This document shows positions 1 to 37,638 of a stretch of DNA of 37,638 bases, one piece after another. The notes under the pieces are model-generated. The model searched no databases. It was not told where the DNA came from and saw only the letters and a program-made list of their open reading frames with translations. The translations under genes were made by a program, and so were the position numbers. Origin of the DNA: Sedimentisphaerales bacterium. Lineage in GTDB: Bacteria > Planctomycetota > Phycisphaerae > Sedimentisphaerales > Anaerobacaceae. The DNA lies in NCBI GenBank assembly GCA_030611315.1, contig JAUWPZ010000019.1, forward strand, positions 1 to 37,638. Reading direction: 5' to 3'. Within the stretch, counting starts at the first letter, position 1, and each line of letters opens with the position of its first letter.

Positions 1-2
1 AG

Positions 3-176
3 GATAAACGACATAGTTACGTATTATATTACTTGGGCCAGACCTACGAAAAAATGGGCCAGTTGGCTCCCGCTATAGCGGTGTATCGGCAATTTATAAA
101 CACAGCCGACCCGACTGAGCCTCGTATAGAAGGTGTAAAGTCTAAGATTGAAGAATTGGGAGGATATAAAAAATGA
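3..176 (+). CDS. C-terminus of a TPR-repeat protein (partial)
   Basis: The frame is open from the window edge to a TGA at 174-176. It encodes about 57 residues containing LYYLGQTYEKMGQLAPAIAV followed by YRQFINTADP, the helix-turn-helix spacing of a tetratricopeptide repeat (Leu/Tyr/Gly/Ala/Tyr positions). TPR proteins are protein-interaction scaffolds; the partner here is unknown. The stop overlaps the next start in an ATGA arrangement, so the two genes are probably translationally coupled. The N-terminus lies outside the window. Confidence 0.6.
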   Translation, partial: DKRHSYVLYYLGQTYEKMGQLAPAIAVYRQFINTADPTEPRIEGVKSKIEELGGYKK

Positions 177-1057
177 AAATAAAATTTCTAATTGGCCTGC
201 CCTGTTTGTTATTATTCAGCCTCACCGTGCCGGTGATAGCGTGGGAATGCGATCCCCCGTGTGAGGGCTGCCGGAGTTGTGAGGCGGGGGTGTGCGTAGA
301 TGATCCCGATTTGTGTATTCCTTGCCAGAATTGTGAGGACGGCGAGTGCGTAGATGATGATGATGATGATTTGTGTTTTGGTTGCGAGCGTTGTTCATCC
401 AGCTATTGCATAGACGATGACACTAAGTGCCCTCCTGGCGGCCCTCCTGGTGAATGCTACGACTGTGATGACGGAACCTGCTATGATGATGACAGCAAAT
501 GCGACGCTGAAAATTGTGAGGAATGCGTAGGCGGCACATGCGTAAGCTCCTGTCCCAGCGGCGAGTGTTGTGATGACGGCACGTGCGTAAGTTCGTGTCC
601 CAGTGGCGAGTGCTGTGATGATGGCACGTGCGTAAGCTCGTGTCCCAGTGGTAAATGTTGCTCTGACGGGATGTGCGTAGATACATGTCCCAGTGGCCAG
701 TGCTGCGATGAAACCGAAGCCACATGTGTAAAAAAATGCGAAGATAACGCAGCTACCTGTGAATGGGATATGCCAGATGATTACTTAGTAAACTGTGAAA
801 ATTTTGATCCCACTGATAAGTCGTGCGAAGACATAGTATTAGGTCAGATTTGTAGTCATCGCATTGTATACCGCGTAGGAACTGCTAAATGTGCTGATTG
901 TGAACCAGATTGTGCTAAAAATAGAGTTGAAGCGTGTGCAGAAATTTATCCTATCAGATGCATGAATAAAAGAGTATTGCTGTTTCTTTATTGTGTGTGT
1001 CAGGATGAAGACGAGTTACCGCGCCATAGCGGTGATGCTTATGACTGTATAAATTAA
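173..1057 (+). CDS. Secreted cysteine-rich repeat protein
   Basis: The product has 294 residues. A signal peptide (MKIKFLIGLPCLLLFSLTVP, then VIA-W) is followed by a domain with Cys at roughly every fifth residue and acidic DDD linkers. The first part has loose modules of the type C-x2-C-x-G-x-C-V-D-D. Residues about 122-181 are four tandem 15-residue units of the type CVSSCPSGECCDDGT, encoded by 45-bp repeats. A less repetitive Cys-containing C-terminus follows. GGAGG at 160-164 precedes the ATG. The Cys spacing suggests a disulfide-rich extracellular protein with small knotted modules. Function is not recognisable. It follows the TPR gene with a 4-bp overlap and precedes another secreted protein by 33 bp, so the three probably form one transcript. 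Confidence 0.8.
   Translation: MKIKFLIGLPCLLLFSLTVPVIAWECDPPCEGCRSCEAGVCVDDPDLCIPCQNCEDGECVDDDDDDLCFGCERCSSSYCIDDDTKCPPGGPPGECYDCDDGTCYDDDSKCDAENCEECVGGTCVSSCPSGECCDDGTCVSSCPSGECCDDGTCVSSCPSGKCCSDGMCVDTCPSGQCCDETEATCVKKCEDNAATCEWDMPDDYLVNCENFDPTDKSCEDIVLGQICSHRIVYRVGTAKCADCEPDCAKNRVEACAEIYPIRCMNKRVLLFLYCVCQDEDELPRHSGDAYDCIN
536..715 (+). repeat. Four tandem 45-bp units inside the Cys-rich gene
   Basis: Units start at 536, 581, 626 and 671. The first two are nearly identical, and the third and fourth diverge in their second halves. Each encodes one 15-residue Cys module. The unit is a multiple of three, so copies can be gained or lost without a frameshift. Confidence 0.85.
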
Positions 1058-1090
1058 ATGAGACTTTGTTAATAATGGGAGTATAAAATT

Positions 1091-2197
1091 ATGATTAATC
1101 TGAAGTTACAATACATTGTATATTTGGCTTTTCTCATTATTTTGAATGTTGTTCAAGCTGAACAGACAAAATTAACTTTGTCAGTTGAAGAGCTCAAATA
1201 TCTGGCTACTGAAATTAAAGCTGCTGAAAAAAGGCTGCACAATATAAAGATCGAGTCAGAGGCATGGGTGGAAGAGAAAGCTGACTTATCCGACCCATGT
1301 GAACCCTGGCAGCGAACCCCGATTTACATCTCGTCCACCGCTTGGTTCACAGGGAATTGGTCATATCAAAGGTGGAATTCTCAGCGAAGAATGTTTGAAA
1401 GCCACATTGAAGGCAAGGCAAGAGTGGACTTCCATAAGGAGGTTCTTGAATGGGAAAATGGTGCAGCACCATACTTAGAGAGTAATTATTCTGTAAGTTT
1501 TGATGGTCAATACGGAAGATATATCAGAAATTCGACGTCATATGGTGGAAAAGTATTTCATATTAATAAGTGGCGTGTTTTACCAGATGTTCCACATCAA
1601 TTAAGGAGTAAATCGTATCAGAGAGTGGTAGGCATAAAAGCTTTTTTGAATTTCCACTTTAGAAGCGAAGAAGAAAAATTTTCTAGTCTGTTTCAATATG
1701 TTGCAGACCCCAATTACGCTCTTAAAAATGGTGAGGCAGACCCCAATTTTGCTGTTAAAAACACCGAATTAGAGGTTACTTTCCAAAAGATTAGAGGTGT
1801 AGAATGCATAAATATATCCTTGAAGGGAAAAAGATATCGAGAAAGCTGGTGGCTTGATCCAAATCGCGATTTTGCATTATTGAAACATGAAAACACAAGA
1901 AATGATAAAGACGGAAGCGAAGTGCTTGTCGATTCAATAGACGTAAGAAAATTAAATAAAGTAGCTGAAAATATATGGTGTCCAGTAGAAGTTTATTTTG
2001 TAACCGCTCCTTTTGGAATTGGAAATTCTTGGAAACGTACTGTTTATCGTGCGATTAACGTTGTTGCAAATGACCCCAACTTTTCTGATAGTATTTTCAC
2101 GGTGCCTATCCCGGAGGGATATTCTGTAGATGGAACAGAATACAAAACAGTATACACAGGAGGTAAAACCGAGAGTTGCGGACTGCCGGATAAATAG
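1091..2197 (+). CDS. Secreted protein of unknown function (possibly LolA-like fold)
   Basis: The product has 368 residues. A signal peptide (VYLAFLIILNVVQA-E) is followed by a short charged helix (about residues 28-60) and a long beta-rich region with many aromatic residues. The end (FTVPIPEGYSV) resembles the closing strand of the outer-membrane-lipoprotein-sorting-like proteins common in Planctomycetota; this assignment is tentative. A short internal duplication, ADPNYALKNGE then ADPNFAVKNTE, is visible near residues 206-227. GGGAG lies just upstream of the ATG. It is probably cotranscribed with the Cys-rich gene. The substrate or role cannot be given. Confidence 0.65.
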   Translation: MINLKLQYIVYLAFLIILNVVQAEQTKLTLSVEELKYLATEIKAAEKRLHNIKIESEAWVEEKADLSDPCEPWQRTPIYISSTAWFTGNWSYQRWNSQRRMFESHIEGKARVDFHKEVLEWENGAAPYLESNYSVSFDGQYGRYIRNSTSYGGKVFHINKWRVLPDVPHQLRSKSYQRVVGIKAFLNFHFRSEEEKFSSLFQYVADPNYALKNGEADPNFAVKNTELEVTFQKIRGVECINISLKGKRYRESWWLDPNRDFALLKHENTRNDKDGSEVLVDSIDVRKLNKVAENIWCPVEVYFVTAPFGIGNSWKRTVYRAINVVANDPNFSDSIFTVPIPEGYSVDGTEYKTVYTGGKTESCGLPDK

Positions 2198-2215
2198 AAG
2201 CGGCAAATCCAATGA

Positions 2216-2407
2216 TACATAAATGCCCGGCAGGACGAAGAAGGGCCTTTATATGTGGCTTTGAATGATACTGTTTCGCTGGAAGCGATACCTTATCCAG
2301 CGGGCGCGGAATTTCTAAGCGGAGAGCCACATTGGGCGGTCACAGAACAGCCGACAGGCGGGGCAAATAGGTTCATTCAAAGAATCCACTGCTACTCTGC
2401 GAAGTAG
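2216..2407 (+). pseudogene. Gene remnant without a start codon
   Basis: The frame is open from a TGA (2213-2215) to a TAG (2405-2407) and has no plausible start. The translation contains VSLEAIPYPAGAEFLSGEPHW, then AVTEQPTGGAN. This looks like a real beta-sandwich segment of the kind found in planctomycete secreted proteins, not random sequence. It sits just after the secreted protein gene and is probably a decayed third member of that cluster. Confidence 0.35.
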
Positions 2408-2413
2408 CTTCGC
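2399..2413. other. Small inverted repeat GCGAAG-TAG-CTTCGC
   Basis: A perfect 6-bp stem (2399-2404 with 2408-2413) is embedded in further GCTAC/GTAGC complementarity between 2391 and 2421. It could fold in RNA. No T-run follows, so a terminator call is weak. Confidence 0.3.
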
Positions 2414-2560
2414 TACGTAGCACAAGAGTCGTTTTCCATTCTGTTATAATGGGGGTAAAGCTGTACCAGCTCTTTGACAAGTTCAAATGGTTCGGCTCAG
2501 GCATCTCTTGATAGTTTAATTGCCGATTTTAACGACCATCCGCGTTTGCTCAAAGCGGTA

Positions 2561-2624
2561 CGAGGCCGATGCTTCGGACATTCTCGAAGTGTACACGGTC
2601 TGGCAGTTTTGGCTGTTTTGCTGG
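2561..2624 (+). pseudogene. Duplicated fragment of the downstream membrane-protein gene
   Basis: Bases 2561-2597 are identical to 2870-2906, and similarity continues to about 2622 (matching about 2931). The copied stretch encodes the ADASDILEVYT part of the gene at 2778. It is a dead partial copy in the 580-bp gap, evidence of local duplication and decay. The rest of the gap (2625-2777) shows nothing else recognisable. Confidence 0.75.
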
Positions 2625-2777
2625 TCAAATAGCCGTCAAAATGCCGATATTCGTAGAAGCGGTGTATTTTAGATTTACGACCAGGTACAAAAAGGTATCG
2701 ATATTCGACACTGTCGCACAGTTCAGCCGGAGCTGACTAAAATAGTCTGAAAAGTATCAGATTAAGGGAGATGTAAA

Positions 2778-3473
2778 ATGACAAAATGGGCGTTTGTTAC
2801 AGTACTGCTTTATATATCCCTGGTGGCGATTGTCTTTATGCCTTTGGTTGGGTGGGCAGCTTTTTACGGCGAGGCCGATGCTTCGGACATTCTCGAAGTG
2901 TACACGACCTGTTGGTTTTGGCTGTTTTGCGGGATTATAATGTTGATACAGGCATTGATGCTGTTGTTTCCGATAAAGACAGCTCCAGAGACGCCGAAGC
3001 CGCAGCAGCTGATTTGGGTCCCCGTAGTAACGGCGGCACTATTATTTTCCATCCTGGCTCTGGGCATAGTATGGTCGATACTCATGGCAATTTGGGGCGA
3101 TGATATTATCGGGGAACCTTTCCACTGGGCCCCCTGTGCCAGTTTCGCATTTGTGATATTCTGCTGGATTGCCTGGCTGCTTGTCTTTTACCGGTTTTAC
3201 AGGGGTATTGAGGCCAAGACTTTGTTCCGGCGTATTACGACCTGGCTTATTCGCGGCAGCATTGTCGAACTGCTGGTGGCGGTGCCGAGTCATATCATTG
3301 TCAGACGCAGAAATGAATGCTCTGCACCGGGATTCACTTACTTCGGCATAGCAGCGGGTCTGGTGATTATGGCGCTGGCCTTCGGGCCGGGATTATTCTT
3401 TTTGTTCCGTGAACGGTTCGAGAAAATGAAACCAAGAAGCAAACGCAACAATCACCCCGCTGCCAATCAATAA
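2778..3473 (+). CDS. Multi-pass membrane protein of unknown function
   Basis: The product has 231 residues, with about five or six hydrophobic segments: residues 5-27, 43-66, 79-104, 117-138, 155-172 and 183-207. A basic C-terminal tail (KMKPRSKRNNH) is probably cytoplasmic. The start is supported by GGGAG about 8 nt before the ATG. There is no recognisable enzymatic motif. A broken copy of its 5' part lies upstream (2561-2624). The gap after it carries the aspS promoter, so it is probably monocistronic. Confidence 0.7.
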   Translation: MTKWAFVTVLLYISLVAIVFMPLVGWAAFYGEADASDILEVYTTCWFWLFCGIIMLIQALMLLFPIKTAPETPKPQQLIWVPVVTAALLFSILALGIVWSILMAIWGDDIIGEPFHWAPCASFAFVIFCWIAWLLVFYRFYRGIEAKTLFRRITTWLIRGSIVELLVAVPSHIIVRRRNECSAPGFTYFGIAAGLVIMALAFGPGLFFLFRERFEKMKPRSKRNNHPAANQ

Positions 3474-3548
3474 CCGCCGCCGCATCGCACACTCATTGCT
3501 CGCTCGCTGCTCAACCCGCCAAAAACCAAATTGTCAAAAAAGCTATTG

Positions 3549-3577
3549 TTGACGAAACAGCCGCTTTAGACTATTCT
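3549..3577 (+). promoter_or_regulatory. Sigma-70-type promoter for aspS
   Basis: The -35 is TTGACG at 3549-3554, the spacer is 17 bp and the -10 is TATTCT at 3572-3577. The predicted start near 3584 gives a leader of about 73 nt. A 6-bp inverted repeat (TCTACG/CGTAGA, about 3575-3596) overlaps the start point and could be an operator or a 5' hairpin. Confidence 0.5.
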
Positions 3578-3656
3578 ACGAGTAACGAACGTAGAGATTA
3601 TTTTCTCTAAACGTTATATCCTGACCGCTATCCGCTAATTTTAGAGGGATTTTGCG

Positions 3657-5471
3657 ATGCTCAAAAGAACACATAACTGTGGTCGGCTTCGCCTTGACGA
3701 TGCCGGCAAAAAGGTAACGCTTGCCGGATGGGTTCATTCCTATCGAGACCACGGTAATTTGGTATTCATCGACCTGCGCGACAGGGAAGGTCTGACACAA
3801 TTGGTTTTTGACCCTGAAACCCAGCCTGAGGTTCACAAGCTGGCAAGAACCGCCCGCTGCGAATGGGTAATAGCCGCTAACGGTACTGTTCAGCCGAGAA
3901 GCGAGGGCATGGAAAATCCCAAACTGCCGACAGGCCAAATTGAGGTCGCCGTCCGGCAGTTGGAAATTCTCAATGTCTCGAGCACTCCACCTTTTGAATT
4001 AGTTGACGCGGAAAAGACTTCCGAGGAGCTGCGTCTGGCCAACCGATATATCGACCTGCGCAGGCCCGAAATGCAGAACAAACTCCGCACACGTCATAAT
4101 GTTACCATGGTTACCAGAGATTATTTTGACAAATTGGGATTCCTGGAGATTGAGACGCCGATGCTGGCAAAAAGCACCCCCGAAGGTGCAAGAGATTTCC
4201 TCGTACCCAGCAGATTGCACCAGAACTGCTTCTATGCGTTGCCCCAGTCGCCGCAGCTCTTCAAGCAGATTCTGATGGTCAGCGGCATTGACAAATATTT
4301 CCAGATAGTGCGGTGTTTCCGCGATGAAGACCCGCGGGCCGACAGGCAGGCTGAATTCACGCAAATCGATGTCGAAATGAGCTTTGTCGATAGCAATGAC
4401 GTCATCGGCGTTCACGAAAATCTGGTGGCAAGAATCTGGAAGCACATCCTGGATGTGGATGTGGCGCTGCCGATGAGGCGATTGTCTTACAAGCAGGCAA
4501 TGGCTGACTACGGCACCGACAGGCCGGACTTACGCTTCGACATGAAGCTGAAAGATATCTCCGACATCGCAAAACAAAGCAGCTTCAAGGTCTTCACCTC
4601 GACCATCGAAAAAGGCGCAATTGTAAAAGGGCTGTGTGCTCCGGGAGGCGACAAATATTCCAGAAGCGATATCGAAAAGACCCTCACCGGCTTTGTCGCC
4701 GACTATGGAGCAAAAGGACTTGCCTGGTCCAGGGCAAAAACCGAGGACGGCAAGCTCACACTCCTCGGAGGCATCGCAAAATTCTTCGAACCCGAATCCC
4801 AGCGGCAGTTACTTGAACTCTTCGACGCGAAAAACGGCGACCTGCTCTTGTTCGTCGCGGATAACCAGGCCGCCGCCAACAAGGCCCTGGCTCCATTGCG
4901 ATGCAGACTTGCCCGCGAGTTGAACCTCTACGATGAAGCAGGCTTCGAGTTTGTCTGGGTCGTGGATTTTCCGCTGTTCGAGTGGAACGAAGACGAAAAG
5001 CGTTACGATTCGCTGCACCATCCGTTTACTTCTCCGGTCGAAGAGGATTTGGATAAGCTCGAAACCGAACCTGCCGGCATTTGTTCGCAGGCCTATGATA
5101 TAGTCGTCAACGGCTCTGAGATTGGCGGAGGCAGTATTCGTATTCACGACCCAAAAGTGCAGCGGAAGGTCTTCGACCTGCTCAATATATCAAAAGAGCA
5201 GGCACAGCAGCGATTTGGGTTCTTTTTGAGAGCTTTGGAATACGGCGCTCCTCCGCACGGCGGGATAGCGTTCGGACTCGACAGGATTGTTATGTTGCTT
5301 ACAGGAACGGATAATATTCGCGACGTCATCGCTTTCCCGAAAACTCAGCGGGGCCAGTGCCTCCTGACCAATGCACCAGGCGAAGTGGACCAGAAGCAGC
5401 TCGACGAACTGAATCTGCGAATGCAGAGGCACTCACACGTAATCGAGAAGAAAACCGAGGAGCAGGAATAA
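3657..5471 (+). CDS. aspS: Aspartyl-tRNA synthetase
   Basis: The 604-residue product has full bacterial AspRS length. It has an N-terminal OB-fold anticodon-binding domain (GWVHSYRDHGNLVFIDLRDR, residues 25-44), class II motif 2 (FRDEDPRADRQAEFTQIDVE), a GAD-type insertion (about 290-420) and motif 3 (GIAFGLDRIVML). It charges tRNA-Asp with aspartate in the cytoplasm. The His in GWVH of the anticodon-binding domain is a residue type associated with non-discriminating AspRS, which can also make Asp-tRNA-Asn. That would need GatCAB, which is not in this window, so the point is only suggestive. AGAGGG lies upstream of the ATG, and a good promoter sits about 80 bp before it. Confidence 0.97.
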   Translation: MLKRTHNCGRLRLDDAGKKVTLAGWVHSYRDHGNLVFIDLRDREGLTQLVFDPETQPEVHKLARTARCEWVIAANGTVQPRSEGMENPKLPTGQIEVAVRQLEILNVSSTPPFELVDAEKTSEELRLANRYIDLRRPEMQNKLRTRHNVTMVTRDYFDKLGFLEIETPMLAKSTPEGARDFLVPSRLHQNCFYALPQSPQLFKQILMVSGIDKYFQIVRCFRDEDPRADRQAEFTQIDVEMSFVDSNDVIGVHENLVARIWKHILDVDVALPMRRLSYKQAMADYGTDRPDLRFDMKLKDISDIAKQSSFKVFTSTIEKGAIVKGLCAPGGDKYSRSDIEKTLTGFVADYGAKGLAWSRAKTEDGKLTLLGGIAKFFEPESQRQLLELFDAKNGDLLLFVADNQAAANKALAPLRCRLARELNLYDEAGFEFVWVVDFPLFEWNEDEKRYDSLHHPFTSPVEEDLDKLETEPAGICSQAYDIVVNGSEIGGGSIRIHDPKVQRKVFDLLNISKEQAQQRFGFFLRALEYGAPPHGGIAFGLDRIVMLLTGTDNIRDVIAFPKTQRGQCLLTNAPGEVDQKQLDELNLRMQRHSHVIEKKTEEQE

Positions 5472-5521
5472 TAGCCGTACCCGGCGCCGCTGTTACTTTT
5501 CTATCACGAAAGCTTTAGTTT

Positions 5522-7141
5522 ATGCGGATAAAGTTAAACCACATTTTGCAAAAGATTCTGAAGCTTTTGCGGTTATGGCCGTTATCGCTGGCGGAAAAGT
5601 GCAGGCTCGCCTTTGGGACGGCGGTGCTCTTTATATTAGCCCTCGTGCTGCTTATGTCGTATGTCTGGATGGGCCAGTTGACAGAAATTGCTTGCCTGGA
5701 TGCCGGGCGAGCTAAAACCCAGACCTTGTTGCGAAGCCACTTCCAGGTGATAAAACCCGGCGAAGCGGCCCTTCCGGCTCTGAGCGAGACAGGGACCGTA
5801 CTGGATGTGAACAATCTCGAAATACGCTGGATTCGATTCACAAACGAAGCAGAGCTGTCGCAGTTGACCAAAGAGCAGAGAGATATGCTTAAGTCTCTAA
5901 AAACCGATGAGGCCAATGAAAACATCTCGATGACCAAATACAAAGGCGACATCCGGGTCAATTACGTGCGTATCTTCAAGGCAACGGAAGATTGCAGAAG
6001 TTGCCATGACTCGCAGGGCACTGCAGGCGCATTTTCACCTAATGAGTTGATAGGGGCCGTGGTCATTCAGTCCAGCGGCCTCGGCAGCGAAATCAGAAAA
6101 ACGAAATTTATGAATCTCCTCTTCATTTTCGTTGCAGGGCTCATTGGCGGTACCGGCGCCGTCGTTGCCTTTTACTTGATTACACAGCGGGTCATCCTCA
6201 GGCCCATCCGGCAGTTGCGGGCGCTTGTGAACAACGTCGCGGAGGGAAATCTCGATGTAAGAAGCTCAATAGCCACGCAGGACGAATATGAAAAGCTGGC
6301 CACGGCATTTAACCACATGCTCGACGGACTCCAGGCATCGCAGGAAAAACTAAGGCAGGCCAATATTCAACTCGATGACAAAATTGTAGAACTCTCCGAG
6401 CGAAATATAGAGCTGTTCAAGGCCAACAAACTAAAGGGTGAATTTCTGGCCAATATCTCCCACGAGTTCAGAACGCCCCTCAATGCGATACTGGGATTTG
6501 CCCAGGTCCTGCGGGAAAAGCCAAATACACTGAAAAAGGATAAGGCACAGCGATATGCTGAAAATATTATCACCAGCGGAAACAGACTCCTAAATATGAT
6601 AAACGACCTGCTGGACCTGGCCAAGACACAGGCCGGAAAAATGGAATTGCACATAGAACAAGCCCCTGTATCGCAGCTATGCAAAGGACTTCTGGCATCG
6701 TTCTCTTTGCTGACAAAGGAAAAGAAAATCAAAGTCAAAATGCAGATTGCTCCTGATTTGCCGATTCTTTCAACGGATATAGGTAAGGTCCAGCAAATAC
6801 TGTACAATTTCCTGAGCAATGCCGTAAAATTCACACCGCAGCGGGGAAGAATCGAAATTGCAGCCAAAATGATTGACGAAAAGACGATTAGATTTGCCGT
6901 AACAGATACCGGCTGCGGTATCGCCGAATCCGACAAAAAAAAGATTTTTGAGAAATTCCGGCAGGCTGATGGCTCCATAACACGCGAATCGACCGGCAGC
7001 GGCCTGGGACTGACTATCAGCAGCGAATTGGCGGCTATGCTTGCAGGAACCATCGATATGGAAAGCGAACTCGACAAGGGCTCAACCTTCTGGCTTGATA
7101 TCCCCGTTACACTGACCACAGAACAAGACAAAACCAAATAA
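5522..7141 (+). CDS. Membrane sensor histidine kinase with periplasmic heme-type motif
   Basis: The product has 539 residues. TM1 is about residues 33-51 and TM2 about 197-220. The extracytoplasmic segment between them carries C158-R-S-C161-H162, a c-type heme attachment motif, in a context resembling the DUF3365 (Tll0287-like) sensor domain. A HAMP domain (about 222-275), a coiled coil (275-308), HisKA with phospho-accepting H314 in SHEFRTPLN, and a HATPase_c domain (N box NFLSNAVKFTP, DTGCGIA, GSGLGLTIS) follow. It probably autophosphorylates in response to a redox or ligand signal at the heme. No response regulator is adjacent, so its partner is elsewhere. No clear Shine-Dalgarno precedes the ATG. 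The gap to aspS is 50 bp, so cotranscription is possible. Confidence 0.9.
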   Translation: MRIKLNHILQKILKLLRLWPLSLAEKCRLAFGTAVLFILALVLLMSYVWMGQLTEIACLDAGRAKTQTLLRSHFQVIKPGEAALPALSETGTVLDVNNLEIRWIRFTNEAELSQLTKEQRDMLKSLKTDEANENISMTKYKGDIRVNYVRIFKATEDCRSCHDSQGTAGAFSPNELIGAVVIQSSGLGSEIRKTKFMNLLFIFVAGLIGGTGAVVAFYLITQRVILRPIRQLRALVNNVAEGNLDVRSSIATQDEYEKLATAFNHMLDGLQASQEKLRQANIQLDDKIVELSERNIELFKANKLKGEFLANISHEFRTPLNAILGFAQVLREKPNTLKKDKAQRYAENIITSGNRLLNMINDLLDLAKTQAGKMELHIEQAPVSQLCKGLLASFSLLTKEKKIKVKMQIAPDLPILSTDIGKVQQILYNFLSNAVKFTPQRGRIEIAAKMIDEKTIRFAVTDTGCGIAESDKKKIFEKFRQADGSITRESTGSGLGLTISSELAAMLAGTIDMESELDKGSTFWLDIPVTLTTEQDKTK

Positions 7142-7236
7142 GCAAGTCGGTGCGGTCCACCGGTTGCGATTTCTCACGTTTTTCATTACACTACTATTGA
7201 ACAAACGAATTGTGGCTTAACCGTAAGGAGATAATT

Positions 7237-9294
7237 ATGTGTAATAGAAGAGTTGTCCTTTTACTCGCCGTGTTGGGTATGGTGGGTTTGGCGCTGCCCT
7301 GCCGAGGCGAAACACACCCGTTTTCTATTCACGATATGCTGGCGATGGTTCAGCTCAGCGACCCCCAGGTCTCACCCGACGGCAGCCTTGTTGTTTTCAC
7401 GCTGCGAAAGACCGACCTCGAAGCGGATAAGGGGCGAACCGACCTCTGGCTCGTTTGTACCGACGGTACGAATCTTCGCCGATTGACGTCCCATCCCGAG
7501 GCCGATTCCAACCCCCGTTGGGCGCCCGATGGTAGCTCCATCTTCTTTCTATCCGGCAGGTCGGATTCGTCGCAGGTTTGGCGCATCAAACTTGATGGCG
7601 GCGAAGCCGAGCAGGTCACGGAACAGCCTCTTGACGTCGCTAATCTAATCGTCTCGCCCGATGGAAAGCATATTGCCTTCACTATGGAAGTTTTCCCCGG
7701 CTCCAGCCCTGCAGAAACGAAAGAAAAACTCGACGAAATCGCCGAGAAAAAAACGAGCGGCCGGATTTACGAGACAATTTTCGTTCGCCACTGGGACACA
7801 TGGAAGGATGGAAGACGCTCGCATCTGTTTGTGACGCCAGCCGCAGGAGGCGATGCAGCGGACGTAATGAAAGCCATGGACGCCGATACCCCCTCCAAAC
7901 CATTCGGAGGCCCCGAAGAATTCACATTCACACCCGATAGCGATGGCGTGGTCTTTTCCGCCCGCGACGTGGGCCCCGAAGAAGCCTTCTCAACCGATTT
8001 CGACCTTTATTATGCACCAATCGACGGCTCAGAACCGCCGAAATGCCTGACCAAAGAAAACCAGGCCTGGGATACTTCCCCTCTCTTCTCGCCTGATGGC
8101 AGAACGCTGGCTTACCTCGCTATGGCCAGACCCGGTTATGAGTCTGACCGCTTCCGAATTATTCTGTGGTCCTGGCCCGGAGGCAGAAGACGAGGCTTGA
8201 CGGAGAATTGGGACCGCAGTCCTTCATCTATCTGCTTCTCGGCAGACGGCAAAACCATCTACGCCACGGCAACAAATTTGGGACAGGAGTCTCTTTTCGC
8301 CATCGATGTGAAAACCGCAAAAGTTCGCACCGTTGTCAAGCAGGGCAGGGCCTCTTCGCCCTCCATGGCCGGTGGGAGAGTCGTTTATGGCTTGAGTAAC
8401 CTGCGCTCTCCGGTGGAACTGTATTCGGTTAAGCCTGATGGCAGCGATGTACAACAAATCACTCAGGTCAACGCGGGAAAAATCGCCGCCGCTCGCATGG
8501 GTGATTACGAACAGTTCACTTTCGAAGGCTGGAACGACCAGACCGTTTACTGCTACGTCGTAAAACCTGTGGATTTTGACTCCAAAAAGAAATACCCCGT
8601 CGCCTTTTTGATTCACGGCGGCCCTCAGGGCTCCTTCGGCAACAGTTTTCATTACCGCTGGAATCCGCAGGCCTACGCGGGGGCCGGCTACACCGCGGTC
8701 ATGGTGGATTTCCACGGCTCCACGGGATACGGACAAGCCTTTTGCGATTCCATCCGGGGCGACTGGGGCGGAAAGCCACTGGAAGACCTCAAGAAAGGTC
8801 TGGCCGCCGCCTTAAACCGATATCCCTGGATGGACGGCGAAAAAGTTGTGGCCCTGGGCGCTTCCTTCGGCGGTTATATGATTAACTGGATCGCCGGTAA
8901 CTGGCCCGACCGTTTCCTCTGTCTCGTAAATCACGATGGAAATCTTGATGAGAGGATGGCCTACTTTGACACGGAGGAGCTCTGGTTCCCTGAGTGGGAC
9001 CACGTCGGAACCCCCTGGACCAACCCGGCCGGCTATGAGAAGCACAATCCTGTGAACTTCGTCAAAAACTGGAAAACCCCGATGCTCGTTATCCACGGAG
9101 CTTTGGACTTTCGCGTCGTTGATACCCAGGGTCTGGCGACGTTTAATGCACTGCAGCGGCTCGGTATTCCAGGCAAACTGCTCTACTTCCCCGACGAAAA
9201 CCACTGGGTGCTCAAACCGAACAATTCCATCTTGTGGCACGAAACCGTGCTCGGATGGCTGGACTATTGGGTTAAAAAGGCCCAGTCACAATAG
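7237..9294 (+). CDS. Secreted S9 family peptidase (prolyl oligopeptidase / acylaminoacyl-peptidase type)
   Basis: The start is placed at the ATG at 7237 because AAGGAG lies at 7225-7230, and a signal peptide (VVLLLAVLGMVGLALPCRG) follows directly. An upstream in-frame TTG at 7210 has no such support. The product has about 685 residues. The N-terminal half is a seven-bladed propeller with PD40-type strands (VSPDGSLVVF, WAPDGSSIFF, FSPDGRTLAY). The C-terminal half is an alpha/beta hydrolase with nucleophile S543 in GASFGGY, D624 in GALDFRV and H656 in ENHWV. It should cleave short peptides or acyl-amino acids in the periplasm or outside the cell. It is preceded by a 95-bp gap and followed by the coaD promoter, so it is probably a single-gene unit. 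Confidence 0.92.
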   Translation: MCNRRVVLLLAVLGMVGLALPCRGETHPFSIHDMLAMVQLSDPQVSPDGSLVVFTLRKTDLEADKGRTDLWLVCTDGTNLRRLTSHPEADSNPRWAPDGSSIFFLSGRSDSSQVWRIKLDGGEAEQVTEQPLDVANLIVSPDGKHIAFTMEVFPGSSPAETKEKLDEIAEKKTSGRIYETIFVRHWDTWKDGRRSHLFVTPAAGGDAADVMKAMDADTPSKPFGGPEEFTFTPDSDGVVFSARDVGPEEAFSTDFDLYYAPIDGSEPPKCLTKENQAWDTSPLFSPDGRTLAYLAMARPGYESDRFRIILWSWPGGRRRGLTENWDRSPSSICFSADGKTIYATATNLGQESLFAIDVKTAKVRTVVKQGRASSPSMAGGRVVYGLSNLRSPVELYSVKPDGSDVQQITQVNAGKIAAARMGDYEQFTFEGWNDQTVYCYVVKPVDFDSKKKYPVAFLIHGGPQGSFGNSFHYRWNPQAYAGAGYTAVMVDFHGSTGYGQAFCDSIRGDWGGKPLEDLKKGLAAALNRYPWMDGEKVVALGASFGGYMINWIAGNWPDRFLCLVNHDGNLDERMAYFDTEELWFPEWDHVGTPWTNPAGYEKHNPVNFVKNWKTPMLVIHGALDFRVVDTQGLATFNALQRLGIPGKLLYFPDENHWVLKPNNSILWHETVLGWLDYWVKKAQSQ

Positions 9295-9343
9295 AAATCG
9301 ACCCATGCTCAATAAATGCGAAATATCTGTCGTAGAGGAATAT

Positions 9344-9371
9344 TTGACATGCCGCGTATTTACGGTATAAT
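9344..9371 (+). promoter_or_regulatory. Near-consensus sigma-70 promoter for coaD
   Basis: TTGACA at 9344-9349, a 16-bp spacer and TATAAT at 9366-9371 are both perfect hexamers. The predicted start is near 9378. A GTGCCC-AA-GGGCAC inverted repeat (9377-9390) lies right at the start point, and a GGGCAA/TTGCCC hairpin lies at about 9416-9437. The leader is about 95 nt. Confidence 0.7.
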
Positions 9372-9471
9372 AATTCGTGCCCAAGGGCACAGAACCTGAG
9401 TGACGACCAATGTAGGGGCAATCCCGTGTGGTTGCCCTGATTCGCAGGTACCATTATCGAGATTAATGCTG

Positions 9472-10005
9472 ATGGCTAAAAAATTTATAAGAGTGATTTT
9501 CCCCGGTTCATTCGACCCGATTACGAACGGGCATCTGGATGTTATTGACCGTGGAATAAAACTCTTCGACGAGCTTATTATTGCGGTTGGCCGAAGCCCT
9601 GTCAAAAACCAGCTCTTTACACCTGAAGAAAGGGTGGAAATGATAGAGGAGTTGATTAGCCAAAGGCAGATGCCGGGCGTCTCGGTCGAGAGTTTTGAGG
9701 GGCTGACGGTTGAATACGCCGCCGAAAAAAAAGCCGATGTCATCCTGCGAGGCCTCAGAAGTCTTACAGACGTCCAGTACGAGTTTCAGCTTGCCATGAC
9801 AAACCGGGCCGTGGCCGGAATAGAAACCGTCTTTGTTATGACCAGTGAGCAGTACGGTTTTACAAGTTCCACCTTGATTCGCGAAGTCGCTTCCTTAGGC
9901 GGCAACATCTCGAATCTGATTCCGGAAAATATATATAATCGTTTGCAGCAGCGACTTAAAAAAGACCAAAGACCACAAACTCAAGACCAGAGTTTTGAGT
10001 CTTGA
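9472..10005 (+). CDS. coaD: Phosphopantetheine adenylyltransferase
   Basis: From the ATG at 9472 (MAKKFIRVIFPGSF) the product has 177 residues, close to the usual 160-170; an ATG at 9466 is a close alternative. The nucleotidyltransferase signature PGSFDPITNGHLDVI and the C-terminal TSSTLIREVASLGG are both intact. It transfers AMP to 4'-phosphopantetheine to give dephospho-CoA. The last residues (KKDQRPQTQDQSFES) and the stop codon are encoded by a 7-bp repeat tract that runs on to the next gene, so the C-terminal tail is repeat-derived and probably dispensable. No strong Shine-Dalgarno was seen (GAGA only). Confidence 0.95.
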   Translation: MAKKFIRVIFPGSFDPITNGHLDVIDRGIKLFDELIIAVGRSPVKNQLFTPEERVEMIEELISQRQMPGVSVESFEGLTVEYAAEKKADVILRGLRSLTDVQYEFQLAMTNRAVAGIETVFVMTSEQYGFTSSTLIREVASLGGNISNLIPENIYNRLQQRLKKDQRPQTQDQSFES

Positions 10006-10051
10006 GTCTTGGGTCTTAAGTCTTAGGTTTTGTGTCTTGGGTCTTAATATG
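9961..10051. repeat. 13 heptamer units between coaD and the PTPS gene, self-complementary
   Basis: Exact 7-bp register: AAAGACC, AAAGACC, ACAAACT, CAAGACC, AGAGTTT, TGAGTCT, TGAGTCT, TGGGTCT, TAAGTCT, TAGGTTT, TGTGTCT, TGGGTCT, TAATATG. The left arm (AAGACC words) is complementary to the right arm (GGTCTT words), so the tract can fold into a hairpin. The coaD stop lies inside it, and the downstream ATG is the last three bases of the last unit. Confidence 0.85.
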
Positions 10052-10429
10052 TTTACAGTCAGTGTTGATACACATTTTCGAGCGTCACATCAGTTGACTT
10101 TGCCGGACGGCTCAAGAGAGCCCGAACACGAACACGATTGGCTCGTTACTGCCGAACTCGGCAGTGACAAACTCGATCAATCGGGCTTTGTGATGGATTT
10201 TCAGCAGCTCAAGGCGATGATTGATGATATCGTGGGCCAGTTTGATAATTTGGCCCTGGAAAGGGTCCTTTATTTTCAACAAAACTGCCCGTCGGCAGAG
10301 AACGTAGCTAAGTATATATATGAAGCGATTGAGCGGGAACTGCCCCAAAACGTCAAACTCCAGAATATCAAAGTTCTTGAGCAGCCGGGCTGTTCGGCAA
10401 AATTCGGCAAATATAGTGCTCACGATTGA
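10049..10429 (+). CDS. 6-pyruvoyltetrahydropterin synthase / QueD family protein
   Basis: The start at 10049 gives MFTVSVDTHFRASHQL, the normal family N-terminus, and 126 residues. Zinc ligands are visible as the His in FRASH and the HEH in EPEHEHDW. Further family blocks are FVMDFQQLK, CPSAENVAKYIYE and VLEQPGCSAKF. QueD has a catalytic Cys shortly before HGH; here there is none, and the local pattern is E-x-x-H-E-H. That resembles the PTPS-III branch, which replaces dihydroneopterin aldolase in folate synthesis, so 'QueD' should not be assumed. The C-terminal KYSAHD and the stop come from a dispersed repeat. No Shine-Dalgarno: the 5' side is a 7-bp repeat tract. Confidence 0.85.
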   Translation: MFTVSVDTHFRASHQLTLPDGSREPEHEHDWLVTAELGSDKLDQSGFVMDFQQLKAMIDDIVGQFDNLALERVLYFQQNCPSAENVAKYIYEAIERELPQNVKLQNIKVLEQPGCSAKFGKYSAHD

Positions 10430-10524
10430 AATTTCCCCCGCCGCGGCGGGTTCGCGGGCAAGTAACCTTAAAACAGTAATTTACAATCCCAATCGCGGGA
10501 ATTTATTACCCTTAAGGGTATAAA
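10411..10524 (+). repeat. Dispersed repeat family R1, copy A
   Basis: Begins ATATAGTGCTCACGATTGAA, contains a CCCGCCGCGGCGGG inverted repeat and a conserved TTACAATCCC-AATCGCGGGA block, and ends in a perfect TACCCTTAAGGGTA palindrome plus TAAAT. It overlaps the 3' end of the PTPS gene and supplies its last codons and stop. Other copies are at 18480, 25901 and 28175, all in the same orientation. Confidence 0.85.
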
Positions 10525-10560
10525 TAAGTTGTCTCTTTAGTTGATTTATAAATATGACGA

Positions 10561-10589
10561 TTGATTAAATGTGATTTTTAGTGTAGTAT
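10561..10589 (+). promoter_or_regulatory. Possible promoter for mcsA-mcsB
   Basis: TTGATT at 10561-10566, 17-bp spacer, TAGTAT at 10584-10589. The predicted start is about 50 nt before the mcsA ATG. No CtsR-type operator was recognised. Confidence 0.4.
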
Positions 10590-10644
10590 ATCTGAAGTGG
10601 GGTATAATCCCTGGTATTATCGGAACCGAAACAAAGAGTGTAAT

Positions 10645-11142
10645 ATGCTGTGTCAGATTTGTAACAAAAATGGGGCGACCATTCACCTGACCGAGATCGC
10701 CGAAGGTGTCCGCACCGAAATGCACATTTGCGAGCAGTGCGCCGCCGAGCAGGGCATAGCCGTCAAAAGCCATATCCCTATAAATGAGCTGCTCAACAGC
10801 TTGCTTGCTGTCCAGCCGACAGACGATGAGCTGGCCGGCTCTTCGGAGAAGGAACTCGCATGTCCGAATTGCGGCTTCACGCTCGACCAATTCCGCAAGG
10901 CAGGAGTCCTGGGCTGCCCACAGGATTATGAGGTCTTTGAAAAATCACTGCGACCCCTTATCGAAAAAGCTCACAACGGCAAAACAACGCACTGCGGCAA
11001 GCTCCCCTCGAAAACCTCCACGGACGCAAAAAAGCAAATAGAACTCTTAAACCTGCGTCGGCAGCTCGATTCTGCGGTTCAGAGCGAAGATTATGAGCTG
11101 GCTGCCGAATTGCGCGACAAAATAAATCAGGGCCAAAAGTAA
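10645..11142 (+). CDS. mcsA: McsA, zinc-binding activator of protein arginine kinase
   Basis: From the ATG at 10645 (MLCQICNKNGATIHLTEI) the product has 165 residues; AAAGAG lies upstream. It carries C-x2-C pairs (CQIC, CEQC, CPNC) and further Cys in LGCPQ and THCGK, which form zinc-binding knuckles. A C-terminal UVR motif (about residues 131-162: LNLRRQLDSAVQSEDYELAA, then ELRDKI) follows. In Firmicutes McsA binds and activates McsB, and the pair marks proteins with phospho-arginine for ClpC-ClpP. mcsB follows after 31 bp, so they form an operon. ctsR and clpC, the usual neighbours in Bacillus, are absent here. Confidence 0.9.
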   Translation: MLCQICNKNGATIHLTEIAEGVRTEMHICEQCAAEQGIAVKSHIPINELLNSLLAVQPTDDELAGSSEKELACPNCGFTLDQFRKAGVLGCPQDYEVFEKSLRPLIEKAHNGKTTHCGKLPSKTSTDAKKQIELLNLRRQLDSAVQSEDYELAAELRDKINQGQK

Positions 11143-11144
11143 AA

Positions 11145-11172
11145 ACGCAATACGCAATACGATATACGAAAA
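11145..11172. repeat. Heptamer tract between mcsA and mcsB
   Basis: ACGCAAT, ACGCAAT, ACGATAT, ACGAAAA, ending one base before the mcsB ATG. It fills the intergenic gap and the position where a Shine-Dalgarno would be. Confidence 0.8.
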
Positions 11173-11173
11173 T

Positions 11174-12301
11174 ATGAAGCTGACTGATATTAGCAATGAT
11201 ATAAATGAGTGGTTTGACGGCTCCGGGCCGTTGGCCGATATTGTTATTTCATCGCGAATTCGTCTGGCAAGAAACCTGGCCGGACACAAATTCCTGAGCC
11301 GATGCTCAAAGGATGAAAAAGCCGAAATTCTCGACAAGTTGAAAAATGTGCTGATGTCGCTTGACCTCGGTGATAAAGTCTTCTATATCAGCGTGGACAA
11401 GGCCCCTACACTGAACAGGCATTTTCTCGTGGAAAGACATCTTATCAGCCACAACCACGCCTTCGGCAAGGGCCCGCGAGGTGTTGTTATTGCCCGGAGG
11501 GAATTCTTCACCGCTATGATTAACGAAGAAGACCATCTGCGTATCCAGGTCCTCAAGGCCGGATGCCAGCTCTCTCAATGTGCAAAGCAGATAAACCATA
11601 TCGACGATATGATAGAGCAAAAGGTCAACTATGCCTTCAGCCCGAGCTGCGGCTACCTGACTGCCTGCCCGACCAATCTGGGCACCGGAATCAGGGTCTC
11701 GGTAATGCTCCATCTGCCGGCCCTAAAGATGACCGACCAGATTGAGAAGTTCTTCAATACCGCGAGGGATATGAGCCTCGCCGTCAGGGGACTTTTCGGA
11801 GAGGGTACCGACGCGGCAAGCGACCTCTATCAAATCTCAAATCAGGTAACGCTCGGCGTCTCAGAAGCCGAAATCGTCTCGCAATTTGAAAACAACATCA
11901 TCCCCGAAATTGTCGAATATGAAAATGCCGCGAGAAACCGGCTACTCGCCAAGCAGACCGACGTTCTCGACGACAAAATCTCCCGGGCAATGGCCTTGTT
12001 ACAAAACGCCCATTTGATAAGTTCGCAGGAGGCGCTGTTCCTGCTGAGCCACTTGCGACTGGGTATCAATATGCACGAGCACATGGGGGCCTCGACTCCT
12101 GCAATCAAGAGACTTTGCACGCTCTGCGGCGTCGGCGGCAAAGAGCAGCAGGGCCTTTCAATTGCGACAATAAACCGGCTCTTTATGCTGACCTTGCCCG
12201 CTCACCTGCAGCTCAACTACGGCAAGACCCTCGACTCCACTCACAGAGACGCGCTTCGAGCAAAAATCATCCGCTCCGCACTGAACCAAGACACGCAGTA
12301 A
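11174..12301 (+). CDS. mcsB: McsB, protein arginine kinase (ATP:guanido phosphotransferase family)
   Basis: The 375-residue product is of usual length. Family blocks are intact: ISSRIRLARNLAGHKF (residues 26-41), INEEDHLRIQ, SCGYLTACPTNLGTGIRVSV and a dimerisation/pArg-binding C-terminus. It phosphorylates arginine side chains of damaged or regulatory proteins in the cytoplasm, using ATP. It is coupled to mcsA and adjacent, after a 1.4 kb repeat-rich gap, to dnaK, which makes a protein-quality-control neighbourhood. There is no Shine-Dalgarno, only a 7-bp repeat tract directly before the start. Confidence 0.95.
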   Translation: MKLTDISNDINEWFDGSGPLADIVISSRIRLARNLAGHKFLSRCSKDEKAEILDKLKNVLMSLDLGDKVFYISVDKAPTLNRHFLVERHLISHNHAFGKGPRGVVIARREFFTAMINEEDHLRIQVLKAGCQLSQCAKQINHIDDMIEQKVNYAFSPSCGYLTACPTNLGTGIRVSVMLHLPALKMTDQIEKFFNTARDMSLAVRGLFGEGTDAASDLYQISNQVTLGVSEAEIVSQFENNIIPEIVEYENAARNRLLAKQTDVLDDKISRAMALLQNAHLISSQEALFLLSHLRLGINMHEHMGASTPAIKRLCTLCGVGGKEQQGLSIATINRLFMLTLPAHLQLNYGKTLDSTHRDALRAKIIRSALNQDTQ

Positions 12302-12352
12302 CCGCTGAGCACTATCAAATACAGTTAATACGAGCCGATTGACCATTAGTGT

Positions 12353-12400
12353 CATTCCCGCGAAACTTGTGCCCGCGAAAGCAGGTAGCGGGAATCCAGA
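12353..12400. repeat. Dispersed inverted repeat (CCCGCGAA...GCGGGAATCC type), copy 1
   Basis: TCATTCCCGCGAAACTTGTG continues through CCCGCGAAAGCAGG to AGCGGGAATCC. The arms CATTCCCGC and GCGGGAAT pair. A second copy with small changes lies at 12520-12563. No gene is seen in 12302-12665. Confidence 0.7.
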
Positions 12401-12519
12401 AGATTCATTGTTTAGCCTGACGATAGGGATATCGGCTCTTTCTTACTGAAATTATTACACGCGAAGATTTATACCTTCTGCTGCAAAAACATGAATTCCC
12501 TGATTGGAGGACTGTGTCA

Positions 12520-12563
12520 TGCCTGCGAAGCTTGTGCCCGCGAAGGCGGGTAGCAGGAATCCA
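12520..12563. repeat. Dispersed inverted repeat, copy 2
   Basis: Same layout as the copy at 12353 (GCGAAGCTTGTGCCCGCGAA, then GGCGGGTAGCAGGAATCCAG). It is followed directly by a heptamer tract. Confidence 0.65.
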
Positions 12564-12572
12564 GTAGCTAAC

Positions 12573-12600
12573 ATCGAGCATCCAGTATCAAGTATCCAAT
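12573..12600. repeat. Heptamer tract (ATCSAGY words)
   Basis: ATCGAGC, ATCCAGT, ATCAAGT, ATCCAAT in exact 7-bp register, in intergenic sequence. Confidence 0.7.
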
Positions 12601-12665
12601 CTCTAATATACTTTTTCTTTATCTTTTCTCAGCGCTCTCCGCGATGAATTCTTTTTATTTTTTTC

Positions 12666-12722
12666 TTGACTTTTGTTCGATATTATATTAAAATGCTCTA
12701 ATGTTTGTCAATTGACAAACAT
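12666..12722 (+). promoter_or_regulatory. Promoter with a 22-bp perfect palindrome at the start point
   Basis: TTGACT (12666-12671), 17-bp spacer, TAAAAT (12689-12694), predicted start near 12701. Bases 12701-12722 are a perfect palindrome with arms ATGTTTGTCAA / TTGACAAACAT. The placement at +1 is that of a repressor operator. The regulator is unknown. No convincing gene starts directly downstream; a structured element does. Confidence 0.5.
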
Positions 12723-12767
12723 ATACCGCCCAACAGCGGAAGATATAGCGGAGAACCGCACGAATCG

Positions 12768-12839
12768 TCCCGCACCAATTAGGCTGCTGCCGCTGTGTCC
12801 ATCACCAAAAAGTTTGGTGCTGGGTAATTTTGTGCGGGA
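12768..12839. ncRNA. Candidate structured RNA element
   Basis: TCCCGCAC (12768-12775) pairs with GTGCGGGA (12832-12839), and AATTA (12777-12781) pairs with TAATT (12825-12829). Inside lies a second hairpin, CACCAAA-AAG-TTTGGTG (12803-12819). It sits 45-115 nt downstream of a promoter. It could be a short RNA or an mRNA leader, or only a mobile inverted repeat. There is no homology to a known RNA family that I recognise. Confidence 0.35.
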
Positions 12840-12840
12840 T

Positions 12841-12861
12841 ACGAAATACGCAATACGAACA
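12841..12861. repeat. Short heptamer tract (ACGAAAT words)
   Basis: ACGAAAT, ACGCAAT, ACGAACA, directly after the structured element. The same word family as the tracts before mcsB and lptB. Confidence 0.6.
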
Positions 12862-12884
12862 ATCAATAAGAAAGGCTTTTCCTC

Positions 12885-13601
12885 ATGGCCACTGAAGCCC
12901 GAAATCACGCAAACCGCCCAATTTTCCCAGCCTTACAAAGAATCATGCCGGAGCAAGCCAAAAATCAAAACAGCCATCCCGACAACCTCGGGATTCCACA
13001 ATTTTGCCTTTTTACTTTTAACTTTTGCCTTCCCAGCTTCCCGCTGGCAGCTCTACAGTTGTCGAGAAACCTCTACAAACGGGCCCTTTTTATGCAATAC
13101 AAACCCAATTTACAGGAAAATCAGGTGAACGCAACTTCCGTCTTAGCAAAGGGTTATGAAGATGACATCGTTTTTTGGCCTAAAAATCCCAAAGCCAATT
13201 TCCTGAACGCCAAAATGAACATAAGTTACGCCATAACAAAGAATTATGAAAATGCTCGTCTCCTTGGACGCGAAAAAACCAAACCCAATTCAAAGCCAAT
13301 TAAACCCAATCAAAGCCAATTTCAAACCCAAAACAAACCCAATTTTATGCCCCAGGTACTTGTGCCTCAGGTATCAAACCCAATCCCCCGCCCCTGTCGA
13401 ATCTGCCAAAATGGCACAAAAAAACGGCAATCGAAATTTGAAAAAAAGAAGCCCAAAAAACTTAACTTACTGATATGCAAGAGGTTAGGCAATTCCGCCC
13501 GGCTCCGCTGCTCAGTTGGCACGTCTTTTGCGTATCCTGAAGGCAGGACCTTATACATACTAACAGACAACAAAACAAAGGTAAGAGAAAAAAGAAATTA
13601 G
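12885..13601 (+). CDS. Doubtful frame built from repeats
   Basis: An open frame of 238 codons with no signal peptide and no known domain. Its centre holds two 30-residue units (starting at K73 and K103) followed by a run of KPN/SQF words, and its first third crosses a heptamer tract. The two 30-codon units keep K1, N3, N10, K17, Y19 and E20, and the DNA repeat length is exactly 90 bp, so the frame may have been under coding constraint. The composition is very rich in Lys, Asn, Pro and Gln. It is either a low-complexity protein or a repeat that happens to stay open. I lean towards the latter. Confidence 0.25.
   Translation: MATEARNHANRPIFPALQRIMPEQAKNQNSHPDNLGIPQFCLFTFNFCLPSFPLAALQLSRNLYKRALFMQYKPNLQENQVNATSVLAKGYEDDIVFWPKNPKANFLNAKMNISYAITKNYENARLLGREKTKPNSKPIKPNQSQFQTQNKPNFMPQVLVPQVSNPIPRPCRICQNGTKKRQSKFEKKKPKKLNLLICKRLGNSARLRCSVGTSFAYPEGRTLYILTDNKTKVREKRN
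13002..13036. repeat. Heptamer tract (TTTTGCC words)
   Basis: TTTTGCC, TTTTTAC, TTTTAAC, TTTTGCC, TTCCCAG in exact 7-bp register. Confidence 0.7.
13101..13350 (+). repeat. Two 90-bp units and a cluster of 10-bp AAASCCAATT words
   Basis: Units at 13101-13190 and 13191-13280 both begin AAA(C/G)CCAATT and share TGAAC, CAAA and TTATGAA blocks at the same offsets. From 13281 the 10-bp opening word alone is repeated about six times with small spacers to about 13346. The arrangement suggests expansion of a short unit-start motif. Confidence 0.7.
13516..13531 (+). promoter_or_regulatory. Sigma-54-type (-24/-12) promoter upstream of dnaK
   Basis: TTGGCACGTCTTTTGC matches the consensus TGGCACG-N4-TTGC at all eleven fixed positions, with GG (13518-13519) and GC (13530-13531) separated by 10 bp. 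Transcription would start near 13543 and give a leader of about 170 nt for dnaK. No activator site was identified. Confidence 0.5.
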
Positions 13602-13669
13602 CAGCAGAACGCACAGAAAAGCACAAAATAAGATGAAATAATATGTCTGAAAAAGATGGTCTAATATTC

Positions 13670-13696
13670 TCTCTGTGGCCTCTGTGCTCTCTGTGG
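13670..13696. repeat. Three 9-bp units before dnaK
   Basis: TCTCTGTGG, CCTCTGTGC, TCTCTGTGG, just 5' of the dnaK Shine-Dalgarno. Related 9-bp words occur inside the dinG-like gene at 32461. Confidence 0.6.
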
Positions 13697-13713
13697 CAAA
13701 AAAGGAGATAATT

Positions 13714-15651
13714 ATGGCTAAAATAATCGGAATAGATTTGGGAACGACAAATTCTGTGGTGGCCGTGATGGAAGGCTCGTCGCCAAAGGTTTTAATCAAT
13801 TCTTCCGGCTCGCGGCTGACACCTTCGGTGGTCGGCTTTACCGACAAAAACGAGAGACTCGTCGGGCAGATTGCACGCCATCAGCAGGTAACTAATCCCG
13901 AAAATACGATTTTCTCAATCAAGCGTTTTATGGGCCGGCGTCACAACGAAGTCTCGTCGGAAGAGAAGATTGTCCCTTACAAAATTACCGGCGGAGCGAA
14001 TGAGCTGGTCAAGGTTGAGGTCCGAGGCAAGGAGTACACGCCACCGGAGGTCTCGGCGATGATTCTGCAGGACTTGAAAAAAACCGCAGAAGACTATCTG
14101 GGTGAAAAAGTAACCAATGCCGTTATCACCGTACCGGCTTATTTTAACGACTCGCAGCGACAGGCCACAAAAGACGCCGGAAAAATCGCCGGACTCGAGG
14201 TAGAGCGCATTATCAACGAGCCTACCGCCGCGGCGCTGGCCTACGGACTTGAGAAAAAAAAGAACGAAAAGATAGCTGTCTTCGACTTCGGAGGCGGAAC
14301 ATTTGATATATCGACCCTCGATATCGGAGATAACGTCTTTGAGGTCCTCAGCACAAACGGCGATACACATCTCGGCGGAGACGACCTGGATGCGGTCCTG
14401 ATAAATTACTTGGCTGATGAGTTCAAAAAAACCGAAGGCATTGACCTGCGGGACGACCCGATGGCCCATCAAAGGCTAAAAGAAGCCGCCGAAAAGGCAA
14501 AGTGCGAATTGAGCACTCAACTCGAAGCTACTGTTAATCTGCCGTTTATCACCGCCGATGCTTCGGGGCCAAAGCACCTGCAGATTACCGTTTCTCGAAG
14601 CAAGTTTGAATCGCTCGTGGAGCCGATTCTCGAACGGCTCAAAGAGCCGTGTCGCAAAGCCATTGATGATGCGAAACTCGCGCCTAACGATATCGCTGAG
14701 ATATTACTCGTTGGCGGCTCGACCAGGATCCCGAAGGTCCAGGAAATAGTCAAAGACATTTTCTCAAAAGAGCCTAACAGGAGCATTAATCCCGATGAAG
14801 TAGTCGCCCTGGGTGCTGCTATTCAGGGGGCCGTTCTTGCAGGCGATGCAGGCGTAAAGGACATTTTGCTTCTGGACGTAACGCCGCTTTCACTGGGCGT
14901 TGAGACCCTCGGCGGAGTCAGGACCGTGCTTATCGAGCGCAACACCACTATCCCGACCAGCAAAAAAGAGATATTCTCGACTGCTGCGGATAATCAAACT
15001 ACCGTTGACATCCACGTTCTCCAGGGCGAGCGGGAATTCGCCAGGGACAATCGCACCCTCGGCAGATTCCAGCTTGCGGATATCCCGCCTTCACCGCGGG
15101 GCATTCCGCAGGTTGAGGTTGCGTTTGATATCGATGCAAACGGCATTCTAAACGTCTCCGCAAAGGACCTCGGCACCGGCAAGCAGCAGTCCGTCGAGAT
15201 TAAATCCAGCTCCGGACTAAGCGAGCAGGAGGTTGAAAAAATGACCAAAGATGCCGGGGCCCACGAAGGAGAAGACAAAAAGAAAAGAGAGGTCGTTGAC
15301 CTGAAAAACCAGGCCGACCAGTTGATATACTCTACGGAAAAAACGCTCAAAGAGCACGGCGACAAAGTCTCCGGTGATACCCGCGGCAAAATCGAAGGCG
15401 CGGTCAATAACCTCAAAGAAGCCGTCAAAGGAGAAGATGCCGACGCCGTAAGGAAGGCTATCGAGAACCTCGGCCAAACCAGCCAGGAATTGGGAAAGGT
15501 CCTTTACGAAGAGGCAGCCCAAAAGCAGGCGGCCTCCGCACCGCCAGGCCAGGACGATGAAGCCCAAACACCGCCACCGCCGGAAGGCGATGTGAAGAGA
15601 AAAACCGCAGAAGATGTAATTGACGCCGAGTTTGAAGCAAAAGACAAGTAA
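13714..15651 (+). CDS. dnaK: Chaperone DnaK (Hsp70)
   Basis: The ATG at 13714 is chosen because AAGGAG lies 8 nt before it and [18 protein letters not shown] is the standard N-terminus. The product has 645 residues. The ATPase domain has the phosphate loops [10 protein letters not shown] and [12 protein letters not shown] and the block [11 protein letters not shown]. The substrate domain starts near [17 protein letters not shown], and the C-terminus ends [13 protein letters not shown]. It binds unfolded segments with DnaJ and GrpE, which are not adjacent. A sigma-54-like site upstream is the only promoter I can support; no CIRCE operator was seen. A heptamer tract starts 5 nt after the stop. 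Confidence 0.97.
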
Positions 15652-15655
15652 TCAA

Positions 15656-15683
15656 TCTGAAATTTCAAATTTGAGATTGCAAA
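15656..15683. repeat. Heptamer tract after dnaK
   Basis: TCTGAAA, TTTCAAA, TTTGAGA, TTGCAAA. The words are partly complementary to each other, so the tract may fold. Confidence 0.6.
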
Positions 15684-15700
15684 ACATCAACTAAAGGATT

Positions 15701-15796
15701 GTCATTGTGAGCGAAGCGAAGCAATCTCAAACATGGCAATGGTTTTTTCCGGCTATCAGCGAAAAGATTGCCACGACCCTTCGGGCCTCGCAATGA
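15701..15796. repeat. Dispersed inverted repeat (GTCATTGTGAGCG...CGCAATGAC)
   Basis: The ends GTCATTGTGAG and CTCGCAATGAC are complementary, and the inside contains a second AGATTGCCACGACCCTTCGG block. Related sequences lie at 17165-17265 and 31509-31580. Elements of this type, with GAGCGAAGCGAAG words, are widespread intergenic repeats in bacteria. Confidence 0.65.
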
Positions 15797-15838
15797 CGTT
15801 TTGCAAAGGTTTCTACGAAGCAATCTCAAGTTCGAGAT

Positions 15839-16249
15839 TTAAGAGCCTCCGTCTGTTACCGGCACAAGACGTATGGCAATTAGCTTTGGCTGACAAAGCT
15901 GACGAGCCTTCGCATCGAGTTCGGCGGCCTGCTCAACTACCTTAGCCGGCAGCTCTTCATCGGATGATTTAATGCTCTGCCGCCACGTCTTATACAATAA
16001 CCGCTGTCGCTGCTGCACGAGATTGAGCACCTCCTGGCTTTGCATTACCGTTGGAAACTTCGCCTGGACGAGAAGGTCGAGCCCCTCAGCCAACTGCTCT
16101 CGGCTGACCTCGCCAATCAATTGGCCGTTCGCGTACAACTGATATCTCTTGCCCCGAAGAGATGTAACCTTCATCTGATGTTTGTTAAGCCGCTTGCCTA
16201 CTTCCTCTAATTCTATTGATTCGGCGTCCCATTGCGCATCTATCGGCAT
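15839..16249 (-). pseudogene. 3' part of the SGNH hydrolase gene, separated by an in-frame TAG
   Basis: This 136-residue frame (MPIDAQWDAESIELEEVG...) lies in exactly the same frame as the SGNH hydrolase upstream on the minus strand. Only the codons TAG-CGC-ACG-GGC-CTG-CCG (16250-16267) lie between them. Its content, an alpha/beta segment with RYQLYANGQLIGEVSREQLA, a KTWRQ helix and a long charged tail, is the kind of C-terminal extension seen on longer SGNH esterases of this group. If the TAG were sense, the whole would be a protein of about 428 residues. It is unlikely to be an independent gene, because no Shine-Dalgarno precedes its Met. Confidence 0.65.
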
Positions 16250-16264
16250 CGGCAGGCCCGTGCG

Positions 16265-17125
16265 CTACGTAAACTCGATTACGCCATTACCCACGCTAAG
16301 GCTCGTCACATCGCCCCGGACAACCTTTTTGGCGTCCGTATCAATCTCTAACGAGCCCGCCTGCGCCGGCGCATTCCACGCCAAAAGCAGCGTCTGGGCC
16401 ATCAGCCAGTGTCCGGTTGGGTTTGGATGGACGCCGTCGCCGGACAGGTAGAAACTAACCTTCTTCTCCCGGCGCCTCACTAAGTGTTTGTTCATCGCCG
16501 AGTGAACGTCCGCTGCAATCATTCCATTCTCGCGAAACCCTAAAAGCCATCGGCTGTAACGCTCGAGCACGTTATCATACCCGATATACGAATACTTGTA
16601 GCCCCAATACGTCGCGTCCGAATCTGATATCTTCTTGCGATAAGGGTCGAACGGCGGAGGTGTCATTATCACCGCAGTCGCCTTCGCTTCTTCCGCCGCT
16701 CGTTTGATAAGCCGCTCGACTCCGGCCTTGTACTTGGCAAACAGCTCTTCACTGAACGGATGATAGTTGCCGTCGTTCATCCCGAAGCATGACACCAGCA
16801 CGCCAGGCTTCAGCGGCGTGATGTCTCGGCTGAACCGCTTGTGCGCATCGGGTCGAGGCGGATTGTGGTCAATCTCGCTCGTGCCCGATAGAGTCTCGCT
16901 GCTGATGCCCCTGTTGATTACGTCGAACTTTTCTGAAGGAAAGCGGGTCAGCAAAAAGGCCTCGACGTACTCGACGTATCTGCCGTTCTGCGTAATGCTG
17001 TCGCCGTAGAAAACGATTCGTTCTCCTCCTTTGAGAAAGAACTCCTTGGCGGCCTTGCCTGCGTGCGCTGAGGAAGCGAAAATGAAAATACAAAGAATTG
17101 CCGCAAGTGTTTTTGAGCGACTCAT
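16265..17125 (-). CDS. Secreted SGNH/GDSL-family hydrolase (truncated by TAG)
   Basis: The product has 286 residues with a signal peptide (MSRSKTLAAILCIFIFASSA-HA). SGNH blocks: VFYGDSITQNG (block I nucleophile Ser), block II Gly in NRGISSETLSG, CFGMNDGNYHP (block III Asn) and SGDGVHPNPTGH (block V Asp/His). All catalytic residues are present, so the truncated form may still fold as an esterase domain. It probably removes acyl groups from polysaccharides in the periplasm or outside the cell. The TAG at 16265-16267 interrupts a frame that continues for another 142 codons. It lies on the minus strand about 200 bp downstream of the alpha/beta hydrolase gene, with a dispersed repeat between them. 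Confidence 0.85.
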   Translation of the reverse strand: MSRSKTLAAILCIFIFASSAHAGKAAKEFFLKGGERIVFYGDSITQNGRYVEYVEAFLLTRFPSEKFDVINRGISSETLSGTSEIDHNPPRPDAHKRFSRDITPLKPGVLVSCFGMNDGNYHPFSEELFAKYKAGVERLIKRAAEEAKATAVIMTPPPFDPYRKKISDSDATYWGYKYSYIGYDNVLERYSRWLLGFRENGMIAADVHSAMNKHLVRRREKKVSFYLSGDGVHPNPTGHWLMAQTLLLAWNAPAQAGSLEIDTDAKKVVRGDVTSLSVGNGVIEFT

Positions 17126-17164
17126 ATCATACCCCTGCTGCTCTGTTACTGCTCAAATGATTGA

Positions 17165-17265
17165 TGTCATTCTGAGCGTAGCGAAGAATCTGGGCATCGC
17201 CAGCCGGATGCTTCGCCTTTTGGCTCAGGCTTGTTCTGAGCCTGTCGAAGGGTTCACAACTCATC
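17165..17265. repeat. Dispersed repeat (GTCATTCTGAGCGTAGCGAAG type)
   Basis: TGTCATTCTGAGCGTAGCGA is followed by GAATCTGGGCATCGCCAGCC and a TTGTTCTGAGCCTGTCGAAG block containing a GGCTCAG/CTGAGCC pair. It is intergenic between the two minus-strand hydrolase genes. It is related to 31509-31580. Confidence 0.65.
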
Positions 17266-17332
17266 AAATTACATGTAACAGACCACTACATTAAGGATCT
17301 GTTCATATACGGACGATGCCCCGCACTTTCGA

Positions 17333-18418
17333 TTATTGTTTGACCTTCAGATGCTTAAAGAAGAATCTCAGCATCTCTTCGTGGACGACCCCGCCGGACC
17401 ACTTCGCGTCCTCTGCTCTCAGGAGCATTAGGCACGGCACACCTGCTCGCTTGCATTTATTCTTGACAGCAATGCTGTGCCTGGGGTGATGGACATAATG
17501 GCCGTGGTCGGTCGGCTCGGTATTTTTGCCGCTCGTATAGAGAAATACCGGCGCATCGCCTTTACTCAGCAATCCCAGCATATCCACGTCGGCGCGAATC
17601 CTTTTGCCCTCGGGGCTGTCAAGCTCGTTCGGGTCCTTCATCCAGTAAAAAGTTTGTACCGTCTCTTTCATTCTTTCATCCTTGCCGGGGTACTTGCCGA
17701 GCACCTCTTCCCATCGCTTTAGATCATAAGTGCACTGGCCGTTAAGCGACCCTGCCGCGGACAAGCGCGATGACTCTCGCAGGACCGGGTCCTTGCTCTT
17801 GGGATTGGCCAGGTCGTCATGAAAAGCCAGCCAAAGCGATGTCCCCGCTCCCGCCGAGCCGCCGTAAGAGACGATTCGCGTTTTGTCGATGTTCCATTTT
17901 GCGCAGTTGTAACGCAAAAACTGAATCGCCCGCCCCGAGTCGCGAAGAATATCCTGGATCGGTGCATGCTTCCGAAAACGATAGTTGATAGCGGCGACGC
18001 TTACCTTGGACCGCAAGCATATATCAACTACCGCGGAATGAACGCTTTTCTTGTCGCCGCCCACGAACCCACCGCCGTGGATATATACCACAAGCGGTGT
18101 GGGCTTGCCGGATTTCGCCTGGTAAATGTCCAGCACGTTGCGCTCGTGCGGACCATACTTAACGTTTGCAAAAGACGGCGCCGGCCGTTTTTGGCCGGCT
18201 GCGCGTTTGTCCTTGCCTTCCTTCGGCTGATTTTTGCCCAGAAAGGCCCTGGCTTCTGATAACGTCAGGACCCCGTCGCCATTGGCATCGGCTTTGGGGT
18301 AACGCTCCAGCAGCTTCTTCAGTTTGTCGTTGTTCTTTGAACTCGGCTCAGCCGCGACTGTAAAGCAGGCGTACACACACAGCAACAAAAACACAACGAT
18401 TGTTCTTCGATAATTCAT
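17333..18418 (-). CDS. Secreted alpha/beta hydrolase (carboxylesterase-like) with EF-hand
   Basis: The product has 361 residues. A signal peptide (RRTIVVFLLLCVYACFTVAA) is followed by one EF-hand loop, DANGDGVLTLSE (residues 44-55), which should bind calcium. An alpha/beta hydrolase domain follows, with the oxyanion motif HGGGF (114-118) and nucleophile S188 in GGSAG; the acid and His are probably in the TDHGHYVHHPRH region. This is the layout of BD-FAE/Est-type esterases acting on esterified plant or algal polysaccharides; the substrate is inferred only. AAAGGAG lies before the ATG. The SGNH hydrolase lies downstream on the same strand, and the pair may act together in deacylation. Confidence 0.88.
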   Translation of the reverse strand: MNYRRTIVVFLLLCVYACFTVAAEPSSKNNDKLKKLLERYPKADANGDGVLTLSEARAFLGKNQPKEGKDKRAAGQKRPAPSFANVKYGPHERNVLDIYQAKSGKPTPLVVYIHGGGFVGGDKKSVHSAVVDICLRSKVSVAAINYRFRKHAPIQDILRDSGRAIQFLRYNCAKWNIDKTRIVSYGGSAGAGTSLWLAFHDDLANPKSKDPVLRESSRLSAAGSLNGQCTYDLKRWEEVLGKYPGKDERMKETVQTFYWMKDPNELDSPEGKRIRADVDMLGLLSKGDAPVFLYTSGKNTEPTDHGHYVHHPRHSIAVKNKCKRAGVPCLMLLRAEDAKWSGGVVHEEMLRFFFKHLKVKQ

Positions 18419-18479
18419 CCTTTGCTCCTTTTAATACTTAATGAAAATACACCTTCCTTCTAATCAAATTCCAAAGCTG

Positions 18480-18622
18480 ATATAGTGCTCACGATTGAAA
18501 TTTCCCCCGCCGCGGCGGGTTCGCCTGCCCCATAGGGGCGGGCAACTTGTGCCACAGGTAGCAACCTTAAAACAATAATTTACAATCCTAATCGCGGGAG
18601 TTTATTACCCTTAAGGGTATAA
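18480..18622 (+). repeat. Dispersed repeat family R1, copy B (long form)
   Basis: Same ends and internal blocks as copy A (ATATAGTGCTCACGATTGAA ... TACCCTTAAGGGTA-TAA) but with about 30 extra bases in the centre. These include GCCTGCCCC-ATA-GGGGCGGGC and ACTTGTGCCACAGGTAGC, the latter similar to the repeats at 12353 and 12520. It lies intergenic between mnmE and the esterase gene. Confidence 0.85.
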
Positions 18623-18664
18623 TAACGAAATAATCCGAATTTTCAAGCGTATTTCAAACGAGAC

Positions 18665-20224
18665 TTATTTACCTATGCAGAAACGCTTGAATATATCTTC
18701 CAGTACCTGCTCGGCCACACATTGGGCCTGCTCGATATCGGAAATGCTCTGGTAAGCGGCCCGAAGCAGCATTGCAATAACCTCGCCGGAGCGAGTGTCT
18801 CCTGCCTTGAGTTCATTTATAGCTTCACTGACGTTCTCGATAGCCTCGGTAACTGCCTGCTTGTGCCGGGCGGTAAGCCCGATAGAATCCTGCGGAGACT
18901 CAGAAAATGGCAGTGCCCGGGTTTCGAAACTTGAGATTTGAGATTTGAAATTCAAGATTGTATCGATTTTCCCCCGTAGCAGGTCTAAACCGGCGGCGTT
19001 TTCTGATGAAGTTGCTATAAACTCAGCCCGGAAAAGTTCACTTAGCCGGACGAGGCGATTGGCCAACTCCTTTTCCGAGAGCAAATCGCTTTTCGTCGCC
19101 ACCAGTATCACCGCCGCCGCGGCACTACTGACTGGACTGCCATTTTGCGGTTCTTTGGCAAAATCCGGCCCCACTAAAGACCACAGAGAAATCTCTTCCG
19201 CCCACAGGCAGAGGTCTCGATTCCTCTGTCCTCTGTCTTCTGTCCTTTGTCCTTTGTCTTTTGCCGCGTCAACGCAAAACAGAACCACGCTGCTGTTCCT
19301 CAGCGCCTCGATTGCCGCCTGTTGCGCTAATTCATCGAGAACTGACTCATCCCTTGGGGCACGGGGCACGGGGCACGAGGGACGAGTTAATCCTGCGCAG
19401 TCGAACAGCACGCACCTGTTGTGGACCAGTGTTAATATGCCGGTCAGGACATCTCTGGTGGTTTTGCGCTGGCTGCTGACGATGCTCCTCTCATTGCCGA
19501 GCAGCCTGTTGAGCAGACTGCTCTTGCCTGCGTTTGGAGCGCCCGCAATCCCCACAGCCGGCAAATCGATTAACGACTCATAACTGATACTGCCCATCAG
19601 CAGTTGCTCAAGCTCCTGCTTTATCTCGGAAAGTCTTTCCACCGCCTCGGAGTCGCTTATAAATTCTATATCCTCATCGCTGAAATCCAGCCCCGCCTCG
19701 ATTAAACCGAGACAATCCATCATTTGCGAGCGTACTTTTGCCGTCGTTTCAGCCAATCGGCCGCTCAGAAGTTTTTCGGCCGCCGCCAATTGAAATCTGT
19801 TCGAGCTGACGATGATTTCGTTTACCGCTTCGGCCTGGGCCAGGTCAATTTTGCCGTTCAGGTACGCCCTCGCCGTAAATTCCCCGGGTCCGGCCATCCG
19901 AAGACCCATTTTCTGCAGCCTGGCCACTAAAGCCTCGGTAACCGCCCTGTTTGCATGGATGTGAATTTCAGCAAGCGTCTCGCCGGTGTAAGAATGAGGA
20001 GCCACAAACAGATACAGCTTCGCATCGACTCTCAACTCGTCATCGATAGTTACGCTGCCGCCGGCAATTTGAGATTTGAGATTTGAAATTTGAAATTTCA
20101 GATTTTGTGGCTCAAAAATCTGTTCACAGACGTCGATTGTCTCGGGCCCGCTTATACGAACGATTGCCCTTGCCCCCGAACTCGCAGAACTGACAGCCAC
20201 AATAGTATCGTTAAGGTCATACAT
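18665..20224 (-). CDS. mnmE: tRNA modification GTPase MnmE
   Basis: The product has 519 residues, about 60 longer than usual. It has an N-terminal formyl-THF-binding domain (GPGEFTARAYLNGKIDLAQA, 112-131), a G domain inserted in the helical domain with G1 GAPNAGKSS (228-236), G3 DCAG (275-278) and G4 TKSD (377-380), and the C-terminal FCIGK whose Cys is characteristic. With MnmG it makes the cmnm5/nm5 modification of wobble U34. The extra length comes from four 7-bp repeat tracts translated in frame: residues about 41-54, 281-291, 323-338 and 423-435. All are at loop positions, including the switch II region. It is the last gene of the operon metallophosphoesterase-yidC-mnmE. Its start is preceded by a long heptamer tract and no Shine-Dalgarno. 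Confidence 0.96.
   Translation of the reverse strand: MYDLNDTIVAVSSASSGARAIVRISGPETIDVCEQIFEPQNLKFQISNLKSQIAGGSVTIDDELRVDAKLYLFVAPHSYTGETLAEIHIHANRAVTEALVARLQKMGLRMAGPGEFTARAYLNGKIDLAQAEAVNEIIVSSNRFQLAAAEKLLSGRLAETTAKVRSQMMDCLGLIEAGLDFSDEDIEFISDSEAVERLSEIKQELEQLLMGSISYESLIDLPAVGIAGAPNAGKSSLLNRLLGNERSIVSSQRKTTRDVLTGILTLVHNRCVLFDCAGLTRPSCPVPRAPRDESVLDELAQQAAIEALRNSSVVLFCVDAAKDKGQRTEDRGQRNRDLCLWAEEISLWSLVGPDFAKEPQNGSPVSSAAAAVILVATKSDLLSEKELANRLVRLSELFRAEFIATSSENAAGLDLLRGKIDTILNFKSQISSFETRALPFSESPQDSIGLTARHKQAVTEAIENVSEAINELKAGDTRSGEVIAMLLRAAYQSISDIEQAQCVAEQVLEDIFKRFCIGK
18931..18958. repeat. Heptamer tract inside mnmE (1)
   Basis: Plus strand: TTGAGAT, TTGAGAT, TTGAAAT, TCAAGAT. Translated on the minus strand within ILNFKSQISSFE, between the G domain and the final helices. 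Confidence 0.85.
19223..19264. repeat. Heptamer tract inside mnmE (2)
   Basis: CCTCTGT, CCTCTGT, CTTCTGT, CCTTTGT, CCTTTGT, CTTTTGC. Translated on the minus strand as KDKGQRTEDRGQR, a 7-residue peptide period. Confidence 0.85.
19356..19383. repeat. Heptamer tract inside mnmE (3)
   Basis: GGGGCAC three times, then GAGGGAC. Translated as PSCPVPRAPRDE immediately after the G3 motif DCAG, that is, within the switch II loop. Confidence 0.8.
20071..20105. repeat. Heptamer tract inside mnmE (4)
   Basis: GAGATTT, GAGATTT, GAAATTT, GAAATTT, CAGATTT. Translated as NLKFQISNLKSQI (residues 41-53) in the N-terminal domain, with a 7-residue period. Confidence 0.85.
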
Positions 20225-20336
20225 AAAAAGCTAAAAACTTGAAACGAAAAAACGCAAAACCATAATTCAAAGCTTAAAACCTTTGAATTTTACGCTATAG
20301 TTTTACGCTTTTGGTTTTACGTTTTTCACTTTCTAA
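20225..20336. repeat. Sixteen-unit heptamer tract filling the yidC-mnmE gap
   Basis: From 20225, words such as AAAAAGC, TAAAAAC, TTGAAAC, CGCAAAA, TTAAAAC, then TTTACGC, TTTTGGT, TTTACGT. The A-rich left arm is complementary to the T-rich right arm, so the gap can fold as a long hairpin. One end touches the mnmE ATG (20222-20224) and the other reaches the yidC stop (20333-20335). Confidence 0.7.
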
Positions 20337-22300
20337 TAGCGGAAGAAAGGCTTGGGCTTTTTCTTTTTGACTTTCCCGCCGGTCTTTTTCGTTACGGCCA
20401 CTAGGCCCTTTGATTCAGCTTCGTTTTTTTCCCGGATGTGTTTGCGAATAACGTACTGCTCGATAACGCCGGCGAAGGTGCTTGACATAATATAAAGATT
20501 TACTCCCGACGGAGCCTTGTATAACATCAGCGGGAAAAGCAGCGGCATCATAATCATCATCATCTTCTGCTGCTGGGCAACCTGCGGATTTGCCGCCGCC
20601 TGCTTGGGCATCAGCTTCTGCTGCAGGAAGAACGCCAAACCCATCAAAATCGGCAGAAGGTTCAGCGATTCAATCTTCCAGTCTAACCAGGGGATGGTTA
20701 TCGTGCTGAACCTGACAAGCGCATCGGGCACCGAAAGGTCGGTAATCCAGAACGGCAAAAACGCCGCGCCTCGCAAATCAATGCTCGCATAAATCGCGCT
20801 CCACAGCGCAATCCATATCGGCATTTGGATAAACATCGGCAGAAAACCCATAATCGGCGTGGCGCCCTGTTGCCGGTAAAGCTCCATCAATTTCTTATTC
20901 ATCTCCGCCTTGCTGTTGGCGTATTTCTTCTTAATCTCCTCGGCCATTGGGGCAAGTTTCTGCATCTTGCTCATCGAGACCTGACTCTTCTTCGTAATCG
21001 GGTGCATAATAAGACGCATTAAGAATACTAATATAATAATGACCACGCCGTAATTGCCGATACCGAAACTACCGAACATCGAGCCGTACATCCATTTCAT
21101 TATCGCCAATATCCCGAAAGCCAGCGGACTTATAATGCTCGCCGGGCAGCAGCAGACACTAAAGTCTATCGTCTCGACAAAACGCAGTTCGCTGTACATT
21201 TCGCTCTTATCGAAGAGGCTTTTATCTTTCGGCCCGATATAAATTTGGAACTTGTACGTTCTCGTACCGCTGCTCTCGAGTATGCCTGGAGCAATTCTCA
21301 AATCCATTCCGATTGATTCGTCGCCGCTGTCGGCTTTTTTGTCGCCGTCGGGATTGTATAGCCGGCCTGTTACCGCTGCCACCCACTCCTCGCCTTCGTC
21401 GTATTGAGGTACCAGTATGGCAGCGAAATATTTGTTCACCGTTGCGGCCCAGAGCAAATTGGTAACCGGAAGCTGTCTGTCTTCGACCTTTTCGGCCCTG
21501 TGTAGCGTCTTCTTCTCGAGTCTTTTGCTCTTGACCTCCCCATCGGCTCCTTTATAGCCGGCTACGACCTTTCTCATATCCGTTCGAAAGCTCTCTTTGC
21601 CGAACCCGCCCGCCCCGGTTAAATTGAATTGAAATTTCTGTTCACGACCGCTTAGGTTTTCAACTGTTATCTCGCTGTCTAAGAGATAGCTGTCCTGGTT
21701 GATATTATAAGTCTTAATCAATCTGATAACCGGCTGTCCCTTATCGTCTTTGATAGTCACCTGGAAACGAGCGCTTTGGAGGCCGTCCTGAGAGCTTTCC
21801 CAGCACATCTGCCCCAGGGCAAAAGGCCTGAGCAGCTTGCTCTTCGGCTCTAAAAATAACCCGAAGTTCGTCAGCGACATCGACAAGACTTCATTGCCGT
21901 TACCAATCTGTATCGGCGAAAAAACCTCTAACGGCCGAGGATTCTCCGGGTCACGGTCATCGAACTCGCTGAAGATAGCTTTCCTGATAGCCGCACCTTT
22001 TGAGCTTAATTCCAACTGAAACTTATACCCGCTCTTCGGGTCCGTTGAGCCGAGGGAGAAACTCTCTTCCGGCCCGCCGTCGGCGCCGAATTCAGGTAAA
22101 TCAACCGCTTGCATTTTGGGAGCTTCTTCAGCTGCTATGTTCACGTCAGCGACTTTTTCGTTCTCTGACGTCTTTTGCAGCAAGATACAGCGCTGCCCGC
22201 CCTGTGAAGAACGTTCAAAAAGCCCGGACTCAATAACGAGCCATCCGCAAAAGGCGGCAAAGCCGACCACAACCAAAGCTAAAACAATCCTAAAGTTCAT
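20333..22300 (-). CDS. yidC: Membrane protein insertase YidC
   Basis: I place the start at the ATG (22298-22300), giving about 655 residues; a TTG two codons earlier lies inside a repeat tract. There is an N-terminal TM (IVLALVVVGFAAFCGWLVI), then a long periplasmic beta-sandwich domain (about 60-370). The Oxa1-type core includes VIIILVFLMRLIMHPITKKS with the conserved Arg, QMPIWIALWSAIY, and the last helices with PSGVNLYIMSSTF. The tail is basic (KKTGGKVKKKKPKPFFRY) as expected for ribosome contact. It inserts and folds inner-membrane proteins with or without SecYEG. Neighbours are a metallophosphoesterase upstream and mnmE downstream; the usual rnpA and jag are missing from this cluster. 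Confidence 0.96.
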   Translation of the reverse strand: MNFRIVLALVVVGFAAFCGWLVIESGLFERSSQGGQRCILLQKTSENEKVADVNIAAEEAPKMQAVDLPEFGADGGPEESFSLGSTDPKSGYKFQLELSSKGAAIRKAIFSEFDDRDPENPRPLEVFSPIQIGNGNEVLSMSLTNFGLFLEPKSKLLRPFALGQMCWESSQDGLQSARFQVTIKDDKGQPVIRLIKTYNINQDSYLLDSEITVENLSGREQKFQFNLTGAGGFGKESFRTDMRKVVAGYKGADGEVKSKRLEKKTLHRAEKVEDRQLPVTNLLWAATVNKYFAAILVPQYDEGEEWVAAVTGRLYNPDGDKKADSGDESIGMDLRIAPGILESSGTRTYKFQIYIGPKDKSLFDKSEMYSELRFVETIDFSVCCCPASIISPLAFGILAIMKWMYGSMFGSFGIGNYGVVIIILVFLMRLIMHPITKKSQVSMSKMQKLAPMAEEIKKKYANSKAEMNKKLMELYRQQGATPIMGFLPMFIQMPIWIALWSAIYASIDLRGAAFLPFWITDLSVPDALVRFSTITIPWLDWKIESLNLLPILMGLAFFLQQKLMPKQAAANPQVAQQQKMMMIMMPLLFPLMLYKAPSGVNLYIMSSTFAGVIEQYVIRKHIREKNEAESKGLVAVTKKTGGKVKKKKPKPFFRY

Positions 22301-22333
22301 TCTCAATTCTCAATTCTCAACTCTTAACTCTTT
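22299..22333. repeat. Heptamer tract between metallophosphoesterase and yidC
   Basis: Plus strand: ATTCTCA three times, ACTCTTA, ACTCTTT. On the minus strand the tract runs from the TAA of the upstream gene into the AT of the yidC ATG, so the whole 31-bp gap is repeat. Confidence 0.85.
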
Positions 22334-23108
22334 ATCTTCCTTCCCGCAGCCGGTCTGCATTGAAGTTGTCCAATTTATCGACTGCCTCGATTTTTTTAGC
22401 GGTGGTCTCAAAATCGTATTCCAGCCGAACAAAGTGCACCTTGTTCTCCTCGACATACGCGTAGCCTGCACGGTTGTCCTTGTCTCTGGGCTGCCCGACA
22501 GAGCCGATATTAATAATTGCTTTTTCATCGTCAATAATCGGATAAACCCCCCCAAGCTCATCCGGTGGATAAAAATCCGGCTCGTCAAGAAAAACCCCGG
22601 GCATATGCGTGTGGCCCACAAAACAGATATGCTGGACTTTCTCGAACAGAAGCCGAACCTTTACTGGATTTGTGTAAACATCATCGGGAAAGATGTATTC
22701 GTTAATTGGTCTCCTGGGCGAAGCGTGAACAAAATCTATTATTGTTGTCCCTTTTCCCAGCTTGGTCTTGAGCGTCCGACGCATCGGCAGCTCCCCCAGA
22801 AACCGCCATCGCTTGTCACAGTGCTGTTTGTCTTCTTCGGCTTCCAGAACTTCCCGGGTCCAGAAGCTTGCCTGTTCCGCTCCATAGTTGAAATTTGTCG
22901 GCTCGTAAAAAACCGCGTAGTCGTGGTTCCCAAGAACGCACCACTTACTCCTCTCTATAATCAGGTCAAGACATTCCCATGGGTTGGCCCCGTAGCCGAC
23001 CACGTCGCCAAGGCAATAAATCGTCTTTATGCCGCGTTTCTCAATATCGCCCAAAACCGTCGTTAAGGCCTCAATGTTAGAATGTATATCACTTAAAACT
23101 GCAAACAT
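22332..23108 (-). CDS. Calcineurin-like metallophosphoesterase
   Basis: The 258-residue product has the full metal-site set: SDIHSN (D, H), LGDVVGYG (GD), LGNHDYA (GNHD), FVHASPRRP (H) and VGHTHMP (GHxH). The NIGSVGQPRD block is typical of the YfcE/MJ0936-like branch. It hydrolyses phosphodiester or phosphomonoester bonds with two metals; the substrate cannot be read from sequence. GAGGA lies before the ATG. It is the first gene of a minus-strand operon with yidC and mnmE, and divergent to lptB. The 5' leader contains an 8-bp inverted repeat at 23124-23144. Confidence 0.9.
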   Translation of the reverse strand: MFAVLSDIHSNIEALTTVLGDIEKRGIKTIYCLGDVVGYGANPWECLDLIIERSKWCVLGNHDYAVFYEPTNFNYGAEQASFWTREVLEAEEDKQHCDKRWRFLGELPMRRTLKTKLGKGTTIIDFVHASPRRPINEYIFPDDVYTNPVKVRLLFEKVQHICFVGHTHMPGVFLDEPDFYPPDELGGVYPIIDDEKAIINIGSVGQPRDKDNRAGYAYVEENKVHFVRLEYDFETTAKKIEAVDKLDNFNADRLREGR

Positions 23109-23123
23109 ACACGTCCTCAGACA

Positions 23124-23144
23124 GTAAAAAACAGCATTTTTTAC
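23124..23144. other. Inverted repeat in the divergent lptB / phosphoesterase region
   Basis: GTAAAAAA-CAGCA-TTTTTTAC forms a perfect 8-bp stem, 16 bp upstream of the phosphoesterase start. It may be an operator or an mRNA leader hairpin. Confidence 0.35.
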
Positions 23145-23264
23145 ATGAGAAACTGAAAAATAGCAAAAATTTCGCAGAAATGCCAGAATATTTGTCAGCT
23201 TTTCTCGTATTCGCCAGGCACATTCTGTATCTTACCCGCCGACTTCACGATAAGCGTTATTTAT

Positions 23265-23292
23265 TTGCTTTGGACGTCGGTATTGTTATAAT
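23265..23292 (+). promoter_or_regulatory. Promoter for lptB
   Basis: TTGCTT (23265-23270), 16-bp spacer, TATAAT (23287-23292). The predicted start at about 23299 coincides with the beginning of the ACGAAAT array, so the 5' leader would consist only of repeat. Confidence 0.55.
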
Positions 23293-23300
23293 GCCAAAAT

Positions 23301-23370
23301 ACGAAATACGAAATACGAAATACGAAATACGAAATACGAAATACGAAATACGAAATACGAAATACGAATA
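23301..23370. repeat. ACGAAAT heptamer array, ten units
   Basis: Nine perfect ACGAAAT units (23301-23363) and one ACGAATA (23364-23370). The A of the final unit is the A of the lptB ATG. It has no spacers, so it is not a CRISPR. Confidence 0.95.
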
Positions 23371-24125
23371 TGGTAGGTATGACTCTTCTTGAAACTCGGT
23401 TGCTGGTAAAGAAGTATTCCGGCAGGGCGGTTGTCAACAAAATATCCATTACAATCGGCCAGCGCAGTATCGTCGGGCTGCTCGGTCGAAACGGCGCCGG
23501 TAAAACCACCACCTTCAGAATGATTATGGGTATGATTACCCCCAACAGCGGCTCAGTCATTTTTGAGGGCAGGGATATTACGAAGCTGCCTATGTACAAA
23601 CGCGCCCGCCTGGGGATAGGTTATCTTTCGCAGGAGCCGAGCATCTTTCAGCGCCTAAGCGTCAGGGACAATCTCTACGCGATTCTCGAAACGATGTCCA
23701 TCACCAAAGCCCAGCGTATATACAGGGCTAATATGCTTATTGAGCGTTTCGGACTGACCGAGGTGGCCGCCAGCCAGGGCAGGTTCCTTTCCGGCGGCGA
23801 GAGAAGAAAGCTTGAAATCGCCAGGGCTATGGTAACCGACCCTTCGCTGATTCTTCTCGATGAGCCCTTCAGCGGGGTGGACCCTATTGCCGTTGAAGAC
23901 CTGCAGGAAGAAATCCGCCGCCTTGTTGCCTCCGGAGTCAGCATCCTTGTTACAGACCATAATGTCGAGAGAACACTCGAGGTGGTTGATAGGGCCTATA
24001 TAATCGACCACGGAAGGGTCATAGCAGACGGCCCGCCCGCAGAGATTATACGCAACGAGCTGGTCAGAAAGTCATACCTCGGTAACAGGTTCGCCGGAGA
24101 TGAATACGACGATGAATCAATTTGA
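23370..24125 (+). CDS. lptB: LPS export ABC transporter ATPase LptB
   Basis: The product has 251 residues. Walker A GRNGAGKTTT, the Q-loop GYLSQEPSIF, signature LSGGERRKLEIARAM, Walker B LILLDEPFSGVDP and the switch His in TDHNV are all present. DITKLPMYKRARLGIGYLSQ is diagnostic for LptB rather than LivF/LivG. It drives extraction of LPS from the inner membrane with LptFG, which implies an outer membrane with LPS; LptA/C/F/G are not here. Translation starts at the ATG at 23370 or at 23379; neither has a Shine-Dalgarno because the leader is an ACGAAAT array. It heads an apparent lptB-def unit. Confidence 0.93.
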   Translation: MVGMTLLETRLLVKKYSGRAVVNKISITIGQRSIVGLLGRNGAGKTTTFRMIMGMITPNSGSVIFEGRDITKLPMYKRARLGIGYLSQEPSIFQRLSVRDNLYAILETMSITKAQRIYRANMLIERFGLTEVAASQGRFLSGGERRKLEIARAMVTDPSLILLDEPFSGVDPIAVEDLQEEIRRLVASGVSILVTDHNVERTLEVVDRAYIIDHGRVIADGPPAEIIRNELVRKSYLGNRFAGDEYDDESI

Positions 24126-24179
24126 AATCTCAAATTGACGACACACGAGATACGAGATACGATTCACGAGATACGAGAA
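24126..24179. repeat. Heptamer tract filling the lptB-def gap
   Basis: After the lptB stop, AATCTCA, AATTGAC, GACACAC, GAGATAC, GAGATAC, GATTCAC, GAGATAC, GAGAAAT: eight units in register that end on the def ATG at 24180. The whole 54-bp gap is repeat. Confidence 0.85.
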
Positions 24180-24692
24180 ATGATTGATATTGAAAATTGT
24201 CGCATCACGCATTACCCGGCCCGGGTTTTGGCCGGGCGAGCCCAAGCGATTGAGCGAATCGACGATAATATCCGTCGGCTCGTGGAGAAAATGACCGACA
24301 TTATGCTTCAGAACAAGGGTGTCGGCCTGGCAGCGCCGCAGGTCGGCGTGCCTCTGCGGCTCTTTATCATTTCGCTCGATGGCAGCGCCGAAAACCTCAG
24401 GGTCTATATCAATCCAACCGTTACGCCAATCGGCGAACTCGGCTCAATAGACGAAGGCTGCCTCTCGGTGCCGGGCGTTTACACGAAGATTAAGAGATAC
24501 AAAAAATGCGAAGTTACCGCCACTGACCTCGACGGCAGTGAGTTCACCGAACAGGCCGAGGGGCTTTACGCCAGGGCCCTCCAGCATGAGTACGACCATA
24601 TCGAGGGCGTAACAATAGTCAATCGTATGGGTCAGGCCGCAAAAATTGTACATCGAAAACAACTCAAAAAACTCGCACAAGAGCACGAATAG
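24180..24692 (+). CDS. def: Peptide deformylase
   Basis: The start is set at the ATG at 24180 (MIDIENCRITHYPARVL), which gives the normal N-terminus and 170 residues; the TTG-initiated extension upstream is only translated repeat. The three motifs are intact: GVGLAAPQVG, EGCLSVPG (metal Cys) and QHEYDHIEG (metal His pair and catalytic Glu; HEYDH is the usual HExDH). It removes the N-formyl group from nascent proteins and works with Fmt, encoded just downstream. No Shine-Dalgarno: the 5' side is the heptamer tract. Confidence 0.95.
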   Translation: MIDIENCRITHYPARVLAGRAQAIERIDDNIRRLVEKMTDIMLQNKGVGLAAPQVGVPLRLFIISLDGSAENLRVYINPTVTPIGELGSIDEGCLSVPGVYTKIKRYKKCEVTATDLDGSEFTEQAEGLYARALQHEYDHIEGVTIVNRMGQAAKIVHRKQLKKLAQEHE

Positions 24693-24718
24693 AAACGCAA
24701 AAAATATGCTTGGTGTTT

Positions 24719-24746
24719 ATGAGGGATGAAGGATGAGGGACGAGAC
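24719..24746. repeat. Heptamer tract, left arm (ATGAGGG words)
   Basis: ATGAGGG, ATGAAGG, ATGAGGG, ACGAGAC. Complementary to the tract at 24853-24901, with about 106 bp between the arms. No credible gene was found in 24693-24950. Confidence 0.75.
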
Positions 24747-24852
24747 AAGAAAACAATTGAAAGACTGGATGATAAATACGAGCATATATTTGCTATGTTA
24801 TATACGATGGAACAAAAAGCCGGGAGTTTTTGTAAGGTTCGATAGTGTGTCG

Positions 24853-24901
24853 TCCATCATCTTTCGTCCTTCGTCCTTCGTCCATCGTATATCATCCATC
24901 G
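24853..24901. repeat. Heptamer tract, right arm (TCCTTCG words)
   Basis: TCCATCA, TCTTTCG, TCCTTCG, TCCTTCG, TCCATCG, TATATCA, TCCATCG: seven units in register, 49 bp before fmt. Confidence 0.8.
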
Positions 24902-24950
24902 TAACAAGCTACAGATAGCCGTGTGTTCTGTGTGCCTTTTAGGATAAGCA

Positions 24951-25919
24951 ATGAAAATAGTATATCTCGGCAGCGGTGAATTCGGCATCGAATGCCTGAA
25001 TGCGCTGGTCCGCTCGAGCCATAATCTGCGACTTGTTGTTACACAGCCGCCGCGTGCCGCCGGAAGAGGCAGAAAGCTGCAGCCTACCCCCGTAGCCTCC
25101 TGGGCGGATGCTCATTTGGTGCCTTTTATTGAAACAGCCGATGCGAATGCACCCCAGCTCCTGGAGAAGGTAGTGCATTACGAGCCGGATTTAATCGTGG
25201 TAATTGCATTCGGCCAGAAAATCGGCGCCGAGTTGATAAACATCCCTCCCAAAAGCGCTATAAATGTCCATTCCTCCCTGCTCCCAAAATATCGAGGGGC
25301 TGCGCCGATAAATTGGGCAATAATCAACGGCGAATCGCAAACCGGCATCAGCATAATCACCCTCGCTGATGAAATGGACGCCGGCCGAATCCTCGCGCAA
25401 TCACAAACCGACATCGGCCCTGACGAAACCGCAGGCCAATTGCACGACAGATTAGCGAAAATGGCCCCGCAAATGCTCTTAAAAACGCTAAATCACATTG
25501 CCGACGGCTCAGCTACCTATACCGACCAGGACCATTCCAAAGCCACCCTGGCGCCGAAGCTGAAAAAAACCGACGGTTTTCTGGACTTCAACGACTCGGC
25601 CGAATCCCTTCGAAGAAAAATACTCGGCCTCTGGCCCTGGCCGGGCGCTTCGGCTATGTACATCTCGAAAAAGGAAGATAAAGCTGTGCGGGTAACGATA
25701 GCAATGGCCGAGGTAGTCCGCTATTCAAAACCAGCCGACTTGCCGCAGGGAACTCTTGATAAAAACTTGAACCTGATTTGTGGCATGGACAGCCTGAAGA
25801 TTACAAAAATCAAGCCGGCAGGCTCGGCGATTATGGAATTCAAAGATTTCGTCAACGGCCGGCGAACGAAGCCGGGCGATATGTTTCTGAAGATAGATAA
25901 ATATAGTGCTCACGATTGA
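24951..25919 (+). CDS. fmt: Methionyl-tRNA formyltransferase
   Basis: The product has 322 residues with the formyltransferase core SSLLPKYRGAAPINWAIING (catalytic Asn/His/Asp surroundings; HSSLLP) and DEMDAGRI. The C-terminal OB-fold domain starts near residue 200 (KLKKTDGFLDFNDSA). It formylates Met-tRNA for initiation with 10-formyl-THF and is the functional partner of def upstream. AGGA lies 8 nt before the ATG. The last residues, KYSAHD, and the stop are encoded by dispersed repeat R1 (copy C), exactly as in the PTPS gene at 10049, so the native C-terminus has been replaced or extended. Confidence 0.95.
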   Translation: MKIVYLGSGEFGIECLNALVRSSHNLRLVVTQPPRAAGRGRKLQPTPVASWADAHLVPFIETADANAPQLLEKVVHYEPDLIVVIAFGQKIGAELINIPPKSAINVHSSLLPKYRGAAPINWAIINGESQTGISIITLADEMDAGRILAQSQTDIGPDETAGQLHDRLAKMAPQMLLKTLNHIADGSATYTDQDHSKATLAPKLKKTDGFLDFNDSAESLRRKILGLWPWPGASAMYISKKEDKAVRVTIAMAEVVRYSKPADLPQGTLDKNLNLICGMDSLKITKIKPAGSAIMEFKDFVNGRRTKPGDMFLKIDKYSAHD

Positions 25920-25954
25920 ATTTTCCCGTTTGTTCGCGGGCAAGTAACCTTAAA
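25901..25954 (+). repeat. Dispersed repeat family R1, copy C (left half only)
   Basis: ATATAGTGCTCACGATTGAA to AAGTAACCTTAAA, then cut where the IS1380-like remnant starts (CCCGGATTTCCCAAG). The right half with the TACCCTTAAGGGTA palindrome is missing. The break suggests insertion of the IS into the repeat, with later loss of the far side. Confidence 0.8.
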
Positions 25955-26399
25955 CCCGGATTTCCCAAGTAATGCGTGACAAATGAACCGTGTTTTGATA
26001 GTATAGAACTTATGGAGACTATTCAAACCAGTTTCGACCATTTGTTACGGGAGAACCCAATGGGTGAAGCACGCAAGGACGCTCTAAGGCTCGATTTTGC
26101 CCGCAGATTGAAGCTCGAATTTCACGGGACCAAGATAACCAGTGATGCAGGATTGCTTGCCTATCGCGAGCTTGATGAAGCCCTCGGTCTGACCTCAACG
26201 ATTGACTCAGGGCTGCGTGAGAAGCTGATCAAGATTGGGGCGAAGGTGGTCAGGCATTCCAGATACATCATCTTCCAGATGGCGGAGGTGGCAGTACCAA
26301 GGACACTTTTTTGTGAAATTCTTGACCACATTGGGCGATTGAGAGCGAGCCCAGAACTTGCGAGGGCAGGATGAGCGGCTGGGCAGGAAAAATCCGGTC
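25955..26399 (+). mobile_element. Internally deleted IS1380-family element
   Basis: The left end is CCGGATTTCCCAAG. The right end GGAAAAATCCGG (26388-26399) is an imperfect inverted match. Between them lies a transposase of only about 120-132 residues. No target duplication was recognised. It is a non-autonomous remnant. Confidence 0.55.
25976..26374 (+). pseudogene. IS1380-family transposase with large internal deletion
   Basis: The 132-codon frame joins the typical N-terminus ([20 protein letters not shown], then [10 protein letters not shown]) directly to the typical C-terminus ([20 protein letters not shown], then [16 protein letters not shown]). Family members have about 430-460 residues, so roughly 300 residues with the DDE catalytic residues are missing. 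The frame has been kept across the deletion. It cannot be an active transposase. The ATG at 26011 ([12 protein letters not shown]) is a more likely original start than 25976. A second stub with the same C-terminal motif lies at about 36806-36850. Confidence 0.75.
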
Positions 26400-26540
26400 A
26401 AGTGACGAAGAATCGTGGGTCAGGGTGCGTCGAAAAAGTGCCGAAATGTTGAATTTTCAGCGGATAGGCGTGTCTTGGGGCCTTTCTGGCAGGTGTATTG
26501 GCCGTGTTGATGGCCAGAAGCGTTGAAATCGCTGTCCTAA

Positions 26541-26654
26541 TTGTGGTATATTGACAGCGTGGCGTGCAGGAGCACCAATTATGAAGTCAAATGGCAAATC
26601 CCGGTGCAGATAGAAGAGCAGGGCATCCCCGAATGGAGCCCGCTGGAAATCTAA
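26541..26654 (+). other. Possible C-terminal gene remnant
   Basis: The open stretch ends NYEVKWQIPVQIEEQGIPEW, then SPLEI and a stop, and has no start codon of its own. The composition looks protein-like, but I do not recognise the family. The rest of 26400-26709 shows nothing clear. Confidence 0.2.
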
Positions 26655-26709
26655 CGGCCAGGTTGATCATAAAGACCATCGAATTCACACAAGGAAAGAG
26701 GAAACAACT

Positions 26710-28035
26710 ATGAAGCATGTACTGTTAATGATAGCGGTGATTTCGTTGGCCCCGGATGTTAACGCTGCATACAAAGAAACCATGGATCCCGACGGATTGA
26801 CTAAGAACCTCCAGACGGATTTCGGCCTGGTTGATGACAATGCAAAAACAAATCAGAGCGAGCTGCTACAAAAGGCGATCAATGAGGTCTCTTCACAAGG
26901 TGGCGGACGCCTGATTATGCCGAAAGGAACCTATCGTTTTGAGGGTGTTTGTCTGAACTCCAATGTGCATCTGTTGATTGAAAAGGACACGGTTATTAAG
27001 CCCTATTGGCCTAAGGCAGAAAAAGTCGGCGTCTTCAGTTTGACGCTGTACACTGAATCCAAAAGAGATTCAAAATCGCTGGAAGGACACATCGAGAATG
27101 TGAGCATTCGCGGACTGGGCGGCAGCTTCATCATCGATTATTCAGACTATGGACGCAATACGCCCGGAGGCATAAGGGCGATTAACTGCAGGCAGGTTAA
27201 AAACTTTCTGCTCTCCGACATTTATATCAAAGACAGCTGGACCACGTATTCTGCGGTTATTTTTACCCCTGCAAGGGCCAAAGATGCCCGAGAATGGGAA
27301 GTCTTCAGACCCACGGACGGACTGGTAAAGAATCTCAAAAGTACGAATTCAAGTTCCGGTTATGGGTTAGTTCAAATGCACGCCGGAGAGTCTATTCACT
27401 TTGAAAACCTTTCTACCACCAACGGCGGAGTAACATTCAGGCTGGAGACCGGTGCTGGTGGAGAAAACGGTGGAATAGACAACATCACAGCAAAAAATAT
27501 ATATTGCGAAAATGGTATGACTGCCGTGCTGCTAGGCCCACATAAATCCCAAAACGGAGTGGTCAAAATTGATGGCGTTATTGCTAAAAGCTGTGCGACG
27601 GGCGCACAGATGGGGCCTGGATTTATTGAAAAAAGAAACATGGATAATCCTAATTATAAACAAGGGAGATTTGCAGACGGCACGACCATAAAGAATGTTC
27701 ACGTGATATTTGGAACGAATGCACCGATAGCTCTTAAAGCGATGGGGAATGTGCCGGAAGAATACCTAAAGGATCTCCGATGGGAAAATACAGGAAACAA
27801 TCGCCTCAGGGGACCCTCTATAGCTGCTGTAAGGAACTCAACTGGGGATAGTTGGAACCCCATTATAGAGAATGTCACAAGCGAAGGTTTTAAATATAAC
27901 GGTGGAATTGTGATAGGGGAGAAAACAAAGCGCGTAAATTGGAGGGAATTTCTCAAAGGGTATCCAGTACTCGATGACATTCCTGCAGACCCAAGGAAGA
28001 GAATGAAAAAGGACGAGAGCAAAAAGAAGAAGTAA
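26710..28035 (+). CDS. Secreted right-handed beta-helix protein, GH82 (iota-carrageenase)-like
   Basis: The product has 441 residues. A signal peptide (KHVLLMIAVISLAPDVNA-A) is followed by a pectate-lyase-superfamily N-cap (residues about 40-75: LLQKAINEVSSQGGGRLIMP, then KGTYRF) and a run of beta-helix coils. The stretch SGYGLVQMHAGESIHFENLS and then GGVTFRLETGAGGENGG resembles the conserved core of iota-carrageenases, as I remember that family. The exact family is inferred and GH28-type is an alternative. The basic tail ends KKDESKKKK. AAAGAGG precedes the ATG. A truncated second copy of its first 29 codons follows at 28073, so it was once a tandem pair. A sulfated algal polysaccharide substrate would fit the sulfatase at the end of the window. 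Confidence 0.8.
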   Translation: MKHVLLMIAVISLAPDVNAAYKETMDPDGLTKNLQTDFGLVDDNAKTNQSELLQKAINEVSSQGGGRLIMPKGTYRFEGVCLNSNVHLLIEKDTVIKPYWPKAEKVGVFSLTLYTESKRDSKSLEGHIENVSIRGLGGSFIIDYSDYGRNTPGGIRAINCRQVKNFLLSDIYIKDSWTTYSAVIFTPARAKDAREWEVFRPTDGLVKNLKSTNSSSGYGLVQMHAGESIHFENLSTTNGGVTFRLETGAGGENGGIDNITAKNIYCENGMTAVLLGPHKSQNGVVKIDGVIAKSCATGAQMGPGFIEKRNMDNPNYKQGRFADGTTIKNVHVIFGTNAPIALKAMGNVPEEYLKDLRWENTGNNRLRGPSIAAVRNSTGDSWNPIIENVTSEGFKYNGGIVIGEKTKRVNWREFLKGYPVLDDIPADPRKRMKKDESKKKK

Positions 28036-28072
28036 CTTTTCTTTGTGTCATATCAACTCAGAGGCGATAACT

Positions 28073-28180
28073 GTGAAAAATATCCTAATCATGATGACCA
28101 TGCTTACAATGACCGCAATCTCTCAGGCGGCATACAAGGAAACCATGGATCCGGCTCAATGCAGACGATCTCAGTTAAAA
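28073..28180 (+). pseudogene. Truncated second copy of the beta-helix gene
   Basis: GAGGCG precedes a GTG start at 28073. The translation VKNILIMMTMLTMTAISQAA is followed by YKETMDP, matching the signal peptide and mature N-terminus AAYKETMDP of the gene just upstream. Homology stops at 'MDPAQ', close to where repeat R1 copy D begins (28175), and the frame ends in the repeat. Confidence 0.75.
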
Positions 28181-28230
28181 CAATAATTTACAATCCTAAT
28201 CGCGGGAATTTATTACCCTTAAGGGTATAA
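28175..28230 (+). repeat. Dispersed repeat family R1, copy D (right half only)
   Basis: TTAAAACAATAATTTACAAT to AAGGGTATAA, including the TACCCTTAAGGGTA palindrome. It ends 2 bp before the rsmB ATG, so it occupies the whole promoter-proximal and Shine-Dalgarno region of that gene. Confidence 0.85.
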
Positions 28231-28232
28231 AT

Positions 28233-29618
28233 ATGGCCGGCCAAGCTCCCAAATCTGCTCGCCAAATCGCAACAGAGGTATTGAATCGGTGGAACTGGCG
28301 GCGCAATTATGCCGCCCAGGTTCTCAATAAGCTCCTGTTTCAAACCGAGGAAAAACAAAGGGCCACCGACCTTGTCTTCGGGACGACAAGAAACAGGTTT
28401 GCCATCGACAGGGTGATAGAAGAGTTCTCCGGCCGTTCCATCGAAAGGATACAGCCGAAGCTGCTGAATATCCTTCGTGTTGCTGCTTTCGAACTTCTTT
28501 ATTGCCCAAAAACTCCCCGCTATTCGATTGTCTGTGAAGCCGTCACAAATGCAAAAGCCATATCGGGCAAAAAGCAGACGGGTTTTATAAATGCGGTCCT
28601 GCGTCAAATCACGAGCCACCTGACCAATCGCCGGAAACAGCTCACGCAAGCCCGAGCCGCAAATATACTTCCACAGACGCCTCTAACCGGCTGTGAATTT
28701 GACAAGGATTTCTTGCCGGACCCCGAAGCTTCGCCCTGTGATTATCTAAGCACTGTCTTTTCACTGCCCCGATGGCTCGTAACCGATTGGCTCGGCGAAT
28801 TCGGCCTCGAGAAAACCAGGCAAATTTGCCTGGCGTCCAATCGCAGGCCGAGCGTTTATGTCAGGCCGAATAGTCTGAAAATAACAACCGAAGAATTGGC
28901 CGACAAGTTCCGTCAGGTCGATATCGACTCAGAAATAGAACATGGTACGTCAATGATACGGCTCAAAAAGCCGCAGAAGATAACGCAGCTCCCCGGCTTT
29001 GCGGAAGGTTTGTTTGCCGTTCAGGATATTACGGCTTCGCAGGCCGTAAGGATTCTTCAGCCCCGGCAGGGCTGGACAATACTTGATCTTTGCGCCGCAC
29101 CGGGTGTAAAAACAACACAGTTGGCCGAAGCAACCGGTGATACGGCAGCGATTATCGCAACCGATATCGACGCCGGTCGCCTTAAAAAGCTCGAAGAAAA
29201 CATCGCCCGCCTCGGTATAAAAAACATTAACATAATCAAATATGAAAAGCTTTTTGAAAATTCTGAATTCTCAATTCCAAATTCTCAGTTCGACGCAGTC
29301 CTGCTGGACGTGCCATGCTCAAACACGGGCGTCTTGGCCAAACGCATCGAGGTCCGCTTTCGCATAAATCCCGACGCGATAAAAAAATTAAGCAAAGCCC
29401 AAAGCAAGCTGCTCGACACCGCTGCAAAAATGATAAAGCCGCAGGGGAAAATCTGTTACAGCACGTGCAGTATCCAGAGAGATGAAAACGACAGGCTCGT
29501 AAAAGATTTCCTCCTGCAAAATCCCGGCTTTGAAATCGAATCTGAAAGGCTCTTCCTGCCCTCGGCAGAAAGCTTCGACCACGATGGCGGCTACGTGGCA
29601 ATCTTACGGAGAAAATAA
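28233..29618 (+). CDS. rsmB: 16S rRNA (cytosine-967-C5) methyltransferase RsmB
   Basis: The product has 461 residues. The N-terminal NusB-like RNA-binding domain (about 1-140) is followed by a Rossmann methyltransferase with SAM motif LDLCAAPGVKTTQLAEATGD, the DVPCSNTG motif (Cys for product release) and YSTCSIQRDEN with the catalytic Cys. It methylates C967 of 16S rRNA. Residues about 343-354 (ENSEFSIPNSQF) just before DAVLLDVPC are encoded by a 7-bp repeat tract and look like an insertion in a surface loop. The start directly follows a dispersed repeat with no Shine-Dalgarno. Confidence 0.94.
   Translation: MAGQAPKSARQIATEVLNRWNWRRNYAAQVLNKLLFQTEEKQRATDLVFGTTRNRFAIDRVIEEFSGRSIERIQPKLLNILRVAAFELLYCPKTPRYSIVCEAVTNAKAISGKKQTGFINAVLRQITSHLTNRRKQLTQARAANILPQTPLTGCEFDKDFLPDPEASPCDYLSTVFSLPRWLVTDWLGEFGLEKTRQICLASNRRPSVYVRPNSLKITTEELADKFRQVDIDSEIEHGTSMIRLKKPQKITQLPGFAEGLFAVQDITASQAVRILQPRQGWTILDLCAAPGVKTTQLAEATGDTAAIIATDIDAGRLKKLEENIARLGIKNINIIKYEKLFENSEFSIPNSQFDAVLLDVPCSNTGVLAKRIEVRFRINPDAIKKLSKAQSKLLDTAAKMIKPQGKICYSTCSIQRDENDRLVKDFLLQNPGFEIESERLFLPSAESFDHDGGYVAILRRK
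29258..29292. repeat. Heptamer tract inside rsmB
   Basis: AAATTCT, GAATTCT, CAATTCC, AAATTCT, CAGTTCG in register, translated as ENSEFSIPNSQF. Confidence 0.75.
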
Positions 29619-29741
29619 AACGCAGCTTGACCTCTCACAGGTTGATTTATGCTGCCGTCTTGGAATCCGTCCTATCAGCTCCTATAACAATCCTCTGGTT
29701 AATACTGGCGGAACGTTTGCCGCTATGTCAGGAGGCAAATA

Positions 29742-29810
29742 CAATCCACAACTTTTCCACATAAAGAACTTACGATGTGCAAAACCTGTTAAGAACATTT
29801 TTTTTTCGTG
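29742..29810. other. Possible oriC / DnaA-box cluster upstream of dnaA
   Basis: TTTTCCACA (29753-29761) and, reversed, TGTGCAAAA (29776-29784) both fit the DnaA-box consensus TTWTNCACA. CAATCCACA (29742-29750) fits at 7 of 9. A T9-10 run follows at 29797-29806, then AT-rich sequence. It lies about 270 bp before the dnaA start, within the 406-bp gap 29619-30024. It could be an origin or an autoregulatory site of dnaA. Confidence 0.4.
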
Positions 29811-29948
29811 CGCAAAGCCTGTATTGATAGTTATCTCTATCAAGTGGAAAAGAAATTTGCCAAAACGGGATTGATTAGTTTTGTCATTGCTCAATAATAG
29901 CCGTCAACGAGTTTCATTTTACTAATAGAAGGAACCGACGCTTGATGT

Positions 29949-29980
29949 GGGATACCCGTGAATCGATAGTTGTGTATCCC
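29949..29980. promoter_or_regulatory. Inverted repeat before dnaA
   Basis: GGGATAC (29949-29955) and GTATCCC (29974-29980) form a perfect 7-bp inverted repeat with an 18-bp centre, ending 44 bp before the dnaA start. It could be an operator or a leader hairpin. Confidence 0.4.
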
Positions 29981-30024
29981 GATGAATTCGGAGAACCCGG
30001 TACCCGGAGCAGGAGAGTATATCA

Positions 30025-31479
30025 ATGCAAAGCACAATCACGGACGAAATCAGTGCTGTCAACGAAGCCCTTGCCGAGATAGTAGGGCCGCAGAAGTATC
30101 GAATCTGGTTCAAAAATTCGACTAAGCTGACACTTGCCGGCGGATATTTGAAAGTCGGCGTCCCGAACCTTTTCATAGCGGGTTGGATCGAAAATCATTT
30201 CTTAAACGAAATCAACCAGGCGGTTCAGGCTGCTCTCGGCAGCACCCCAAAGATTGCTTTCACAATCGACCCCGAGCTTTCCGGACACCAGAGAAAAACG
30301 CAACTGGATTCCCAGGCACAACTGGTGGAAAAAACCCGAAACCGAATGCGCAGCCACGGAACTAAAAGAGCCGCCCACGCCGGACCTCAGAGGAAAAAAC
30401 TCAAGCTGAATTTGGACACATTTGTTGTCGGCTCATCGAATGAACTGGCCTACAATGCTGCAAAAGCGGTTGTTAATGAGCAGCGAAGTCCTTTCAATCC
30501 GCTCTTTATTCACGGAGGATACGGCGTCGGAAAAACACATCTGCTCCAGGGAATTTGCAATGCGGTGTGCAAGAAAAGGCCTCAAGCCAATTGGATGTAC
30601 CTCTCGGCGGAGGACTTTGTCAATCAGTTCGTGCTCGCCTTGAAGACAAAAAAACTCGAAATCTTCAGGGCAAAAATGAGACAAACTGACTTGTTGGCAA
30701 TCGACGACATTCACTTCCTCGCCAGCAAGCCTTCGACACAGGAGGAATTCCTGCATACTTTCAATACAATCAATCTGGCCGGCAAACAGGTCGTCCTCGC
30801 ATCCGATGCGCATCCGAAGATGATAGGTCAACTCTCCGAAAAGCTTATCAACCGGTTCGTCTCGGGAATGGTCGTCAAGATAGAAACGCCCGATTTCCAG
30901 ACCCGTTGCGAAATCTGCAGACGATTTGCGACGTTTATGGTCGGAACATCCTTTGGAGGCAAATCAAAAAAAACCAATTCCGAAAAGCCCATCCCGGAAA
31001 GTGTCATAAAGTACATCGGCGAAAGTCTGCGGACAAACGTGCGGGAATTAGAGGGGGCCCTGCTGAAATTAATCGCGTTTTCATCACTGCAAAATCAAAA
31101 AATCAATTTGCCTATGGCCCAGGCTGTCTTGGCTGAGCATCTGGCCAGAACCGACCCAATCGTGCATATATCGGATATCGAATCGGCCGTCGCCACCTAT
31201 TTCGGCATAACGCCCGCGAACATACACTCGTCCAAAAAAGACAGAACAGTCGCATTGGCCAGACATTTCAGTATGTATCTGACCAGAAAGCACACCAAAA
31301 TGTCTTCCTCCGAAGTAGGCAGATTTATGGGAAATAAAAATCACGCCACCGTACTGCTGGCGTGCAGGAGGATTGAAGATCTCGTAAAGAAAAATGCAGA
31401 GATTCACTGGCAGGGCCCTGCCGGCAATAAAATCGCAAAGGCCAAAACAATACTTTCACAGCTCGAAGCCAGTATTTGA
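30025..31479 (+). CDS. dnaA: Chromosomal replication initiator DnaA
   Basis: The product has 484 residues. Domain I covers about 1-85, with a basic linker (about 95-130). The AAA+ domain has Walker A HGGYGVGKTHLLQG (near 163-175), Walker B DLLAIDDIHFLAS and sensor regions (RFVSGMVVKIETPDF). C-terminal domain IV has the DNA-binding signature SSSEVGRFMGNKNHATVLLA. It opens oriC and recruits the helicase. AGGAGAG precedes the ATG by about 7 nt, in contrast to several neighbours that lack a Shine-Dalgarno. DnaA-box-like sites lie upstream. dnaN is not adjacent. Confidence 0.96.
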   Translation: MQSTITDEISAVNEALAEIVGPQKYRIWFKNSTKLTLAGGYLKVGVPNLFIAGWIENHFLNEINQAVQAALGSTPKIAFTIDPELSGHQRKTQLDSQAQLVEKTRNRMRSHGTKRAAHAGPQRKKLKLNLDTFVVGSSNELAYNAAKAVVNEQRSPFNPLFIHGGYGVGKTHLLQGICNAVCKKRPQANWMYLSAEDFVNQFVLALKTKKLEIFRAKMRQTDLLAIDDIHFLASKPSTQEEFLHTFNTINLAGKQVVLASDAHPKMIGQLSEKLINRFVSGMVVKIETPDFQTRCEICRRFATFMVGTSFGGKSKKTNSEKPIPESVIKYIGESLRTNVRELEGALLKLIAFSSLQNQKINLPMAQAVLAEHLARTDPIVHISDIESAVATYFGITPANIHSSKKDRTVALARHFSMYLTRKHTKMSSSEVGRFMGNKNHATVLLACRRIEDLVKKNAEIHWQGPAGNKIAKAKTILSQLEASI

Positions 31480-31487
31480 ACACTAAG

Positions 31488-31593
31488 AAACTATCTCAAA
31501 ACACAATTTGTCATTCTGAGCGCAGCGAAGAATCTCTTATTTCAGTCAGCCAGACCCTTCGCTTCGCTCGGGGTGGCAGTATTGAGATAGTTT
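31488..31593. repeat. Dispersed repeat enclosed by a perfect 12-bp inverted repeat
   Basis: AAACTATCTCAA (31488-31499) and TTGAGATAGTTT (31582-31593) enclose a TGTCATTCTGAGCGCAGCGA-type repeat (31509-31580). The right arm runs into TTTTT. In RNA this makes a long stem ending in a U-run just after dnaA, so it may serve as the dnaA terminator. Confidence 0.55.
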
Positions 31594-31673
31594 TTAAGAA
31601 TCTGTCCTGTCTGTGCTTAAAATGAAATTGTTCTTGATGCTCGTATTCCAATGCACGCATCACGAATCACGGG

Positions 31674-33779
31674 TCACGAGCCGCGGGAGACGATTTCCAT
31701 TTTACATTGTGGTATCGCGGCTAAAAACTTCTGCCCGTAGCGTTTCTGGATGATGCGAGAGTCTAAGATTACCACGATACCGGTATCGGTCTTACTGCGT
31801 ATCAGTCGGCCGAAGCCCTGCTTGAACTTGATAATCGCCGAGGGCAGTTGGTAGTCGTTGAAGGGATTGCCCCCTTGCTCTTTTATCTGTTCCAGCCTGC
31901 CGGCCAGCAGCGGCTTATCCGGTACCGCAAACGGCAGGCGTACAATAATTACATTACTCAGCGCCTCGCCCTGCACGTCAATCCCCTGCCAGAAGCTGTC
32001 TGTTCCGAACAAAACGGCCGAACCGGCGGTTCTAAAACGCTTCAGCAGCGTACCTCTATCGAAAGATTTGCCCTGCTCCAATAGCTCGATGTCGTTTTGC
32101 TCGAGCCACTCGGAAAGTCTCTGGGCCGTCGCTGCGAGCATCTCATAGCTGGTGAAGAGCACAAACGCCCGGCCTGCGGTCTTGAGTATGTATTTTTTCA
32201 ACGCCTCGGCCGCCTCTTCGATAAATGCCGGTTCGTTCGGATTAGGCAGGTCCTTCTCGATATACATCGTAACCTGCTTTTGATAATCGAAAGGTGAACC
32301 CAGTTTGATTGAGTCAAAATCCTCCAGCCCTATTCGCCCCGAGAAGAATTCAAAGCCACTGCTTTTATCGCCGAGTCCGCGGAGCTTTGTAATATTGTCA
32401 TTACTGTGAAGCTTGTCCTCGACTGCGATCGGGGAGCGGGAATCCGCCTTTCCTTTGTTTTCTCTGCGCTCTTCGCGTTCTCTGCGGTTAGTCATAAGGC
32501 TGGGCCCGCTGCTCAAAGTCGCGCTTGTAAGTACAACCGATTCATATTTATCGAACAGGCACCTCTTCACATCAGGCCCGACGTTCACCGCCGCGCTTCT
32601 CAAGCGAACGGATGCTCTTTTACTCGAGTCCGCTTCAACCCAGTAAACGCAATCTTTCCTCTTCTGCATCAAAAAGCAGCCCAAATCCTCTATTACTGCC
32701 GAGCATCTATTGCCGAACCGCAGAATCTCAAGTTTTTCATCGGCGTCTTTTGTATTTCTTGCCAGTTTCCCTAATTCCGACTGCAGGTTCTTCAAATGGC
32801 CCGATATGGTATCTTCGACGAAATTCCTATGGCATCTGCCCCCGGTCTTTTTCTTCGCTTCTTCATACCACTCGCCGGCCAGCTTAAAGAAATTCCTCGC
32901 TCCCCGGCTTACTCGCAAGTGCATATCGATTGCTTTCTCTGCCTTGGCGTAAGCCAGAAGCCCTTTATGCGTCCGCGGATTATAAAGACCGTCGAGCAGA
33001 AATTTGATTTTGCGATTGCTTATGTTTATCCCGAAATGGTCCTCGGCCACGTGCTCCATATTTTGTGCCTCATCGATTATCACGTACTTGTAATCCGGCA
33101 GTAACAATACATCCTGTTCCTTGAGCACAAGGTCGCTGAACATCAGTGCGTGATTCGCCACGATAATATCGGCGCTCTCTAAGCGCCGTCTGGCCCGCTG
33201 GTAGAAGCAATCCCCAAAATGTGAGCACTTGCGCCCCCGGCAATTGCCGTGTTCACTGTTGACCGCGTCCCATATCATACTGCTCGGCACAATCTCAATG
33301 TCGCTCAGCGAGCCGTCTTTTGTTTGACCGGCCCAGCTGTTTATCAGGTCAAGCTCGGAACCGGACTTGCTGAATAGCGACGCCTGCCTGCGCATCGCAA
33401 ATTCAAGCCGGCGCCTGCAGAGGTAATTGCCTCTGCCCTTTGCTATAACTGCGGAAAATTTACGACCGAGGCTGTGCGCCAAAAATGGAATATCTTTATT
33501 GATTAGCTGCTCCTGCAGCGTGATGGTAAAGGTACTGACCAGCACTTTGCCCGCCCCGACGCCGACCAAATCTATCGCGGGGACCAGATATGCGAAGCTT
33601 TTTCCGACACCCGTACCGGCCTCTGTAACTAAGTGCCTGCTGCCCGCAAGCGCCCTCTGAACCTCGCAGGCCATCTTTATCTGCTCGCTGCGCTCCTCGA
33701 AACCCGCAGAGAATTGAGAAATCAGCCCACCGGCGGCAAGAACCTCTTGTATATCTAAAGATGTATTCACTCTTATCAT
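31674..33779 (-). CDS. dinG: DinG-like ATP-dependent DNA helicase (XPD family)
   Basis: The product has 701 residues. Walker A is TEAGTGVGKS (K60). The four Fe-S cysteines C121, C180, C185 and C191 have the DinG spacing (C-x4-C-x5-C). Walker B is VIIDEAQN (DEAQ rather than DEAH), and C-terminal motifs VLFGTDSFWQGIDVQG and FGRLIRSKTDTG are present. It unwinds DNA 5'-3' at damaged or R-loop sites. No N-terminal exonuclease domain is present. Around residues 430-457, NRREREERRENKGKADSRSP is partly encoded by 9-bp repeats and looks like an insertion. It is a single minus-strand gene facing dnaA. Confidence 0.92.
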   Translation of the reverse strand: MIRVNTSLDIQEVLAAGGLISQFSAGFEERSEQIKMACEVQRALAGSRHLVTEAGTGVGKSFAYLVPAIDLVGVGAGKVLVSTFTITLQEQLINKDIPFLAHSLGRKFSAVIAKGRGNYLCRRRLEFAMRRQASLFSKSGSELDLINSWAGQTKDGSLSDIEIVPSSMIWDAVNSEHGNCRGRKCSHFGDCFYQRARRRLESADIIVANHALMFSDLVLKEQDVLLLPDYKYVIIDEAQNMEHVAEDHFGINISNRKIKFLLDGLYNPRTHKGLLAYAKAEKAIDMHLRVSRGARNFFKLAGEWYEEAKKKTGGRCHRNFVEDTISGHLKNLQSELGKLARNTKDADEKLEILRFGNRCSAVIEDLGCFLMQKRKDCVYWVEADSSKRASVRLRSAAVNVGPDVKRCLFDKYESVVLTSATLSSGPSLMTNRREREERRENKGKADSRSPIAVEDKLHSNDNITKLRGLGDKSSGFEFFSGRIGLEDFDSIKLGSPFDYQKQVTMYIEKDLPNPNEPAFIEEAAEALKKYILKTAGRAFVLFTSYEMLAATAQRLSEWLEQNDIELLEQGKSFDRGTLLKRFRTAGSAVLFGTDSFWQGIDVQGEALSNVIIVRLPFAVPDKPLLAGRLEQIKEQGGNPFNDYQLPSAIIKFKQGFGRLIRSKTDTGIVVILDSRIIQKRYGQKFLAAIPQCKMEIVSRGS
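32461..32487. repeat. Three 9-bp units inside the dinG-like gene
   Basis: TCTCTGCGC, TCTTCGCGT, TCTCTGCGG. Related to the 9-bp words before dnaK (13670). Translated in the NRREREERRE insertion. Confidence 0.6.
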
Positions 33780-33868
33780 TGCAAAAAGTTATCCCTTATT
33801 CATCGCCGCTGGGCAAGCAAATTCCACCGTACATTATTCAAAACAAAAAGATAGCGGTAATTTGGTGC

Positions 33869-33889
33869 GAGATTTGAAATCTGAAATTT
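33869..33889. repeat. Short heptamer tract (GAGATTT words)
   Basis: GAGATTT, GAAATCT, GAAATTT, flanked by GGTGC and CTCACC, which adds weak dyad symmetry. Same word family as the tract at 20071. Confidence 0.65.
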
Positions 33890-33945
33890 CTCACCACAAT
33901 ACGAGATTGTGTCTTTGCTCGGCTTTTGTGGTTAATAATCCGGTT

Positions 33946-34161
33946 TTACTCGGATTGGCTTTCCCCGGAGACCGGCGGCAGCCACGGTGCCGGACCGCCG
34001 TCTTCGGTCGGTTCTATCCGAAGTGTGATATTACTGTCCGACCTGTCCCAGTCCTGCGGGTTTAGCATATGGATATGAAAACCGGCATGGTTCAATCTGA
34101 TATGCTCAAGGGTAACGCTTTTCAAGGTAGTACAACGGCCAGAAATACTTATAACAGTCTG
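33946..34161 (-). pseudogene. C-terminal gene remnant or short gene upstream of dinG
   Basis: The minus-strand frame is open from 34161 to a TAA at 33946-33948. It reads LKSVTLEHIRLNHAGFHIHM, LNPQDWDRSDSNITLRIEPT, then EDGGPAPWLPPVSGE. The text looks like real protein, but I do not recognise it. The only ATG (34066-34068) would give 40 residues and has no Shine-Dalgarno, so it is probably the tail of a lost gene. The remaining 34162-34333 shows nothing I can name. Confidence 0.35.
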
Positions 34162-34348
34162 TTACAGCAGGAGTTACGGACAATACAGCGGTCCGCCGGG
34201 TTCAGAGAAGTGTTACTCTGTTTTGAACCATGCCTAAAATTTCTCTTGTGGGAAATTGCCAAGCTGCTATTATTATGCAGTCGGCATTCACGGCAGCGCA
34301 GCTTATCAATGAACGTAAATCTGTAAAACCTGATTGAAAGGGGAAAAA

Positions 34349-34588
34349 ATGGAAAGTAGTCCGGACGCGGCGTTCGCGTTAATATTTACTCTGCTTATAG
34401 CCTTTATAGCCTTGATAGCGGTTGCCATAAAGGTACTGGTCTTTTGCAAGATATCTTCCAAGGCAGGCTTTAGCTGGGCCCTCGGCCTGTTGATGCTCGT
34501 GCCCATAGCAAATATAGTTTTCGTTTTCTACCTGGCCTTTGCAGACTGGCCGATTCGAAAGGAACTGCGAGAACTTAAACAGAAATAA
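34349..34588 (+). CDS. Small two-TM membrane protein
   Basis: From the ATG at 34349 (AAAGGGG upstream) the product has 79 residues: TM1 about 9-31 (AFALIFTLLIAFIALIAVAI) and TM2 about 41-62 (WALGLLMLVPIANIVFVFYL), ending in a charged tail KELRELKQK. There are no catalytic motifs. It is the first of three membrane-protein genes in the same direction. Confidence 0.65.
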   Translation: MESSPDAAFALIFTLLIAFIALIAVAIKVLVFCKISSKAGFSWALGLLMLVPIANIVFVFYLAFADWPIRKELRELKQK

Positions 34589-34705
34589 GAAAAGCCGGTA
34601 TCGCAAATCGTGGAAAATCAACACGAGTTACATATATTAGGCTGAACTTATTCCCCGGCTCGCCTGTTTTCGCGCCGGCTCAAGGCTTTTTCAGGGCGCC
34701 AAAAA

Positions 34706-35104
34706 GTGCATCATATAATCATACTTCTCTCTTGCCTGGCCATCCTGGCTGCGTCATTGCTACTGCAGACAGACAGCACCGACGTCTATCTATTCGGATT
34801 GAAATCACCTACTCACTGCTTGTTGTACCACACATTCGGCGTGAAATGCGCTCTTTGCGGGCTGACACGCTCTTTCTGCTCAATGGCCCACGGTAATTTG
34901 CTCGAAAGTGTACAGCTTCACCTTCTGGGCCCGGTGATTTTTACCTTTATTTGTTTGCAAATCCCATATAGAGTTTATGCGCTGATGATATATCCCAGAA
35001 AAATAAACGCTAAAATAATGAAGATTGGCCTGGGCACAGGCGTATTACTTACAGCAGCACTCTTTGTAAACTGGCTCATTTATCTTGGAGGTCTTATCCT
35101 ATGA
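34706..35104 (+). CDS. DUF2752-type membrane protein
   Basis: The product has 132 residues, starting at a GTG; upstream in-frame sequence is open to 34646 but offers no better start. TM segments are at about 3-21, 71-92 and 106-130. The conserved CALCGLTRSF motif (C-x2-C-G-x-T-R) after FGVKC is the DUF2752 signature. Function is unknown. Its stop overlaps the next start (ATGA at 35101-35104), so the two are translationally coupled. Confidence 0.8.
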   Translation: MHHIIILLSCLAILAASLLLQTDSTDVYLFGLKSPTHCLLYHTFGVKCALCGLTRSFCSMAHGNLLESVQLHLLGPVIFTFICLQIPYRVYALMIYPRKINAKIMKIGLGTGVLLTAALFVNWLIYLGGLIL

Positions 35105-36045
35105 ATTCGCAAGAGTTGAACATAAGTGTAATCGACCCTATCGGCCCCGCTTTTGAAAAGGTCAAGGAAATACTCTTCAGGCCCTTCGATCTGGGCAAAT
35201 GGTTCGTTATCGGTTTCTGCGCCTGGCTGGCATACCTGGGAAGCGGAGGAGGTAATGGAGGCGGAGGAAATATTAATTTCCCCCGGGGAGGACATTCGGA
35301 AGCCGGACCCGACCAGGTTTTTCACGAAGCAAAAAACTACATCTCAGCTAACCTGGCCTGGATAATTCCTGTAGTATTAATTGTTATAACGTTAGTAATA
35401 ACAATCTGGCTTGTTATTACCTGGCTGAACAGCCGAGGGCGATTTATGTTCCTGCACTGCGTGGCCTTAAACAAAGCGGAAGTCAAAGTCCCATGGAGAA
35501 AATTCCAAAAGCATGGCGACAGCCTGTTTCTGTTCAGGATTGTGCTGGCCCTTATATACCTCGCTACTTTAATCCTGCCTATTGGTATCGCTATTCTCGT
35601 TATCGTAACATTGGTCCGTTCCGATGCGCGCATTGGATTTGTGTTAGGGCTGATAGCAGTTGGTCTTGTCGTCTTTGTTATCTCAATTGCCTTCGCAATA
35701 GTGAAAAAGTTCGTACTGGACTTCGTCGTGCCGATTATGTTCCTGCGAACCTCAAGCTCGAAAGCCGCCTGGCGTCAATTTCTTGAACTGCTCTCGGCCA
35801 ACAAAGGCCGCTTCGCCCTGTATATACTCTTCCAAATCGTCATTGGAATGGCTCTTGGGACAATTGTTCTCGCGGCTGTGTGCGCGACACTCTGCTGCCT
35901 CGCCTGCTTCCTGGGGATACCATATATAGGCACCGTCTTGATGCTGCCTGTACTCGTTTTCAAGCTGGCCTATTCTTTGTGCTACCTCCGCCAGTTCGGC
36001 CCCGAGTTCGACGTATTCAGTACTGAGGAGACTGCTTTGGCATAA
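35101..36045 (+). CDS. Polytopic membrane protein of unknown function
   Basis: The product has 314 residues, with a strong GGAGGT before the ATG. The N-terminal amphipathic part (ISVIDPIGPAFEKVKEILFR, then PFDLGKW) leads into TM1. A Gly-rich loop (GSGGGNGGGGN, about 48-58) and five or so further TM segments (about 87-110, 144-170, 177-202, 238-262, 270-292) follow. The arrangement resembles a family of glycerophosphoryl-diester-phosphodiesterase-membrane-domain-like proteins in Planctomycetota, but no enzyme motif is present. It is coupled to the DUF2752 gene. Confidence 0.75.
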   Translation: MNSQELNISVIDPIGPAFEKVKEILFRPFDLGKWFVIGFCAWLAYLGSGGGNGGGGNINFPRGGHSEAGPDQVFHEAKNYISANLAWIIPVVLIVITLVITIWLVITWLNSRGRFMFLHCVALNKAEVKVPWRKFQKHGDSLFLFRIVLALIYLATLILPIGIAILVIVTLVRSDARIGFVLGLIAVGLVVFVISIAFAIVKKFVLDFVVPIMFLRTSSSKAAWRQFLELLSANKGRFALYILFQIVIGMALGTIVLAAVCATLCCLACFLGIPYIGTVLMLPVLVFKLAYSLCYLRQFGPEFDVFSTEETALA

Positions 36046-36071
36046 GGTGTGACTGTTTAAGATAGATACCT

Positions 36072-36263
36072 TTAGCCAATCAACGACGAGAAGCTCTGGT
36101 CCAACCTCATTTTGCCGTAGTTCTTGCGCCAGGTGTAATAGGTGGCATCGCTGATTCCCAATTCTTTGCAGATTTGCTCAATGGTGCTGCCGGCCGCGAT
36201 ATTAGCGTCGGCTTGCCGAAGCATTCGAACTATCCGCTCTGGTGAGTGATTCCTGCGTTTCAT
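36072..36263 (-). pseudogene. IS3-family transposase OrfA remnant
   Basis: The 63-residue product begins MKRRNHSPERIVRMLRQADA and has the helix-turn-helix IEQICKELGISDATYYTWRK, the IS3/IS911 OrfA DNA-binding domain. Homology ends at 'NYGKM', where a normal OrfA continues into a leucine zipper; no OrfB was found. It is a dead IS fragment, though the start and Shine-Dalgarno (AAAGGA) remain. Confidence 0.75.
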
Positions 36264-36309
36264 GAGAGCATCCTTTCATTAAAAAATCATTATTTACCTA
36301 TGGCACAGG

Positions 36310-36585
36310 TTACCGGATACTCTCTAATTCACACTGGTACAATTTTTGGGGGGCACGCCGGGGGGGATGCAATTCCCTAAACCATTGCAGGGACAGACTG
36401 GACGGTAGCGCCTCGGAAGTGGCGGCGCCTCGACTCGCGTCATGCCGCCACATGGGCCAATCAGCCCCACATACAAGATTAGGAAAAAGAAATCCCCAAA
36501 GAACAAGCAATTTTAAGGTTAGAATCCGGCAGAGCTTTCCGGGAGATTCCGTGGTCGAGAGGTCTTGGTGAGAATTAATCGACAT
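36310..36585 (-). pseudogene. Truncated PQQ-type beta-propeller protein (N-terminus only)
   Basis: The 91-codon frame has a signal peptide (LTLKLLVLWGFLFPNLVCG-A) followed by ADWPMWRHDASRGAATSEAL and PSSLSLQWFRELHPP. This is the typical N-terminus of planctomycete PQQ-binding-like beta-propeller proteins. Such proteins have several hundred residues; here homology ends after the first strand. Confidence 0.65.
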
Positions 36586-36668
36586 AAAACAAGTTACTCC
36601 ATAAAGTCATAATGACCTATTAACCGACATTTCCCAGATGACGTCATAAACAATGCTCCTGCACACTA

Positions 36669-36704
36669 AGACTCATATAATAGCACAGACTTATATAATA
36701 ACAC
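36669..36704. repeat. 18-bp tandem duplication
   Basis: AGACTCATATAATAGCAC (36669-36686) is followed by AGACTTATATAATAACAC (36687-36704), two copies with two differences. Confidence 0.75.
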
Positions 36705-36779
36705 AATATGCGGTTCGATTTCAACGCCACTGACCGTCAACTCAGCCAACATTCCTGTCAGAAAGGCCCAACAATACGC

Positions 36780-36917
36780 CCGTTCGCCAAGAATCCAGCA
36801 TTGTGGCACTTCCGCCATCTGGAATACCACATACCGCGAATGCCTGTCACTCCAGCCATGTTCGTCTCGCGTATATGGCCGTGGGCGTGGAAGAAGGTCT
36901 GCAGACGCATACCTCAC
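36780..36917 (-). pseudogene. Second IS1380-family transposase stub
   Basis: On the minus strand, RHSRYVVFQMAEVP (about 36809-36850) matches [16 protein letters not shown] of the remnant at 25976, including the nucleotide run TTCCAGATGGCGGA. Only this C-terminal motif is left. With the OrfA and propeller fragments it makes 36.05-36.95 kb a region of decayed inserts. I see nothing definite in 36960-37251. Confidence 0.5.
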
Positions 36918-37251
36918 AGAGACGGGTATTGAAAACCGGCGCTAAATTTTGACTTTTTCATAAACAACTGCCAATACATCACTTATGACATGGGCATTCT
37001 TGGCGAATTGGCAGATAATGGGTTGTACGGTTGTATCCGAGTTGTAGGCGTCAACCGACGAAAACGGGGCCTATTTCCGGAATGCCCGGTGTAGGTATTA
37101 CTGGCTGGCTGTATCTCCGAAGACTCAATTGCAACCATAAGTTGGCTTGCCATTGCGGAGCTTCGCATGATACAGTAAAATCACTTCAACAATCACTCCT
37201 GCGATAGTGTCAGGAGCCTGTCGAACTTGTACTTTTTTTCGGGAAGGCAAG

Positions 37252-37638
37252 ATGAACAGAAGACAGTTCTTGAAAGCCACAGCGGCTACAGCGACGGCCT
37301 TATTTGCCGGGTGTCCAGACGACAATGCAACAAAGAACCGAATTGGCAGGAAACTTGCCGGTTCGAGACCCAACATCGTCTTCATTCTCAGTGACGACAT
37401 GGGCTGGGCTGAACCCGGCTTCAACGGCGGCAACTCCGAGCTCACCCCCAATATCGATCGGCTTGCATCTGATGGTCTTAGGCTCTCCCAGTTCTATACC
37501 CACTCCGTCTGCGCGCCGACCCGCGGCGCCTTTTTGACTGGTCGCTATGCCTTCCGCAACTGGATGGACTGGCGTTCCGAAGACTTCGGCAAACCCAGCT
37601 ATCTCGAAAAGCTCGGCCTGACTCTTGCCCACAACGAC
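37252..37638 (+). CDS. Sulfatase, Tat-exported lipoprotein (partial, runs off the window)
   Basis: The first 129 residues are present. The N-terminus MNRRQFLKATAATATALFAG-C has a Tat motif (RRQFLK) and a lipobox (LFAGC), so the enzyme should be exported folded and lipid-anchored. RPNIVFILSDDMGWAEPGFN contains the metal-binding DD pair. C87-A-P-T-R-G-A-F-L-T-G-R is the sulfatase signature in which Cys becomes formylglycine. It should hydrolyse sulfate esters, perhaps from algal polysaccharides, like the beta-helix protein at 26710. AAGG lies before the ATG. The C-terminal part and the following genes are outside the window. Confidence 0.93.
   Translation, partial: MNRRQFLKATAATATALFAGCPDDNATKNRIGRKLAGSRPNIVFILSDDMGWAEPGFNGGNSELTPNIDRLASDGLRLSQFYTHSVCAPTRGAFLTGRYAFRNWMDWRSEDFGKPSYLEKLGLTLAHND

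Follow-up and report, generated by a model that had tools for sequence, protein, structure and literature searches.

The window analysed here, a 37,638-nucleotide stretch of DNA from a member of one taxonomic family of the order Sedimentisphaerales (Planctomycetota), encodes an MnmE protein on its minus strand. The reading frame of this gene contains four tracts of tandem, imperfect heptanucleotide repeats, an additional insert of different character and the sequence motifs of the MnmE GTPases. In 5' to 3' order along the gene, these features are as follows.

18665..20224, minus strand: the whole mnmE coding sequence, 519 residues, recognized by its open reading frame, Pfam and NCBIfam profiles and a structural match
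20067..20105, minus strand: tract 1, 39 nt, unit CTCAAAT/TTCAAAT (ATTTGAG on the plus strand), residues 40-53, QNLKFQISNLKSQI
19520..19543, minus strand: G1 motif GAPNAGKS, residues 228-235, from invariant alignment columns
19391..19402, minus strand: G3 motif DCAG, residues 275-278, from alignment and translation
19356..19386, minus strand: tract 2, 31 nt, unit GTGCCCC (GGGGCAC on the plus strand), residues 280-290, TRPSCPVPRAP
19222..19263, minus strand: tract 3, 42 nt, plus-strand units TCCTCTG/TCCTTTG, residues 321-335, AKDKGQRTEDRGQRN
19115..19162, minus strand: non-heptameric insert of 16 residues, 355-370, FAKEPQNGSPVSSAAA, at a site that holds heptamer tracts in relatives G035, G100 and G098
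19085..19096, minus strand: G4 motif TKSD, residues 377-380, with T replacing the N of NKxD as in many family relatives
18931..18952, minus strand: tract 4, 22 nt, unit CTCAAAT, residues 425-432, NFKSQISS
18668..18682, minus strand: C-terminal FCIGK, residues 515-519, from alignment and translation

Four heptanucleotide tracts in one mnmE gene

The Pfam models TrmE_N, MnmE_helical and MMR_HSR1 all score above their cut-offs in the 519-residue protein and occur in the order found in MnmE. The NCBIfam MnmE match (E 3.5e-74) falls below the model cut-off (250.8 bits versus 380, and 237.3 versus 252.6), which is an annotation threshold and not a defining trait. This shortfall is attributed, putatively, to the inserts together with lineage divergence. 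Canonical G3 and G4 motifs read DTAG and NKxD. The variants DCAG and TKSD of the window protein are found in family relatives too, and its G1, G2 and G3 regions are intact. An AlphaFold2 model (mean pLDDT 78.8) has MnmE crystal structures (3gei, 9hip and 1xzp) as its best structural matches. Domain order, G1, TTRD and the C-terminal FCIGK are common to this protein and the solved MnmE/TrmE GTPases (3GEI/3GEE, 3GEH, 1XZP, 9HIP), whereas the tract peptides, and TKSD in the place of NKxD, set it apart. The catalytic acidic residue of E. coli MnmE is Glu282, which is positioned by switch II (PMC2749940, PMC3153494), and an aspartate is catalytic in the related GTPase YqeH (PMC3153494). D297 of the window MnmE occupies the alignment column of this acidic position. 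The protein probably continues to function as MnmE despite its tracts.

A gene with four tracts and one more insert might be suspected of being a decaying pseudogene that gathers repeats. This is very improbable, since all 519 codons are open, the family motifs are present and the protein is 66-68% identical to full-length relatives. Furthermore, no second mnmE was found in the genome, making the window copy the only one found, and the genome also encodes MnmG, the partner of MnmE.

Tracts were detected by comparing the DNA with itself at a lag of seven nucleotides and applying a threshold. Ten period-7 tracts exceed this threshold in the whole window and none do in Markov shuffles, and the four in-frame tracts described by the sequence-only reading of this DNA are confirmed. 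Tandem Repeats Finder independently recovers three of the four, and the 22-nt tract 4 is the weakest. The same reading proposed that each tract yields a peptide with a period of seven residues. Such a period is clear in tracts 1 and 3 but not in tracts 2 and 4, because these are just 31 and 22 nt long.

As had been suggested, one of the tracts lies in switch II. Tract 2 comes just after G3 and precedes the acidic catalytic position. It thereby increases the distance between the catalytic acid and the G3 aspartate, which is 22 residues in the window MnmE and 12 in the aligned sequence of 9HIP. All four tracts are placed in loops. In the AlphaFold2 model, strands 37-39 and 51-60 of the N-terminal domain flank tract 1, and pLDDT drops below 50 at residues 283-289, 326-331, 353-367 and 432-443. 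These stretches correspond to tracts 2 and 3, the non-heptameric insert, and a linker or loop that starts in tract 4.

The excess length of the protein had been equated with the four tracts, a claim that holds for the first three. Tract 1 adds about 5 residues, tract 2 adds 9 relative to relatives, and tract 3 adds 12-16, but tract 4 contributes no net length in comparison with the closest relative, G003. Measured against a 464-column family core, the inserts of the window MnmE are QNLKF, RPSCPVPRA, GQRTEDRGQRNRDLCL, FAKEPQNGSPVSSAAA and ETRALP. Because the fourth of these is non-heptameric and the position of the fifth is filled in tract-free G003 as well, heptamers account for about 26-30 of the approximately 52 extra residues. 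The fourth insert alone makes up about 16. It was considered as another type of dispersed repeat and rejected, since it shows no period of seven and has no second copy in the genome. The proposal that the gene absorbed four length-adding insertions that explain the entire excess is not supported. G1, G3 and FCIGK are indeed in place, with G4 as TKSD.

Recurrent use of the same MnmE loops

Seventy mnmE genes from the family were read, and 69 full-length sequences were aligned. At least one period-7 tract is present in 22 of the 69, which carry 36 tracts in total, whereas codon shuffles of these genes predict 0.05. Other than 7, the only periods that occur in a scan from 4 to 24 nucleotides are 14 and 21. 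The mnmE genes from other families of Sedimentisphaerales lack period-7 tracts in all 17 cases.

All 36 tracts fall into five loop clusters, at residues 40-48, 265, 281-289, 328-367 and 424-442. On a tree of the core sequence, parsimony requires 6, 4, 4, 4 and 7 events at these sites, each either a gain or a loss, or about 25 in total. The loop that holds tract 4 bears other heptamer tracts in seven relatives, and different genera have different units at the same site. Alignment with relatives, initially 30 and then all 69 family members, shows that the tract peptides are not shared as conserved sequence. Conservation of these peptides in close relatives would have refuted the sequence-only reading, but the nearest relatives lack them.

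Clustering at five positions, one of them in the switch II region that positions catalytic Glu282 (PMC2749940, PMC3153494), could mean that selection maintains the peptides as functional elements of MnmE, for example ones that tune switch II or the interface with MnmG. This is highly improbable. The peptide sequence is unconserved at every site, tract presence varies even within genera and most family members lack tracts altogether. In addition, the same repeat words are found between genes and within unrelated enzymes.

Related genomes preserve some sites in both occupied and empty forms. An array of about 50 nt is present in switch II of G035 and G100, whereas G098, G099 and G101, whose DNA is 74-80% identical to that of the two carriers, retain a short native loop. 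These comparisons of tract sites cover mnmE. In G098, which is about 91% identical to G099, a heptamer-rich segment of 84 nt resembling one in G097 replaces approximately 30 native bases before G4. This change looks like a replacement or recombination rather than a plain insertion, and tract 4, which added no net length, may have a similar origin. The C-terminal linker holds an array in each of G023 and G094, which are 86% identical, but the unit is CGAGATA throughout one array and CGAGTAT/CGAGAAT throughout the other, which implies rapid turnover.

Repeats are prone to assembly error, and the source genome is a 221-contig assembly in a family represented mostly by fragmented metagenome assemblies. 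Nevertheless, an assembly or binning artefact is hardly credible. The reading frame is kept through four tracts, similar tracts occur in many independent assemblies, some with long contigs, and the siblings G035 and G100 share the same array. The set includes six family genomes assembled as a single contig. Their mnmE genes contain no tract above threshold, but two of these genomes, G001 and G011, carry period-7 tracts elsewhere.

The mnmE gene of G031 (L029) contains another non-heptameric insert before G3 that includes MGILPVIRNHGRDAHAT. The aspartyl-tRNA synthetase (AspRS) gene of G019 (L228:2577-2635) has an array of (TCGTCGC)n followed by (ACGGGTC)n. This array is very similar to the composite array in mnmE of G035 and G100, possibly a fold-back. 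One TAA was reported inside the matched AspRS frame of both G019 and G039 (L228 and L240).

Whether MnmE is a special target was also considered and rejected. Tracts occur in 22 of 69 mnmE genes versus 2 of 19 AspRS genes (p 0.08), and in the 16 genomes where both could be compared, the counts of 4 and 2 do not differ significantly.

Heptanucleotide arrays throughout the genome

The event described by the sequence-only reading is not peculiar to one gene, given its recurrence in mnmE and the presence of tracts in several other essential genes. In the source genome, tracts reside within the genes for AlaRS, an Ile/Val-type tRNA synthetase, GpsA, TruA and RsmB, and within a RecJ-like protein named by reading its sequence. 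In G007, the peptide NLKSQIS is found inside BirA-, PBP- and HypF-like proteins, also named by reading.

An 834-kb sample of the source genome contains 72 period-7 tracts, and the next most common periods are multiples of seven. Most of these tracts are intergenic. Open reading frames account for 83% of this sample, yet only 26 of the 72 tracts are inside them (p 1e-18).

Certain units are used repeatedly. The 72 tracts employ 44 distinct units, where 69.4 would be expected from random 7-mers, and these units share a weak consensus beyond that of shuffled sequences. Arrays of ATTTGAG, the unit of tracts 1 and 4, are present at about a dozen unlinked loci in the genome, with no matches for a control read in reverse, and in seven other family genomes. 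Flanks of these arrays are mostly unrelated. The tract 3 unit TCCTCTG also recurs elsewhere in the source genome and forms arrays in 14 of 89 family genomes. Repeat words recur between genera as well. Neither a target-site duplication nor a carrier element was seen at the tracts.

Local replication slippage offers one route by which such tracts could be born. Each would expand independently after a 7-mer had been duplicated by chance within a loop, seven nucleotides being favoured by the polymerase footprint. This origin is a serious possibility, though it has somewhat less than an even chance of being correct. It would account for the strict period with diverse units and for the homogenization of units within arrays, as seen in G023 versus G094. 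According to PMC4679880, heptanucleotide repeats also outnumber every other class of long simple repeats in most genomes. However, the same units appear at loci that are not linked and in different genera, and the reduced number of unique units and their weak consensus are not expected of chance duplications, although slippage biased toward certain words could still explain them. The reused units fit array copying and word-biased slippage alike.

Several other properties of the arrays were considered and set aside. A depletion of stop codons in the units, which might have indicated that they derive from coding sequence, is not significant when unique units are counted. Neighbouring arrays show no tendency to be inverted in the source genome, as fold-back elements would be; separately, some arrays of relatives resemble fold-backs. 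A single word does not serve as a phylum-wide marker, as the ACGAGAT triple is present in just 2 of 294 genomes.

The window contains other repeats of interest. An LptB-like ABC transporter gene, identified by reading its sequence, is preceded by ten perfect AAATACG copies (23297-23368), the last of which stops one base short of the ATG (23370). This array leaves no obvious Shine-Dalgarno sequence and is a candidate for variable copy number. In a peptide deformylase-like reading frame, another heptamer array (24138-24178) supplies the N-terminal extension TTHEIRDTIHEIR. A 45-bp coding repeat, CPSGECCDDGTCVSS, occupies positions 532-711 in a cysteine-rich reading frame of secreted type.

Interpretation and relation to known repeats

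The tracts are best understood, with a probability of roughly 0.75, as dispersed and fast-turning heptanucleotide arrays that are tolerated inside genes where they are in frame, free of stops and located in loops. Imperfect tandem arrays would arise and change at many loci throughout the genomes of this family, with a birth step that may combine copying of existing arrays with slippage-type expansion and contraction. The slippage origin discussed above concerns only this birth step and is compatible with a filter for permissive loops. An array inside a gene would persist only if the frame is kept, the coding strand lacks stops and the loop is flexible. Since seven is coprime to three, an array without stops on a given strand can be read through there in any frame, so that selection needs only a net length change that is a multiple of three. 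Selection most likely eliminates arrays everywhere except in loops, at the ends of genes and between genes, and the five permissive loops of MnmE have been hit over and over in the family. The peptides encoded by the tracts are, most likely, tolerated spacers with no dedicated function, and are probably neutral.

A more far-reaching proposal is that a dedicated process specific for seven nucleotides copies or writes the arrays. They would then be minimal selfish repeats that colonize, in frame, the loops of essential proteins and provide raw material for new loops. This is unlikely.

Tolerated arrays of this kind provide a natural series in which one enzyme either has or lacks loops derived from repeats, one of them in the switch II region of a GTPase, and with which the tolerance of G proteins for inserts can be measured. 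Even in coding sequence, which should favour multiples of three, the period here is exclusively seven. This makes an old puzzle, the dominance of heptamers among the long simple repeats of bacteria, open to testing through empty sites and sibling genomes.

Heptanucleotide arrays are an established kind of bacterial repeat that occurs mainly between genes. Long simple repeats of this type in bacteria were described by Mrazek et al. (2007), who proposed polymerase contact length as a link to the 7-nt period, as reported in PMC4679880 and PMC4692102. Known cases include the G-rich heptamers of Xanthomonas and Nostoc, TAACTGA in Beggiatoaceae and the heptanucleotides of Calothrix. The tracts studied here resemble these repeats in having a period of seven beyond chance, a dispersed distribution, variable copy number and a strong bias toward non-coding DNA. 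In the known cases described in detail, however, one word dominates the genome and arrays are mainly intergenic, whereas the genomes studied here combine dozens of words with arrays that are in frame in housekeeping genes at recurrent loop sites. A search of open-access literature yielded no paper describing heptamer tracts within the housekeeping genes of Planctomycetota.

The closest functional counterparts are the Rickettsia palindromic elements, which are elements of about 150 bp that belong to defined families (Ogata et al. 2000, 2002; reviewed in PMC10969869). They, too, are dispersed, translated in frame within unrelated conserved genes and apparently compatible with protein structure. 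In contrast, the tracts described here are tandem 7-mers of 20-79 nt, mostly non-palindromic and well short of about 150 bp. This family stands out for how many words it uses, for arrays that occupy housekeeping genes in frame and for returning repeatedly to the same loops of MnmE.
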